NCBI RefSeq assembly: GCF_007754425.1
Contig: NZ_CP037452.1
Coordinates: forward strand, 1 to 64,000
From: Gimesia fumaroli
GTDB lineage: Bacteria; Planctomycetota; Planctomycetia; Planctomycetales; Planctomycetaceae
Direction: 5' to 3'
Length of the DNA: 64,000 nucleotides
Shown: piece by piece, positions 1 to 64,000 of the stretch
Layout of the letters: each line of letters starts with the position of its first letter
Position numbering within the stretch: the first letter of the stretch is position 1
The notes under the pieces: model-generated
Database searches by the model: none
What the model was told of the DNA's origin: nothing
The model's input: the letters and a program-made list of their open reading frames with translations, nothing else
Translations under genes and position numbers: made by a program

Positions 1-1035
1 ATGTCGAACTCCGGAAAACATCAGCAGCGTGCTTCCGATAAGCCGTTCCAGCTCTTAAAAGAGCATCAATACGCGTATACAGCCGTCTCTGAATTATTCC
101 ATGCTGTGGAATCTTCCGATCCACCACTGGTCTACGTCTATGGCCCCTCAGGCTGTGGAAAGACGGCTCTGATTACGAATCTGGTCCCGGAATTTGCAGA
201 AATTCATCCCGAAGCGACCTTCAAAATCATCACAGCGAGTGAATTTGCAGCCAAATTTGCAGCCGCCTCAAATCGCAACCGCATTCCCCAGTTTCAGCAA
301 ACCTTTCGAGAACTGGACCTGCTGATTCTGGAAGACATTCAAAGTCTCGAGAGCCGGACCCAGACACAAAGGGAGCTATTATCTGTTTTGGATGAGATCA
401 TCAAGTCAGGGGGCATGGTCGTCATTTCTTCAACAAAACCGCCTGGAGAGCTGGCACACTTTCACAAAAAGCTGGTAAACCGATTCCATGGAGGCGTCTG
501 CGCTGCGATCAGTTCGTTGAAATTTCAGAGCCGCTTGGAACTTTTGACTTTCTGGGCTGAACTCGAACAGATCTCAATCCAGAAAAAAGAATTATCGCTG
601 ATCGCACAAAAGAAAGAACTTTCACCACGCGAGTTATACGCGATCCTGATGCAACTGCAGACCGTCAGTCGCATTCAACAACAACCGATTACCAATTCGT
701 TTACCAGACAGTTCCTGGAAGGAAATATCGAAGCACCGAAAACCAGTGTCTCAAAAATCACCAAAGCCGTTTGCCGTGAATTTAAGACCAATCTGGCTGA
801 GATCCGTTCAGCCAACCGTTCTCAGCAGATCGTGCTTCCCCGACAATGTGCCATGTTTCTTTCGCGCGAACTGACCGACGAATCTTTAGCCAAAATCGCA
901 AATTATTTTAATCGCAAGAACCATAGCACGGTTATTCATGCTTGTCGTCATATTCAACACGGTCTTGAAAAATCACCCGGTTTACGCCAACAGATTTCTC
1001 GCATTAAGCAACAACTTGGAGTATATCTCTTATAG
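1..1035 (+). CDS. dnaA: Chromosomal replication initiator DnaA, short form
   Basis: AAA+ ATPase that binds the origin and opens it for replication. Visible parts: Walker A GPSGCGKT at residues 48-55, a Walker B segment LLILEDIQ, an arginine-finger-like VNRFHGG, and a C-terminal domain IV helix-turn-helix with the DnaA signature (RKNHSTVIHA) near the end. At 344 residues it is about 100 shorter than usual. The AAA+ core begins almost at once, so domain I (helicase and DiaA contacts) and the linker domain II are absent. The window opens on this ATG, so an upstream start cannot be excluded. It is followed by dnaN, the DciA-type gene and gyrB, the usual replication neighbourhood. Confidence 0.9.
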   Translation: MSNSGKHQQRASDKPFQLLKEHQYAYTAVSELFHAVESSDPPLVYVYGPSGCGKTALITNLVPEFAEIHPEATFKIITASEFAAKFAAASNRNRIPQFQQTFRELDLLILEDIQSLESRTQTQRELLSVLDEIIKSGGMVVISSTKPPGELAHFHKKLVNRFHGGVCAAISSLKFQSRLELLTFWAELEQISIQKKELSLIAQKKELSPRELYAILMQLQTVSRIQQQPITNSFTRQFLEGNIEAPKTSVSKITKAVCREFKTNLAEIRSANRSQQIVLPRQCAMFLSRELTDESLAKIANYFNRKNHSTVIHACRHIQHGLEKSPGLRQQISRIKQQLGVYLL

Positions 1036-1114
1036 CAGACAGGAAAACCTGACAGACAAATCCAGTCAGGTGACATTTTCAGCGAGGATTTATTCCAGTT
1101 TGCATACCTCTTTT

Positions 1115-1123
1115 TGTGCATAA
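1115..1123 (-). promoter_or_regulatory. DnaA box TTATGCACA
   Basis: Read on the minus strand this 9-mer is TTATGCACA, which fits the consensus TTATNCACA exactly. It lies 80 bases after the dnaA stop codon. Confidence 0.55.
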
Positions 1124-1325
1124 CATGTTTAATTCGAGATGAGGAATGTCAACTTCTCTCCCGTTTTTAAACAACGCCAACGCGCGCATTTCAGAGTGTC
1201 ATTTCAATTCATCATCAATTGCTCCCACCATCAATATTGAATTGACATGTTATTGACACCGATCTCCACGACCGATTTAACTCTAATTCCATCTATAATA
1301 ATGAGTTACAATCATTCCTTCCCGG

Positions 1326-1334
1326 TAATCCACA
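1326..1334 (+). promoter_or_regulatory. DnaA box-like site TAATCCACA
   Basis: Eight of nine positions match TTATCCACA. It lies just upstream of the AT-rich stretch near 1360-1390, in the order expected for box and unwinding element. Confidence 0.4.
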
Positions 1335-1570
1335 ACCAGAACCCTTCCCTGATACTAATACTACTAAATTAAAATATTTAATAGAAAAATGGCTTTGAAA
1401 ATCAACCTGGATGTGCAGATTCAGAGCCTTCCAATCGTTGTGAAAACCAGTGAAACTCAATAAAATAAGAACACCAGAAAACACACACTTTTTGACTGCC
1501 AGAAAACCCGTCATATCAGGAACAGGGCAGTCCCGATATTCAACGAAATCTTAGAGAAATTGATTCAAAC

Positions 1571-2701
1571 ATGAAGCTCAGTTGTTCACGATCCACTCTG
1601 TTGTCCGGCTTCCAGATTATTGGGAGTGTTATCAGCTCTCGTACACCGAAAGAAGTCCTGAAGTGTGCCAAGCTTGAGGCGGCAGATGGGAAAGCAACAT
1701 TGAGCGGGACCGACCTCGAAGTCAGTATTCGCTATGACTTCGAAGAAGTCGAGGTAATGGTTCCCGGACAGATTCTGCTCTCCGTACATGAGCTCGTTTC
1801 CATCTTGCGGGAAGCGAAGACCGATTCGATTGAGATTGAACTGAAAAAAGATGAGGAATCAGAACAGGATTATATTTTGATCCAGGCAGGGAAAAGTGAG
1901 TTCCGTTTGTCGGTTCATGATCCTTCTGAATTTCCGGCTGTGGAAACATTTAACGAATCGAATTACTTCGAAATTCCAATCCAGTCGTTTCGCGAGATGA
2001 TCCGCCGTACCGTTTTTGCGACTGATCCGGAAAGTACCCGCTATGCTTTAGGTGGGGTGCTGTTTGATGTCGAAGATGACAAACTGACTCTCGCCGCTAC
2101 AGATGGTCGACGACTGGCGATGGTGGAGTCGGCTTGCTCTTACCAGGGTGAGGAAACATATGAAAATAATCGGCCGGTGATTCCCGCGAAAGCCATGTCG
2201 CTGATCGAAAAGAGCCTGACCGGAGATGAAGGCAACATTCAGATCGCGATTCGCGCCAACGATGTCATCGTCAAAAGCGGCCGTTCGACAATCTTCGGCA
2301 GATTAGTTGAAGGACGTTTTCCCAAATATCGGGATGTCATTCCACCAGAGCCAACTCACAGCATCGACCTGGAAGTCGGGACGTTCTTCGCCGCCGTACG
2401 TCAGGCACAAATTGTGACCGACGTCGAAACACGGGGTGTCGATTTCATCTTTTCCAGCGGTTTGTTGACTTTGAAAAGTGTTGCTGCGTCGGTTGGTGAA
2501 TCGAAAGTGGAAATCCCGATTCCCTTTGAAGGGGAAGAAATCGTGATTACGTTTGATGTGCGATACCTGGCAGATTTCCTCAAAGCCTTGGATTCAGCAG
2601 CTCATATTCAGCTACAGCTGATTGATTCCGACAGTGCCGCGGTTCTGAAAACCGATGACGGTTACACGTACGTTATCATGCCTCTTTCGCAAGCACGGTA
2701 A
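1571..2701 (+). CDS. dnaN: DNA polymerase III beta subunit (sliding clamp)
   Basis: Ring-shaped processivity clamp that tethers DNA polymerase III to DNA and serves as a platform for repair proteins. The 376-residue length is normal for the family (about 365-380). The N-terminus (MKLSCSRSTLLSGFQIIGSV), the central LAATDGRRLAMVES segment and the C-terminal DDGYTYVIMPL ending are characteristic of the three-domain clamp fold. The ATG at 1571 follows the candidate origin region with only a weak purine-rich Shine-Dalgarno sequence. The DciA-type gene starts 3 bases after the stop, so the two are probably co-transcribed. Confidence 0.96.
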   Translation: MKLSCSRSTLLSGFQIIGSVISSRTPKEVLKCAKLEAADGKATLSGTDLEVSIRYDFEEVEVMVPGQILLSVHELVSILREAKTDSIEIELKKDEESEQDYILIQAGKSEFRLSVHDPSEFPAVETFNESNYFEIPIQSFREMIRRTVFATDPESTRYALGGVLFDVEDDKLTLAATDGRRLAMVESACSYQGEETYENNRPVIPAKAMSLIEKSLTGDEGNIQIAIRANDVIVKSGRSTIFGRLVEGRFPKYRDVIPPEPTHSIDLEVGTFFAAVRQAQIVTDVETRGVDFIFSSGLLTLKSVAASVGESKVEIPIPFEGEEIVITFDVRYLADFLKALDSAAHIQLQLIDSDSAAVLKTDDGYTYVIMPLSQAR

Positions 2702-2704
2702 TTT

Positions 2705-3049
2705 ATGTCACAAAAGTACGAATTCAAAACGAGCCGTGCGATACCTTCAGCCGTTCCCATTTCTCAAGCACTTTCAGAGCTGATTGCATTAAAAGGACTG
2801 GGGCGGGTTCAGGGAGATCGACGCTTAATCGAGGCCTGGAAACAGGCTGCAGGAGAGAAAATTGCCGGTCTGACGACAGTTCAGGGAATTAAAAATCGAA
2901 TCGTACAGATCGGGGTGGAGAACTCGGCTCTCTTGAACGAATTGAATTCGTTTCATAAGGGTTCGTTACTTCAGAAATTACAAAAAGAGTATGGAAAACA
3001 AGATGTCCGCGATATTCGATTTCGGTTGAAATCAAAGACAAAAAAGTAG
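2705..3049 (+). CDS. DUF721 / DciA-family protein
   Basis: A 114-residue protein of the DUF721 family, whose studied members (DciA) load or regulate the replicative helicase DnaB in bacteria without DnaC. The family core is visible in the segments LIEAWKQAAGEKIAGLT and IVQIGVENSALLNELNSF, which form the KH-like fold. A lysine-rich tail (KSKTKK) ends the protein. It starts 3 bases after dnaN and lies upstream of gyrB, a common position for this family. Given that the neighbouring DnaA has no domain I, a role in helicase recruitment here is a reasonable inference but untested. Confidence 0.85.
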   Translation: MSQKYEFKTSRAIPSAVPISQALSELIALKGLGRVQGDRRLIEAWKQAAGEKIAGLTTVQGIKNRIVQIGVENSALLNELNSFHKGSLLQKLQKEYGKQDVRDIRFRLKSKTKK

Positions 3050-3157
3050 CTCCGGCAGTTCTGGTAATGGAATGTGAAATTACTGTTGGGAGTCAATCTA
3101 AGAGACAGAACAGCTTTCTTTTCTTAGAAGCAATCTACTAATTCACGGGAGTGATAA

Positions 3158-5662
<2,505 letters not shown>

Positions 5663-5673
5663 CAGGACCGTAT

Positions 5674-6216
5674 TTAAGCGAGATCCGCACCTTCCAGAGA
5701 CGCAATAAAGGGAAGGTGGCGGTACTCGTTGTTGAAGTCCAGGCCGTAACCGACGACGAAATGGTTCGGAATTTTGAAGCAATGATAGTCGGGCCCAAAG
5801 TCGACTTCGGTCGCTTCTTCTTTCCAAAGTAATACTGCTGATTTCAACGAACGTGGCTCGCGTTCGTTGATTTGCGCCAGTACCGTTTGCATCGTTTTAC
5901 CGGTATCAAAGATATCGTCAATCAACAAGACATCACGGTCGGTGATATCGGGTAGATAATCCAGGTTGACGCTCAGTGTTCCCGCTGTGGTCGTTTTTCC
6001 TCGATAACTGGATGCCTGGAGCAGACCCACCTGGTGCGGCACATCAATGGCGCGAATCAAATCTGCCAGCAGGACAAGGCTGCCTGCCAGAATCCCGATA
6101 ATGGTCAGCGGCCGACCCTGATATTCATTCGCCAGTTCACGACCCAGAGAAATCACACGCGAGTTGATCTGTTGTTGATCAATCAGAACTTTCACAGCAG
6201 AAATCCTTTCATTCAA
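5674..6216 (-). CDS. hpt: Hypoxanthine phosphoribosyltransferase
   Basis: Purine salvage enzyme that joins hypoxanthine or guanine to PRPP, making IMP or GMP in the cytoplasm. The PRPP-binding loop VLLIDDIFDTGKT lies at residues 96-108. The LAGSLVLLADLIRAI segment and the flexible-loop ASSYRGKTT region are typical of the family, as is the 180-residue length. The start codon overlaps the last 8 bases of truD, so the two are translationally linked. A C-terminal DFNNEYRHLPFI segment corresponds to the purine-contacting end. Confidence 0.93.
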   Translation of the reverse strand: MNERISAVKVLIDQQQINSRVISLGRELANEYQGRPLTIIGILAGSLVLLADLIRAIDVPHQVGLLQASSYRGKTTTAGTLSVNLDYLPDITDRDVLLIDDIFDTGKTMQTVLAQINEREPRSLKSAVLLWKEEATEVDFGPDYHCFKIPNHFVVGYGLDFNNEYRHLPFIASLEGADLA

Positions 6217-7282
6217 CGTTACCGGCTGTCTGAACGGCCGATTCGTTTTTCATAAACTCTCTGAGCAGCATGGTCGCATATACGCCGGAAGGCAACGTGA
6301 ATTCGAATAAAATTCCGGTTTCCGTCTGTTCTATTCTAAATTGATCAGGCCAGATAAGAAAAGGGCGTCGGGCACCTGGAGTCAGTTTTTTAAAGCGAGA
6401 AAAATGAGACATCTCCAGCTCAAATTCACTCAGAACACGCTGTTCCTGTTCCAGCACCGTATCCGTAGGCGGCTTCATTTTCGGACCGAAAATCGGTCCG
6501 GTGATCACCGTTTCTCGATGGTCAAACCGCTCCTGTTCGCGCGCCACGTCTTCCACTACAAAAATACCGCCCGTCTCACAGACCTGCATTACGTCGCCCA
6601 GTTGAACCGTATGCAAGCTCTGATCTGAAACCCGTTCCGACAGAACACGATTAAACAGGCTCGATTGGGCCGCCGACAATGCCAGGCGTTTGAGCGATTT
6701 ATTACGAAAATACTTGCTCGAAACCCGCTCGTCTTTGAGTAGCTTCAGGCCCATCACAAGCGTTTCATTATCCCGGCCCATCCGTTGTGTGCCATAATAG
6801 TTGGGAAAGCCAAACTGCGCAATTTTTTCCTGAATCGCTGACGCTTTCTGAAAAGCATTTTCTGCCGTGTCTCGAATCAAAATCGAAAACCGGTTGCCTC
6901 TAAGATGCCCGGTTTTCAACTTTCGTTCGTGCCGCGTACTCTCCAGAATTTTGATCCCGTCGAAAGAAAAATCAGCCAACAATGGCTCACAATCCGCGGG
7001 TACCGAAACGAACTGCCGTGTGACTGCCCGCCGATCCTTCAATCCGGCGACCCCTATATCGCGAGGATTAAGCCGCAGCAGTTGAGACAGGATTTTAACC
7101 AGAAACTGCGCTGAAACATCCCGTTTCTCCACCCAGAGGAAGAGATGATCTCCTTCCCCCGTAGGCGCATACACGGGAATTTCTTCCACGACGAAGTCTT
7201 CTATCGTCGTTTTTAAAACACCACCGATTCCCGGTAAATCTTCAGTCAGGTAAGGCAGAAACGATTGTTCGGGATCGGGCAT
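6209..7282 (-). CDS. truD: tRNA pseudouridine(13) synthase TruD
   Basis: Converts uridine 13 of certain tRNAs to pseudouridine. The family motif GVAGLKDRRAVTRQ carries the expected catalytic aspartate at residue 83, and NYYGTQRMGRDN is the second TruD signature. The length, 357 residues, is normal. The C-terminal part (PGARRPFLIWP and LPSGVYATMLLREFM) also matches TruD. It starts shortly before the downstream end of a secreted-protein gene on the same strand and overlaps hpt. Confidence 0.94.
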   Translation of the reverse strand: MPDPEQSFLPYLTEDLPGIGGVLKTTIEDFVVEEIPVYAPTGEGDHLFLWVEKRDVSAQFLVKILSQLLRLNPRDIGVAGLKDRRAVTRQFVSVPADCEPLLADFSFDGIKILESTRHERKLKTGHLRGNRFSILIRDTAENAFQKASAIQEKIAQFGFPNYYGTQRMGRDNETLVMGLKLLKDERVSSKYFRNKSLKRLALSAAQSSLFNRVLSERVSDQSLHTVQLGDVMQVCETGGIFVVEDVAREQERFDHRETVITGPIFGPKMKPPTDTVLEQEQRVLSEFELEMSHFSRFKKLTPGARRPFLIWPDQFRIEQTETGILFEFTLPSGVYATMLLREFMKNESAVQTAGNVE

Positions 7283-7288
7283 CGGGTT

Positions 7289-8974
7289 CTATTTTCGGTT
7301 AACAATAGAGAGAGCAATCAGCCGGATAAAGCCTTCCCCCATCTCCAGGTTCAGGCTGGCTGCGTCGGCACTGATTTTAGGATAAAAGGTCAGCAAATCG
7401 CCACCCGAAGCAAATGCAACTTCGGCAGATTCCGTAAAATCCTTGTTCTTCTCGCTTTCTTTCGCCAGAGAAATCAGTGTGCCCATTTTGAATGATAACA
7501 GTAAAACGGAACCCGCTTTTGTCTGTTGGGTATGTTTTTTATTATTCGTAATGGCTTTTTTCAGTAATTCGAGAGAGTCCTCTTCGCCGATCGTCCACCA
7601 GTATTCGTCTGAGCTGCAGCCAATGAAAACCACGGGATTGTCACCAAATAGATCCTTTGCATTTTGGTTTATATTTTTCAATGGGGCGATTTTATGAATG
7701 TGGACCCCCTCGATTTCAGCGACGTTCGCTTGGATTTCCGGTGTGTTTTCTGCCTGTTTAATGATTTCAAATAGTTCCTGCTGGCCTTCATTCATGAGAT
7801 CTCCCTCAGCGATCTTCAGGGAGGCAATCAAGGCCTGTTTCTTATTTTGGGTGGGTTGCATTTGAATATGACCATCCAGCTTTCCGGTTCGGATGGTCGC
7901 TTTGATCGAGTCCAGCATTTTGGCAACTGGTCCGGGATTCTCTTCATCGCCCAATAATACAGGCGGAATATTTGCCGGCGGCTCTTCCAGTAATTCCAGA
8001 ACTTTCTTCTGCACAAGTTCTTTCGGCAACGGAATCAGAAAATAGGTCAGATAATCCGACGTGTTCGCATCGAGGTATGAATACTCGCTTGAGGCTTTCG
8101 CGACCTGTTTTAATTCCTTCTCCAGTTCAGATCCCGGATTGGCTTTGACGCCGAGATTCAGTCGAATCTGTTTGTCTTTTTTCGAAAGCGAATAGCCGAT
8201 GGTCAGGTTATCGCCGTCTTTGATGATCATTTCGAATTGTCGTTGCACGAACTGCATCGTTTGAGTGCGCGACTGAAACCGGACCTCGTCTTCACCCGGC
8301 TGGCGGTCCATCTTCTCATCCATTTTGGCACGAGCCAGATCGATGGCCATCATTCGCATCGGCTCGGGAACGTTTTTCAACAAGAGCGAACCGGCGATGT
8401 CATACTCTTTCGCCAGAGCGCTGGTGTAGTCGTCCGGGTTATAAAACTCGCGGTCTAGCGCTTCGCTTTTGATTTGAAAAAACGCGTAACCGTGAGCCAT
8501 CTTGATGTGTACCGAAAAACTGGGCAGTGCCAGCGTGTAACGATTCTCTTTTCCTTCCACCGGTGACAACACAAAACCGACTTCGTCCAGCGTTTGTGTC
8601 AGTGCCTCCAAGTCCTTCACAGGCACAAAGCCCACAACCGTTGGTTGAGGAGAGATCCCCTCGTTCAAAAAGACAAACACGCCCAGCGGCTTCGTTTTAT
8701 CCAGGCCTTCCAGATTCCGGTATTGTGCCAGAAATCCTTTGATCATTGCCGGGTATTCCGGTTTCTGCACTGTATCAAACAGGTAGTCAATGTCTTCCAG
8801 AACACGGTCGATACTGGCTATGGAAGCCACTGCGATCGGCTGGTTCCAGTCCATTTTATCCTTGCGCGATTCCCGATTTGTATCGGCCTGCGCAAAAGCA
8901 AAGGCACTCACAGCCAGAAAACAGACAGTGAACGTAAATCGTTTGATATAAGAACTTGGAGAGACACGATACAC
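7289..8974 (-). CDS. Secreted protein of unknown function
   Basis: A 561-residue protein with a clear signal peptide (basic start, hydrophobic stretch ending AVSAFAFAQA near residue 30). No catalytic motif was recognised. It resembles the large secreted planctomycete proteins of unknown function, with alternating beta-rich segments and a DYLTYFLIPLP element mid-protein. It lies 6 bases upstream of truD on the same strand, so it may be the first gene of a transcript with truD and hpt. The function is unknown and the location is probably periplasmic. Confidence 0.75.
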   Translation of the reverse strand: MYRVSPSSYIKRFTFTVCFLAVSAFAFAQADTNRESRKDKMDWNQPIAVASIASIDRVLEDIDYLFDTVQKPEYPAMIKGFLAQYRNLEGLDKTKPLGVFVFLNEGISPQPTVVGFVPVKDLEALTQTLDEVGFVLSPVEGKENRYTLALPSFSVHIKMAHGYAFFQIKSEALDREFYNPDDYTSALAKEYDIAGSLLLKNVPEPMRMMAIDLARAKMDEKMDRQPGEDEVRFQSRTQTMQFVQRQFEMIIKDGDNLTIGYSLSKKDKQIRLNLGVKANPGSELEKELKQVAKASSEYSYLDANTSDYLTYFLIPLPKELVQKKVLELLEEPPANIPPVLLGDEENPGPVAKMLDSIKATIRTGKLDGHIQMQPTQNKKQALIASLKIAEGDLMNEGQQELFEIIKQAENTPEIQANVAEIEGVHIHKIAPLKNINQNAKDLFGDNPVVFIGCSSDEYWWTIGEEDSLELLKKAITNNKKHTQQTKAGSVLLLSFKMGTLISLAKESEKNKDFTESAEVAFASGGDLLTFYPKISADAASLNLEMGEGFIRLIALSIVNRK

Positions 8975-9603
8975 GGGAGATCCCCTTGAAAAGAAAGACG
9001 GTTGTCAGAAAATGTGAAGTCAAAATCTTCAAAGGCACTCTCTCCGTAGAGAAACTCCCTTCGGCTAAACAGTTTACCTGATCTCTCTCAATCCGGTTGC
9101 AAAAAAGTATTAAAATCAGCACAAAAAAGCCACTTCTGTTTAGTATTCCCAGTGAAAAAACACCCCTTGACAGCAACGCGGCGCTGGCGATGATCCCTGG
9201 TTATGCGTCGCGCGCGGGTCAAACACTTTATGCACTGGTTATCAGCGCTCCTGTGAATCTGCTCCCCGTAAAAGTCGCTTGTTTCAGACCAATTTTTTTT
9301 CCACATCACACGTCTGATTCATAATGAGCACCTCTTTTTTATGCGGGTCGACACACTTCGAACACAATAAACCGCATATCGACACACTCTCAACACACCA
9401 GGGACACAAATCAACCCCCGTTCCGCACCGTTTGAAACAAATTCCACTCGACACATCCATGCCTCTGTTGACAATCAGCGTTATGAAATAACACAGCACC
9501 CGACAATCAGAAATCAAAGCACACAAAGAACCAGATAAACAATCCATGTCAAATTTTTCCTCAATCCAAAACAAAAATGAGATTCTCAAGATCGCAACCT
9601 TAC

Positions 9604-9748
9604 CCAGGTCGGTATTAACCGCGGCTAACGCGGTGCGGCCGATCTGGTTTTTGCGAACTTGCCAACAGTATTCCCTATTTGCCGAAGGGCGTTAGGCCCG
9701 GTTTAGCCACATTTGTATGGACCATTCGAATTAAGAAACCCGACCTGG
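9604..9748. repeat. REP-like palindromic element
   Basis: Outer 9-base inverted repeats are CCAGGTCGG at 9604-9612 and CCGACCTGG at 9740-9748. Inside sit two 23-base units in opposite orientation: 9617-9639 (minus) and 9681-9703 (plus). Both fit the pattern GCCG, four variable bases, GCGTTAG, then a C/G-rich end with CGGTT. A third unit lies at 16508-16530. Paired inverted short palindromes are the layout of REP/BIME elements. No RAYT transposase gene is in the window. Confidence 0.6.
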
Positions 9749-9828
9749 CCGCCGTTTCTATCAGGATCGACGTCCCGAAAAAACAGACGTAGCAATTCAC
9801 GGCCAAACGAATTCTACCCGATGCCACT

Positions 9829-9858
9829 CAAACCACCGCAGATGAAAATCGGACAGTG
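9829..9858 (+). repeat. Direct repeat, left copy flanking the MarC-family gene
   Basis: A 30-base segment that recurs at 10825-10854 with 26 of 30 identical bases. The core GCAGATGAAAATC is perfect in both copies. The two copies bracket the MarC-family gene. Confidence 0.6.
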
Positions 9859-10186
9859 GTTACTGGAGATGAATTTTTGAAAATACCTGGGCAAGCAAAG
9901 TAATCTGCTCGATCAACGAAGAGTTACTCACGGCATATGTGCTCCGATGCACGTCAATTTTCCCCAGAATTTGTTTTCAACGCTGCATAGGCTGCGAGAC
10001 TTTAGATTTGACAGACTATTTGTAACCGATTGTATCTGACGAACACCTGCGTTCTTTCAATCAATCCAAATTCCAGCTAGAATGGGAGCTTTTTGCCCCG
10101 ATCGATGTACTTTCAGGCCAGGGAGCGCTGCAGTATTCGACCGGTGTTTACACATAGAGCTTTCAGATCGTTTGGTGTCAAAACTT

Positions 10187-10798
10187 ATGTCCGATGTTTT
10201 CAATTCGACCGCACTTTTATTAACACTTCTAAACCCATTCCTGGTGATTATTTACCTTGTTGATGTGGTTCAAAAGCTCAGTCAGAAACAGTTTCGTCTT
10301 GTATTAATCAGGGCTGGTTTGATTACCAGTGTTATTTTCTGTAGCTTCGTGATTCTGGGAGACAAGATTTTTACAGGTGTAATGCAAGTAGAATTTGCAT
10401 CATTCCAGATATTCGGAGGCATTGTTTTTCTCCTGATTGGAATTCAGTTTGTATTTCACGGCCCCGTTGTTATTGAAGCATTAAGAGGAGAATCCGAGAA
10501 CCTTTCTGGTTCGATTGCCATGCCTGTGTTGATTGGCCCGGGGACCATTAGTGCCTGTGTACTGATTGGTAAAAGACATGATCCTCTGGTGGCATGCACG
10601 ATTGTTGTGACATCTGTTTTCATCTGTCTTGCGACAATCATATTGCTGAAATTGATCCACGATATGGTGAATCAAACTCGGGAGGCGTTAATTAACAGGT
10701 ATATCGAGATCACGGGTCGCATAACAGCACTTTATGTTGGAACAGTTTCGATTGATATGATCATGCAGGGCCTGCGAACATGGGTCGATAAATTTTAA
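10187..10798 (+). CDS. MarC-family integral membrane protein
   Basis: A 203-residue multi-helix inner-membrane protein of the MarC/UPF0056 family, whose substrates are uncertain. The N-terminal TALLLTLLNPFLVIIYLVDVV helix, the FGGIVFLLIGIQFVFHG helix, the AMPVLIGPGTISACVLIG loop-helix motif (the family's P-x-x-x-GPG-x-I hallmark) and the terminal helices fit a six-helix layout. The open frame extends 35 codons upstream to 10082, but that stretch is polar and unlike the family. The ATG at 10187 aligns with normal MarC starts and is preferred. The flanking 30-base direct repeats suggest this gene could have been inserted or duplicated as a unit. Confidence 0.8.
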   Translation: MSDVFNSTALLLTLLNPFLVIIYLVDVVQKLSQKQFRLVLIRAGLITSVIFCSFVILGDKIFTGVMQVEFASFQIFGGIVFLLIGIQFVFHGPVVIEALRGESENLSGSIAMPVLIGPGTISACVLIGKRHDPLVACTIVVTSVFICLATIILLKLIHDMVNQTREALINRYIEITGRITALYVGTVSIDMIMQGLRTWVDKF

Positions 10799-10824
10799 AA
10801 ATAAAACCACTTTTTGATGCAAAA

Positions 10825-10854
10825 CAAACCGTCGCAGATGAAAATCCGATAGTG
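10825..10854 (+). repeat. Direct repeat, right copy flanking the MarC-family gene
   Basis: Partner of the segment at 9829-9858, in the same orientation, lying between the convergent ends of the MarC-family gene and the AraC-family gene. Confidence 0.6.
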
Positions 10855-10891
10855 CTTGTAATAGCAGATCGCTCGTATTGTGAAACCAATG

Positions 10892-11725
10892 TTAGTTGAT
10901 CGCAACCCAGATTTCGAAACCACCGTGTCCAGATTGTCCATCGAATTCGGGGCCATATTTTTCGAAAGCGGGCCCTTCTGCTGGCTCATAACCAGACTTG
11001 GATAGCGCTTCAGACCAGATGGCTGCGATGACTGAGCGAATTTCGGAAATATGTCCCCCGTAATGGAAGACGGCATATTTCTGAGGCGGTAAATCGAAAC
11101 GGATCAGCCCCAGTGGTATCTCAGCGTTTTTATGGACTGGCACCCCAGCCATATAGTCGAATTCTCCTTGCTCTTCATCAAAGTTGAAGCAGATACCATA
11201 AGCGTCTTGTTCAATGAGAGGGAGCATGTTCTCAAGCAATGCCGAAAACCGTTGCCACTGATTTGGAATTCCTGCCGACGATTTGCTCTGGTAGCGTTCG
11301 ACCAGGCCAGCAAAACTCATTACAGGTAACATTTCCACGCGCGGCGGGTTCAGTTTTAGAAGTTGTGTTTCAGACATGGTAATGGGCTCCATTAACGGAA
11401 GTAAGGAGTGGTCAGCCAGAGTGCGCACACTTTCAGGCGTGACACCAAATTCTTTTTTGAACGCACGAGAGAATGCTTCGTGAGATCCGTAGCCATAATC
11501 AAGGGCGAGGGAAAGAATGTCGGATGCTCCATCAGACAACTGTTTTGCTGCCTTTGACAGGCGACGAAGTCGCACATATCGCATTAAGGAAAGACCAAAG
11601 ACTTCGGTAAATGTTCGTGCCAGATGGTAGGGAGAGACACAGCTTGCGCGGGCCACCTGCTCAAGGCTGATTCCCTTACGAGAATGATGTTCCACGTACC
11701 AGAGCGCTTTTTGCACAGGATTCAT
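10892..11725 (-). CDS. AraC-family regulator with GyrI-like domain
   Basis: A 277-residue transcription factor. Residues 8-105 form the double helix-turn-helix AraC domain (LEQVARASCVSPYHLARTF and ILSLALDYGYGSHEAFSRAF with the FGVTPESVR end). Residues from about 125 onward form a GyrI-like (SOUL/BacR type) effector-binding domain with segments such as YAVFHYGGHISEIRSVIAAIW. The domain order matches Rob-type regulators, which usually respond to small lipophilic or amphipathic ligands. The target is unknown. It converges on the MarC-family gene and lies divergent to the SbnA-like operon, whose regulator it could be. Confidence 0.85.
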   Translation of the reverse strand: MNPVQKALWYVEHHSRKGISLEQVARASCVSPYHLARTFTEVFGLSLMRYVRLRRLSKAAKQLSDGASDILSLALDYGYGSHEAFSRAFKKEFGVTPESVRTLADHSLLPLMEPITMSETQLLKLNPPRVEMLPVMSFAGLVERYQSKSSAGIPNQWQRFSALLENMLPLIEQDAYGICFNFDEEQGEFDYMAGVPVHKNAEIPLGLIRFDLPPQKYAVFHYGGHISEIRSVIAAIWSEALSKSGYEPAEGPAFEKYGPEFDGQSGHGGFEIWVAIN

Positions 11726-12141
11726 AACAATCTTTCATCGTCTTAAGTCCAACGAATCTGTTGTGATGTTACTCGATTTGAGAAACAGCCGCTTGATCGT
11801 TCTTGCGGTCTTCGGAAAAAAGATGCAGTAAGTGAAGTATGAGCCACGAACTTAGCATCGTACCAGACGAGTTCCATATCAGAAATCGTGCCCCTTCAAG
11901 AGCAGCGGTAGAATGTTCTCTCCGTTGGTTGGTTCTGCGTGACTCAGAATCACATGAATGACGGGCGATCGCGCTGGTTGCTCAGCGTTCAACCACACTC
12001 AATTCTCTTCGGGTAAAATCCGCAAAACCCATAGAATCTGTCGGGAAACGTGATTTGCTTCACATTGGCACATGATTCGCTTTTGCACAGATAGCTCTCA
12101 CTGACGGGCATTCAGTAACAGCTTTTTATCGGAGAGAAACG
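11726..12141. other. Divergent intergenic region
   Basis: 416 bases between the divergent AraC regulator and the SbnA-like operon. No gene, hairpin or convincing promoter hexamer pair was recognised. It must contain the promoters of both sides. A GGAGA Shine-Dalgarno sequence lies just before the ATG at 12142. Confidence 0.4.
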
Positions 12142-13230
12142 ATGATTGAGATACAACAGAATGACGATGACAACAATCTTTCCAAAGAGGGAGTGCTGGA
12201 TACGATCGGTGCGACTCCTTTGATCAACTTACGCCGTTATCTGGGAACAGCCGACGTTCAGCTCTATGCCAAGATGGAAGCCTTCAATCCAGGAGGAAGT
12301 GCCAAGGACCGTCCCGCTCGTGCCATGATTGAAGAAGCGCTGGAGTCCGGCACGATCAATAAAAATACGACGATCATTGAATCGACGTCCGGCAACATGG
12401 GCATTGGTCTGGCCCAGGCCTGCTGTTATTACGGTCTGCCTCTGATCTGTGTTGTGGATCCGCATGCCCAGGAACAGAACATCGCCATTATGAAAGCATA
12501 CGGCGCTGTCATTGAACGCGTCGAACGCCCTCTGCAGGGAGCGTTTCTTAAGGCGCGTCTCGCCCGGGTGATGGAATTACTCAACCAGTTTCCGGATTCG
12601 TTCTGGCCCAACCAGTATTCCAATGAGAAAAATCCACTCGCTCATGAGAATGGCACGATTCAGGAAATTGATGAAGCATTGAATGGCGAACTCGACTACC
12701 TTTTCGTCGCCACCAGCAGTACAGGCACGGCACGAGGTTGCCAGGAGTATCTGAAAAAACGGGGACGTAGTACGAAAGTCATCGCCGTCGATGCTGAGGG
12801 GAGTGTGTTGTTCGGTGGTCTGGCAGGCCGCAGACGGATTCCCGGTCTGGGAGCAGGGCACGTACCTGCTTTAGCAGCAGGACAGGAATTTGATGACGTG
12901 AAGCGCGTTTCCGACTTGGACTGTGTCGTTGGTTGCCGACGGATGGTCAAATATGAAGCCATTCTTGTCGGGGGATCAGCGGGCGGAGTTCTCGAAGCGA
13001 TTCGTTCGATGATTCCTGAATTAAGAACCAAAGTGAGTGCCGCCATTCTGCATGATTCCGGCACACGTTACCTCGATACCATTTATTCAGATCAATGGGT
13101 GGAACGCGAACTGGGTTGCTCTGCAGAAGAATTGCAGGCACGAATTGAGCAGCCCAGTTCTGTCGGCGTCACAACCGTACAGAAAGAGCCCCGCTTTACT
13201 CCCCACTTGATGGAACAGACCACGATATAA
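12142..13230 (+). CDS. SbnA-like PLP-dependent synthase (cysteine synthase superfamily)
   Basis: A fold-type II PLP enzyme of 362 residues. The PLP-binding lysine is K55 in NPGGSAKDR, and the substrate loop STSGNMG lies at residues 81-87. The closest known relatives by motif are SbnA, which joins O-phosphoserine and glutamate in 2,3-diaminopropionate synthesis, and the rhizobial Y4xP. Ordinary cysteine synthases have TSGNTG in this loop, so the methionine favours an SbnA-type role. It is the first gene of a three-gene operon. Its stop overlaps the next start by one base (TAATG). No SbnB-type dehydrogenase is present, so the product is not established. Confidence 0.8.
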   Translation: MIEIQQNDDDNNLSKEGVLDTIGATPLINLRRYLGTADVQLYAKMEAFNPGGSAKDRPARAMIEEALESGTINKNTTIIESTSGNMGIGLAQACCYYGLPLICVVDPHAQEQNIAIMKAYGAVIERVERPLQGAFLKARLARVMELLNQFPDSFWPNQYSNEKNPLAHENGTIQEIDEALNGELDYLFVATSSTGTARGCQEYLKKRGRSTKVIAVDAEGSVLFGGLAGRRRIPGLGAGHVPALAAGQEFDDVKRVSDLDCVVGCRRMVKYEAILVGGSAGGVLEAIRSMIPELRTKVSAAILHDSGTRYLDTIYSDQWVERELGCSAEELQARIEQPSSVGVTTVQKEPRFTPHLMEQTTI

Positions 13231-14963
13231 TGACAGTACTCCAAACCAGCCAACTACCAGTTGATGAGGTCCGTCTGCCTGCAGCAGTTCCCTTAATACC
13301 TTTCCGGATCGCTGTTGCAGGCTGCGGGCCAAAAGGTATGTATTGCCTGGAACGACTGGCTTTTGAGCTGTCTCGTTCCAGTCAGCAGTCAGAAGTGCAG
13401 ATCACCATTTTCGAGCCGGCATCCTTTCCCGGTGCCGGTGTGGTGTATGATCCGCGCCAGCCACATTACCTGCGCATGAACTTCGCTTCCCGGTTTATCA
13501 ATGTCTGGCCTGAAGCCATTCGTCAGCGGAATCCAGACGCTTATCCCACACTCCTCGAATGGCTGGAACACAATCATCCTCAGTATGCCGATCCGCATGG
13601 CTTTGTATCGCGGGCACTGGTTGGCGAATATCTGGCGGCCTCCTATCAGAAAACGCTGCAGTTGTTTCCAGACTTTGTCAACGTAACCCAGGTTAAACAG
13701 AAAGTGACGGAGATTCAGAAAGCCGAAACATGCTGGTCACTCAAAACAGCAGAGAGTGAATTCACCTTTGATGAAGTGCTGCTCACGGTGGGGCATGAAG
13801 GGTGGCGCCCGACTCCGTTCTCGCACCCATCATCGAAACAGATTATTGAAAAGGCATATCCTGCGGAGCAGATGCTGTCTGAGTCACGTATTCCATCAGG
13901 CTCAACAGTTGCAATACGCGGTTTCGCTTTGACATTTATCGACGCCTGCCTGACATTAACAGAAGGCCGCGGCGGAAAATTCTTCCGTGACAATCAGGAT
14001 TGGATCTACCTCCCGTCCGGGGATGAGGTGCAGACCATCGTTCCTTTTTCCCGGACGGGACACCCAATGCTGGCTAAACCGGATTCAAGATATTTTAAAA
14101 GCCATTCAGGACTTGAGCAGATCTGGGAACAGGGACGCCAACATCTATTGAATCTCAAACAGCCCGAAACAGGTCTCGACTTTCAGAACGCAATCTGGCC
14201 CGTCATTTTGAAAACAGCGGAAGAAGCACTACTCTCTCAGGTTCCCGACCATCCGATCGGCAGCAGCGCTCCGCAAATCGAGCTACAAATCTGGTTTCAG
14301 GACTGGAGCAATCGAAGTTTTTCACCCGAAGAAGCGTTTCAATGTTTGCAGCAATCTTACCGTGTCGCAATGGGGTTGGAAGTGCCGGACGAGGCCTGGG
14401 CGATCGGTGAAACATTTCGGCAACTCTACCCGGCACTGGTTCGCAAAATCAGTTTTGGCGGACTGGCATTCACCAGCTGGTCCGACTTTCAACGTACAGC
14501 GGAGGAGATGGAGCGACTGGCCTTTGGTCCGCCCGCCGAAAATATAGGACGATTGATTGCGCTCATCGATGCGGGAATCGTGGATTTAGATTATCTGCAG
14601 GCTGACTTTGTTGCGCATGAAAACAAACCGATGCTGGAAACAGCAGGCAAACAGATGGTGGCGGACCGGCTGATCAACGCCATCATCCCCAACAAGGATC
14701 AATTTGCAAAAGACTCGCTACTGGAACAACTGCTTTCTTCAGGCAGGATCAGACGGATGCTGGGCGCGGGGGGAATCGCCGTAGATGGCGCAGGCCGTCC
14801 AATCCTGCCGGAGGAGCAGAACACAGAAGGACTGGCCATCATTGGACGTCCTACTGAAGGCTGTGTACTGGGAAATGATACGCTCAGTCGACAGCTGCAT
14901 TCCTGCCCGGATCGATGGGCACAAAGCGTATGTGAGCAGATCGCACGAAGGAAAGAGAAATGA
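13230..14963 (+). CDS. FAD/NAD(P)-binding oxidoreductase
   Basis: A 577-residue protein with an N-terminal Rossmann motif GCGPKG at residues 31-36, followed by FEPASFPGAGVVYDPRQPHY and YLRMNFASRFINVW. These are features of the NAD_binding_9 group of FAD/NAD(P)-dependent proteins. The C-terminal AIIGRPTEGCVLGNDTLSRQ segment also fits the group. Members have been linked to amine or amino-acid oxidation but most are uncharacterised. It overlaps the SbnA-like gene by 1 base and the decarboxylase gene by 4 bases (ATGA), so the three are translationally coupled. In this position it could replace the SbnB oxidation step, which is inference. Confidence 0.75.
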   Translation: MTVLQTSQLPVDEVRLPAAVPLIPFRIAVAGCGPKGMYCLERLAFELSRSSQQSEVQITIFEPASFPGAGVVYDPRQPHYLRMNFASRFINVWPEAIRQRNPDAYPTLLEWLEHNHPQYADPHGFVSRALVGEYLAASYQKTLQLFPDFVNVTQVKQKVTEIQKAETCWSLKTAESEFTFDEVLLTVGHEGWRPTPFSHPSSKQIIEKAYPAEQMLSESRIPSGSTVAIRGFALTFIDACLTLTEGRGGKFFRDNQDWIYLPSGDEVQTIVPFSRTGHPMLAKPDSRYFKSHSGLEQIWEQGRQHLLNLKQPETGLDFQNAIWPVILKTAEEALLSQVPDHPIGSSAPQIELQIWFQDWSNRSFSPEEAFQCLQQSYRVAMGLEVPDEAWAIGETFRQLYPALVRKISFGGLAFTSWSDFQRTAEEMERLAFGPPAENIGRLIALIDAGIVDLDYLQADFVAHENKPMLETAGKQMVADRLINAIIPNKDQFAKDSLLEQLLSSGRIRRMLGAGGIAVDGAGRPILPEEQNTEGLAIIGRPTEGCVLGNDTLSRQLHSCPDRWAQSVCEQIARRKEK

Positions 14964-16459
14964 AATCGGCAGAACAAGCTGCAGAACGGACTTCTCCCTC
15001 CGAACTGAAAACCAGCGCCGTACGCAGTTACTGCCGCGGAACTGTTCCGCTGACAGCGAAACTCGAACCATGGATCACCAATTTCTGTCACGGTACGGCG
15101 CTGCCCGCGCTGGTGCAGAAATATGGTTCACCCTTGAATCTGCTGAACACGGAACCATTTCAAAGAAATGTGACAGCGCTGTATGACATCGCTCAATCAC
15201 GGGATCTGGATTTCGATGTCTATTTTGCACGCAAGGCCAATAAGTGTCTGGCATTTGTCGAGACGGCCAAAACTCTGGGCTGCGGCGTTGATACGGCCAG
15301 CCTGGAAGAGTTACAGCAGGTATTGCAGTCTCAGGTTCCCGCAGAAAAAATCATCTGCACCGCTGCCATTAAATCAGAGGAACTACTGCGGCTTTGTATT
15401 GTCTCTGGTACGACGATCGCCATCGACAATCTCGATGAACTCATGCAGACAGCGATCCTCGCCGGAGAGCTAAATCAACGGGCAGCTGTAGCGATTCGCC
15501 TCAGCGGATTCCAACATCAGGGAACAAAACTACCCTCCCGCTTCGGTTTTGATATCGAGGAAATTGTTCCATTGCTGCAAGACCTTCAGAGTGAATCCTG
15601 CAATAGTTTACAGCACTTGAACTTGAGCGGCATACATTTTCATCTGGACGGCTATAGTCAGGTGCAGCGCATCTCCGCCATCCAGCAACTGCTGCCTCTG
15701 ATCGATGAGTTACGCGCCCGAGAATTCCCCATCCGGTTTCTGGATATCGGCGGCGGATTTCCGATGTGCTATCTCGAGTCGAAAACAGAATGGGAAACAT
15801 TCTGGCAGACACAGCGGCGGGCGCTATTAGGAGAGCACATTCCTTTGACGTACCGGAATCATGGCCTGGGACTAGCGTCGGTGGAAGGCACACTGACCGG
15901 CAAACCGAACTGTTATCCCTATTATCAAAATCTCGTTCAGGCCGACTGGTTTGGAGAAATTTTAAGTTCAGCAAGCGAAGCAGGCACCATCGCTGATTCT
16001 CTACGAACAAGAAACATCCAACTGCGTTGCGAACCGGGTCGCAGTATTCTCGATGGATGTGGTTTCACCGTGGCCCGAGTCGAATTCCGGAAACTACAGA
16101 CGAACGGCGACTGGCTGATTGGGGTCTCAATGAATCGCACGCAGTGCCGTACCAGCAGCGATGATTTTCTTATAGATCCTTTGTTGATTCCCATTTTGGA
16201 AAGATCGCCACTACCACGCACGCCAGCTGGAATTTCGGGCTACCTCGTCGGTGCGTACTGCACCGAGTCAGAGCTGTTAAGTTTGCGTAAGTTGCTATTT
16301 CCGCACGGCGTTGCGATTGGAGATTTCATTGTCTTCCCGAACACCGCCGGCTACTTCATGCACTTTTTGGAAAGCCGCTCACATCAATTCCCACTGGCCC
16401 GCAATGTCATTTTCGACGCAGAGACCAACCAGTGCGAGTGCGACGCCATTGATGCGTAA
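14960..16459 (+). CDS. Y4yA/SbnH-like PLP-dependent decarboxylase (fold type III)
   Basis: A 499-residue alanine-racemase-fold enzyme of the ornithine/diaminopimelate decarboxylase family. The PLP lysine motif reads FARKANK (lysine at 92, in place of the common YAVKAN). DIGGGFP is the glycine-rich strand and CEPGRSI binds the PLP phosphate. GAYCTESELL supplies the second-subunit cysteine. The length and motif variants resemble the Y4yA group first seen on the Rhizobium NGR234 plasmid, and SbnH of staphyloferrin B synthesis. It closes the three-gene operon. The substrate is unknown. Confidence 0.8.
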   Translation: MKSAEQAAERTSPSELKTSAVRSYCRGTVPLTAKLEPWITNFCHGTALPALVQKYGSPLNLLNTEPFQRNVTALYDIAQSRDLDFDVYFARKANKCLAFVETAKTLGCGVDTASLEELQQVLQSQVPAEKIICTAAIKSEELLRLCIVSGTTIAIDNLDELMQTAILAGELNQRAAVAIRLSGFQHQGTKLPSRFGFDIEEIVPLLQDLQSESCNSLQHLNLSGIHFHLDGYSQVQRISAIQQLLPLIDELRAREFPIRFLDIGGGFPMCYLESKTEWETFWQTQRRALLGEHIPLTYRNHGLGLASVEGTLTGKPNCYPYYQNLVQADWFGEILSSASEAGTIADSLRTRNIQLRCEPGRSILDGCGFTVARVEFRKLQTNGDWLIGVSMNRTQCRTSSDDFLIDPLLIPILERSPLPRTPAGISGYLVGAYCTESELLSLRKLLFPHGVAIGDFIVFPNTAGYFMHFLESRSHQFPLARNVIFDAETNQCECDAIDA

Positions 16460-16507
16460 ACTACGGCGCAGGCCTCCTCAGGAATGCGATCTAACTCATC
16501 AACATGA

Positions 16508-16530
16508 GCCGAAGGGCGTTAGCCCCGGTT
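16508..16530 (+). repeat. REP-like 23-mer
   Basis: Matches the unit at 9681-9703 in all but two bases (GCCGAAGGGCGTTAG, then a C-rich end with CGGTT). It lies 49 bases after the stop of the decarboxylase gene. Confidence 0.65.
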
Positions 16531-16766
16531 CCTGCTCTATCCGTTTTTGACTGCAGGTCTTGGTGTTTTTTCTTTTATAAAGACGAATTCGAATGAAGAA
16601 ACACTACCCGGTCTCGCTTTTGTTCCAGAACTATTCCTGTCTGCATCACATCTGTTACAGAAAGGGGTAGAATGGAATCGCAGTTTATTTTCTGGGCGCG
16701 GCATTTTTTGCCTGTTTTTTTGTAAGAAAGTACCAGCTCGCGTTACTAATACTTTTGGAATGAGGT

Positions 16767-16876
16767 TTGATAGATACGGAAAAAGTTCATAAATCACGGT
16801 TTATAAACTGGTTGGGCGAGCATGGCACATCAGTCATAATCGTGGTTCGTCTACACCCTCGCCAGTAAGGAAGGGG
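16767..16876 (+). pseudogene. Decayed fragment of an ECF sigma factor gene
   Basis: Starting at a TTG, the frame reads a segment containing KSRFINWLGEHGTSV, which matches KSLFMNWLDEHGSSV at the start of the sigma gene at 18366. The match continues at DNA level past a stop at 16866-16868 (CCAGTAAGGAAG against CCAGTGAGGAAT). The shared ATGAGGTTT just upstream and the TTG start in both copies show the homology includes the leader. About 33 codons remain. It lies immediately upstream of the serine hydrolase gene and looks like a leftover of a duplication. Confidence 0.7.
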
Positions 16877-16908
16877 GTGTTTGTTTTCACTGTTGTGAGG
16901 ATTCAATT

Positions 16909-18312
16909 ATGAATGGTCAGCGCTGGACTTTCACCCTGCTTTCAATCGTGTTGTACTTTTTGATCGGAGTCCCGATTGCATCGGCGCAGCACCTGACGGA
17001 TGAATGGGTCAAGAAAGCGGCGGAGCCGTTGGTTCAAAAGCGAGTCGTTGATGGGTTGTCCATTGGTTATATTGAAGGCAAACACTCGGGAATCGTGCAC
17101 TTGGGAAGCTCAAACCGAGCCGGGAAAAAACCTGATGACTTGACTGTGTATGAAATCGGATCCATCAGCAAGGTTTTCACAGGGTTAATGCTGGCGGATG
17201 CGGTCGTCCGGGGTGAGATTGATCTCAATGCAGCAGCGGACGTTGCCAATACTGCCGGGATTCGGTTACCGTCGCACGAGGGTCGATCGATCAAGTGGAT
17301 TGATCTGAGCACGCACCGGTCAGGGCTGCCACGACTCCCCGGCAATTTAGTGCCCATCGATTTGAAGAATCCGTATCAGAATTACGATTCGAAAAAAGCA
17401 GCGGCCTTTCTGAAACAATACAAACTGCCACGTCAGCCCGGTGCTTCGCGGGAATATTCAAACTTCGGGGCATCGGTTTTGGGATATCTGGTTGCGCAGC
17501 AGGCTGGCAGGTCCTATCAACAACTGTTGCAGAAACGCATCGCGAAGCCACTGGGCATGACCGATTGCACCGTTTCATTAAGTACAGATCAAAGGCAGCG
17601 GCTTGCCACTCCGCATGATAAATTCGGTTCCGTCACAAAGCCCTGGACGTTTTCAAATCTGCCGGGTGCTGGTGGAATTCGCGCCACAATGCAGGACATG
17701 CTGCGTTTTGCCCAGGCCCAATTGAATCCGCCAACGGGCAAAATTGGCGAAGCCATCGAATTAGCCTGGAAACAACACCGCGATGCGGATGACTCAGGCC
17801 CAGCGATGGGGCTGGGCTGGGTCATTGCCGGTGATGGTCAGACGCGTTGGCACAACGGCCAAACCGGTGGATCACATTCAGCACTCTTCATAAATCGTAA
17901 GTTAAACTGCGCGGTTGTGATATTATGTAATACAGCCGTGAACCACGAAATCGATCAATTGGCGATGCAGCTGGTACTCAAAGCCGCAGGTCGGGAAATC
18001 AAACCGGAACCAAAAGGAACGCCAGACCCTAAAGCCGGTGATCTCGTTATTGATGCGAAGCATCGCAGTCGGTTGGAGGGGCGGTATCAATTGGCACCGA
18101 ACTTTATTTTTACTGTTCGAGATCGTGCTGGGCACTTGATGGTCAGTATTACCAATCAACCCACTCAGGAGATCTTTCCCGATTCAGCGACGCGCTGGTC
18201 ATACCGCGGCGTTGACGCGACACTGGAATTCAAATTGAATAAAACGGGTCCTGCAAAAAGTTTGATTTTACATCAAAATGGTGTTAAGCAGACTGCATAC
18301 CGAATAAAGTGA
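16909..18312 (+). CDS. Secreted serine hydrolase, beta-lactamase class C family
   Basis: A 467-residue penicillin-binding-protein-like serine hydrolase. A signal peptide ends near SAQHL (residue 27). The SxxK catalytic motif is S85-I-S-K88, the Y-x-N motif is Y183-S-N185, and HNGQTGG is the third (KTG-like) box. The family includes class C beta-lactamases, esterases and D-amino peptidases, so the substrate cannot be assigned. The C-terminal 100 residues form an extra beta-rich domain common in esterase-type members. A GAGG Shine-Dalgarno sequence precedes the ATG. It lies just ahead of the ECF sigma gene and may be under its control. Confidence 0.85.
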   Translation: MNGQRWTFTLLSIVLYFLIGVPIASAQHLTDEWVKKAAEPLVQKRVVDGLSIGYIEGKHSGIVHLGSSNRAGKKPDDLTVYEIGSISKVFTGLMLADAVVRGEIDLNAAADVANTAGIRLPSHEGRSIKWIDLSTHRSGLPRLPGNLVPIDLKNPYQNYDSKKAAAFLKQYKLPRQPGASREYSNFGASVLGYLVAQQAGRSYQQLLQKRIAKPLGMTDCTVSLSTDQRQRLATPHDKFGSVTKPWTFSNLPGAGGIRATMQDMLRFAQAQLNPPTGKIGEAIELAWKQHRDADDSGPAMGLGWVIAGDGQTRWHNGQTGGSHSALFINRKLNCAVVILCNTAVNHEIDQLAMQLVLKAAGREIKPEPKGTPDPKAGDLVIDAKHRSRLEGRYQLAPNFIFTVRDRAGHLMVSITNQPTQEIFPDSATRWSYRGVDATLEFKLNKTGPAKSLILHQNGVKQTAYRIK

Positions 18313-18365
18313 GCGATCCCGATGTCGATTGTTGGCCTGGTAAATTAGACCGATGAGGTTTCCTG

Positions 18366-18890
18366 TTGCAGGACGAAACGCAAAAGTCACTTTTCATGAA
18401 CTGGCTGGATGAGCATGGTTCGTCCGTCATGAAAGTGGCGCGCGCTTACACGCTCACCAGTGAGGAATCTCAAGACCTGGCACAGGAGATTCTGCTCCAG
18501 GCCTGGCAGTCTTTGCCGAAGTTCGAACATAAATCGAGCGTGGCGACATGGTTTTATCGCGTGGCGTTACAGACCGCGATGAACTGGAAACGAAAGGATA
18601 AGCCGCGGCGGGCAAGACAAAAACCGTTGCTGGAAGTCCAAACCCTCGTCACCGAGGGATGCGACTCAGCCGAGCAGGCACAGCAGCGAGACACTGTTGA
18701 GCGGCTTTATCAGGCCATTCACCAGCTACCAAAGGCCGACACGGCACTGGTGCTGCTCTATCTGGATGAACTCAGTTATCGGGAGATGGCCGACGTGCTG
18801 GGTATCTCAGAAAGCAACGTGGGCGTGAAATTGAACCGGGCGAAAAAAGCGCTGAATGAACTAATGAAAGGGGGATCCCATGGCTCCTGA
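18366..18890 (+). CDS. ECF-type RNA polymerase sigma factor
   Basis: A 174-residue sigma-70 family protein with the two ECF regions. Region 2 runs from EHGSSVMKVARAYTLTSEES through LAQEILLQAWQSLPKF to TWFYRVALQTAMNWKR. Region 4 runs from LPKADTALVLLYLDELSYRE to the helix-turn-helix ADVLGISESNVGVKLNRAKK. The start is TTG at 18366, supported by the parallel TTG in the decayed copy at 16767. The stop overlaps the next gene by 11 bases, the usual arrangement for a sigma factor and its membrane regulator. Confidence 0.9.
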   Translation: MQDETQKSLFMNWLDEHGSSVMKVARAYTLTSEESQDLAQEILLQAWQSLPKFEHKSSVATWFYRVALQTAMNWKRKDKPRRARQKPLLEVQTLVTEGCDSAEQAQQRDTVERLYQAIHQLPKADTALVLLYLDELSYREMADVLGISESNVGVKLNRAKKALNELMKGGSHGS

Positions 18891-20007
18891 CGAATTTCAG
18901 CAAGCCTGGCAGGCGCAATCAGCTCAGACACGAGTCACCATTGATGCCGACTTACTGCGCCAGGAAGTCCAGCGCAACCAGCTCAATTTTCGCGCAATGA
19001 TTTTCTATCGCGATTTTGGCGAAGTTCTGGTCGCGCTGCTGTTAATTCCCGTCTGGTTCATTCTGGGAGCCAGGACATCTTCGCCCTGGACCTGGTATCT
19101 GACTGTGCCTGTGCTCATCTGGATGGCCGGGTTCATGCTCGTGTATCGCATACGTCACAGGCAGAAACCGAGTGAGCCGGATGAACCGCTGCTGCATTGT
19201 GTGCAGCGTTCATTAACCGAGGTGGAGGATCAAATCTGGTTGTTGCGCAATATTTTCTGGTGGTATATCCTGCCGCCCAGCGTTTCCATTCTGGCATTCT
19301 TTGCGCAAATTTCCTGGTTGTCACGGTCTGCGGGCTGGTTGCCTGCTCTCATTTCCTTCGCCGTACTCGCCGGCTCTTTGTTGGCGCTCAATGTGTTCAT
19401 TTATTTTCTGAATCAACGTGCTGTGCGCTTACAACTTGAACCGCGACGCCAGGAGCTATTGACGCTGCTTTCAAGCTTGGAAGATGAAACAACCGGCGAT
19501 GGTACCGGCAAACAAATTCCCTTGCCGGGGCTGCCCTTTGCAGAAAAGAGGCTTCAGCCACCTTGTGCTTCTCCGACCAGATTGATCATCGGCCTGGTCG
19601 CGTTTGCGCTCATCATGCTGTTTCTGGTATTCATGATCGTCAAACAGAAGCAGCGCGAAGAATATCCCAAATTATCTCCCTTCGCGGCTGTGCGCTGGCA
19701 GGAAGCGCAACCGGAAGTCAAACTGGGTGAAGAGTGGTTTAAACTCATCGCGCTGGACGGACTTCCCACCGCTGAAATCGTAGAATTCAGCAAACAAACC
19801 TATGGAGACAAATGGCAGAAACGATTCGAAGAAGACCTCGTCGAGCTACTCACCCGCATGGGGCATCCGCCGAATGATAAAGTAACGCTGGAAGTGCAAT
19901 CGCTGAACTCGTCCGAGAAGCAGATCCGTAAAGACGTTCCGATGACAAAAGAGAACCGATCAGCAATTTATAAAGCGGCCCGAAAGCAAAACAATTCAGA
20001 GCCATAG
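18880..20007 (+). CDS. Membrane protein, probable regulator of the ECF sigma factor
   Basis: A 375-residue protein with a soluble N-terminus, two hydrophobic helices at about residues 45-90, two more near 125-175, and a strong single helix near 235-255 (LIIGLVAFALIMLFLVFMIV). The soluble C-terminal domain follows. No zinc-binding anti-sigma motif (HxxxCxxC) is visible. Its start lies inside the sigma gene by 11 bases, which is the main reason to suspect an anti-sigma role. Other functions are possible. Confidence 0.65.
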   Translation: MAPDEFQQAWQAQSAQTRVTIDADLLRQEVQRNQLNFRAMIFYRDFGEVLVALLLIPVWFILGARTSSPWTWYLTVPVLIWMAGFMLVYRIRHRQKPSEPDEPLLHCVQRSLTEVEDQIWLLRNIFWWYILPPSVSILAFFAQISWLSRSAGWLPALISFAVLAGSLLALNVFIYFLNQRAVRLQLEPRRQELLTLLSSLEDETTGDGTGKQIPLPGLPFAEKRLQPPCASPTRLIIGLVAFALIMLFLVFMIVKQKQREEYPKLSPFAAVRWQEAQPEVKLGEEWFKLIALDGLPTAEIVEFSKQTYGDKWQKRFEEDLVELLTRMGHPPNDKVTLEVQSLNSSEKQIRKDVPMTKENRSAIYKAARKQNNSEP

Positions 20008-20032
20008 CGCAAGCGTAATAAAGAGCTCGAGG

Positions 20033-20056
20033 GTCAGTGCTTTTTCAGTCACTGAC
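20033..20056. terminator. Possible bidirectional terminator hairpin
   Basis: GTCAGTG at 20033-20039 pairs with CACTGAC at 20050-20056 across a 10-base T-rich loop. It lies between two convergent genes. There is no T-tract after the stem, so the call is weak. Confidence 0.3.
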
Positions 20057-20102
20057 TCCACGATCTCTTGTAAACATCGATTTATAGAAAGGTGTATCGG
20101 AG

Positions 20103-20888
20103 TTATGTACACGATTGATTTGGCCCGTTTGTGGGACATTCGGCGTTGCGCACGTCTCCGCTCCTTTCAACGATGACTGTTCGACGTCCGAAGAAATCTT
20201 CCCCGCATTTCCACCATTGTCCCGATGGACTGCGTACATGATCGGCATCGACATCGTCGGGTGAAACGCCGCCGTTCCCATCAACAAAGAAGAAATGCTC
20301 TCCGCCAGTACTCGGTGTGGGTTCACCAGTCCAAACTTGGACGGGTTCCGGATAGTTGTTTAGAACACGTGCTCCCCAAAGTGCGTAAGGCCGAATCAAA
20401 CCATCGTCATCAGAATCGGAATCGTCAAGTACAATAGCAACTAAATCATCATTTGCGAGATCAAATGACTCCTGCATACCAGAATCAATCTTGAACTCTT
20501 CGTCAATTTCAGATTGCAAATCACGAAATGGAACGAAGCCGAATGAAACGACACCGTTAATTAATGTCCAGCACTTCTCAATGCGACGTCCCAGGAGACG
20601 AGTCCCAATACACAATTCAGCCGTTAGTTTCACACTTCGAAGGCGACCGCCAACAATTCGAATTTCGCGCGTACAAACATTGAGGCGAGCGATACCAGCC
20701 TCATACGCAGGATAGCAAGTGTCTAAAAGATCGCGTTTGATTCGATTATTGCCAAGTTGTAATTCAATCTTCAATCGTCCCCCTTCATCGAGGATTCGGA
20801 TACATGCAGTCGCACTTGCACATGCGCGACGCCCAAGAATGCGAATACATTTTTCTTTACGCCAACAGCGTTCGTAAATCGTGCTCAT
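20103..20888 (-). CDS. Hypothetical protein
   Basis: A 261-residue protein with a strong Shine-Dalgarno sequence (AGGAGA, 7-8 bases before the ATG at 20888). No family was recognised. The N-terminal half is rich in cysteine and basic residues and shows repeating hydrophobic strands. The middle holds an acidic run (LDDSDSDDDG, residues about 155-165) and the C-terminal third reads FFFVDGNGGVSPDDVDADHV. There is no signal peptide or membrane helix. It converges on the sigma-regulator gene and has no obvious operon partner. The function is unknown. Confidence 0.6.
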   Translation of the reverse strand: MSTIYERCWRKEKCIRILGRRACASATACIRILDEGGRLKIELQLGNNRIKRDLLDTCYPAYEAGIARLNVCTREIRIVGGRLRSVKLTAELCIGTRLLGRRIEKCWTLINGVVSFGFVPFRDLQSEIDEEFKIDSGMQESFDLANDDLVAIVLDDSDSDDDGLIRPYALWGARVLNNYPEPVQVWTGEPTPSTGGEHFFFVDGNGGVSPDDVDADHVRSPSGQWWKCGEDFFGRRTVIVERSGDVRNAECPTNGPNQSCT

Positions 20889-21117
20889 TCAATTTTCTCC
20901 TCTTGGGATGAAATGCAAAAATCAGGTATCGAATACAAAATGTTTATATTCCGACTTTTTGTGGCAGGCCTCTTGCGGCAATTCACTATTGGGAAACCGC
21001 AAATGAGCATTCTTCCTGATCAATGATTTACATAGATTCTGAAAATCTCCCTGAGAGTATTAACGGGTGGGGTCATATCTCATGACAAAGCAGGTGTTCT
21101 ACTTTAGCCAGAAATGC

Positions 21118-22011
21118 TTAACTCTCTGAAAGCGATTCCTCGCGAACGGTCTCGGGGAACATCAGCACCGCGCCCAGAAAGAAACAGATGGCGCCTTGCA
21201 AAGTAAAAGCTACCGAGAGCGTCTCCCGCCAGGGTGCTGTGGAATGGGGCAGCGTTAACGCCAATACCGCCGAAATCATAAAGCCGATGCAGCCCAAGAG
21301 GTTGATCAACACAATCCACCAGGAGAGGTTTCCCGGCCGCCAGGCCCAGTAGCGATGGCCGGTTTCGATGAAGGCCAGGTATCCCGAGGCCAGAAACAGA
21401 ATCGAGCCCAGGAAATTGGGAATCCAGACCAATAGATCTATCTGGAACCAGGAAAGGGAGGGCAGCATCGCATCGAAGGTATTGAAATTAAACAGAATCG
21501 TTCCCGCAAACTGCAGCGCACAACTGAGCCAGCCCACGCTCGCCGGCTTCCAGCCGAATACGTTCAGTCGCCCCAGTTGTTCCGGATCTTCATCGGGCAG
21601 TGCCCCGGCATTCGCTGCCTGAAACAGTTGGAGGTAAGCCGCCGTCGTGAAGGGGATTGATCCGGCAAAGTAAATCGCATTGACCTGCGAACCAGTCAGG
21701 GAAAGAGACACCGCCAGATCGGGAGCGAGACTGAAAATACTGGCAATCGCAAACAGCGATGCACCGAGCGCGAATACAGAACCAATCCACCAGTTCAACT
21801 CGCGCGGCATCCACAGACTGCGAATCAGCAGCTTGCCAACCGCCTCCGCCAGTCCGATTTCACGCGCGATTAAATTTTTACGATGTTTGCGCGACAGCCA
21901 TTCCCGGATCGATCCATCGGCGTGGCGAAACAGCCGGTGCGTAATGAACGGGGGCGGCCCCTCCGACTTGACGCATTCCCATCCCTGCACATTTTGGCGA
22001 CGTTCTGTCAT
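21118..22011 (-). CDS. Multi-pass membrane protein of unknown function
   Basis: A 297-residue protein starting MTERRQN at 22011. An upstream in-frame ATG at 22068 adds 19 polar residues and has no better ribosome site. After about 80 soluble residues come at least six hydrophobic helices, including WIGSVFALGASLFAIASIFSL and WWIVLINLLGCIGFMISAVL. The GS-x-x-F pattern recalls YrhK-type membrane proteins, but that is only a resemblance. No transport motif was seen. Confidence 0.65.
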   Translation of the reverse strand: MTERRQNVQGWECVKSEGPPPFITHRLFRHADGSIREWLSRKHRKNLIAREIGLAEAVGKLLIRSLWMPRELNWWIGSVFALGASLFAIASIFSLAPDLAVSLSLTGSQVNAIYFAGSIPFTTAAYLQLFQAANAGALPDEDPEQLGRLNVFGWKPASVGWLSCALQFAGTILFNFNTFDAMLPSLSWFQIDLLVWIPNFLGSILFLASGYLAFIETGHRYWAWRPGNLSWWIVLINLLGCIGFMISAVLALTLPHSTAPWRETLSVAFTLQGAICFFLGAVLMFPETVREESLSES

Positions 22012-22225
22012 AACGGTTTTCTGTTGTTGACTTCTCTGTGAAGAAAGTGTGTAGAATTGATGTAACAAAATCGAGCGGGTTTCTTAATTCAGTCGCCCAC
22101 AACAATTATTTTCTTGACTACGAAATCAAACTTATAAAAAATAAACGCCATATCAGTTGAAACAGCCACTGCGTGAATGATCTCAATCTATGACATAGTC
22201 TACTCGAACAAGAGCGGGAACTTCC

Positions 22226-22942
22226 ATGAATGATACTCACGATTCCGATGAACTCTCTCCCGCCGATTCTGCTTCCCAGGATTCGTCAAATGAACACGGC
22301 ACCCTGGTGGCATGGACTGCCAATACGGGCGACAGTGTCAAATCGCATGTGGTGCATATCGACTCAACGGGAATTTCCTGGTCTCTGAATATCAAAAAGC
22401 CGGAAACTTTTCACCAGCTCCTGACTAAAGTCAGTCAACAGCCCGACGAAGCCGCCGCGATCATCAGTGCCGAGCCCAAAGCGGCCTGTCTGCCGCGCGA
22501 ACGTCTGGCCCGTGTCACTTTTGCTCCCGATTTGAATCAGCTCTCCCTTTTCGATACAGAGGGAAAAAAGCAGAAAATTCCCGATGGCAAAGAGGGTGAG
22601 CAGAAACAGGTCTATGAGGCGGTGCAACAACACCTGGGTGGGACGCACAGCCAGGAAGACGCTGACGCCTGGTCTATGATGCAGGGTCCGCTCTTCGCTC
22701 TGGCGGTCACCGCGGCCATCGGCGGGCTCTTCATTTTCCTCGCAGCCGACGCCGATCCCAATTATGAACCCACGGGCCGTCGTAGCGGGATGAAGCGACT
22801 GATCAACTGGCTGGGCTACACCATCGGTCCCGTCTGGACGTCGGTCTTCGTGGGAGCCATCGCGCTCGCCATTTTCTCATTCATGGTTTTTCTACTCGTG
22901 AAACGTCCCCAGCGCGATGTCCTGTCATTCAAGCTGATTTGA
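22226..22942 (+). CDS. Hypothetical membrane protein
   Basis: A 238-residue protein with a polar, acidic N-terminal half and two C-terminal transmembrane helices (LFALAVTAAIGGLFIFLAA near residue 160, and FVGAIALAIFSFMVFLLV near residue 215). A GGGAA element precedes the ATG. No domain was recognised in the soluble part. It reads away from the membrane protein at 21118-22011, which lies on the opposite strand. Confidence 0.65.
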   Translation: MNDTHDSDELSPADSASQDSSNEHGTLVAWTANTGDSVKSHVVHIDSTGISWSLNIKKPETFHQLLTKVSQQPDEAAAIISAEPKAACLPRERLARVTFAPDLNQLSLFDTEGKKQKIPDGKEGEQKQVYEAVQQHLGGTHSQEDADAWSMMQGPLFALAVTAAIGGLFIFLAADADPNYEPTGRRSGMKRLINWLGYTIGPVWTSVFVGAIALAIFSFMVFLLVKRPQRDVLSFKLI

Positions 22943-23081
22943 AGCAAATGCTTTGAGTCAGGTTTGCTTTATATAAGCAACGAAACAGATATTTTCCGTT
23001 CGTTGGTTGATCCCCGTATTCCCTCCAGTCATTACTACGTTCCTTTCCTTGGATCTCTTGGATAGAGCAGAAATACTAAAA

Positions 23082-23615
23082 ATGAATCAACTCGACAAGC
23101 TGGTACTGGACACATTGCATGCTCGAAGATGTAAGCGCCAGGGCTGTTTCGTTACGAACGAAGCGGGCATAGAATTACTCAAATGCGATCAAAGCGCGCT
23201 GCCTGTGATTGAATCCATTTTATGTGAAGTCGTCGAACCTGAATTAAAAAATCTCACCGATCAACAAGCCATTGACTTGGCAAAGCAACTGAAAGTCGAT
23301 GTGGAATACGTGAGCATCATCCCGTTTCATAGTTTAGACTATGTTCTCGGCGCTTACTTCGTTATTGGAATCAAATCCGCACAAGAAGCAAGAATCTATC
23401 AGTTTCTCAATCAGTGTGGTGATCGACTTCTCGCTAAAGCCCTTGCAACGAGTCCGGTGTTTTTAACAAAAATGGAGTCCGGTTACAACTTTGGCGTCGC
23501 ACCAACGCAATCGTTAGCTGCTTTCATAGAACAACATTGCAGCAGCGACAGTGAACGAATCCGCAAAGCAGCGACGCGGGCACTTCGATTTCTGGATATG
23601 CCTACGGAAAAATAA
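23082..23615 (+). CDS. Hypothetical protein
   Basis: A 177-residue soluble protein starting MNQLDKLVLD at 23082. The open frame reaches 25 codons further upstream, but that stretch has no ribosome site and is unlike the rest. The protein looks alpha-helical, with a C-terminal helix pair (IRKAATRALRFLDM) that resembles a single HEAT-like repeat. No enzymatic motif was seen. It lies convergent to the S9 peptidase with 13 bases between the stops. Confidence 0.55.
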   Translation: MNQLDKLVLDTLHARRCKRQGCFVTNEAGIELLKCDQSALPVIESILCEVVEPELKNLTDQQAIDLAKQLKVDVEYVSIIPFHSLDYVLGAYFVIGIKSAQEARIYQFLNQCGDRLLAKALATSPVFLTKMESGYNFGVAPTQSLAAFIEQHCSSDSERIRKAATRALRFLDMPTEK

Positions 23616-23628
23616 ATCGGTGTCTGAA

Positions 23629-25662
23629 CTACTCAGATTGAGAGTCTCCTTGAACATCATGCTTCTCAAACCAGTCGAGCGTTCGTAGTAACACGTCTTC
23701 GCGATGCGGCAACTGTCTGATCGGATGGCCTTCATCGGGGTAGAGCACCATCTGTGTATCGACGCCCGTTTCTTTCAATGCCCGATAAAACATCTTGCCC
23801 ATCGCCACCGGGCAACGGCGGTCGTTGGTAGAATGCAGTATCAGCGTTGGCGTCTGCACTTTGTGCGCGTAAGTCAGCGGGCTGTGTTTGCGCATTCGCT
23901 CGGGAACTTCCCAGGGAGAACCGCTCATATCGTATTCCGTCCAACTCTGCAGATCGCTCAAATGCCACATCACGTTGAGGTCGGTCACCGCGTTTTGTGC
24001 GACCGCGGCCCGGAACTGGTGCGTCTGCCCCACGAGCCAGCTCGTCATGTAACCGCCGTAACTGACGCCATACACAAACTGCCGGTTCGGATCAGCGATG
24101 CCCTGTTTCACCAGGTAGTCGACTCCCGTGAGAATGTCCTGCATGTCGCCGCCGCCGAAATCATTCCGGTCGGCGTTGAGAAATTTCAAGCCGTAACCGG
24201 TCGAACCGCGAAAGTTCGGCTGGAAGACGGCATAACCTCGGGTGGCGAAAAACTGCGTCGTAAAACCGTTGCCACTCCCCGCGCGATGATGCGGCCCGCC
24301 GTGAGGCATCACCAGCAGCTTATAAGGAGGCTTCGCGACCGAAGCGGGCGGCGTAGTCAAGACGCCTTCAATTTCCAGACCATCGAAACTCTTCCAGTGA
24401 ATCACGTCCACGTCCCCGCGCAGCCGCTTGCCGATCTGCGGGTTGCTGGCCGGCAGCAGAGGACTCCGCCTGGGAGCCGGCGGGTACTCGACTTCAATCG
24501 CTGCGGGGCCGGCATCCAGATCCACCGCCTGTCGTACTGACTTCAGGCCTTGCAGGGAGTTGAAAGTCACACGCGAATTATCGAGCCAGCACGTTTCGGA
24601 GAGCGTAAATTCCGGCGAACCGTGCGGCGGCTTGCCGTCATAGGGCTGATGAAAATCAAACAGCACCCGTGACGTCGCGCCGTTCTCGTTGAGCTCCACC
24701 ACCGTCAGATTATACACATCCCGGTGTGGCCCCTTATAACGGGGCGAACTCAGACAGACCAGCCGTTTCCCGTCGGGAGAAATCCGCGGCGAAAACTCGG
24801 GCCCCGGCCCATCAGTCAACTGCGTGAGCCTGTTGTCTTTGAGCGTGATCTTCCAGAGATCGTAATTGTGATTAATACTGTAACGCACCGATTCCTGCTC
24901 GGGCGTCCGATTGGCATGCACGACGACGAACGAACCATCGGGCGACCACTGCGGATCGCCGTACCAGAAATCGCCGGGCGTGATGCGGCTGACGTGTGAC
25001 GCGGCCACCTCTCCCGGCGTCTCCAGCAAATCCGCTACCCAGACCTGCGTGGGGTCATAGCCTTCATAACCTTCCCCCTGATCTTCCCGCACGATTAGCA
25101 CATTGTTGCGGCGTTCCTGTTCGGTGCGGGGATCTTTGCCTTCATCGGCGACGAACATCAGTCGTTTCCCGTCTGGTGAAAAACAGACGCGGCCATAAAA
25201 CCGATCCGTAATCACCCGCCCATAAGGTTTCCCGGGGCCAGCCAGCGGAACAGCCGTGCCCCCTGCAATCGGAATCAGCCAGATGTCCGCGGCCCTGTCC
25301 GAATACGGCGGAACCGGCGTGAATGCAGGCGTCCCATCAGGAAACGGTCGAGTCGAGAGAAACAGAATCCACTTTCCATCAGGAGATAGCTGCAAACCAA
25401 ACGCATCCGGTTCACCCACTTCCAGCGCCCGGGGCTCCTGTCCCTGATCCACCCGCCAGAGAGACCGTTTCAGTGAACGCGTTTTGGGATCCACGCGCTG
25501 CCGCACGTAAACCACACTTTTTCCCTCATCAAGCGTGATCGGCTCCAGCGCCACATCAGTCAGATACAGATCCCCCACCTGAGGCGGAATCAGCTCCTCG
25601 GCAACAGCAGCCTGAACCATCACCAGCAAGCAGAGAAAAACGATTCCAGATAAACGAGCCAT
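23629..25662 (-). CDS. Secreted S9-family prolyl oligopeptidase-like peptidase
   Basis: A 677-residue serine peptidase. A signal peptide (GIVFLCLLVMVQAAVAEE) is followed by a beta-propeller-like N-terminal domain with repeated SPDGK segments. The alpha/beta hydrolase catalytic domain follows from about residue 430. The nucleophile is in GVSYGGYMTS, the aspartate in HSTNDRRCP and the histidine in DEGHPIRQ. This set fits acylaminoacyl-peptidase or dipeptidyl-peptidase-like enzymes that cut short peptides. The likely site is the periplasm. Confidence 0.9.
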   Translation of the reverse strand: MARLSGIVFLCLLVMVQAAVAEELIPPQVGDLYLTDVALEPITLDEGKSVVYVRQRVDPKTRSLKRSLWRVDQGQEPRALEVGEPDAFGLQLSPDGKWILFLSTRPFPDGTPAFTPVPPYSDRAADIWLIPIAGGTAVPLAGPGKPYGRVITDRFYGRVCFSPDGKRLMFVADEGKDPRTEQERRNNVLIVREDQGEGYEGYDPTQVWVADLLETPGEVAASHVSRITPGDFWYGDPQWSPDGSFVVVHANRTPEQESVRYSINHNYDLWKITLKDNRLTQLTDGPGPEFSPRISPDGKRLVCLSSPRYKGPHRDVYNLTVVELNENGATSRVLFDFHQPYDGKPPHGSPEFTLSETCWLDNSRVTFNSLQGLKSVRQAVDLDAGPAAIEVEYPPAPRRSPLLPASNPQIGKRLRGDVDVIHWKSFDGLEIEGVLTTPPASVAKPPYKLLVMPHGGPHHRAGSGNGFTTQFFATRGYAVFQPNFRGSTGYGLKFLNADRNDFGGGDMQDILTGVDYLVKQGIADPNRQFVYGVSYGGYMTSWLVGQTHQFRAAVAQNAVTDLNVMWHLSDLQSWTEYDMSGSPWEVPERMRKHSPLTYAHKVQTPTLILHSTNDRRCPVAMGKMFYRALKETGVDTQMVLYPDEGHPIRQLPHREDVLLRTLDWFEKHDVQGDSQSE

Positions 25663-25934
25663 GTTGAATCTCCCGGGAAAACATCAGGAAAGAGAGCACT
25701 CTATTTTCATGCTAGCTGGTTCTTTTTCGAATCGCAATTGGTAGCAAGATGTCAAAGATGGCAGGGTGTTAACGAACATCGTGTTTCAGACTCAGCAGAT
25801 AAGGCCGAACTTCTATTATGCCTTCGCGCTGAGCTCCCAAATACGGAAACGAATTTGGTGTGCAATCCGAGTCGATTTACGAGTCTGTTTCTGGTAACGT
25901 TAATTGAACGCTGTTTAACCAGAAGTGAAAAACG

Positions 25935-26867
25935 ATGACGCTCCTCTATTCTGATCCTGTTTTTCTGAAACATGAGACGGGTCACCAGCCTGAAAACCCG
26001 GCGCGGATTCTTCCCGCCGTGCATCGGGTGAACCAGATCGCCATGCATGCCGGCTGTCCTCGAAGATCTTGGGACGAGGTCTCTGATTCGCGTCTGGAGC
26101 GCGTTCATGCGCGTGAGTACATTGACTTCGTTAAAACGTTTTCTCTCAAAGGGGGCGGCTTCATTGCCGATGATACGGTGGTTGGTCCCCAGTCATATCA
26201 TGTTGCCCGCATGGCTGTGGGCGCTGTTTGTGATGCGGTGGAGCAGGTGGTTCAAGGAGCACACGAGCGGGCCTTCTGCCTGGTGCGGCCGCCCGGCCAT
26301 CATGCGACAGCCGATGCGGCGATGGGATTCTGCCTGTTTAATAATGTAGCCGTGGGCGCGCGACTGGCGATTGACGAGCTGGGGCTGGAGCGTGTTATGA
26401 TTGTCGACTGGGACGTCCATCATGGCGACGGGACGCAGGAGATCTTCTGGGAAGACGGGCAGGTCGGTTTCTTGTCGATTCATCGTGCGTCGTTTTGTCA
26501 TGAAACGGGAACCGCCGACGAAACGGGGGCGGGTGCTGGGCTGGCAACGAACGTGAATGTGCCGGTCGAATTTGGTACGTCCCGGGAAGACTATCTTGCG
26601 ATGTTCAAATCTGCCGTGGAACGTTTGGCAGAGAAGATCAGGCCGCAACTGGTTTTCATCAGTGCCGGCTTTGACAGTCATAAAGATGACCCGATTGGTT
26701 CACTCGGTCTGGAGAGCGAAGATTTCGGGCGTCTGACCCGGATTGTGCTGGACGTCGCAGCCGTGCATGCCGGCGGTCGTGTGGTCAGCGCGCTGGAAGG
26801 AGGGTATAATCCTTTAGCGCTGGCGGAGAGTATCGAATATCATTTGCTCGAAATGACATCGGCCTGA
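25935..26867 (+). CDS. Histone-deacetylase-family protein
   Basis: A 310-residue zinc-dependent deacetylase of the arginase/deacetylase superfamily. The active-site segments are visible: RPPGHHA with the tandem histidines, DWDVHHGDGTQ with zinc ligands, SAGFDSHKDDP and EGGYN. Bacterial members include AcuC, which removes acetyl groups from acetyl-CoA synthetase, and acetylpolyamine deacetylases, so the substrate is not fixed. The acyl-CoA synthetase/GNAT gene starts 48 bases downstream on the same strand, which favours a role in protein deacetylation. Confidence 0.88.
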   Translation: MTLLYSDPVFLKHETGHQPENPARILPAVHRVNQIAMHAGCPRRSWDEVSDSRLERVHAREYIDFVKTFSLKGGGFIADDTVVGPQSYHVARMAVGAVCDAVEQVVQGAHERAFCLVRPPGHHATADAAMGFCLFNNVAVGARLAIDELGLERVMIVDWDVHHGDGTQEIFWEDGQVGFLSIHRASFCHETGTADETGAGAGLATNVNVPVEFGTSREDYLAMFKSAVERLAEKIRPQLVFISAGFDSHKDDPIGSLGLESEDFGRLTRIVLDVAAVHAGGRVVSALEGGYNPLALAESIEYHLLEMTSA

Positions 26868-26915
26868 ATTAGCTGAAAACACAGGAACCGGAATTCCGAT
26901 CAGAGGCGCATCAAC

Positions 26916-29606
26916 ATGCCAATTCGAAATCTCAATAAGATCTTTCATCCTCGCAAGATCGCTGTCATCGGCGCCAGTCCTCGTCCGCTGAGTGTGGGGC
27001 AGACCGTTTTTCAGAATCTCTTTACAGGTGGGTTTGAGGGTGCCGTCTATCCGGTGAATCCCAAGTATGACAGGCTGGATGACCAGGTCTGTTATAACCG
27101 TGTGACTGACTTGCCGGAAACTGTTGATCTGGCGGTGATTTGTACCCCCGCGCACACCATTCCCGAGATCATACAACAGTGCGGCGAAGCAGGTATCCGG
27201 GGAATTGTGATCTTATCGGCCGGTTTTCGGGAATCCGGCGACGCAGGCAAGGAGTTGGAACAGCAGGTGCTGAAGATCGCCAGAACGTTCCCCGGTATGC
27301 GGATTGTCGGGCCGAATTGTCTGGGGGTGATGGCCCCGTATGCCAGGTTGAACGCCAGCTTTGCCTCGGATATGCCGTTGTCAGGGAATGTTGCCTTTAT
27401 CTCTCAGTCGGGTGCGCTGTGCACTTCCGTGCTGGACTGGTCGCTGCAGGAAAAAATTGGTTTCTCGCACTTTGTTTCGGTGGGGAATATGCTCGATGTG
27501 GGCATTGCGGATCTGATCGACTACTTCGCGCTGGATCACCACACAACGGCCATCATTCTGTATATCGAATCGATCACCGAAGCACGGCAGTTCATGTCGG
27601 CGGCGCGGGCCTTCACAAAAAAGAAACCAATCATCGCTTACAAGGCGGGTCGTTTTACGGAATCTGCAAAAGCGGCTGCTTCACATACGGGGGCCATGGC
27701 GGGAGTCGACGCCGTCTATGAAGCGGCGTTTGCACGGGCCGGCGTGGTGCGTGTCTTTGAACTCGATGATTTATTCGATTGTGCCGAATTACTGGCGCGA
27801 CAGAAGTGTCCCAAAGGTGATCGTCTGGCGATTGTGACCAACGCCGGTGGCCCGGGCGTAATGGCCACCGATGCACTGCTGGCCCGGCAGGGTGTATTGG
27901 CAACGTTCTCTGACGAAACGATTGAGAAATTGAGCGCCGTTCTGCCCAGTGCGTGGTCGCATGGAAATCCGCTTGATCTTCTGGGAGATGCGCCACCCGA
28001 GCGGTTTGGCAAGGCGGTTGAAATTGTGCTCGCCGATCCACAAGTAGACGGCCTGCTGGTGATCTTATCACCACAGGCAATGACCGATCCACCGGGCGCC
28101 GCGACAGCAGTGATCGAAGCGACTCGTGCGACCCAAAAGCCCGTGCTCACAGCCTGGATGGGAGGCGAAAAAGTACGCGCGGGAATTGAACGTTTTAACA
28201 ACGCCGGCATCCCCACTTATACCTCACCAGAGCAAGCCGTCCGCGCATTTATGTATCTGGTTTCGTACGCGCGGAATCGGGAGTTCCTGTATGAAACTCC
28301 CCATCCCATGCCCGTTGATGATTCCGTTGATCGTGCCGGAATACGAGCGGTGTTTGAGTCTGCGATTACAGAGGGGCAGGACATTCTGTCTGAGAGTACA
28401 TCAAAAAAAATGCTGGCAGGGTACGGGATTCCTATCACCAAAACAGAGGTCGCGCGCACAGCCGACGAAGCGGTGGCCTTCGCGCAGGAAATGGGGCAAC
28501 CGGTTGTACTCAAGGTCTTCTCTGAACAGATCACGCACAAGACAGACGTGGGCGGCGTAGAACTGGACCTTGCGAACGAAACTGAAATTCGTGACGCCTT
28601 CGCGCGCATTCTGAGCCGGGTCCAGGAAAAACGTCCTGAGGCACAGGTCGAAGGAGTTACCGTACAGCCGATGGTATCAGACTCAGAAGGCCACGAGCTG
28701 ATTGTCGGAGCCAAACGGGATCCCGTGTTTGGAATGGTCCTGCTGGTCGGGGCAGGGGGGACTGCTGCGGAATTATATCGGGACCGCGCACTGGTGTTGC
28801 CGCCACTCAATGAACGGCAGGCACGCGGTGCTCTGGAGTCGTTGCGATCCTGGCCTCTGTTAAAGGGATATCGCGGCCATCCTGCTGTGGACATGGAACA
28901 ACTGATCGAAGTTTTGATTCGGCTCTCTTACTTTGTTTCTGATTTTCCCGAGATTGTCGAACTGGACGTCAATCCGCTGCTCGCCACGCCCGAGAAGGTG
29001 ATTGCCCTGGATGCCCGGATTGTGATCGACCAGACAGATTCGAAAAAACCGCTCCGACCATATTCGCATCTGGCAATTCGCCCTTATCCGGAAGAATTTA
29101 TTAAAAGTGTGACATTGAAAGATGGAACCGCAGTGCTGCTGCGTCCGATTAAACCGGAAGACGAATTGATGTGGCATGATCTGTTGGGAAAATGTTCGTC
29201 GGCATCCATTCACGCGCGGTTTCGTTACTCATTTCAGGCGACCACCCATGACATGGCAACGCGGTTCTGCTTTGTCGATTATGACCGCGAGATTGCCATC
29301 GTTGCAGAGATCCAGGATCAGGACCAGCGCCAGCTGATTGGCGTGGGAAGACTCGTTGCTGATGTCGATCATCAGGAGGCCGAGTATGCGGTTCTGGTCG
29401 AAGATCACTGGCACGGCCGGGGGTTGGGATCGTTCCTGACGGACCACTGTCTGGAGGTCTGTCGCGAATGGGGCATCCAGCGCGTCGTTGCGGAAACAGC
29501 GCCAGATAACCGCATCATGCTGGATATGTTCCACAAACGGGAGTTCCAAAAGGATGGTACAGACCAGTCCGATAGTGTGCTGCTGGTAAAGGAGCTGAAG
29601 AAATAA
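26916..29606 (+). CDS. ADP-forming acyl-CoA synthetase / GNAT acetyltransferase fusion (Pat-like)
   Basis: An 896-residue fusion. Residues 1 to about 460 form the CoA-binding and CoA-ligase domains (AVIGASPRPLSVG and VGPNCLGVMAP). His257 lies in SHTGAMAG, the position of the phospho-histidine in ADP-forming acetyl-CoA synthetases. An ATP-grasp domain follows at about 490-710. The last 170 residues are a GNAT acetyltransferase with the acetyl-CoA loop WHGRGLG. The order matches Salmonella Pat, a protein lysine acetyltransferase. An AGAGG Shine-Dalgarno sequence precedes the ATG. It lies 48 bases after the deacetylase gene, so the two may form an acetylation switch. Confidence 0.88.
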   Translation: MPIRNLNKIFHPRKIAVIGASPRPLSVGQTVFQNLFTGGFEGAVYPVNPKYDRLDDQVCYNRVTDLPETVDLAVICTPAHTIPEIIQQCGEAGIRGIVILSAGFRESGDAGKELEQQVLKIARTFPGMRIVGPNCLGVMAPYARLNASFASDMPLSGNVAFISQSGALCTSVLDWSLQEKIGFSHFVSVGNMLDVGIADLIDYFALDHHTTAIILYIESITEARQFMSAARAFTKKKPIIAYKAGRFTESAKAAASHTGAMAGVDAVYEAAFARAGVVRVFELDDLFDCAELLARQKCPKGDRLAIVTNAGGPGVMATDALLARQGVLATFSDETIEKLSAVLPSAWSHGNPLDLLGDAPPERFGKAVEIVLADPQVDGLLVILSPQAMTDPPGAATAVIEATRATQKPVLTAWMGGEKVRAGIERFNNAGIPTYTSPEQAVRAFMYLVSYARNREFLYETPHPMPVDDSVDRAGIRAVFESAITEGQDILSESTSKKMLAGYGIPITKTEVARTADEAVAFAQEMGQPVVLKVFSEQITHKTDVGGVELDLANETEIRDAFARILSRVQEKRPEAQVEGVTVQPMVSDSEGHELIVGAKRDPVFGMVLLVGAGGTAAELYRDRALVLPPLNERQARGALESLRSWPLLKGYRGHPAVDMEQLIEVLIRLSYFVSDFPEIVELDVNPLLATPEKVIALDARIVIDQTDSKKPLRPYSHLAIRPYPEEFIKSVTLKDGTAVLLRPIKPEDELMWHDLLGKCSSASIHARFRYSFQATTHDMATRFCFVDYDREIAIVAEIQDQDQRQLIGVGRLVADVDHQEAEYAVLVEDHWHGRGLGSFLTDHCLEVCREWGIQRVVAETAPDNRIMLDMFHKREFQKDGTDQSDSVLLVKELKK

Positions 29607-29741
29607 AATGCAAAAAAGCTTCCCGCAGTTTCGTGTCTTTCGTGGTAGAAAAAAACGAAAATCATTTGTGTAGATTTTGTTGGAAGAAGGGTTTGGTCTC
29701 CTGCGCTTTTTGCTCCCTCACGTTTAGGAATACACGCATCG

Positions 29742-30710
29742 CTATTTCAGCTCAAACGGCTCTCCCAGCACTTGAATGCTCAGCAGGTGATGCGAGGGCA
29801 TTTTGGTGCCGCGTTCGACGACGGAGGTTTTGCCGTTTTTCTCGAGATCGGCTTTGGTTAACGTCCAGAGTACTTTCTTGTCGCGGGTGATTTCAAACGC
29901 CTGCACGTCGTTGTTCATGCCTTGGCGGTGATGATAGTCGGAGTTGATCACGACCAGATTGCCGTTGTTGCGGACCTGCACGCCGACGGGATACAACAGT
30001 TCGAAACCCAGATCGTCGTGCTTGTCCAACTCCCAGGTGATCTTGCCGTTCGGGTCGACTTCGATGATACGGTACGACGTGATGCAGGGGATCAGCGTGC
30101 GGCCGTTCGCCAGGCGAATCGCGGTGAAGGGGCGGTCGTTGTCGTTCAGCTTAAACCGCCAGACTTCCTTGCCGTCGGTGTTCAGTTCGAGAATGACTTT
30201 GTTATCGCGATACGAAATCAAATACGTGCCTTGCGGCGTTTTGCGTGCCTGCATATAGCGGTTGTGCGGGTTCTTGCCGCCGTCCGGCAGATCAATCGAC
30301 AGCGTCACCTGCTTGTCACGGTTGACTTCCAATAATTTCTGATTGCCGCAATCCAGAATCAGCACCTTGCCGTCTGCCAGTGGCTGGCAGGAGTTGATTT
30401 CCTGCTTTCCTTTTTCGCGGGGAACGTTAAACTCCCAGACGGTTTCTTTCGCCGGATTCACTTCACGTACGCCAAACCGGTGACAAAACAGTACATTCCC
30501 GTTGTCCCGTTTCCAGGCATCGTAAACCGTTTCAATGTCCGGCTGCTGGTAGTGCCAGACGATGTCGTTCTTTTCATCCAGCTCCATCACTCCTTCACCA
30601 TAGCCGATCAGCAGGCGATGCCCGGCTGTTTTGTTCGGCGTCTCCGCTGTGGCCAGTTGCAGCAGGGTACACGCCAGTAAGGTGATCCAGAGGGAAGTAT
30701 GAAATTTCAT
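29742..30710 (-). CDS. Secreted beta-propeller protein
   Basis: A 322-residue protein starting at 30710 with a signal peptide (basic start, then LWITLLACTLLQLATAE). The open frame continues upstream through the NHL gene in another frame and is not coding there. The body has repeated blades of the type NGNLVVINSDYHHRQG and DGKEVWRF, resembling PQQ-like or arylsulfotransferase-type propellers. No catalytic histidine could be placed with confidence. It is the last gene of a minus-strand group that begins with two sulfatases. Confidence 0.75.
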   Translation of the reverse strand: MKFHTSLWITLLACTLLQLATAETPNKTAGHRLLIGYGEGVMELDEKNDIVWHYQQPDIETVYDAWKRDNGNVLFCHRFGVREVNPAKETVWEFNVPREKGKQEINSCQPLADGKVLILDCGNQKLLEVNRDKQVTLSIDLPDGGKNPHNRYMQARKTPQGTYLISYRDNKVILELNTDGKEVWRFKLNDNDRPFTAIRLANGRTLIPCITSYRIIEVDPNGKITWELDKHDDLGFELLYPVGVQVRNNGNLVVINSDYHHRQGMNNDVQAFEITRDKKVLWTLTKADLEKNGKTSVVERGTKMPSHHLLSIQVLGEPFELK

Positions 30711-30741
30711 GGTGCGCTTTCTATTTTTCGTTGTCTGTGAA

Positions 30742-31794
30742 TCAGGTGGAAGACATGGGTGCCAGCTTGACCGGGTACGTATTTCCCGAAGCGAACTGCG
30801 GCACATAAATCGCGCCGTCGGCAGCCACGACCAGATCATGCGGATGGCGGAAGAAGCCCCCCTGCTGGTGCATCGGCTGTAGCTTTCCGTCGACGTATTG
30901 GGGCGCGGTGCCGCCGATGTTTGAGACGATTCGGTAATCTCGATCGAGGACCGAGATGTAGCCTTTGCTCTGTCGGTCTTTGGGCCAGTTATCCGCCAGG
31001 TGCGGCACGAACATATAGTCGCCAACGATCTGAATCATGCGTGGATTTGAGCCGGGCAGCGAAATTTCCTGGATCAGTTTGCCGTCCAGAGTCAGCCGTT
31101 TGATCGTCTGCTGATCGCTCATTGCGATGACCAGTTCGGGTTCGCCGGGGCCGCGTGAATCGATGATTCCTCCATGCGGGCCCCAGTGTGCGATGCCACC
31201 TTCCGGGCCGCCGAAGTAGTGCAGCAGCTTGCCCTCCCGGTTGTAACGCATAATGTAATCTTTGCCGTAGCCGTCCAGTACGAAGAAATCGCCGTTGGGC
31301 AGGTGCAGTGTCCAGGCGGGACGATATTCTTTCTCGCTGGCGTACTTGCCCGTCGATTGGGGATAGGTCAGCTCCATCAGGATTTCGCCGTCCAGCGTCG
31401 TTTTGAAGACACGGTGCAGATTGAGATCGGTAATAAACAACACCTCCCGATGGCCTTCGTTTACAATTTCCAGACCATGCGCGCCGGGAAAACGCGTGCC
31501 CCACTTCTTCAGTAGTTGACCCTCTTTGTTATAGACGATGACGTTATTCGTCGTCTCATCCGTCAGCAGAAAGATTCGACCTTTCGAATCGACGACCATC
31601 GCACTGCAGTTCTTCACCGGCGTTTTTTCATCGAGCACACCCCAACCGGCAACAGGTCGATACTGAAACTTCCCCTGGCCTAAAACAGGCAGCTTGTTTT
31701 CACTGGCGATCAGTTGATCGGCACCAAGAGCGCAGGCTCCTGAAAGCAGACTCTGATAGAGAAAATCGCGTCGATGAAGCCAGTGATCGGACAT
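30742..31794 (-). CDS. NHL-repeat beta-propeller protein with Tat-type N-terminus
   Basis: A 350-residue protein. The N-terminus has the twin-arginine form HRRDFLYQS followed by a short hydrophobic stretch, as in Tat-exported proteins. The body shows NHL-type blades (HGLEIVNEGHREVLFITD and GIIDSRGPGEPELVIAMSD), which usually bind ligands or other proteins rather than catalyse. It lies 31 bases upstream of the propeller gene at 29742-30710 and 34 bases downstream of a sulfatase, so the group is probably co-transcribed. Confidence 0.75.
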   Translation of the reverse strand: MSDHWLHRRDFLYQSLLSGACALGADQLIASENKLPVLGQGKFQYRPVAGWGVLDEKTPVKNCSAMVVDSKGRIFLLTDETTNNVIVYNKEGQLLKKWGTRFPGAHGLEIVNEGHREVLFITDLNLHRVFKTTLDGEILMELTYPQSTGKYASEKEYRPAWTLHLPNGDFFVLDGYGKDYIMRYNREGKLLHYFGGPEGGIAHWGPHGGIIDSRGPGEPELVIAMSDQQTIKRLTLDGKLIQEISLPGSNPRMIQIVGDYMFVPHLADNWPKDRQSKGYISVLDRDYRIVSNIGGTAPQYVDGKLQPMHQQGGFFRHPHDLVVAADGAIYVPQFASGNTYPVKLAPMSST

Positions 31795-31828
31795 GGTCTA
31801 CTCCTGCAAAATCGTGGATCGTCGTTAC

Positions 31829-33325
31829 TTATTTTCCTGCAGCGTGCCAGCGTTTCATTTGCTGAATATTCGCTTCCAGGATCGCGGCGGTTGTGGGATC
31901 CCGCTTACGGGACTTGTCCAGGTATGGTTTCATATCGCTATCGTACATCGCCTCCGATTCGGGAAAGCGGCCGCGGTCGTCTGTTTCGAGTTCCCAGTTC
32001 GCGAGCAGACCCCGGAATTCAGAGAGCTGCTTCTGGCAGGCGGGGTCATCGGCCAGGTTGTGTATTTCCCAGGGATCGCTGGTTAAGTCATACAGTTCTT
32101 CTTCGGGCCGCGTCTCGGCGAGATGCAGTGACTGGGCGGCGTTCAATTTACCGGCGGCGTATAATTCGCGCAATACAGGCATGAACGGTTTACCGTCCTT
32201 GTACTTGCAGGGCTGGAGATAGGGGCGCTGTGGCAGGTAATTGCGAATGTATTTGAAATTTCCTTTGCGGATGCTGCGAATATGATCGACGGTCTCATCA
32301 CAGCGATCGCGGGCCGACACCACATAGGTGCGCGGCTTGGCTTCTGGACCAAACAGGGGACGTCCCTGCATCGTCTTCGGAATCTCAATGCCTGCGAGAG
32401 CCAGGCTCGTCGCCGCCAGGTCGATGTGGGCGATTAACTCTTCACGTACTGATTTTGATCCGATGAACCTGGGTCCCCAGACGACGAACGGAATCTTCAG
32501 CCCTTCTTCATAGAGAAACTGCTTGCCGCGTGCGTGACTGATGCCGTGATCGGTCAGAAAAAAGACGATCGTATTGTCGAGCACGTTTTCTTTCTTCAGT
32601 TTGTCGAGGATGCGGCCTACCTGCTTGTCGGTATAGGCGACCGAGTTCAAGTAGGCGGCCCAGTCTTCGCGAATCACGGGGTGATCCGGGTAATATGGCG
32701 GTAGCGTTACTTCTTCTGCAGCGATCAAAGTCTCCAGACCGGTTTTCACTTCATCATACCAGCGATCGACGTTGCGCAGTTTTCCGCCCTGCAGTTGATA
32801 TTGCGCGAAGAAGGGTTGGCCTTTCGCGCGCTTCGTCCAGTCCACGCCGTCATAGAGATCGGACTTTTGATAGACGAAGTTGTAATCCTCTTTACCGGGC
32901 CGCGTCCCTTCCGGGTTGGCGTTGGTTGTATAATAGCCGGCGTTCCGGAAGAGTTCGGGAACGGTCTGTACTTCTTTGGGCAAATGAATCTTCAACGCAC
33001 CCCGTCCGCTGCGATGATGGTGGGCGCCGATGGTGGTTTGATACATGCCCGTAATCAGAGCCGAGCGAAACGTGGAACAGACCGGCGCCGTCGCGTACGC
33101 GTGATTGAATACGGTGCCTTCTCGTGCGAGTTGATCGACGTGGGGCGTTTTGACCAGGGACTCTCCCTGATAGCCAAAGTGGCACGACATATCGTCGACC
33201 AGAATCCAGACAATGTTCGGCCGCTGTGACGCGTGCGTGGGATTCTCTGCTGCTGCAATCCGAACGGACAGATTCAGTGTCAGGACCAGCAGGAGTATTG
33301 ACAGTATGAGCGACTTCAGTTTCAC
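31829..33325 (-). CDS. Secreted sulfatase, CSTFR-type active site
   Basis: A 498-residue S1-family sulfatase starting at a GTG that begins the signal peptide ([18 protein letters not shown]). A GTG 11 codons further out is also in frame. Metal ligands are in [11 protein letters not shown]. The formylglycine site reads [12 protein letters not shown], with threonine instead of the usual proline two residues after the cysteine. [15 protein letters not shown] and [14 protein letters not shown] are typical of the subfamily. The substrate is a sulfated glycan or similar ester outside the cytoplasm. It begins about 40 bases after a second sulfatase gene. Confidence 0.85.
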
Positions 33326-33361
33326 GGTAGTTACTTTCGGATTGTGTGTGCGAAGCACAGC

Positions 33362-34792
33362 CTAGTCATTGGGATTCACGATATTTTTCCAGTCGGGATA
33401 AATGGGCCGCGTATTGGAATCTTTCCCTCCGTTTACGGGCGGAGCAGGGGGAACGGTAGAAAGTGTCTGCTGCAACATCCGCCGGGACTGTTCGCCTTTA
33501 TTACCCGCTTGACCGGCGGTGAGGTTCTGACTCTCTTTGAGATCTTGAGGCACGTTGAAGAAGCGGCCGTCGCGATAAAGTTTGAATTGCCCGTCACGAA
33601 CATATTGACTCCCCTGGAAGCGGCCCCAATACGGTTGATAGTGACAGAGCACCCAGTCGCGGGGCTGGCCCGGCTGGCCGTTCAATTGCGGTAAGAAACT
33701 GCGACCGTCGATGGGGTCGCTGTTCCCAAGCTGCACACCGGCCATCGCGGCGAATGTGGAATAGAAGTCGGTGAAGTCGATCAGGTCATCCAGTACCTTG
33801 CCTTTCGGCGTATGCCCTTTCCAGTAGGCGACGAGCGGCACGTGCGTGCCCATATCGGTGGTGGAACCTTTGCCCCCTTTGATCGTCTGGCCGTTCCACT
33901 GGGAGGTGATTTGCACGTTCGTCCCATTATCGGCGGTGAAGAGGAAAAGCGTGTTTTCCAGTTGTCCGATCTCGTCAACCTGTTTCACAAGCTTGCCGAC
34001 GATTTTGTCGAGGTAGTTGACCATCGCCACGAAGTTCGCTTTGCGGGCCTTTTTGCCTTTGGGTTGTTTGTTCGCGGCTTGTGTGCGCGGTGCGTCGCCA
34101 ATCGTATCGGGCGTGGGCACAAACGGGTTGTGGACCAGCACCGTGGGATAATAGACAAAGAAAGGTTCATCTTTATTGCGCTGGATGAAGTCACACAGAA
34201 AGTCCGATACGATGTCGGGGCCATATTTGCCCTGATTGTCTTTGACCGACAGATACTTGCCGTTCTGTTCCAGAGGCGGACTCCAGAAACGCTCGCCGCC
34301 CCCTGACTTGCGATCGTGTACTGTCCGGGTCACCTGCCACAGACAATATTCATCAAAGCCCGCTTTGAAGGGCCGCGTGTTGTCGGCGTGACCTTCTGCC
34401 CCGTGATAGAGTCCGTTGAGCTGCCACTTGCCGGCGATGGCGGTTTTATAACCGGCGGCCTGCAGCATCTGCCCGAACGTTTTTTCTTGCGGATTCAGAT
34501 AACCGAAGTGCGTGTAGTTGCGGAAACTATATTTCCCCGTCATCAGCTTGACCCGGGACGGCGTGCAGAGGGGCGTGGAATAACAGTTCGTAAAGCGAAT
34601 TCCCTGTTTCGCCAGCGCATCAATGTGCGGCGTTTTGTAATCGTCCGCGCCGTACGAGCCGAAACATTCCCAACTCACATCATCGGCCATGATCAGAATG
34701 ATATTCGGCTTACGCGATTTCTGCGAAGCCGCCTCGGCTTCCAGCACACCAGCCGAGAACACAATCAACAAGATCAATGCGAGCTGCTTCAT
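33362..34792 (-). CDS. Secreted sulfatase, CTPSR-type active site
   Basis: A 476-residue sulfatase starting MKQLALILL at 34792, where a signal peptide begins. An upstream in-frame start at 34834 adds 14 residues and has no advantage. Metal ligands are in NIILIMADDVS. The formylglycine motif CTPSR follows the canonical CxPxR pattern. FLFTADNGTNVQI supplies further metal ligands. It heads the minus-strand group of two sulfatases and two propeller proteins, which suggests breakdown of a sulfated polymer. Confidence 0.9.
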   Translation of the reverse strand: MKQLALILLIVFSAGVLEAEAASQKSRKPNIILIMADDVSWECFGSYGADDYKTPHIDALAKQGIRFTNCYSTPLCTPSRVKLMTGKYSFRNYTHFGYLNPQEKTFGQMLQAAGYKTAIAGKWQLNGLYHGAEGHADNTRPFKAGFDEYCLWQVTRTVHDRKSGGGERFWSPPLEQNGKYLSVKDNQGKYGPDIVSDFLCDFIQRNKDEPFFVYYPTVLVHNPFVPTPDTIGDAPRTQAANKQPKGKKARKANFVAMVNYLDKIVGKLVKQVDEIGQLENTLFLFTADNGTNVQITSQWNGQTIKGGKGSTTDMGTHVPLVAYWKGHTPKGKVLDDLIDFTDFYSTFAAMAGVQLGNSDPIDGRSFLPQLNGQPGQPRDWVLCHYQPYWGRFQGSQYVRDGQFKLYRDGRFFNVPQDLKESQNLTAGQAGNKGEQSRRMLQQTLSTVPPAPPVNGGKDSNTRPIYPDWKNIVNPND

Positions 34793-34943
34793 TTCGAGCG
34801 CAACCTTTAACAGGGTGAACGAACAGGGAATCATGACTCAACAGAAGAGACACACCTACCATGCTACCTTGAGAGACATCACACGAACAGGATTTTTCGT
34901 GGAATTCGTGGCTGGTTTTCACCATGTGGGTAAGTTGTGGAAG

Positions 34944-35267
34944 CTACATTCCCTCATATTCCCAAAACCAGTGTTCGCCCAGTAAACGATAGGGGTCTGG
35001 TTTCAGGTTATGTGTCAGCGTCTCACGGATGAACTGATTCAGTTTGGAAATCGTCTGTTCGAGGCTGACCCATTCATCAAGCACGAATAAATGTTGTTTG
35101 CTCACAAGCTGACTGATCATCGAAGCGGTACAGACCTGTAACTCGTAGTAGTTACCGGCGTTATTTTCACCAACAAACAGTGTGGCCCATTCACCGAACC
35201 TGTAAGGATCGGAGGGAGCCCAGTCGAGCTCATGTTCATACCATCCGAAAGACAACACTTCCAGCAT
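34944..35267 (-). CDS. Imm8-like immunity-type protein
   Basis: A 107-residue soluble protein. The layout (GEWATLFVGENNAGNYYELQVC, then a helix, then QHLFVLDEWVSLEQTISKLN) resembles the Imm8 family of immunity proteins, which protect against polymorphic toxins. No toxin gene is present nearby, so it would be an orphan. It has no close operon partner. The resemblance is by eye only. Confidence 0.5.
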   Translation of the reverse strand: MLEVLSFGWYEHELDWAPSDPYRFGEWATLFVGENNAGNYYELQVCTASMISQLVSKQHLFVLDEWVSLEQTISKLNQFIRETLTHNLKPDPYRLLGEHWFWEYEGM

Positions 35268-35296
35268 CGTTGAAATCCCCCGACGTTTCCTTGTGT

Positions 35297-35914
35297 TTAA
35301 AACGCGTTCTCAACCAGGAAGACTGTCAGTGACCGGGCACCGTGGGCGCCGATGACCAGGGATTGTTCGATGTCGGCGGTTTTGGAGGGGCCGGACATGA
35401 AGGTGCCGAAACTGGGGGTTTCGAACGAGAGGCGTTCGTAGGCGGCGTGCATGTGTTGCACGACTTCGGCAGCGGGAACCAACAGCGCCACGTGTTGTGA
35501 GAGGAAATAGAGGGTGCGTGCGGGGCCGCCGTCGTTGGTGATCCAGACGGCGCCGTTTTCGGCGACCGCGAATTCACCGGGCAGAATCGCGAAGTCGATG
35601 TCTTCGAAATCATGCGGGTCGGTGACGTTGCTGATCTCGACGTTGGCCGTACCACAGTTTGAGATCTGCGAACAGATTTTTTTCGATTCCTGATAGGCGG
35701 GAATTTCGCTTAACTTCTGATTGACCTCGTCTACGTTTTTGACGCGGGCGCAGACTCCGCCGACCGATGCCAGCATGGTAGCAAACTGCTCCGCGGGATC
35801 ATCGTAGCTGATCCACTGCTGTGTCAACTCGGGCGCAGAGAGATCGGGGCGCTCTGTTTTGGGAACAGACTGGCTGCGGAGCCGATTCAAAATCTCATCT
35901 CTACTTGTTGTCAT
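35297..35914 (-). CDS. lutC: LutC-type LUD-domain protein
   Basis: A 205-residue LUD-domain protein, the third component of the LutABC lactate utilisation system. The segment ILPGEFAVAENGAVWITNDGG and the C-terminal VIGAHGARSLTVFLVE are typical. The start overlaps the end of the lutB gene by 14 bases. The system oxidises L-lactate to pyruvate and feeds electrons to quinone or another acceptor. Confidence 0.85.
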   Translation of the reverse strand: MTTSRDEILNRLRSQSVPKTERPDLSAPELTQQWISYDDPAEQFATMLASVGGVCARVKNVDEVNQKLSEIPAYQESKKICSQISNCGTANVEISNVTDPHDFEDIDFAILPGEFAVAENGAVWITNDGGPARTLYFLSQHVALLVPAAEVVQHMHAAYERLSFETPSFGTFMSGPSKTADIEQSLVIGAHGARSLTVFLVENAF

Positions 35915-37289
35915 GATTCTTCTTCATCCACTCGCGAAAACTCTGTTTGGGGAAGTCCGGCAGCTCCCGTTGTTTGCCCCAGGCATTGAAGCGATTGTAA
36001 AGCAGGAATCGGGGCAGACGTGGCACAATGGCCCGCGCACATTTTCCCGCGAAGCGATACAGCCGCGGAGCCTGCATCATCCAGCCCATCATTTTCATTG
36101 AGAGCCGTTTCGAAAACGGCAACAGCCCGCGCACGCGAATCTCTTTTCGCCAGGTGAGCAGTTGATGATGCAAGTCGATCTTGACCGGACAGACGTCGGT
36201 GCAGGAACCACACAGGCTGCAGGCGAATGGAAGGCTGGAATGTTCTTTCGCATCTTTGGCGGGTCCTAAGATCGAACCGATGGGGCCGGGCACTGTATTG
36301 TTGTAACTGTAGCCGCCGCTCCGTCGATAAACGGGGCAGGTATTCATACAGGCGGCACAGCGGATGCAGTTCAGCGAACGACGAAATTTATCGCTGCCTG
36401 CAATTTCGCTGCGACCGTTGTCCAACAGGACGACGTGCATTTCAGCTCCGGGCGCCGGTCCATGAAAGTGAGAGGAATAAGTGGTGATCGGTTGTCCGGT
36501 CGCCGAACGTGCCAACAGTCGCAGGAAGACGCTCAGATCGTTGGCGCGGGGAATCAGTTTTTCGATGCCCATACAGGCGATGTGCAGTTTGTTCAACGAC
36601 GTTCCCAGGTCGGCGTTGCCTTCGTTGGTGCAGACGACGAAACCGCCGGTTTCGGCAATCGCAAAATTGACGCCCGTGATGCCGGCTTCGGCGCCGATGA
36701 ATTTCTGTCGCAAGTGTTGTCGGGCGGCTTCCGTCAGGTATTGCGGATCGGTGGCCCCTTTTTCGGTGCCCAGTTTTTCGTGAAAGAGTTCGCCGATCTC
36801 TTCTTTTTTGATGTGAATCGCGGGCATCACGAGGTGGCTCGGTGGTTTGTTCTGCAGCTGCACGATGCGTTCGCCCAGGTCGGTGTCGATAATTTCAATG
36901 CCCTGCCGTTCGAGGTAGGGATTGAGATGACACTCTTCGGTGAGCATCGATTTGCTCTTTACGACTTTGGTGACATTGTGCTGTTTCAGAATGCCGTGCA
37001 CGATTTCGTTGTGCTCTTTCGCATCGCGGGCCCAGTGAACGTGGACCCCTTTCGCGTTCGCATTCTTTTCGAATTCTTCGAGCAGGTCGGGCAGATGCGA
37101 TACAGTGTACGACTTGATTTTCGAAGCCTGCTCGCGGAGCAGTTCCCATTCGGGAATCTGTCCTGAAGCAGCGTCGCGTTTGGAACGCACAAACCAGAGC
37201 GACTGATCGTGCCAGTGCGCACGCTCTTTATTCTTGACGAACTCGGTTGCTAATTTTGGATGTGCTGGCATGTTATAAACACTCGGCAA
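35901..37289 (-). CDS. lutB: LutB-type iron-sulfur protein
   Basis: A 462-residue LUD-domain protein with two ferredoxin-type [4Fe-4S] motifs: CIRCAACMNTCPVY and CSLCGSCTDVCPVKID, at about residues 310-370. The N-terminal LUD half and the C-terminal helical region complete the standard LutB layout. It overlaps lutA by 17 bases upstream and lutC by 14 bases downstream, so the three are one transcript. Confidence 0.92.
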   Translation of the reverse strand: MPSVYNMPAHPKLATEFVKNKERAHWHDQSLWFVRSKRDAASGQIPEWELLREQASKIKSYTVSHLPDLLEEFEKNANAKGVHVHWARDAKEHNEIVHGILKQHNVTKVVKSKSMLTEECHLNPYLERQGIEIIDTDLGERIVQLQNKPPSHLVMPAIHIKKEEIGELFHEKLGTEKGATDPQYLTEAARQHLRQKFIGAEAGITGVNFAIAETGGFVVCTNEGNADLGTSLNKLHIACMGIEKLIPRANDLSVFLRLLARSATGQPITTYSSHFHGPAPGAEMHVVLLDNGRSEIAGSDKFRRSLNCIRCAACMNTCPVYRRSGGYSYNNTVPGPIGSILGPAKDAKEHSSLPFACSLCGSCTDVCPVKIDLHHQLLTWRKEIRVRGLLPFSKRLSMKMMGWMMQAPRLYRFAGKCARAIVPRLPRFLLYNRFNAWGKQRELPDFPKQSFREWMKKNHDNK

Positions 37290-38019
37290 AAATTTCTGAG
37301 ATATGCATCACACGAATCGGTTTCTGCTGGCGGCGAATGATGCCGCTCATGTGCATCAGGCAGGACATGTCGAGGGCTGTCAAGACTTCGGTGCCTGCTT
37401 GCTCATGATCACTTACGCGGTCTTCGCCCATCATGCAGGAGACGGCTTCTTCGGCGACGGCAAACGTTCCCCCAAAGCCGCAGCATTCATCGGGCCGCTT
37501 GAGCGTGGTGACTTCGACGCCGTCAATGCTTTCGAGCAGCGCCCGTGCGGGGCCGAACGGTTCGATTCGGAGTTCGCTGGAGCTGGCCAGCCGCAATTCG
37601 CGTAAGCCGTGACAACTCTGGTGCAGGCCGACTTTGTGCGGAAAACGTCCCGCCAGTTTATCGATGCCCAGTTCGTTGGTCAGATACTCGCAGAACTCAA
37701 ACGTTTTCGCTTTGAGGGCCTCATATTCCGGGTTGTCGGTGAAATATTCATCGTAATGATGTTTGACCATTGAGACACAACTGCCGGAGGGACAGACGAC
37801 GGCATCGTACGATTTGAAAATTTCCAGAAAGCGGCGTGCCAGCGGGCCGACTTCGTTGGTGCAGCCGGTATTCGCCATGGGCTGGCCGCAACAGGTCTGG
37901 CTTTCGGGATATTCGACGTCGCACCCGAAATGTTCCAGTGTTTTCAGCGTCGCAATTCCCACTTGTGGGTACAACTGATCAATATAACAGGGAATAAACA
38001 AGCCGACTTTGGGCGCCAT
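37273..38019 (-). CDS. lutA: LutA-type CCG-domain oxidoreductase subunit
   Basis: A 248-residue protein with two CCG (cysteine-rich) domains, seen in TCCGQPMANTGC and DECCGFGGTFAV. These bind an unusual Fe-S cluster in heterodisulfide-reductase-like and lactate-utilisation proteins. It is the first gene of the lutA-lutB-lutC transcript. The upstream neighbour, 193 bases away, is an aldo/keto reductase on the same strand. Confidence 0.9.
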   Translation of the reverse strand: MAPKVGLFIPCYIDQLYPQVGIATLKTLEHFGCDVEYPESQTCCGQPMANTGCTNEVGPLARRFLEIFKSYDAVVCPSGSCVSMVKHHYDEYFTDNPEYEALKAKTFEFCEYLTNELGIDKLAGRFPHKVGLHQSCHGLRELRLASSSELRIEPFGPARALLESIDGVEVTTLKRPDECCGFGGTFAVAEEAVSCMMGEDRVSDHEQAGTEVLTALDMSCLMHMSGIIRRQQKPIRVMHISEIFAECL

Positions 38020-38212
38020 AGTGCAGGACTCAAATTGGATGCCAGAGAATAAACGGTAAAAACAATCTTGATCTTCATCTCCTTTATAGTCCCCTTCATG
38101 CCGATTGCCAAGCCGACGAAGGGGGAAGAAAGTTCAGACTGTGCTGCAGGGATTCCACAGATTACGTAACATTCTTGCGGAATCAGTGCGGTTTTTGAGT
38201 CCGTTCAACGCA

Positions 38213-38989
38213 CTAAGCGGCTGGTGAGATCGCAACCGCGGCGGCGGTTTCCCAGTTGGTCCGGATGTGATCCAGATTTAATCCGCCGACCACGAGATTA
38301 CTGACGCCGGGATTGCGCAGCACGAATGAAATCGCATCTGCGGCGGGAAGATGACCCGAGGCCAGCCCTTTTTTCACAATCACACCAATGCCCTGTTCGG
38401 CGGCAGTCTGAATGACGGCTGCGTGCGAACGATCTTCCAGGTGATATTCGAGCATCAAGACGTCGGCCCAGTCGAGTGCCGCCGTGGCGCCCGCTGGCGT
38501 TTTCCCGGAGAGACCGATCCAGCGAATCTTGCCTGCCTGTTGAAAGGACTGCAGCAGTTCTACCGTGTCAGTCTCATTCTGAATCGTTTCGTCATCGCCG
38601 TTCGAATGAATCAGCACGATATCCAGCACATCGGTTTTTAATCGCTTCAGACTGCGTTCGAGACTTGCCTCTAAACTGTCACGAGAATAATCATAGGTCG
38701 AGGCGCCGTTTTCAAACGTCTCACCAATTTTGGTGGAGAGCAGAAATTCAGAACGGCGGTGCGCAAGGAACTGTCCGATTCGCTCTTCACTGATGCCGTA
38801 GGCGGGCGCGGTATCAATATGATTGATGCCCAGATCGAGCACCGAATTCAGCAGACGTTCGGTGGTGGCATCGTCGGGAAGCTCATACGCCTTGCTGTAT
38901 TTGATCTGCTGGTTGCGGCCGATTTTAAACGCGCCAAAGCCGAGTGCGCTAATCGAAGCACCGGTGTTTCCTAAAGGGCGGTATTGCAT
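38213..38989 (-). CDS. Aldo/keto reductase
   Basis: A 258-residue NADPH-dependent reductase starting [14 protein letters not shown] at 38989. The frame is open for another 48 codons upstream, but that stretch overlaps the oxidase gene in another frame and is not protein-like. The catalytic segment [18 protein letters not shown] and the C-terminal [17 protein letters not shown] fit the family. It lies 22 bases after the FAD oxidoreductase gene. It may act on an aldehyde or ketone made nearby, which is inference. Confidence 0.85.
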
Positions 38990-39011
38990 AGTTCCGTTTC
39001 CAAAAAGCCGT

Positions 39012-40259
39012 TCAGGCTGCTTCTTCATTCGATTGAATCTCATTGAGCGTGACCCAGTTCTCTGCGGTTTCCCACGGCGGCTGTGCCACCTCGGGTGTGG
39101 GAAGTGAGGAAAACACATCCAACCAGGATGCATCGTCGGCGGTCGGCACGACGTTCATCTGAGACAGATTCTGGCAGACCTCTTCGGCCAGTCGGGGTGC
39201 CAATGCCAGTTTCGCTGGCCAGGCGGTCAGCAGATTGCCGTCTTTCAGGATTTGAGGGGTTTCCGGTCGGAGTCCTGATTTGGTCACGCCTTCGGCGCGA
39301 TCGACGGCGTAGGAATTCCATTCGAGTCCCGTCAGGTCGATGCCGGGAACACAGGCGGCGAGTTCACGGGCGGCATGCGCGATCAAATCGCGACGATTCA
39401 TGGTCACGCCGACTTCCGCAACCTGACCTCCTAACTGCCAGACGGTCCGACCTTGGGAATCGGTGTCGGACGTAATCGTGACCCTGGTTTTTGCCCCATC
39501 GACACAATGGCCACTGAAGGCAGGCAGATCGCCTCGGACCAGTGCCATGTGTAGCGGCCGGGTTTGCATGCAGGGACTGTCGGTCGAATCTGTTTGTCGT
39601 CGTGCCTGTTTTCGAAGTCCTTCGTTGCCACGGCCCGCCGTCAGCAAGACCGCCTCGGTTTCGATGGTCAGTGGTTCCCCGGTTGCCGTTTGAATCTGGA
39701 CCGCAGTAATGTTTCCGTTGGAATCGAGTTGAAATTTCAACTGCTCCGGATCGTATTTGAAAATCTGGTTCCGAAATGAATCGGCAAAATTGGTGATCAG
39801 GCTATACGGGGAGATAACCTGTTCTTCCATCACGCCGATCGAGCCGGGGCAATTTGCCAGAACTTCGGGTGCGTCTTCCGGCGCGAGGTTCTGGGGCGCG
39901 ACTTGCAGTCCCATTTTGGCGCCGAACATGCCCAGCCGTGAGGACAGCGATTCGGTACGCCAGAGATAACAGTGGGGGGAGCGAATTTCGGTTTGTGACA
40001 GATCAGGACTTTGTTCGCCCGCCAGCGACTTTCTCCAGATCAGCGGCATTTCACGGATGCGTCGGGCCGAGCCGGTCATCATGCCCTGCAGCGTGTATTT
40101 CAAACCGCCGTGGATGATGCCTTGTGAAGCAATTGTCTGACCGCTTCCCAGCGTGAAAGCTTCCAGCAGAATACAGCGGTATCCCTGTCGGCTGGCTTCG
40201 CTCAACGTCCAGAGACCAGCGATGCCTCCTCCCAAAATGACTAAATCAGCACTTGGCAC
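39012..40259 (-). CDS. FAD-dependent oxidoreductase (DAO family)
   Basis: A 415-residue flavoprotein with an N-terminal FAD motif [15 protein letters not shown] and the ASQGIIHGG segment seen in D-amino acid oxidase and L-2-hydroxyglutarate or glycerol-3-phosphate oxidising enzymes. The substrate cannot be read from the sequence. It lies upstream of the aldo/keto reductase and the lut operon on the same strand, so oxidation of a 2-hydroxy acid is plausible. Confidence 0.8.
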
Positions 40260-40308
40260 ACCGAGAATCCTTTCTCTGATTAATACTGGGGTGGCCTTCG
40301 ATTAATGT

Positions 40309-40335
40309 AAAAGAGACGGCTTTGCAGCCGCCTCT
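40309..40335 (-). terminator. Rho-independent terminator downstream of ridA
   Basis: On the minus strand AGAGGCGGCT pairs with AGCCGTCTCT around a 4-base loop and is followed by TTTTA. It lies 130 bases past the ridA stop and just before the FAD oxidoreductase start. Confidence 0.7.
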
Positions 40336-40467
40336 ATTTTGACAGGTATGCCCGGATTCGAAAAGACAAATCAGCGTGAATGCACTGACCAAACAGTCAG
40401 TTTAATGGAAAAAGCAGCCGAAGCCGGCCAATCTGCTCTATTCGGGAAGAAGTTTTGATCAAGGCCA

Positions 40468-40929
40468 TCATTGTTTGATTTGCACGATGGCTTCGACTTC
40501 GACAGCGATATTGCCGGGCAGTGAGCCCATGCCCACGGCACTGCGGGCAGCACGTCCATTTTCTCCGAAGATTTCCACGAGCAGTTCGCTGAAGCCATTA
40601 ATGACTTGCGGGTGACGTTTAAAATCAGGGGCCGCATTCACCATGCCGAGTACCTTGACGAAACGTTCGATCCGATCGAGGTCGCCCAGGTACTGTTTGA
40701 GCGTCGCCAGCATGGTCAGGCCAACGGCGCGCGCGGCTTCAACGCCTTGTTCTTCGGTTAAATCATCACCAACGCGACCGGTGTGCATGCTGCCATCCAG
40801 CTTGACGGGGCCATGACCAGAGACATACAGCATGTTATCCACTTGAACGACAGGATTATAGATTCCGCCCGGTTTGGGAGCTTCGGGGAGTTCCAGTTTC
40901 AATTCCTGAATTTTCGCTTCAATACTCAT
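40468..40929 (-). CDS. RidA/YjgF-family protein
   Basis: A 153-residue protein of the YjgF/YER057c/UK114 family, which hydrolyses reactive enamine and imine intermediates from PLP enzymes. The segment NMLYVSGHGPVKLDG and the C-terminal ARSAVGMGSLPGNIAVEVEA are typical. The arginine in RSAVG corresponds to the catalytic residue that separates active RidA members from inactive ones. It is transcribed alone, ahead of a good terminator. Confidence 0.88.
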   Translation of the reverse strand: MSIEAKIQELKLELPEAPKPGGIYNPVVQVDNMLYVSGHGPVKLDGSMHTGRVGDDLTEEQGVEAARAVGLTMLATLKQYLGDLDRIERFVKVLGMVNAAPDFKRHPQVINGFSELLVEIFGENGRAARSAVGMGSLPGNIAVEVEAIVQIKQ

Positions 40930-41288
40930 GGTTGATTCCTGTTTTGATTCGTGGTTGATGTCAACTGCCCGGGATGCGGCCTCGCACGAAGCCGCTTTCT
41001 TCGTGACGAATGCCAGCGGCAGACGAGCAAGTGTCTTGGTCTGGCCTATTTCTTAAGTTTGTTTCTTCCCAGAATAAATACCGGAAAACGGATTTCCAAT
41101 CGTGGGAAGGGCACTCTTTTGAAAAACAGAATGATCCAAAACAGCGAAATTTGCGTTTTCCTTTGTGATCTACAATGAAAAATCGAAAAACGGGGTGAAA
41201 AATACTTTTTGTTTTCACTCTGAGACAGTTATGATGTCCGAGAGACAATCGTCTTAAACTGAATTCTTAAAAGGGAGTTAAGCAGACT
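40930..41288. promoter_or_regulatory. Divergent intergenic region between ridA and floA
   Basis: 359 bases with the promoters of both neighbours. CACGAA at 40985-40990 and TTCGTG at 41000-41005 form a 6-base inverted repeat that could be an operator, though this is weak. A GGGAG Shine-Dalgarno sequence sits about 10 bases before the floA ATG. No small gene was recognised. Confidence 0.35.
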
Positions 41289-42224
41289 ATGGAAGATCTA
41301 TGGCCCGTGGTGGTTTTTGCACTTGTCGGCATTGGTGTCTTATTAGTTATTGTCTTTCTGGCTTTATTTGCCCGCTATTTCAAATTATGGATTCAGGCGT
41401 TTAGTTCGCGTGCGAAAATCGGCCCTTTTTCTCTGGTCTTCATGTCCCTGAGAAAAGTAAAGCCCTCGGTGATTGTCGATACGAAAATTATGGCCGTGCA
41501 GGCGGGATTAACGGATATTCCGACCCAGGCCTATGAAGCACACTATCTGGCAGGGGGCAACGTGCATCGGGTGGTGCATGCTTTGATTGTCGCTCATCGT
41601 GCCCGAATCGAACTGGACTGGGATACCGCGGCGGCGATTGACCTGGCTGGCCGAAATATTATTTCTGCCGTTGAGACCAGCGTGGACCCTAAAGTCATCG
41701 ATTGTCCCGATCCGAAGAAAAGTGGGCGGCCCACCCTTGATGGCGTTGCTAAAGATGGCATACAACTGAAGGCCCGTGCTCGCGTGACTGTGCGGACCAA
41801 CTTGAAACAGTTGGTCGGGGGAGCGACAGAAGATACGATTATCGCCCGTGTGGGTGAGGGAATTGTGTCTGCCATCGGTTCCTGTGAAAGCCATAAGGAA
41901 GTCCTGGCGAATCCGTCTGTGATTGCCCGGAATGTGCTGGCGCGTGGATTAGATTCCCAGACGGCGTTTTCTATTGTGTCCATCGATATTGCCGATATTG
42001 ATGTGGGCGACAATATCGGCGCTCGTTTGAGAGCAGATCAGGCAGACGCCGATGTACGCGTGGCCCAGGCCCGCGCTGAAGAACGACGTGCGGAAGCCGT
42101 CGCTTCAGAACAGGAAATGTTAGCACGAACTCAGGAAAACCAGGCCAAAGTGGTTCTGGCGGAAGCAGAGATTCCCCTGGCGATGGCAGAAGCGTTCTCG
42201 GAAGGAAGCCTGAGAGCCAGCTAG
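41289..42224 (+). CDS. floA: Flotillin-like protein FloA
   Basis: A 311-residue flotillin-like protein. One N-terminal membrane segment ([20 protein letters not shown]) is followed by the SPFH-like domain and an alanine/glutamate-rich coiled-coil C-terminus ([20 protein letters not shown]). FloA marks functional membrane microdomains and keeps membrane fluidity and signalling complexes organised. The length is slightly below the usual 330. It appears to be a single-gene transcript. Confidence 0.92.
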
Positions 42225-42487
42225 GAAGTGTTTGTTTGAATAGTATTTTGAAAGAATGTCGATCGATTCAATCAGTCCGGCTGTAAGGGATTCAACAGCA
42301 CAGGAAATGGTTTCAAAGCAAACTTCTCCGATGAGTCGATAGATAAAAAAGACCAGACAGGATGTGTTTTTGGAAAAACTGGTTGAAATTTTGTTTGGTG
42401 ATTGACTAATATTATGTCAGTGACAGCAGCAGGAGGTTGTTGTGGACTGAATTCTCCGGATCACCTCGAGAGAGTTTTCGTTTACCT

Positions 42488-42697
42488 ATGACTGATATCG
42501 CAACAATAAATATTACGGAAAAACAACTGGACCTCCTCTTGTCTGGATTGCGTTACATACGCAGTGCAGAGAAATTGCGAGTGGAAGAGCCCACTCCCGA
42601 ATACGTTCGGACTCGCACGGAGAAACTTCATGAGATAGCAACTCTGGTTGATACTCTGAATTCTTCACCACGCAAACAAAGTGCTGCTCAGGTTTGA
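42488..42697 (+). CDS. Small hypothetical protein
   Basis: A 69-residue soluble protein starting MTDIATINITEKQLDLL at 42488. The frame is open for 17 more codons upstream, but the ATG is preferred. It is predicted to be mostly helical. No family was recognised. It lies between floA and the OleA-like gene. Confidence 0.5.
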   Translation: MTDIATINITEKQLDLLLSGLRYIRSAEKLRVEEPTPEYVRTRTEKLHEIATLVDTLNSSPRKQSAAQV

Positions 42698-42838
42698 GAA
42701 TTTTCAGCGCTTAGGTTGAGTTTACTTCCCAGATCCAATTCAATAGGACGTTCCACTTGCGCGCAGAGCTCCTGGCGTTGCCGTGCAGTGATGTCGTATG
42801 TTTAATCTGCCTGTTGAAATGGGAATTTGATACCGCTT

Positions 42839-43885
42839 ATGCGTTATGAGCACGTTTGCGTCGAAGCTGTTAGTTGTACTCTACCTCCCCATATCGTGAC
42901 TTCCGATGAAATCGAAGCACAGCTGGAGCCCGTCTATGAACGGTTAGGTCTGCCCGCAGGTAGACTGGAACTGATGACGGGCATCCAGGAGCGACGATTT
43001 TTCGATCGGGGAACTTTGCCGGGTACGATTAGCGCGCAAACCGTCAATCAGCTGATTGACCAGGCGGGCTTTGATCGCAAGTATGTCGGTGCGTTGTTTC
43101 ATGGGTCTGTCTGCCGCGATCAATTAGAGCCGGCGACCGCCAGTGGCGTGCATCATGCCGTGGGCTTATCTCAAAATGCCCTGGTACTTGATATCAGTAA
43201 TGCCTGTCTGGGTTTGCTGAATGGGATGGTCTTTCTGGCCAATATGATCGAAATGGGCCAGATTCGTGCGGGCGTGGTAGTGGGTACAGAAGTCGGCCGC
43301 GATCTGGTGGAAGGCACAATCGAAGACCTGCTGCATGATGACACCCTGACCCGCAAATCCATTAAAAACGACTTTGCTTCACTGACCATCGGTAGTGGCT
43401 CGGCCGCGATTCTGCTTTGTGACCGTCGTTTGAGTCGAACGGGCCACCGCCTACTGGGGGGAAGCTTTCAGACCGACACTTCCAGCCACGAACTTTGTGC
43501 CGGCGGCGTCGAAGCACAAAAGCACGGCGATCATCGTCCCCGGATGCAGACCGATTCTGAATCGTTGCTGGTTGCGGGAGTGAATCTGGCAATCCCCACT
43601 TGGGAACAGACAAAACACACACTGAGCTGGCAGAATGAAGACGTCAACCGTGTGTTCACGCATCAGGTCGGCAAAGCGCATCGCAAATTACTTCTCGAAA
43701 AACTGGGCCTCGATCCAAGTCTGGATTATCCTACCGTCGAAACTCTGGGAAATACCGGAGCCGCCGCCCTGCCGATGGCCTGGGCACTCGGGATTCAGAA
43801 TCAGGCGCTCAACGAAGAGGATCGAGTGGCGCTGTTGGGGATCGGTAGCGGGCTCAATTCTCTCATGTTGGGTGTCCAGTGGTAA
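42839..43885 (+). CDS. OleA-like thiolase (3-oxoacyl-ACP synthase III family)
   Basis: A 348-residue condensing enzyme. The ATG at 42839 is preferred over a TTG 4 codons upstream because the N-terminus then aligns with Xanthomonas OleA. The catalytic cysteine is C123 in [11 protein letters not shown], the histidine is in THQVGKAH and the asparagine in GNTGAA. The ending [19 protein letters not shown] is close to OleA. OleA joins two acyl-CoAs head-to-head in long-chain olefin synthesis. oleB, oleC and oleD are not in the window, so a role in olefin synthesis is inferred only from the sequence. Confidence 0.82.
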
Positions 43886-43998
43886 TTCAGTATCGTTTCA
43901 GCTCCGTCTAACGTAACTTTGTCTGCGGCCCACGCACCATTTCTCCTTCATGCCTAAACTGACAAAAGGGCCATCACGGCTAAAATTTATGTGAAGCT

Positions 43999-44082
43999 GT
44001 GTCGTTTGTGCGGGTGTTGCTGATTGGCCTGATTGTGTGGCTGGGTTGGGTTTTGATTAAATTAGCCCCGGACCATTTCTAA
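43999..44082 (+). CDS. Possible 27-residue membrane peptide
   Basis: A GTG-initiated frame encoding a 27-residue peptide with a single hydrophobic helix (VLLIGLIVWLGWVLI) and a polar tail ending APDHF. It lies alone between the OleA-like gene and the porin gene. There is no clear Shine-Dalgarno sequence, so it is a candidate only. Confidence 0.25.
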   Translation: MSFVRVLLIGLIVWLGWVLIKLAPDHF

Positions 44083-44173
44083 GTTCTGTTTATTACTGCA
44101 AATCCTGATGAACGGAATGATTGCTTTGAACGTTACGATCCGATTCACATCTAAGGGAGATCCTGCACCAAGA

Positions 44174-44207
44174 TCTCAACAAAGAGATTGAGACGCGCTG
44201 GTCTCAA
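44174..44207 (+). promoter_or_regulatory. Competing hairpins in the porin leader
   Basis: TTGAGAC at 44188-44194 can pair either with TCTCAA at 44174-44179 upstream or with GTCTCAA at 44201-44207 downstream, but not both. It lies 34-67 bases before the porin ATG. The three-segment layout could form a regulatory switch. Confidence 0.4.
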
Positions 44208-44240
44208 TGACGGATCCGATGGTTCAACAAGGAATGTACA

Positions 44241-45896
44241 ATGCGTCTTCGCCTTCTCTTTTCACTGGGGCTTGTTACTTCGTCAATGACAGTGACGAAT
44301 GTCAGTGCAGAAACAGAACTGGCTGTGATTCCGCCTGCTCCCGCTGCTCAAGCGGACTATGATGGAACCGGCTCCGAGCTCACAGAAGTCAACGAAGTCT
44401 TCCAGCCAGCTCCGGAACAGTCATCAGAGCAGTCTGCCGATCAGCCGATGACGGATCAGGTTCCCGGAATTGACGGAGAAGAAACAGAAGACGAGATTAT
44501 CTTTGATGATCCTACCACTGCAAAACCGGCTCCCAACCCTTACAAAGGGCTCTTTTTTGATAATACCTTTGGTGCCTATCTGAGTAATCCCAACAGCCCC
44601 TGGTTGTTAGGCGAGCGATTCAAGATGATGCCTCTGGGAGATGAATGCTCTCCCTATACATTGTCCGCCGGTGGTGAGTTGCGTCATCGTTATATGCACG
44701 AACAGAACCGGCTCCGCCCCGGTGGTCCGATCAATACCGATTATAATTTGTGGCGTTGGCGTCAATACTTTGACCTGCAGATCAGTGACGTCGCCCGCGT
44801 CTATTTTGAAATGCTGGATGGGTCCATTTTTGATAATGAACTGGCGCCCCTGGCAATCGACATCAACCGCTGGAATGTGCAAAACGCATTCGTGGATGTC
44901 AAACTGCATGAGTGGGATGGCGCACCCGGCTGGTTCCGTTATGGGCGACAGGAAATGCTCTACGGGGCGCAGCGTCTGGTATCACCTTTAGACTGGTCGA
45001 ACACTCGCCGAAACTTTGAAGGGTTTAAATATTTCCACCATTCCGATTCCGTGCACATCGATGCTTTCGTGACGAACCCGGTGAATGCCGCCGCGGGTAA
45101 TGTTCCTTTGAGTCGATACGACAACGGCCGCGATAAACCGGATACCTCTGTGACGTTCAGCGGGATCTATATGACGTTTTTGTCGGACGAGCCGCATGTC
45201 CTGGACCTGTATTACCTGTGGTTACGAGACGAAACTGTCACGCCGAATCGTCCCGACGGTTCACGTCACACGGTTGGTAGCCGATTCAAAACCACGTCCG
45301 AAGTACAGGATGCCTGCTGCGAAGTCAGCGGAATCTGGGACTTCGAAACGGAAGGCGCTTATCAGTTTGGTAATGATAACGGACAACGGGTTTCCGCCGG
45401 CTTCTTTACCTCAGTGCTGGGACATACCTGGACCAAGTTGCCTTGGAGCCCTCGTTTGAGCGGCCTGTTCTATTACGGTTCTGGTAACCATGATCCGAAT
45501 GGCAGCACCAACAACACATTCAATACGCTCTATCCTCTGGGACACGCCTACTGGGGTATTATTGATAACCTGACGGGGCAGAACCTGTATGATTACAGCC
45601 TGCAGTTGAATGCAAAGCCTTCAAAAAAAGTCGGCCTGGTAGGAGCGTTCCACTGGTTCGAAAAAGCGACTGCCAACGATTATCTGTATAACGTCGCCGG
45701 TGCTCCCATTGGTGGAACAGGTGGCAGCCGCGATATCGGTCAGGAACTCGACCTGATCGGGACTTATACCTTCAATCCGAACTTCAACATTCAAGCCGGG
45801 TATTCCTGGTTCTGGTATGGTTCATTCGTCGGCACCAATATCCCGCCACGCAACACGGCGACACAGTTCTACGTGCAAACGACCATTCGTTACTAA
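44241..45896 (+). CDS. Outer-membrane porin, alginate-export-like
   Basis: A 551-residue outer-membrane protein. A signal peptide ends near NVSAETE. A Pro/Glu-rich linker covers about residues 25-90. A beta-barrel of alternating aromatic strands follows and ends in Y, the usual C-terminal aromatic residue of barrel proteins. Segments such as NRWNVQNAFVDVKLHEWDG and WFRYGRQEMLYG resemble the alginate-export (AlgE-like) family. An AAGGA Shine-Dalgarno sequence precedes the ATG. It probably transports sugars or other small anions across the outer membrane, which is inference. Confidence 0.8.
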   Translation: MRLRLLFSLGLVTSSMTVTNVSAETELAVIPPAPAAQADYDGTGSELTEVNEVFQPAPEQSSEQSADQPMTDQVPGIDGEETEDEIIFDDPTTAKPAPNPYKGLFFDNTFGAYLSNPNSPWLLGERFKMMPLGDECSPYTLSAGGELRHRYMHEQNRLRPGGPINTDYNLWRWRQYFDLQISDVARVYFEMLDGSIFDNELAPLAIDINRWNVQNAFVDVKLHEWDGAPGWFRYGRQEMLYGAQRLVSPLDWSNTRRNFEGFKYFHHSDSVHIDAFVTNPVNAAAGNVPLSRYDNGRDKPDTSVTFSGIYMTFLSDEPHVLDLYYLWLRDETVTPNRPDGSRHTVGSRFKTTSEVQDACCEVSGIWDFETEGAYQFGNDNGQRVSAGFFTSVLGHTWTKLPWSPRLSGLFYYGSGNHDPNGSTNNTFNTLYPLGHAYWGIIDNLTGQNLYDYSLQLNAKPSKKVGLVGAFHWFEKATANDYLYNVAGAPIGGTGGSRDIGQELDLIGTYTFNPNFNIQAGYSWFWYGSFVGTNIPPRNTATQFYVQTTIRY

Positions 45897-45939
45897 CCGG
45901 TGATGAGGAGAAGGTTCAGTCTCAGCTGAAGAGCAAGTT

Positions 45940-45965
45940 GTAGGGGTCGCCCTATGTGGCGACCC
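45940..45965 (+). repeat. Interspersed hairpin repeat, plus orientation
   Basis: A 26-base unit beginning GTAGGGG and ending ACCC, with a perfect 8-base stem (45944-45951 with 45958-45965). A second copy in inverted orientation lies at 46053-46078. The two share 20 of 26 bases. It may act as a terminator-like structure after the porin gene but has no T-tract. Confidence 0.65.
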
Positions 45966-46052
45966 ACCTGGGAACAGGCAACCTTATATCACCATGCAAA
46001 TGGTACCGTAAACAACTTACTAACGTCGGTAGAAAAAACACGCCAACCCCGC

Positions 46053-46078
46053 GGGCGGACACATGGGGCCGCCCCTAC
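46053..46078 (-). repeat. Interspersed hairpin repeat, minus orientation
   Basis: Inverted partner of the unit at 45940-45965. Its own stem (46053-46058 with 46069-46074) stays paired although several stem bases differ from the other copy, which points to conserved structure. Confidence 0.65.
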
Positions 46079-46215
46079 ACCAGACGTGAATTGATTACAC
46101 CTAGTGCTTTGTCAAGCTGGAATATGAGGGTGGGGAGTGTTGTTTACGTGCTCCGTTGTCGCACTCTCGTGATATCTATCAACCCAAAATTTAAAAATGA
46201 TACTCCACTAGCTCT

Positions 46216-47130
46216 TTATTTGCTTTCTGCTTTCAACTGCCCGTCGATCCAGTCCGCCATTTTTTCGACTTCTTCATGAATTGTGGGCCAGGGATGTCCG
46301 CCCCCTTCTTTGACGATGAACTTCACGGGGACGTCGGCTTTCTGCAGGGCGGCGACCATCGTGCGTGACTGTTGAATCGGCACCATGAAGTCCGCCGTTC
46401 CGTGGATGATTAGAAACGGGGGCAGGCCTGGCTTTACCAGTCGTGCGGGGGAGAAGGCGGTGCGCAGTTCATCCAGTTTTTCTGCGTCGATTGTTTCGGC
46501 ACCTTTGGGGGTGATCAGTCTCCGAATCGACTGTGCCAGCCGATCTTCTCCACTGATATCGATTTTGAAACCGCCGTAATTCATCAGATCGGTTGGCGGA
46601 AAAAAGACGGCCACTGCTTTCACGCGGGTTTTCGATTGCGGTTCGCCTGCAGACACCGCCGCCATACAGGCCAGGTGTCCGCCCGCGGACGCGCCTAGCA
46701 ATGCCAGCCGATCCGGGTCGATGTCATATTCTTTGGCGTGCTGTTTCACCCAGAGGATGCCCCGATTCACATTTTCCAGCATCTCCGGCCCGTTAAATTT
46801 GGCAATCGAACCGGGGCGAATTGCAAACACGGTATAGCCGCGGCTGCAGAAGATATCGAACATTTGGGCTCGCTTGTGATCCCGAATTTTTCCCCGATCA
46901 GAGTGGTAGGCGCCCGAGGCGACATCGACGATACCCAGTCCGTTCGACTGACCCACGGGAGTGAAAATATCCAGCAGCAGCCCGACGCCATGCACTTCCG
47001 CATAGACCACATTTTTTTGCTGATGGTAGGGGAGTGATGGCTTTTCTGCTGCCGTAACCGGTTTCAAAATAAGGAGTAAGCTAAAGCAGCACACCAGTGG
47101 GGTCCATCGGGAAAGAGCAGCCATCAACAT
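46216..47130 (-). CDS. Secreted alpha/beta hydrolase (esterase-like)
   Basis: A 304-residue alpha/beta hydrolase with a signal peptide (PLVCCFSLLLILKPVTAAEK). The nucleophile is in LLGASAGGHLA, the aspartate in HGTADFMVP and the histidine in GGGHPWP. The family is the BD-FAE-like esterase/lipase group. An ATG two codons downstream of 47130 is an equally good start. The substrate is unknown; an acetyl or feruloyl ester of a polysaccharide is possible. Confidence 0.85.
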   Translation of the reverse strand: MLMAALSRWTPLVCCFSLLLILKPVTAAEKPSLPYHQQKNVVYAEVHGVGLLLDIFTPVGQSNGLGIVDVASGAYHSDRGKIRDHKRAQMFDIFCSRGYTVFAIRPGSIAKFNGPEMLENVNRGILWVKQHAKEYDIDPDRLALLGASAGGHLACMAAVSAGEPQSKTRVKAVAVFFPPTDLMNYGGFKIDISGEDRLAQSIRRLITPKGAETIDAEKLDELRTAFSPARLVKPGLPPFLIIHGTADFMVPIQQSRTMVAALQKADVPVKFIVKEGGGHPWPTIHEEVEKMADWIDGQLKAESK

Positions 47131-47370
47131 AAAATCAGACCTGGATGCAGTAGAAAAGAAAGGAAATCAAGGGAACCGAGAATTCGTTAAATAAAACAGG
47201 GGTGTTACCCGTATCATAAACAAAAGTAATTCCTCAGTCGAAACTAAAACGGAAAAAGATGCGAAGCGGAACGGAGTCCGACCAGCGATTCTTACCAGAA
47301 AAGACTCGCAATCGTTTCAAAAATCCGGCTAAAATAGAGTAAAAGTCACATTTTCCAGAGGATGTCAGTT

Positions 47371-48735
47371 ATGGGGAACGCAAACAAAATTCGAAACCAG
47401 GGGCTCTCCCGCCGCGATTTTATGCGACTCTCTGCAATGGGAGTGCTGGGCACGGGAATGTCCGGCTGGTTACGTCGGCTGGCAGCGGAGACCGCGAAGA
47501 ATCCGCAGCGCAAACGCACCTGTATTCTGCTCTGGATGTCGGGTGGTCCCAGTCAATGCGACACGTTCGACTTGAAGCCTGAACACGAAAACGGAGGCCC
47601 CTTCAAACCGATCGACACCGATGTTGCTGGAATTCAGATCTCGGAGCATTTGCCTAAGCTGGCCACCGTGATGAAGCATCTGGTTCCCATTCGTTCGATG
47701 AGTACGAAAGAAGGCGACCATACGCGAGCCACGTATTTACTCCGCACTGGCTATCTTCCCTCTGGACCATTGACGTATCCGACAATGGGTTCGTTATTCA
47801 GCAAAGAACTGGGATCGTCTGATTCCGAGTTGCCGAACTTTGTCAGTATCGCACCGAACCGCACACTCAGTCCGAACGCCTACGGCCCCGGTTTTCTGGG
47901 TCCACAATTTGCACCACTGGTAGTGGGGGAAGGGGCCGGCTTTGTTCAAACGGACGATCAAAATGTCGACGCCGCTTTGAAAGTCAAAAACCTGGAGTTG
48001 CCGCAAGGCATCAGCCGCAAGCAGGCAGACAACCGACTGTCGATCTTGAAAGATCTGGAGAATGACTTCACCGCCACGCATCCGGGGGTTCCCACGAAAA
48101 GCCATCAGTCAGCGTATGAAGCCGCCGTGCGGATGATGCGTTCCAAAGCGATTGAAGCCTTTCAACTCGATCAGGAGCCGGATACTCTGCGCGACGCCTA
48201 CGGTCGCAATCGATTCGGGCAGGGTTGTCTCCTGGCACGGCGCTTGATCGAGCAGGGGGTTCCCTTTGTCGAAGTCTCGTTGAACGGCGTTCAAGGTTCA
48301 AACGCGTTCGGCTGGGATACGCATCAGCAAAACTTCGAGGCGGTTCAAAGTTTGAGCGAAGTTCTCGACCCTGCCTGGGGAACGTTGATGACGGATCTCG
48401 AACAACGGGGGCTTTTAGATTCAACTCTCGTGGTTTGGATGGGCGAATTCGGTCGCACACCCAAGATCAATCAGAACACGGGCCGCGACCATTTCCCCGC
48501 TGCCTGGACCACCGTGCTGGGTGGTGGCGGCATTCGCGGCGGACAGGTCATCGGCAAAACCAGCGACGACGGCATGAAAGTCACCGATCAACCGATCGCG
48601 GTTCCCGATCTGTTGGCCACAATCTGCAAAGCACTGGGCCTCGATCCGGAAAAACAAAACATGTCCAACATCGGCCGCCCGATTCCCCTCGCCGACCACG
48701 GCGCGAAACCAATCGACAAGATTTTAAAGAGCTAA
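47371..48735 (+). CDS. DUF1501 protein with Tat-type N-terminus
   Basis: A 454-residue DUF1501 protein, a group abundant in planctomycetes and distantly related to sulfatases and alkaline phosphatases. The N-terminus RRDFMRLSAMGVLGTGM is a twin-arginine signal. LLWMSGGPSQCDTFDLKP and VWMGEFGRTPKIN are family hallmarks. An ATG at 47362 is also in frame, but the AGAGG Shine-Dalgarno sequence sits 9 bases before 47371 and directly abuts 47362, so 47371 is preferred. The enzymatic role is unknown. Confidence 0.88.
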   Translation: MGNANKIRNQGLSRRDFMRLSAMGVLGTGMSGWLRRLAAETAKNPQRKRTCILLWMSGGPSQCDTFDLKPEHENGGPFKPIDTDVAGIQISEHLPKLATVMKHLVPIRSMSTKEGDHTRATYLLRTGYLPSGPLTYPTMGSLFSKELGSSDSELPNFVSIAPNRTLSPNAYGPGFLGPQFAPLVVGEGAGFVQTDDQNVDAALKVKNLELPQGISRKQADNRLSILKDLENDFTATHPGVPTKSHQSAYEAAVRMMRSKAIEAFQLDQEPDTLRDAYGRNRFGQGCLLARRLIEQGVPFVEVSLNGVQGSNAFGWDTHQQNFEAVQSLSEVLDPAWGTLMTDLEQRGLLDSTLVVWMGEFGRTPKINQNTGRDHFPAAWTTVLGGGGIRGGQVIGKTSDDGMKVTDQPIAVPDLLATICKALGLDPEKQNMSNIGRPIPLADHGAKPIDKILKS

Positions 48736-49085
48736 GGTTCGTTTTAGAGTAATTGTTCGATTCAAAGTGAACTCATGCCGTGTGTCACTAATATGTGTTT
48801 GTTCATGTCATATATTCTAAAATGATATCTAGTCCGATGTTTTATAGTGCTTAACTTATGTTATCGTAATGAAGTTTTAACGAAAGTGACATTTGTTAAT
48901 TTATGTAAACGAACATATATAATGTTGATTTTGCCATAGGCTTATTGTACAAATGAAACGTATTGCATGTGGTCGTATGGGTATACTGATAGGTTCGGTA
49001 GACTTGAATGGAAATACGATATGCAGTTTTAACAAGCAATTATTCATCCAGCCATTTTACTTAACTTTTGAAAGGATGTATTGAG
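48736..49085. other. AT-rich intergenic region
   Basis: About 350 bases, visibly richer in A and T than the flanking genes to the left. No gene was recognised. It opens the AT-rich segment that carries the peptide and C39 peptidase genes and presumably holds their promoter. No clear -35/-10 pair was assigned. Confidence 0.45.
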
Positions 49086-49388
49086 ATGGGAAGTTTAGTG
49101 AGATTTTCTCTTGTTGTTGTTGGATACTTTGCCTTGTTGCCAGCAGGTCAATATTTTTGTTCTGATTCAGTCGATCTCTCTGAAATGAGTCATATCCGGG
49201 GAGGAGCTTGTTCCCACAACTATCAGACGACTGCTCTCGGTGGAACCACATACTGTGGCTGTTCGAGCGACACAGTGAGGGTAAGGGATTTGCAAGGAAC
49301 CGCTGAGGTTTCTATGGTTAGATGTGGTAATAATAATTCCTGTAAGTACCCTACGAATTTTCCGGGAGGTGGCTGTGGCGGCGGCTAA
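49086..49388 (+). CDS. Double-glycine-leader cysteine-rich peptide precursor
   Basis: A 100-residue precursor. Residues 1-25 are hydrophobic with one arginine, like a signal peptide. Residues 29-40 match a double-glycine leader: V29 (-12), E33 (-8), M34 (-7), I37 (-4), G39-G40 (-2, -1). The 60 residues after G40 contain six cysteines (42, 57, 59, 80, 86, 97) and end in a Gly-rich tail (GGGCGGG). AAAGG lies 10 bases before the ATG. A TTG six codons upstream is an alternative start. The partner C39-type peptidase is two genes downstream. The combination of Sec-like and double-glycine signals is unusual. Confidence 0.75.
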   Translation: MGSLVRFSLVVVGYFALLPAGQYFCSDSVDLSEMSHIRGGACSHNYQTTALGGTTYCGCSSDTVRVRDLQGTAEVSMVRCGNNNSCKYPTNFPGGGCGGG

Positions 49389-49460
49389 ACTCACTGATCT
49401 TTTACAGACAAAAGTATTTTATGTAGAGAACAATTTCGCCGACGGTGTTTGTTTTTCTTA

Positions 49461-50816
49461 ATGGAATATTATACCAAGGCCCAAACGGTGGTTTTTTATT
49501 TTATGAAGTTTGTCTTTGCGATGATGCTTGGAGGGGCGATTTTTGCCGCAGTTCTCTTTTCTTCCAAAAGTAACAGATCATTCAATAGTAAAGACGTCAA
49601 TGAGACTCTGCCTTCAGAGGGAGCCAGTGCAGAAAAAGAAGTTTCACCCGACCAGCTTCTCAGATTGTTCCCAACAGAATTAAAGCCCATTGAAACATTC
49701 CCACGAATGCTAGATTTGGTAGAACTCAAAAAAGTAACAAAGCGTTTAGCACCAGTATGGCCTGATTTTAAGATTTATAAAGTAACGCATGCTGTAGAGC
49801 TATGGGGAAGAGGGGTAGAGTTTCCTGCTGAGAATTATCCATCTATCTATGAAGATAATCGCTCACCATATTCAACAAAAGAGTTGTTTCAATGCCTGCT
49901 GAATACTGAAAAGCATGAAGAAATGTCTCATGGCGAACCCCCTTTACTCTTTCGGACTAAGTGGGGAATTGGTGTCAGGAATAATAATCCTCGTACAATC
50001 AGCACAGAAGGAAGCATCAAGCATGAAGACGCCTTACTAAGCATCCTAGCTGAGTCCGGAATGTCTATTTCTGAACCCGTGATCGTTTCAGGAAGATCTT
50101 TTTCAGTTAAAGATTTAGTTCTGAATTCAATGATGGAATTCGATGAAGAGCAAGAGCTTGAATGGACCCTTAATTCTTTAGCCAGATACCTTCAGCCTGG
50201 ACAGCATGCCTGGAAAGGTACAAATGGCAAAGACGTATCGCTGGATATTATAACAAATAAATTGCTCGACCAGAGTTTTGGTAGTGGTGCCTGTTATGGG
50301 ACCCATGCAGTATATTCACTTGCTGTGATCTCAAGATTAGATGAGACATCTTCGTTTTTACTACCTGAAACACGTCGCCGAATCGATCACTATTTTGAGG
50401 AAGTAGTTGAGTCTTTAATCAATACTCAAACAGCAAGAGGGGCGTGGCCCAAATATTGGCATAAGAGTATTTTTTTGACAGACTATGAAAAAAAGAGCAA
50501 TATGCCTTCTTTCAGGCAAGAACCATTTCAAGAGATATTAAGCACAGGACACCACCTCGACTGGATTGCGATTGCTCCTTTGCGATACAGGCCTCCTGTT
50601 GAGTGTATTACAAGAGCCTGTCTCTTTACCTTAAATCATATCAAGCAAGTGCCGACGCCAAAGATCGCTTTTTTTTATATCCAGTTTACACATGCCATTC
50701 GCGGAGTTTGCTTTTTAAGTGGAGTTCACCCAGGAGTACTTGTATTGACGAGTGATCATGATTTAAGAATGTTTAACTTCCCAAGATATACAGTTATTAC
50801 AAAAGCTCCAGAATGA
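49461..50816 (+). CDS. Membrane-anchored protein with QxxxGxW motif
   Basis: A 451-residue protein starting at 49461. One N-terminal transmembrane helix (FYFMKFVFAMMLGGAIFAAV) anchors a soluble domain. Residues 323-329 form a QxxxGxW motif, the QW repeat of terpene-cyclase-like alpha/alpha toroids, but only one copy was seen. C278 lies in ACYGTHAV with H282, and H364-H365 in TGHHLDW could be metal or catalytic residues. No known family was assigned. Its stop overlaps the C39-type peptidase start by 4 bases. A role in modifying or binding the precursor is an inference. Confidence 0.6.
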   Translation: MEYYTKAQTVVFYFMKFVFAMMLGGAIFAAVLFSSKSNRSFNSKDVNETLPSEGASAEKEVSPDQLLRLFPTELKPIETFPRMLDLVELKKVTKRLAPVWPDFKIYKVTHAVELWGRGVEFPAENYPSIYEDNRSPYSTKELFQCLLNTEKHEEMSHGEPPLLFRTKWGIGVRNNNPRTISTEGSIKHEDALLSILAESGMSISEPVIVSGRSFSVKDLVLNSMMEFDEEQELEWTLNSLARYLQPGQHAWKGTNGKDVSLDIITNKLLDQSFGSGACYGTHAVYSLAVISRLDETSSFLLPETRRRIDHYFEEVVESLINTQTARGAWPKYWHKSIFLTDYEKKSNMPSFRQEPFQEILSTGHHLDWIAIAPLRYRPPVECITRACLFTLNHIKQVPTPKIAFFYIQFTHAIRGVCFLSGVHPGVLVLTSDHDLRMFNFPRYTVITKAPE

Positions 50817-51391
50817 GATATATGATTTTTTTACTGACGGCACTCTCATTATCCCTCCCGCAAAAAGAGATTTTGGCAGCAGGCGAGTGGCAGAATGACC
50901 TTTCGTGTGGAGTGAATGCTTTGACATGGTGTGCTAGAATTACGGGTGTGTCTATTAGCAGAAGCCAGGTTGAGGCGATATTTCCTGAACCTGGTCCTAA
51001 TGGTCACAGCTTAAATGAAATAAAACTAGCGGCTCAGTCACTTCTGCTTTATCCAGAAGTGCATAAAGTTTCTCTTGAGGAACTGCAAGAGCTTGAGCCC
51101 CCCTTTATTATTCATGTCAGCATGGGGCGGCTCTCAACTGGACATTATCTTGTCGTGAGTAAAATTACCGGTCAAAGTGATGAAGCTTCTTTTGATATAA
51201 TTGATGGAACATCTGGCGAGAAAGAATATTACTCGAACGCTGGATTATCGCAGATTTTTACCGGGTATGTCGTTGTGATAAATCCGACCCCATTGCATGG
51301 AGTTATTGTTCTCCTTTGGTGTGCGATCATTTTCGCCGTATTATTTATTGCAAGACAAATTTATTTATTACGGCATCGCCCAGTAATCTAG
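50813..51391 (+). CDS. Membrane-anchored C39-type peptidase, extracytoplasmic
   Basis: A 192-residue stand-alone peptidase. Catalytic residues are C32 (in LSCGVNAL), H111 (TGHYLVV) and D131 (DIIDGTSG), with Q27 as the likely oxyanion residue. These fit the C39 bacteriocin-processing family, which cuts after double glycine. Residues 1-23 look like a signal peptide and 161-183 form a transmembrane helix with a basic tail (RHRPV), so the catalytic domain should face the periplasm. C39 domains normally sit at the cytoplasmic N-terminus of ABC exporters, so this arrangement is unusual. It overlaps the upstream gene by 4 bases. Confidence 0.8.
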   Translation: MRYMIFLLTALSLSLPQKEILAAGEWQNDLSCGVNALTWCARITGVSISRSQVEAIFPEPGPNGHSLNEIKLAAQSLLLYPEVHKVSLEELQELEPPFIIHVSMGRLSTGHYLVVSKITGQSDEASFDIIDGTSGEKEYYSNAGLSQIFTGYVVVINPTPLHGVIVLLWCAIIFAVLFIARQIYLLRHRPVI

Positions 51392-51630
51392 TAAGTAAAT
51401 ATCTTGATAACAATGGCTGTCTGGCACCGGTTTTGACCTTGTTTACGTATGGACTGTAGTCGACCGCTAATTTAAGAGGAGGGCTTTATATTTCTCCTGA
51501 GGGTTCGTACTTACTTTTAATCTCCTCCTTTGAAGTGCTTCTTCATTTCCTCAGTGCTGGCGGCTTTTTGATTGTGATCGGAAATCGTGTGAAAAAGAAT
51601 ATTGCTAATAAATGTGATGCAAGGATACCC

Positions 51631-52686
51631 TTGAAGCGGTGCCTGTGTTTGGTATTCTGTATTACTATTGTTCTGACGTGCTGCATTACTCAGGTTCGAG
51701 GCGAGGAAATCGAAAAACCTCAGCTACTCAATCTCGAAGAAATAATTAAGAACATTCAAAGCACGAAGGAGAAATTACTACGGGATCCTCGTGGCATCAG
51801 CATCAAATATATGTTGAGTGCCTTTGAAGATCCGACGCATGATTTTGGACTCAAAGGCAATCTCACAGTCATTAATGTAATCAAGTGGCCTGAATTGTAT
51901 ATCGATGCAACGGGAGTGAACGTAGAAGATTCCAGTCGTTTTCATCGAACCTCCGTTTATAATTTCGTGGATCACACAACCATTGCGTTGGATCAGTCGC
52001 ATCACACAGCGATCTTATACCCCGCGCGATTTCTATTTTCTTCCGCCCATTCAGACTATTACAAATATCTACACTACGCTGAAGGTTACCAGTTTTATCG
52101 TTTAGGAGAACCATTCACTCAGGTGCCCACAGTTCCGGAGTGTTTTTTCAGTGGAGACTATCAAGTGGTGGGAGTCGAAGAGATCGATGGCGAGAAGTGT
52201 GTTCATATTCAACGTAAAGGATATGATGATATTTGGCTTTCTTTGCTGCATGGGTTTTACGTCCATAAAAGAGTGGTAACGTATGGGCCCGATCAGCCCC
52301 GTAAATTTGAGACGCTGGTGCTCAGCTATCAACTCATTGATAAAAAAAATAACTTATGGGTCCCGATGAATATTCAGCGTAAGTTCTATTTTGGTCTTGA
52401 TAATGAAGCATCGAAGCATGATCAGGTGAGACTGGGACTTGAAATTAACGTCACTGATGTTTCGGTTGGTGACATTGATGATTCTATTTTTACATTAGAA
52501 ATTCCAGACGGTTACCATGTTTCTGACTTGCTTGCTGATGAAAAATATTATTACAAGAACCGTCCTTTTGATGAAGTTGTTGCAAAACCTTCGTGGATGA
52601 CCTCCGCGCTGATACTGGTCAATATCCTTGTCGTTCTTTTGGTCATCAGTTTGTTTCTCTATCAGAAAAACAAATCCTCACCCTGA
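51631..52686 (+). CDS. Secreted or anchored protein of the peptide locus
   Basis: A 351-residue protein starting at TTG 51631, which has AAGGA 5 bases upstream and begins a signal peptide (RCLCLVFCITIVLTCC). A GTG at 51535 is in frame but has no ribosome site. The body is beta-rich and resembles LolA/LppX-type lipid-binding folds, with DGYHVSDLLADEKYYYKN near the end. A single transmembrane helix (LILVNILVVLLVISLFLY) closes the protein. It lies 240 bases after the peptidase gene on the same strand. The function is unknown. Confidence 0.55.
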   Translation: MKRCLCLVFCITIVLTCCITQVRGEEIEKPQLLNLEEIIKNIQSTKEKLLRDPRGISIKYMLSAFEDPTHDFGLKGNLTVINVIKWPELYIDATGVNVEDSSRFHRTSVYNFVDHTTIALDQSHHTAILYPARFLFSSAHSDYYKYLHYAEGYQFYRLGEPFTQVPTVPECFFSGDYQVVGVEEIDGEKCVHIQRKGYDDIWLSLLHGFYVHKRVVTYGPDQPRKFETLVLSYQLIDKKNNLWVPMNIQRKFYFGLDNEASKHDQVRLGLEINVTDVSVGDIDDSIFTLEIPDGYHVSDLLADEKYYYKNRPFDEVVAKPSWMTSALILVNILVVLLVISLFLYQKNKSSP

Positions 52687-52795
52687 GAGAATCAGAAGTT
52701 GACCAAGGTATGCAGGAACTGAAAAAGATCAAGTGTTTGAAAGTTCCCCATCCTGTGTGCCGGTGTTTGGCTTGCCCGACAGTGCTGCTACAACG

Positions 52796-53026
52796 TCAGA
52801 AAACACTGTAAATCACGATCTGAATTGCCAGCGCCAGACAGGCCCAGATTTTCAGATTCTGGTACCAGGGAGCCGTTTCCGAAGGTGTTGTATTTTCTTT
52901 CGGCAGTCGCACGACCCAGATCAATACGGCGATCAGCGTTCCCAGAAACAGGGCCCGTACACACCACAGCGGAATCGGAACCACCAACTCGCGAATGAAA
53001 TTGCCAATGTGATGCAACGGCGTCAT
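52796..53026 (-). CDS. Small membrane protein coupled to a symporter
   Basis: A 76-residue protein with two hydrophobic helices (VRALFLGTLIAVLIWVVRL and IWACLALAIQIVIYSVF). Its ATG overlaps the end of the upstream symporter gene by 4 bases, which supports it as real and co-translated. No family was recognised. It may be an accessory subunit of the transporter. Confidence 0.65.
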   Translation of the reverse strand: MTPLHHIGNFIRELVVPIPLWCVRALFLGTLIAVLIWVVRLPKENTTPSETAPWYQNLKIWACLALAIQIVIYSVF

Positions 53027-54603
53027 GCTTGCCCCCGGTTTGGTTTGAGGCTGAAGACCAGGCCTTCAATTTTTTCGGCCGGCTCTGGTTTGGTGAGAAA
53101 ACTGATGATGACAATCAACGAGAACGAGACCACAAAAGCCCAGATCGAAAAATACAGAAACGGTTCGGAAATCTGGAACAGAGGATCGATTCCCAGTGCG
53201 GTATAAACGGGTTCCTGATTCAACGTGAATAGCGTGATTGAAAAACAGACTCCGACAATGAAGCCGATCAACGCGGCGATTCCGGTGGCCCGTTTCCAGA
53301 GTAGCCCCGTCAATAAAATCGCAAACGCGGGTCCCTGGAAGAACGCCATCAAGGTCTGGAAGATCGTATAAATGCCTTCGCTGCGGGTCATCAGGAAGAA
53401 CGAAAACCCAATCGCCCAGAGCACCAGCAGAAACGTCACGCCGCGACCGATTTTCAACAGCGATTCATCCGTCGCGTCTCGGCGATAAAAGCGTTTATAA
53501 AAATCATTGGTCACGATGGTCGATGCCGAGTTCAGATAGGAGTCGATGCTCGACATCAGTGCCGCCAGAAACGCTGCCAGGAACAGACCTTTCAAACCGA
53601 CTGGCAGCAGGTGCGAAATCAATTCGGGAAATGCTTGATCGCCGTCGGTAAGTTCCGGGAATTTCACAAACGCGATCAAGCCGGGTACAGCCACGATGAC
53701 GGGAATCAGATTCTTCAATAACGCCCCCCAGACATAGGCGGCTTTTGCATCGAATTCACTCTTCGCCCCCAGCGAGCGTTGGACAATCGCCTGGTTGCCG
53801 ATCCAGTAGGCAGGGCTCAAAATTAAAGCCAGACCGAAGAAAATCCCCGTCCAGGGGAACGGCGTATCTGCATCCGCGGGTAGGATGAGTGAAGTATGCG
53901 AGACCTGCTCCGCCTCTCCGTTCTCCGCGAGTTCTTTCTGTAGTTGGATCTGTTCCTGCTTCTCAATGGCGGCCTGAAACTCTTTGACGCCTCCCAGGTC
54001 AATGACTCCCAGCACCAGGACCAGCAGACAGCCGCCAATCATGATCACGCATTGAATCATGTCGGTATACACGACGGCCGCGAGTCCCCCGGAAATCGTG
54101 TAGACGCCCACCAGAAACGCCGTCAGATAAATGCAGGCATTCACGGTCATTCCCAGATGCACGTGCATCATTTTGGCCGACGCCAGCAGCATGATGCCCA
54201 GGTTGCATGCCATGAAAATGATCCAGCAGATCGCCAGCGCCGAACGTACGGCGACGTTAAAGCGGCGTTCCATATACTCGGGAATCGTCGTCACTCCGCT
54301 CCGCCAGAAAAAGGGGATGAACACAAACGCGGCGATGATCATCGCGGGCACGCAGCCGATCCATTCAAAATTTGCAACCGCCAGGCCATGCTGATGGGCG
54401 GCACCACCAGTTCCCACAATATCGACGGCACCAATGTCGGTCGCCACCAGCGACATGCCGATGGCCCACCAGGGGAGACGTCGCCCGGCCAGAAAGTAAT
54501 CCGAGCCGGTTTTGATTTTGGAACCGATATAAAGTCCCAGTGCTAATGTTCCCATCAGATATGCAGCGATGACGGCAAAATCGAGGAACGACAGGGTCTG
54601 CAT
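53023..54603 (-). CDS. Sodium/solute symporter
   Basis: A 526-residue SSS-family transporter with 13-14 predicted helices. The N-terminal GSDYFLAGRRLPWWAIGMSL and VATDIGAVDIVGTGGAA segments and the later ALMSSIDSYLNSASTIVTND are typical. The substrate, often a sugar or amino acid, cannot be read from the sequence. It overlaps the 76-residue gene by 4 bases. Confidence 0.9.
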   Translation of the reverse strand: MQTLSFLDFAVIAAYLMGTLALGLYIGSKIKTGSDYFLAGRRLPWWAIGMSLVATDIGAVDIVGTGGAAHQHGLAVANFEWIGCVPAMIIAAFVFIPFFWRSGVTTIPEYMERRFNVAVRSALAICWIIFMACNLGIMLLASAKMMHVHLGMTVNACIYLTAFLVGVYTISGGLAAVVYTDMIQCVIMIGGCLLVLVLGVIDLGGVKEFQAAIEKQEQIQLQKELAENGEAEQVSHTSLILPADADTPFPWTGIFFGLALILSPAYWIGNQAIVQRSLGAKSEFDAKAAYVWGALLKNLIPVIVAVPGLIAFVKFPELTDGDQAFPELISHLLPVGLKGLFLAAFLAALMSSIDSYLNSASTIVTNDFYKRFYRRDATDESLLKIGRGVTFLLVLWAIGFSFFLMTRSEGIYTIFQTLMAFFQGPAFAILLTGLLWKRATGIAALIGFIVGVCFSITLFTLNQEPVYTALGIDPLFQISEPFLYFSIWAFVVSFSLIVIISFLTKPEPAEKIEGLVFSLKPNRGQA

Positions 54604-54754
54604 GGTGAATCAACCTTTGTCGACATTCCGGTTCAGGGGAAAGAATGAGTTTTCACAGACAGAAAGTACGAGCGACTTCGATCCCACCATACAGCGAACG
54701 CCTGCAAAAATCGACTCTGCCTTCCGGAAATCAAAACAGAGCCGATTCAGACGT

Positions 54755-55516
54755 TCATTTTTTTCGAGCGGCGAGAACCTGTTTGATCTGAGGCATCAAT
54801 AGATCCGCCACCATTCGCTGCCCTTTGGTATTCGGATGAATGCCGTCCAGTAACAGATCGTGGGCCGACTGACCGGGTTGTTTTGCATAGGTTTCAAAGG
54901 CCGCGTAGACGTCGACCAGGGGCACGTTGGTTTCTTTGGCGATCTGTCGCACCGTTTCGGCATACGCCTTCAAAAACAGATTGAAGCCGTCGGGATCCTC
55001 GGGATCATAGGGCGGCTTGCCATACAGTTTTTGAATGCGGGGAATCCATCGGAGCGAATTCGGCGTCATCAGGATCACCGCGATCTGTTTTTCCTTGAGC
55101 TGTTTGATCAACGAACGCAGGTTGGCCTCGTACTGTTTTTTTGAGACACGCGATTTTTCTTTCGGCGGGTCTCTCCAGACATCGACGGCGGAATCGTTAA
55201 TGCCGAATTGAATCACTACCAGATCGGGCTGCTTCTGGAGCACATCTTTCTCGAAACGGGCGACCGCGTTGGCCGTCGTATTGCCGCCAATGCCCGCGTT
55301 GATCACTTTGACGGGGATACTCTGCTGCGGCAATTCTTTCTCCAGAATCATCGAATACACCACCAGCGGCCCGCGTGTCGCCGTGGTCGAGTCGCCGAAC
55401 GTGACAACCGTGAACGGTTCCGCCGATTCTTTTTCTGCCGCCAACAGTGGAGAACAAAATAGACTGCCCATTAACAGTGTGCAGCAAAATATAAAAGACA
55501 CAACTCGATGATGCAT
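54755..55516 (-). CDS. Secreted SGNH/GDSL hydrolase
   Basis: A 253-residue SGNH hydrolase with a signal peptide (IFCCTLLMGSLFCSPLLAAE). Block I is TFGDSTTATRG, block II the glycine in GIGGNTTANA, block III FGINDS and block V DGIHPNTKGQ. The family includes esterases and acyl-hydrolases acting on carbohydrates. It lies upstream of the symporter on the same strand, about 150 bases away. Confidence 0.9.
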   Translation of the reverse strand: MHHRVVSFIFCCTLLMGSLFCSPLLAAEKESAEPFTVVTFGDSTTATRGPLVVYSMILEKELPQQSIPVKVINAGIGGNTTANAVARFEKDVLQKQPDLVVIQFGINDSAVDVWRDPPKEKSRVSKKQYEANLRSLIKQLKEKQIAVILMTPNSLRWIPRIQKLYGKPPYDPEDPDGFNLFLKAYAETVRQIAKETNVPLVDVYAAFETYAKQPGQSAHDLLLDGIHPNTKGQRMVADLLMPQIKQVLAARKK

Positions 55517-55578
55517 GAGGAACAGTCCTGACTGTGATGCCGAAGATGATTTCGTTAAAACACGAATAAAGCAGATTC

Positions 55579-56063
55579 TTAGAACAGAGCGGCGATGCCC
55601 CGCTCACGCCGACAACTGGAGAGCTGTGCCAGATGAAAGCCGACATGGCTCGTCAGCATATGCGCCAGCAGTTGCCCGTTCGTTTCAATGGCGGTGCCGT
55701 TTAAGAGCTCAACCGGGTGTGGCTCTGCCATCGTCGCGGTGTCCGCATCCGCAGCCAATGTTCTCAGCATTTCATAGGCACTGAAATTGGCTTCGATCAA
55801 GGTTTCCCGGGTCAAGTTGGAGTCCGGCATGACTTCGTCATTCGAACTAGGGCCAAAGGCCTGCACCCAGGTAGTATGCGTAACATCGCCCCCAAAAACG
55901 TCTGCCCCATCTCACCAACAATCGCGAGGTGCCCCAGAATCCAGACCGGAGGATGACCGTGTCCCGTTCCCGGCGTGAAGAGACAGTCCTCAGGCAGATC
56001 TGCCATAATGGTCCCGAGCTGCTCTAACAGGAACTGGTTGAGAGTAATTTCGTTTTCGAACAT
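55579..56063 (-). pseudogene. DinB-family gene with a frameshift
   Basis: Two overlapping minus-strand frames together make one DinB-like four-helix protein (MFENEITL start; GHL, then TSHVGFHLAQLSS with DinB-type histidines). The break is at the C-run 55889-55893 next to the A-run 55894-55898. One extra base there would join the frames as GQTFLGGDVTHTTW. Either the gene is a pseudogene or the run was misread. Confidence 0.75.
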
Positions 56064-56231
56064 AGCGATGCTCCATTTTTTCGATGATTGATATCTCTGT
56101 AAGAATACGGTAGCCAGGAGAGAATTGGCTGTCAATAATGGGAAAAGAGATGCTCTCTGTTGGAGTGGCTTTGTTTCATAAAATGCTTTGTCTGATTAGT
56201 CTTTCGATTTTTCGACCCAGGGATGGTCTGA

Positions 56232-56765
56232 ATGCTGAACTATATTGTTGCGGGCCTGTTTTTTGTGGGGGTGTTGCTCAGTACGCTGTTCCTGGTGATG
56301 GTGTTTCTCCAACTCTGTCTGGCTCACTATCGGATTAAACCCTGCATTGTCGCAGTGACAGCTGCAATCATGACCGGCGCACTACTTGAATTTTCTGGCT
56401 ACTTACTAGCATTTCACCTTCGCTGGATCTTTTTGCCGCTGATTTCTGCTGCGCTGGTGACGGCTGTTTCGCTGACTAAGGGTGAATGGAAACTGATGGC
56501 TGCCACTCCTGCTTTGCACCAGATGCCTGCTTCCCGCTGGCGAGATATTGTGATGGTTGTAGGGGGACTGGCTGGTGCCGCTGTAGGGGTGGCAACGGGA
56601 GCAGGCAAAGCGATACTGCTGTCACTCGGCTATGATGTTTTGGGAAACACCGCAGAAGAACTCAGGGAAGTCTATGCTGCTGGCGCACTCACTGGTTTTC
56701 TCGTTGGGGCGTTTCTATCTCTCTTCTTTTGGGTCATCGGTGTGCGTTTTTTTCGGAAACTTTGA
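56232..56765 (+). CDS. Multi-pass membrane protein of unknown function
   Basis: A 177-residue protein with at least four hydrophobic helices (IVAGLFFVGVLLSTLFLVMV at the start, and GALTGFLVGAFLSLFFWVIG at the end). No family was recognised. An AGGGA element lies about 7 bases before the ATG. It reads away from the DinB pseudogene. Confidence 0.65.
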   Translation: MLNYIVAGLFFVGVLLSTLFLVMVFLQLCLAHYRIKPCIVAVTAAIMTGALLEFSGYLLAFHLRWIFLPLISAALVTAVSLTKGEWKLMAATPALHQMPASRWRDIVMVVGGLAGAAVGVATGAGKAILLSLGYDVLGNTAEELREVYAAGALTGFLVGAFLSLFFWVIGVRFFRKL

Positions 56766-56944
56766 AGGGGATAGGCTAAAAAAAGTTACTGACTGCGAGT
56801 GACAAAAATTACACAAAAATTCATCGTCTGTGCCGCTTTTAAGAGATCGAATCAAAGTGAGTTTGAGAGAGAAGGTAGGAACAGACGATAACGGTAGTTG
56901 ACCGGATAGGTAAGTTGAGGATCCAAAACAGGAATTCCAATGAA

Positions 56945-57565
56945 ATGGAACAAATAAGACGGGGCATCTGTGGGTATGCCATTAAAATTGAATCGATTCA
57001 GAAGATTAATAAAGAAGAGGCCGACGGTTACGTTCAATTATTCATGGAAGATTTTATCCAAGATGATGGCTTTCATCCGGGCGATGATTTACCTGACGAT
57101 TATTTAGAATACTGTCATTGTGTGAAAACAATAATGCAAAAAATATTTGGTCTGAGTAACGAGATTCAGGACGAGGGATATACATTAATTAGGCCAATCG
57201 AGTGGATCTGTGAATTATTCGGAACGTGGCTGGATGCAGAAGTAAATGAAATGCCGCCTGTATGTTATCTGGAATTCAAACAAAGTAAATTAGACGATTT
57301 CTATAAGTCACCCTTTGGTTTTCCCCCTGAGGAACACATCGGCTATCTGACTCTGGAGGAAATCCTGGAAGAAAGAAAACAGCTGGAAGGCTGTCTTAAG
57401 GAAACCTTTGAAGAAGCATCGGATGTGAGAGGGATGAATCCTCAAGAGATTGCGGAAGAGAAAGAAGTCTGGACTGATCTGATATATCCGGCAAGAAAGA
57501 GCTATTTGAACTGGTTGGATTATTGTCTTGGTCAGGGAATGGATCTAATTATCATCGAAAGGTAG
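56945..57565 (+). CDS. Hypothetical protein
   Basis: A 206-residue acidic soluble protein starting MEQIRRGICGYAIK at 56945. A TTG at 56915, with AGG just upstream, is an equally possible start and adds 10 residues. The segments LIRPIEWICELFGTWLDAE and LTLEEILEERKQLEGCL are helical. No family was recognised. The composition resembles proteins of toxin-immunity or contact-system loci, but no such neighbour is present. Confidence 0.55.
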   Translation: MEQIRRGICGYAIKIESIQKINKEEADGYVQLFMEDFIQDDGFHPGDDLPDDYLEYCHCVKTIMQKIFGLSNEIQDEGYTLIRPIEWICELFGTWLDAEVNEMPPVCYLEFKQSKLDDFYKSPFGFPPEEHIGYLTLEEILEERKQLEGCLKETFEEASDVRGMNPQEIAEEKEVWTDLIYPARKSYLNWLDYCLGQGMDLIIIER

Positions 57566-57620
57566 GTTAAAGCAAGAATGGTGGGCAGACCTGCTGGTTT
57601 TCAAACCACGAAAGTTAGAA

Positions 57621-57806
57621 ATGAACGAAAATATTTCAAAAGAAGCCGCTGACCGAAGCGGCGACTGGTCCGTCTGGCGGCAGGGGGATGATGGGAATCA
57701 ATTTTTGATTGAGGAGGGATTGTTCGAAGCAGCCGCCCGACAGATGGTGGCCGAGTTCGAAGCACGTGGGCATAAACAGCTTTACTGGGCCACTCAGAAG
57801 AAATAG
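57621..57806 (+). CDS. Small hypothetical protein
   Basis: A 61-residue protein with a coherent ending (EFEARGHKQLYWATQKK). No family was recognised. It follows the 206-residue gene by 55 bases and may be in the same transcript. Confidence 0.45.
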   Translation: MNENISKEAADRSGDWSVWRQGDDGNQFLIEEGLFEAAARQMVAEFEARGHKQLYWATQKK

Positions 57807-57843
57807 CGATTCAATTTCGACCGTCTTCTGTGTGTCGAAAATT

Positions 57844-57863
57844 ACCGGCGGCTAGCGCCGACC
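57844..57863 (-). repeat. Possible diverged REP-like unit
   Basis: ACCGGCGGCTAGCGCCG at this site resembles the reverse complement of the 16508-16530 unit with one insertion and a few changes. The match is looser than between the other units. Confidence 0.35.
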
Positions 57864-57903
57864 CGCTCAATCTGACAGGGAACTTCATTGGAGACATGCG
57901 CAT

Positions 57904-57937
57904 AAAAAAGGGTTGGAAGCCCAAACTTCCAACCCTT
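57904..57937 (-). terminator. Rho-independent terminator for the sulfatase at 58256-59716
   Basis: A 12-base stem (57908-57919 with 57926-57937) and 6-base loop, followed on the minus strand by a run of T. The stem is almost entirely paired. It lies about 320 bases past the sulfatase stop. Confidence 0.75.
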
Positions 57938-58255
57938 GTCGTACGTAGTACTCCTGTTTGTGTAACACTTACAATCTGGTCACAATTCGCAGCCGACTAC
58001 TCAAACGCGAGCGTCTGTCTTGGGTTCATCAGTTGTGACTTGCTTCCAGTGTCATTGTTATACACGCATACTTCGGCAGTGATGCTGCGAGAACTTGAAC
58101 TCTCAAAACAAAAACTTTTTCAGAAACCGCGTGCCGAAAATTTAACCGTCAGGACTTTACTGAATGGTAAAATTGATCCATTCGAACTACCGACGTTTGA
58201 ACAGACTTCGATGCGTTTCGGCTTTGTTGTGAGTGATTTGTGTTCTTAAATCTGA

Positions 58256-59716
58256 TTAAAGTTCCGGGATCGGTTCGTCGTCTTTGATATCGACTTCTTC
58301 CCAGTTTGCCTGACCGTTTTCGTAACGCAGAATGCGATGCTTACTGCCGGGCGCCGGTTTTTCGTTGATGGTCGGCAGCCAGGCGCGGTGCTCTTCGATC
58401 AGCTGGGCGTAATTCGGGTCATTGCTCAGGTTTTTCCATTCGGCCGGATCCTGTTTCATATCGTAGAACTCTTCCGAGCCGTCGGCATAGTGGATATAAC
58501 GATAGTTCTCGGTGCGAACTGTTGTATTATTCCGATTATGCGACGTGATCGCTGGCCACTTGCGGGGCGTGTTGGCATCTTTCAATTGAGGGACCAGGGA
58601 ATGCCCTTCCAGATCCATGCGGGGAGGCAAGCCGCAGAGCTCTACCAGCGTGGGATAGATGTCCAGCAGTTCGGCGGGCTTGCTGCAGACAGCGCCCTCG
58701 GTAATGCCCGGGCCGGCAAAAATCAGCGGGACCCGGGTGGAGCGTTCCCAAAGTGTATTCTTGCCGGTGATCAGTTTCTCGCCCAGGTGCCAGCCATGAT
58801 CGGACCAGATCACGATGATCGTATTCTCGGCCAGATTATTTTTCTCCAGTGCTTCGGTCACACGACCGATTTGACTGTCGACAAAACTGGTGCACGCCAG
58901 ATAGGAGCGGACCAGGTTTTTCCATTGGTTGGCTTCTTTCAGAAATTTGAATCGCGGCTCAGGCAGCTTCCAGTGCAGATACCAGGAAAAGCGGGGCGTG
59001 TCGTCGCGGTCGGTTTCCAGGAGCGGCGGAAGTTGCAGCGTCTCTTCCGGATAGAGATCAAACCACTGCTGAGTCGCGTAGCAGGGAACGTGCGGCAGGA
59101 AAAAGCCGACCGACAGGAAAAAGGGTTCCTGCGGCTTTTTGTTCAACTGATCGACGGCCCAACTGGCGACTTTCCAGTCTCCCTTGTCTTCGTCTTTATG
59201 AGGAAACGTGCCCCAGTCCACCAGCGGATGCGGGTTGGGAGTCTCGACCAGCTTCTTCGGTGGCTTCACACCTACGCCGGCAGGGGGGCCGAGTTCGTTA
59301 AATTCCTTGTCGTTTTTCTTACGCCCGTAACCGCCGTGATAGATCTTGCCGGTGCTATAGGTTTTATAACCGTTCTGTTCCAGATACTGCGGCAGCGTGA
59401 CGCGATCCTTGAAGCGATCGACGGTGCGGAACCAGGGGGCCAGTCCGTAAATGCCGGTGGTCGTCGGCCGCAGTCCTGTCATCAGGCTGGTCCGCGACGG
59501 ATTGCAGAGGGGCGACTGGCAGTGCGCATTTGAAAACAGCGTGCCCCGCGCAGCGACCTTGTCGATAAACGGCGTTTTGATCTGGGGATGTCCGTTCAGA
59601 CAGCCGATCCAGTCATTCTGGTCATCAATGGCAATGAATAGAATATTCGGCTGTTTCGCAGCCTGCAGCGGGGAAACAATAAAGCAGAGAAGAAAAATCA
59701 TCAGTAGCAAGCGCAT
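58256..59716 (-). CDS. Secreted sulfatase (CNPSR-type active site)
   Basis: A 486-residue sulfatase with a short signal peptide (LLLMIFLLCFIVSPLQAAK). Metal ligands are in ILFIAIDDQNDW. The formylglycine site is CNPSR in LCNPSRTSLMTG, which follows CxPxR. IVIWSDHGWHLGEKL supplies further metal ligands. The motifs are those of the iduronate-2-sulfatase-like or choline-sulfatase-like group. It is transcribed alone with a strong terminator downstream. Confidence 0.9.
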   Translation of the reverse strand: MRLLLMIFLLCFIVSPLQAAKQPNILFIAIDDQNDWIGCLNGHPQIKTPFIDKVAARGTLFSNAHCQSPLCNPSRTSLMTGLRPTTTGIYGLAPWFRTVDRFKDRVTLPQYLEQNGYKTYSTGKIYHGGYGRKKNDKEFNELGPPAGVGVKPPKKLVETPNPHPLVDWGTFPHKDEDKGDWKVASWAVDQLNKKPQEPFFLSVGFFLPHVPCYATQQWFDLYPEETLQLPPLLETDRDDTPRFSWYLHWKLPEPRFKFLKEANQWKNLVRSYLACTSFVDSQIGRVTEALEKNNLAENTIIVIWSDHGWHLGEKLITGKNTLWERSTRVPLIFAGPGITEGAVCSKPAELLDIYPTLVELCGLPPRMDLEGHSLVPQLKDANTPRKWPAITSHNRNNTTVRTENYRYIHYADGSEEFYDMKQDPAEWKNLSNDPNYAQLIEEHRAWLPTINEKPAPGSKHRILRYENGQANWEEVDIKDDEPIPEL

Positions 59717-59947
59717 CTGAAGTTCCTTTCGACGAATCTTCGAATGATGAATAAGAATGGCAGCCCTTCATCATACACTCGCGCCGGAAGGAAAGAAAAT
59801 GCCGGAATGACTTTGGCGGGGGACTTTTAGCACGATTCCTCAATTTGAGGAAGTAGGGTAGACGAGTATTGATGGGTGGAGAGATTGACCTGAATGATCA
59901 GAATGAGAAAGTATCGAGTTGGCTTGAATTTAAAACAAATGCACATT

Positions 59948-60364
59948 TCACGAGGAAAGCGCATCCAGAACCTGTTTCCGCTTTTTTTCGTCTAGCGTAC
60001 CGCTCTCGATTTTCTGTTTGACCTGATCCAGTATGTTTTCTTCTGCGCCGGCTCTTTCCTGCAGCTGGTCGATTTTGGCTTTGATATCTTTGATGATGGC
60101 TTCGAAGGTAAAGGGATTGCCGCGCGGGCCGTCGTTGCGATCGCCGTCCAGTTTCTCACCCGTTTTGGATCGTTTTTCCCGTGCGGGCATCTTGTCCAGG
60201 TTGGTGATGCGTAATTCTAATTCACGTACAATTTTCTCTGGCGTATAACCGACTTCTTTTAATCTTGCTTCGATCGGGTCTTCCTCTTTAGAACAGCCTG
60301 GAAGAAGCGCGCAGAGTAAGAACAAACCGAATGCAAAAAAACAGCGTGTTGTGAGAACGGTCAT
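59948..60364 (-). CDS. Small lipoprotein
   Basis: A 138-residue lipoprotein starting MTVLTTRCFF at 60364. The lipobox LLPGC ends the signal peptide. The mature part is charged and helical. It lies about 100 bases after the DUF1559 gene on the same strand, a pairing often seen in planctomycetes. Confidence 0.7.
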   Translation of the reverse strand: MTVLTTRCFFAFGLFLLCALLPGCSKEEDPIEARLKEVGYTPEKIVRELELRITNLDKMPAREKRSKTGEKLDGDRNDGPRGNPFTFEAIIKDIKAKIDQLQERAGAEENILDQVKQKIESGTLDEKKRKQVLDALSS

Positions 60365-60462
60365 GTGTGGAATCCAAAACAAAGAGGCAACTCATTGAGG
60401 ACGAATCAGTTGCCTGGAGAGGACGGAATGCTAAGAGCAAAAGCATAAATCCAAAACAGGAA

Positions 60463-61587
60463 TCAGAATTCGCCGACCACTTCACGTTGATTTTTGGTCC
60501 CGAGTGCCCACCAGGTATTCAAGTCGATTGAATTCGAAATGAATCGGACGGCTCCATCCATCATGGCCACATGCACGCCACCGGTGTGATCGCTGGAAGG
60601 AGTGATGCCGGAATCGCCTTCGTGACAGCGGAAGGTATCGCTGGCGTAGGAAGGAATCGAAATCGTATTGGGAGGAAAGACGTGCGTATAAACGTGTTTC
60701 TGCCAGGAGTCGGTATAGAGCCAGGAGTGGCCTTTGTACTGGCTCCAGTCCGACCAGTTAAGGTATCCGGAAAGTCCATCGGAAACGACCTGATCGATAT
60801 AGGCGTCGTACTGTTCGATCATGGCGGAATTCGTGTAATACAAATTGCGGCGGCGGTCTGGATGATTTCCGCTTCCGTCATTCACCAGCGATTCAGAGAG
60901 CGCGGCGGTGTTAGACAGGCCATCTTTAATGTCACTGAAGCCAAAGCTGGCATTCGTGGTGGCACGCCAGTTATCGCTGTATGGTCCACTCTGATTCATG
61001 CGCGAGATCGAGATAATCCCTTTCGACGCCGGAGGTGCGGCCCCTCCGGTGGAGGGTTGACCCGGAAACAGCAAATTACGTGGTCGACCTGCATTGGCGA
61101 CATAGCTGAAGTTAGCAGTTGATACGACCGTGTTGACGACGGATTCGCTGGGGCATTTGAAAAGCGGAATCTCAACTCGTGCCAGACCACCCAGTACCGA
61201 AGTATTATTCGCGATGCCGCTCCAGGAATCGCCCAGGCCACTCGTTTCAAAGGGAATCTGGTTGTAAATATTGGCGCGATCCACATACGGAAGCAGACCG
61301 ACATACCAGGAGAGATTTCCCGATCCGCCGTTCGCGGCCCCATCGTAATCATCGGAACCGCGGTGCATATGCAGTGGGGTGCGCAGGTAAGTATCGTGGT
61401 AGTTGTGAATCGCAATGCAGAGCTGTTTCAAATTGTTTTTGCACTGACTGCGGCGGGCGGCTTCACGCGCCTGCTGCACTGCAGGAAGCAACAATGCAAT
61501 CAGGATGGCGATAATGGCAATGACAACCAGCAACTCAATCAGCGTGAAACCGGTTCGGTTTTGTTTCGAGGCGGGGGAGATCTTCAT
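60463..61587 (-). CDS. DUF1559 protein with prepilin-type N-terminus
   Basis: A 374-residue protein starting MKISPASKQ at 61587. [20 protein letters not shown] is a type IV pilin-like N-terminal signal and helix, followed by [17 protein letters not shown], the DUF1559 signature. The C-terminal [15 protein letters not shown] is also typical. Such proteins are probably exported and assembled into cell-surface structures by pilus-like machinery. Planctomycetes carry many. Confidence 0.92.
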
Positions 61588-61886
61588 CTGGGTCTGCTCC
61601 GTGATGAGAACGAAATTGAAGGAAGAATATTCATACTGTTTGTGTGAATGCGAGTGCTCTCTTGCGCCAACGGTACAGTACGTTTTTTTCCTCACAAGAT
61701 CGATTGAATCAGATAGCTAAACTTTAAACCGATCTTCACGGATTGCTTCAAAGTATTAACTGGATCTTGATGTAACGCGCGAAAGACAGGCTGATCTCGG
61801 TTCTCAATCTGCGCACCCGAACGGTGCCGCATCTACTGATTAATTCTATTGAGACCAGGGATTACCCGTGCTTGATGCGCCGCCGG

Positions 61887-64000
61887 TTATTCTTCAACCA
61901 TGATTTCTACACCGGATAACAGCGTGCGTCCTTTGATCGGCGTCAGCTCTACCTTCAAGTTGCTTGCAGCGGGAATGCCTTTGAATTCTCTTACTACTGC
62001 ACGGTTTGCGCCCTCAGCGGCTTTAACGACATCCAGGTCCTCCAGCACAAGGTTGCCCTGCAGTCTGACATCGAACACACGCTCTCCCGGCTTTGTTTCA
62101 TCTGGTTCTAAAAAGTGCAGGCGGACTGTATAGCGACGTTCGGTCGTTTTGTCAGGTGAAAGCGTAACGGTCAAAGCAGAAGCGCCTTCGACTCCTGAAG
62201 CAGCGACCCATTTCTGGTTACCACTTTCCACGAATGCCGAATGTTTGTGGAAGTAACGCAGGTCCTTGCCCTCCAGTTTGATCGAGACGACAGGCGAGGA
62301 ACCTCCCACGTTGGGATAGTCCAACCAGAGAGTGCCGTTCTCTGCCTGACGGTCGCCGGGGGCGCCCAGGTTGATCCCCAGCTTTTGCACCTGATCCGTT
62401 TTGGCATTCAGTGCCAGTGCGCTATAGCTCCAGACTTCGGATTCCGGCACATGTGTCAGTGCTAACGAAGTAAACAGCGAATACCCACAGCTGCAACCGT
62501 GCGCCATATTAGGTGAGTTGAGTACGCCGTTCGCGGGCACCAGGCTGTTGCGGCAACCGGTACGGAAGCCTTCCAGCCGCGAGGTGTTCGTACTGTCGAT
62601 ATCACAGAAGCCGGCTGAGCTGGCGCGGAATGTCATCAGGTGCGGGCTGGCGATGGCGTAGTTACAGTGATGTCCTGCCTTGGTAAATTCCCAGGGGATC
62701 GGTTTTCCGGTGATCGGGTTCGTACGCAGAATTGGTTCGCCGGTTTCCAGATCATAAGATTTTCCAGGTCCGCGCTGATCGAGAATGCGGTCGTTCCAGA
62801 TGATGACTTTGTCCCACAGCGTTTCGGGATGCCCGCGAAATCCTTGGCCGGTGGAATATTTCTTCCAGAGTTCGGAACCATCTTTTCCGCGAAAGGCCGA
62901 GATGCCGTCGCGATTGGTGACCAGCATCACATCTTTTTTGTCACTATACGATAACCAGGTTCCCACAACGTCCGTCTGATGCTCCCAGAGCAGTTTGCCG
63001 GTTTGAACGTCGATGGCCTTGATAAAACGTTCGGCCAGTGCATTGGGAATTTTTCCCCGGCGTTTCCAGTCGCCATAAAAGTTTTCCAGTGCACCGTCAT
63101 AAACATAGATCCGGTCTCCACTCAAGGAGACGACGGGAAAACTCATCTTCGCTTTGTGCGTCCAGATGACTTCGCCGGTGTGACGGTTGAGGGCCACCAG
63201 TTCCAGCGGGAGTAAGCCGTACTTCTTGCCGATTTTGGGAGAAATCCGAAAAACCGATGTCAGCAGCAGGTCGCCTTGAATGCGGATGCGTCCCCAGCGA
63301 TCTTCGGGGTGGGGCAGTTTCATTGTCGCCAATGTTTCCCCCGTCGCCGGATCGAGCCGCAGGCAGGTATTGTCGCTGGTGACGAGATAGATGCTGTCTT
63401 CAATGGCGATGAAATGGAATCCGACCAGCTTGCCATCGTAGCTTTGGCCGCGGCGGCCCGGACTGTCTTCGGGTGTTTCTTTCAGAGGAATCTGCCAGAG
63501 AATCCGACCCGTATAAACGTCAACGGCGGTCAACTTGCCCGGTCCCTGTAGAAACATGCGGCCTTCTATGACCGCCATACTGGGGCCCCAGTCGTGACGG
63601 TTATAAAACAGGTCCCCGTGACCTGCAGGACCACCAAACCAGAGCACGCCCAGCGGCGCTTTGACGAGTTCATCGCGCGACATCAGCGTATTGGAGGCAT
63701 CGCCGTACTCGTGCGTCCAGTCGGCAGAGCCGGGCAGTGAGCCCACGCGTGACAATAGCGTGAATCCGTCGGCCTGTTTGAGAGCGGCGCGCGGCAGTTG
63801 CTTGCCGGCGACGGTGTTTTCCAGCGTCTTGAATTCGGCATCCTTCAATTCCAGGCACGCCTTGCCACCGTAGGGTCGCAACGACTTATAAATGGTATGC
63901 CAGTCTTCCGCAGCCAGTGACTTACCGAGCACTGCCAGATCTTCGGAAACGATCAGCTCGGCCATGTAGGCCGGCAGTTCGAAGGCCAGCGGATTCCCCT
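61887..64000 (-). CDS. PQQ-like beta-propeller protein (5' end outside the window)
   Basis: The frame is open to the window edge: after position 63965 it still reads NPLAFELPAYM, so the gene starts beyond 64000. Blades such as LTAVDVYTGRILWQIP and IKAIDVQTGKLLWEH are PQQ-like. The C-terminal 150 residues look like a malectin-type carbohydrate-binding domain (RRYTVRLHFLEPDETKPG). A secreted quinoprotein-like or sugar-binding role is likely, not proven. Confidence 0.8.
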   Translation of the reverse strand, partial: GNPLAFELPAYMAELIVSEDLAVLGKSLAAEDWHTIYKSLRPYGGKACLELKDAEFKTLENTVAGKQLPRAALKQADGFTLLSRVGSLPGSADWTHEYGDASNTLMSRDELVKAPLGVLWFGGPAGHGDLFYNRHDWGPSMAVIEGRMFLQGPGKLTAVDVYTGRILWQIPLKETPEDSPGRRGQSYDGKLVGFHFIAIEDSIYLVTSDNTCLRLDPATGETLATMKLPHPEDRWGRIRIQGDLLLTSVFRISPKIGKKYGLLPLELVALNRHTGEVIWTHKAKMSFPVVSLSGDRIYVYDGALENFYGDWKRRGKIPNALAERFIKAIDVQTGKLLWEHQTDVVGTWLSYSDKKDVMLVTNRDGISAFRGKDGSELWKKYSTGQGFRGHPETLWDKVIIWNDRILDQRGPGKSYDLETGEPILRTNPITGKPIPWEFTKAGHHCNYAIASPHLMTFRASSAGFCDIDSTNTSRLEGFRTGCRNSLVPANGVLNSPNMAHGCSCGYSLFTSLALTHVPESEVWSYSALALNAKTDQVQKLGINLGAPGDRQAENGTLWLDYPNVGGSSPVVSIKLEGKDLRYFHKHSAFVESGNQKWVAASGVEGASALTVTLSPDKTTERRYTVRLHFLEPDETKPGERVFDVRLQGNLVLEDLDVVKAAEGANRAVVREFKGIPAASNLKVELTPIKGRTLLSGVEIMVEE

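What the first reader, a model, noticed from the sequence alone, without database searches (positions are those of the whole stretch)
49086..51391. A double-glycine peptide precursor with a stand-alone, extracytoplasmic C39-type peptidase
The precursor at 49086 has a canonical double-glycine leader (hydrophobic at -12, -7, -4, E at -8, GG at -2/-1) behind a Sec-like N-terminus. The C39-type peptidase at 50813 has a signal peptide, a Cys32/His111/Asp131 triad and a C-terminal transmembrane helix with a basic tail, placing the active site outside the cytoplasm. In known systems C39 is a cytoplasmic domain of an ABC exporter. Here no ABC transporter is present. The inference is Sec export followed by C39 cleavage outside the membrane, giving a six-cysteine peptide of about 60 residues.
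Basis: partly seen in the sequence, partly recalled or inferred. Interest (0 to 1): 0.85.

Follow-up and report, generated by a model that had tools for sequence, protein, structure and literature searches.

The report
Exported peptide trimmed outside the membrane
A planctomycete carries a small gene cassette that appears to export a cysteine-rich peptide by the general secretion route and then trim its double-glycine leader outside the membrane with a tethered C39 protease, a job that in textbook systems is done by the exporter itself on the inside.

Summary
The precursor (49086) has a hydrophobic N-terminus, a canonical double-glycine leader and a 60-residue, six-cysteine core. The C39 peptidase (50813) has the C/H/D triad, a C39 fold and a C-terminal membrane helix. 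In its family, 33 of 70 short C39 genes have a same-strand ORF with signal-like N-terminus, GG-type leader and at least six cysteines within 3.5 kb; 0 of 88 control stretches do, and 0 of 45 C39 loci of other planctomycete families. The window's genome has four C39 matches, none in a frame long enough for a C39-ABC exporter; all four have such a partner, one found only by eye. Its premise that C39 is always cytoplasmic is wrong: Pseudomonas FapD is periplasmic (PMC5557850), though its substrate was unclear and Fap proteins lack canonical GG sites. Best reading: Sec-type export, then C39 cleavage at the outer face of the membrane. New variant of a known kind. Cleavage is not shown and the peptide's role is unknown; the cassette is patchy and AT-rich, so probably accessory.

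The parts
48736..49085 (.). AT-rich upstream region (32% GC), likely promoter region of the cassette
   Evidence: promoter role is inference
49086..49388 (+). precursor gene, 100 aa: signal-like N-terminus, double-glycine leader, cysteine-rich core
   Evidence: relative at 44% identity beside a toroid-like gene in G140
49086..49205 (+). 40-residue leader ending in GG (V-12, E-8, M-7, I-4)
49206..49385 (+). 60-residue core with six cysteines, predicted mature peptide
   Evidence: cleavage not shown
49461..50816 (+). toroid-like helical protein with N-terminal membrane anchor (ATG 49461; TTG 49449 possible), no Pfam family
   Evidence: model pLDDT 82 with helix 2-43; stop overlaps the C39 start (ATGA)
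50813..51391 (+). stand-alone C39 peptidase, 192 aa, triad C32/H111/D131
51293..51373 (+). C-terminal membrane helix of the C39 protein (residues 161-187), followed by a basic tail
51535..52686 (+). LolA-like exported protein with C-terminal membrane helix (GTG 51589 is a likely start); label tentative
   Evidence: profile match to an outer membrane lipoprotein-sorting protein at E 0.03 only; recurs at C39 loci

Best explanation
The cassette makes and matures a secreted, cysteine-rich peptide without an ABC exporter. The precursor is exported by the general secretory route through its hydrophobic N-terminus. The C39 peptidase is exported too and stays tethered by its C-terminal helix, with the active site on the outer face of the cytoplasmic membrane. 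There it recognises the GG leader (hydrophobic -12, -7, -4) and cuts after GG, releasing the 60-residue six-cysteine core, which can then form disulfides. The toroid-like and LolA-like proteins, also predicted to face outward, handle or modify the peptide or protect the producer. Shown by sequence: leader, triad, C39 fold, recurrent gene pairing, no C39-ABC exporter in the genome. Inferred: Sec export, topology, cleavage and its site, disulfides, partner roles, accessory use of the peptide.
For: 33 of 70 short C39 genes of the family have a same-strand signal-like, GG-leader, >=6-Cys ORF within 3.5 kb; opposite strand 1 of 70; controls 0 of 88 (nominal p 9e-15). Of the 58 C39 genes chosen by C39 similarity alone, 23 have one. 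Other planctomycete families 0 of 45. C39 genes in loci with a partner have a hydrophobic N-terminus in 34 of 34 cases and a helix after the domain in 24 of 34. No C39-ABC exporter in the genome. Aligned leaders show the C39 recognition pattern. Stop/start overlap couples the toroid-like and C39 genes.
Against: No cleavage, export or topology data. 37 of 70 C39 genes have no partner by the criterion. The Gln six residues before the Cys is missing in the window protein (Trp) and in nearly all partner loci, so activity is not certain. 10 of 34 C39 genes in partner loci show no helix after the domain. Signal peptides rest on hydrophobicity alone. Core sequences hardly match each other: one convincing precursor relative in 150 genomes.
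Confidence: 0.75

Rival explanations
1. The C39 protein is extracytoplasmic but does not cut: it binds the leader as a chaperone, as the C39-like domain of HlyB does, and signal peptidase makes the only cut.
For: The Gln at -6 is absent. Two relatives carry a second C39-like domain without the active-site Cys (L073, L075). Foldseek also ranks HlyB and a C39-like domain highly.
Against: C, H and D are invariant in 11 aligned proteins. Leaders keep GG/GA/GS/GQ at the cleavage position (the -2 G was required by the search pattern). FapD needs its Cys in the periplasm (PMC5557850). The LahT structure puts the Gln 4.3 A from the oxyanion position (PMC6363468).
Confidence: 0.12
2. The route is as proposed, but the product is a surface or matrix component (as FapD serves amyloid fibres) rather than a diffusible toxin or signal.
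For: FapD acts in fibre secretion; many partner cores are above 100 residues (18 or more of 39's list are 100 or longer); LolA-like partners suggest envelope work.
Against: The window's core is 60 residues and cysteine-rich. The precursor is absent from 10 of 10 other same-genus genomes sampled and the precursor, toroid-like and C39 genes from all 8 related sites read, unusual for a core structural protein.
Confidence: 0.3
3. The hydrophobic N-terminus is part of an unusual GG leader exported and cut in the cytoplasm by an unlinked peptidase-containing ABC exporter; the C39 gene nearby has another substrate.
For: GG leaders are normally read by such exporters (PMC10885120, passages).
Against: The complete-looking genome (99.92% by the tool's estimate) has no PF03412 match in a frame above 611 aa; the pairing is local and strand-specific.
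Confidence: 0.06

Closest known systems
FapD, Pseudomonas functional amyloid system (NCBIfam NF058616)
   Same: Stand-alone C39 peptidase with a Sec signal, active in the periplasm, needs its Cys (PMC5557850, passages)
   Different: Fap proteins have no canonical C39 site and the target was unclear; the window protein does not match the FapD model. FapD/FilB-like proteins of the same family (L204, L208, below the curated cut-offs) keep the Gln and have no GG partner
Peptidase-containing ABC exporters (ComA, PCAT1, LahT)
   Same: C39 fold and triad; leader with hydrophobic -12, -7, -4 and GG
   Different: No ABC or transport domain; export by a signal-like N-terminus; domain predicted outside; no such exporter in the genome
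PA2778 family C39 peptidases and PA2779 family partners (NF033920; the pairing and the partner's signal peptide and GG motif are recalled, from no call)
   Same: Short C39 protein beside a small exported protein with a GG-like site; L106 and L116 look like this (below the curated cut-off)
   Different: Partner there has a C-terminal membrane helix and no cysteine-rich core; window protein does not match NF033920
FilB, putative pilus system C39 peptidase (NF050078)
   Same: Short C39 protein
   Different: Matches L208 and L204, not the window protein

Membership tests
Peptidase C39 (PF03412) | Match above the curated cut-off | tested here: met
   48.8 bits against 22
Peptidase C39 (PF03412) | Cys/His/Asp triad and C39 fold | tested here: met
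Peptidase C39 (PF03412) | Gln at -6 to the Cys (proposed oxyanion residue) | tested here: not met
   Trp in the window protein; Gln in 11 of 70 family proteins, only one of them in a locus with a partner
Peptidase C39 (PF03412) | Cleavage after GG | not testable with these tools
   needs an assay
Peptidase-containing ABC exporter (PCAT) | C39 domain fused to an ABC transporter | tested here: not met
   192 aa; no such gene among four matches in the genome
FapD (NF058616) | Match to the family model | tested here: not met
   no match at E<=1
FapD (NF058616) | Signal peptide and extracytoplasmic domain | tested here: inconclusive
   hydrophobic N-terminus and C-terminal helix with basic tail; no predictor or experiment
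PA2778 family (NF033920) | Match to the family model | tested here: not met
   no match at E<=1
Double-glycine leader peptides | Hydrophobic -12, -7, -4 and GG at -2/-1 | tested here: met
   V, M, I, GG
Double-glycine leader peptides | Match to a curated peptide family | tested here: not met
   no Pfam match above its cut-off and no NCBIfam match
LolA/LolB-like proteins | Significant sequence or fold match | tested here: inconclusive
   one PDB profile match at E 0.03; no Pfam match; not folded
alpha/alpha toroid superfamily | Significant fold match | tested here: inconclusive
   best Foldseek match transcobalamin 2bb5, E 0.04, TM 0.34; none at E<=0.001

The most novel reading that the evidence does not exclude
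A planctomycete family uses an ABC-free route for double-glycine peptides: Sec-exported, cysteine-rich, RiPP-like precursors are bound, folded or modified and trimmed entirely outside the cytoplasm by a membrane-tethered set of C39 peptidase, toroid-like protein (perhaps an extracytoplasmic modifying enzyme) and LolA-like protein, the last possibly giving self-protection, since it stands alone at the same chromosomal site in three relatives.
Probability: 0.25. Interest if true: 0.87.

Novelty: new variant of a known kind. Interest (0 to 1): 0.7.

Why it matters
Double-glycine leaders are usually taken as signals for peptidase-containing ABC exporters, and peptide mining tends to start from those exporters or from modifying enzymes. 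A Sec-plus-C39 route would leave a large set of cysteine-rich secreted peptides in planctomycetes unseen. It would also give extracytoplasmic C39 peptidases, whose best-known member FapD had no established substrate in the papers seen, a clear substrate class that can be tested directly.

Tried and rejected
Toroid-like protein as a known enzyme: no Pfam match and only a chance NCBIfam match; a profile search of PDB sequences gave only transcobalamin II at E 0.73; Foldseek nothing at E<=0.001. A LanC-like or prenyltransferase-like role stays speculation. It is not specific to this system: relatives occur in 143 of 150 family genomes, and of 20 named loci found with it only one (L266) has a C39 gene nearby. 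A per-locus test against control regions is not significant for it (10 of 70 against 0 of 22, p 0.11).

Precursor as a known peptide family: no NCBIfam match for the window precursor; among ten relatives only two chance-like matches; one further relative (L078) scores 19.8 bits on the CCRG-2 RiPP model, cut-off 24.

Precursor homologues by sequence: besides the window's own, one match below E 0.001 in 150 genomes; the other rows of that call, many with stops inside, were not used.

System outside the family: 0 of 45 loci with a C39 match. These come from 55 loci fetched from a capped list; ten had no match in my own profile and were dropped. No phylum-wide claim is made.

Criteria: the relaxed pattern passes at least one locus that looks spurious (L079) and misses one that looks real by eye (L087). 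At least one of the 70 C39 genes (L199) looks like an exporter cut by a contig end; three touch a contig end. P values are nominal, since genomes are related.

Literature: nine searches of open PMC papers; in the listings I saw no paper on Sec-exported GG precursors with a stand-alone C39 partner in planctomycetes. Passages were seen in PMC5557850, PMC6173800, PMC6363468, PMC10885120 and PMC3482391; all other papers as listings only.

Full report
What is there. The window is the first 64 kb of a single-contig 7.70 Mb genome, a planctomycete by the names of related records. Between a DUF1501 gene (47362-48735) and a symporter-like gene on the other strand (53023-54603; label recalled) lie four genes on the + strand: precursor 49086-49388, toroid-like gene 49461-50816, C39 peptidase 50813-51391, LolA-like gene 51535-52686. 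The C39 start overlaps the toroid-like stop (ATGA). The set is AT-rich: 32% GC in the 350 bases upstream and 41-47% in the genes, against 54-56% in the two flanking genes.

The precursor. From ATG 49086 it has 100 residues: a hydrophobic stretch (best 11-residue mean 2.37), the leader end SVDLSEMSHIRGG and a 60-residue core with six cysteines. In the LahT-leader structure, leader residues -4, -7 and -12 sit in hydrophobic pockets (PMC6363468, passages); the window leader has I, M and V there. Its one convincing sequence relative (44% identity, E 6.7e-10) is in G140, which by its contig lengths is an uncultured Schlesneria MAG, next to that genome's closest toroid-like relative.

The peptidase. 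PF03412 at 48.8 bits; C32, H111 and D131 invariant in 11 aligned proteins. AlphaFold with a two-row alignment gave mean pLDDT 76, a disordered first 27 residues and a helix at 161-187. Foldseek puts ComA, PCAT1 and LahT peptidase domains at the top. A signal-like start, an uncharged approach to the helix and a basic tail behind it place the domain outside by the positive-inside rule (inference). The residue six before the Cys, Gln in classical C39 domains, is Trp here; the LahT paper found that Gln 4.3 A from the oxyanion position.

Is the pairing real? I read 70 C39 genes of the family in open frames under 650 aa: 12 from a first round (seven of these seen before the criteria were set) and 58 from a profile search of 170 family genomes (fetched). 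With one criterion (hydrophobic N-terminus, GG/GA/GS/GQ leader pattern, at least 6 Cys, same strand, within 3.5 kb) 33 of 70 have a partner, 18 by the strict 12-residue pattern and 15 by the relaxed one; 16 more have only a signal-like cysteine-rich ORF and 21 nothing. On the opposite strand it is 1 of 70. In 88 one-strand control stretches of 7.6 kb from 22 arbitrarily placed regions of four genomes it is 0, with 8 signal-like cysteine-rich ORFs. Of the 58 chosen by C39 similarity alone, 23 have a partner. Of 45 loci with a C39 match in other planctomycete families, 0. The leader pattern is itself enriched among loci with a signal-like cysteine-rich ORF: 33 of 49 against 0 of 8 (nominal p 4e-4). 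Results that weaken this: 37 of 70 have no partner by the criterion, and one passing locus (L079) looks spurious.

Two classes of C39. A hydrophobic stretch precedes the domain in 67 of 70 proteins and a helix follows it in 40 of 70; in loci with a partner 34 of 34 and 24 of 34. Gln at -6 is present in 11 of 70, of which 10 are in loci without a partner. Two of these tested (L204, L208) match the FapD and FilB models, below the curated cut-offs. So the GG-partnered class is the one without that Gln.

Own genome. Four PF03412 matches in open frames of 204, 187, 611 and 413 aa, so no C39-ABC exporter. The window, L077 and L088 (two tandem precursors) pass the criterion; L087 has a partner by eye (leader LSAAEMRVTLGA, 16 Cys, 1.6 kb away) that the pattern misses.

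Partners. Toroid-like genes lie at 10 and LolA-like genes at 17 of 70 loci with a C39 match (one of the 70 is an ABC exporter, L225), and at none of 22 control regions (p 0.11 and 0.01). Some match by construction, since their sequences built the profiles: WIN and L072 for the toroid-like; WIN, L072, L073, L075 and L077 for the LolA-like. Loci with all four parts: window, L072, L073, L074, L075, L169 and L172. The toroid-like model is confident (pLDDT 82) but has no significant fold match; transcobalamin and intrinsic factor come first. As it is common in the family without C39, it was probably recruited.

The site in relatives. The DUF1501 and symporter-like genes are neighbours in 12 of 16 other genomes of the genus, 234 to 2,000 bases apart; in the window the gap is 4.3 kb. 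I read 8 of these 12 sites: three (L268, L270, L271) hold a LolA-like gene of 69-77% DNA identity and no C39, toroid-like or precursor gene; five hold none of the four. So the first three genes are an accessory insertion, or were lost elsewhere. A lone LolA-like gene fits an orphan protection gene and an independent passenger equally well.

Mechanism. Most likely the precursor is exported through its signal-like N-terminus, and the tethered C39 cuts after GG at the outer face of the membrane, releasing a peptide that can form disulfides. Shown: motifs, fold, pairing, lack of a C39-ABC exporter. Inferred: export, topology, cleavage, partner roles, function.

Comparison. FapD carries a Sec signal peptide, works in the periplasm and needs its cysteine, but Fap proteins have no canonical C39 site and its target was unclear (PMC5557850, passages; PMC6173800, passages). 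A 2023 review of leader proteases describes C39 leader removal through PCATs (PMC10885120, passages). The window protein does not match the FapD, FilB or PA2778 models. It works like a C39 leader peptidase moved outside, with a substrate class that those systems have not been shown to have: a new variant of a known kind.

Noticed in passing
L073:6612-7952 and L075:4891-6078: The C39 proteins carry a second, C39-like domain without the active-site Cys behind the first, an active-plus-dead tandem.
   Followed up: partly
L184:3327-4755 and L088:2924-3807: Tandem precursor copies (three and two) with nearly identical leaders ending in KGA or KGG and diverging six-cysteine cores.
   Followed up: partly
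L087:3859-5643, L078:4878-6452 and L088:4427-5656: C39 domains fused to further domains: an OS_HP2-like domain (L087, L078) and a rhodanese-like domain (L088), all weak NCBIfam matches.
   Followed up: partly
L074:6311-6712 and 8215-8616: Two precursors whose leaders end in GQ directly before a Cys instead of GG, a possible variant cleavage site.
   Followed up: no
L116:4790-5134 and L106:4682-5428: Signal-like proteins with a GG site and a C-terminal hydrophobic helix beside PA2778-like C39 genes: perhaps a second kind of exported GG substrate.
   Followed up: partly
window 51535-52686; L268, L270, L271: The LolA-like gene stands alone at the same chromosomal site in three relatives that lack the rest of the cassette.
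   Followed up: partly
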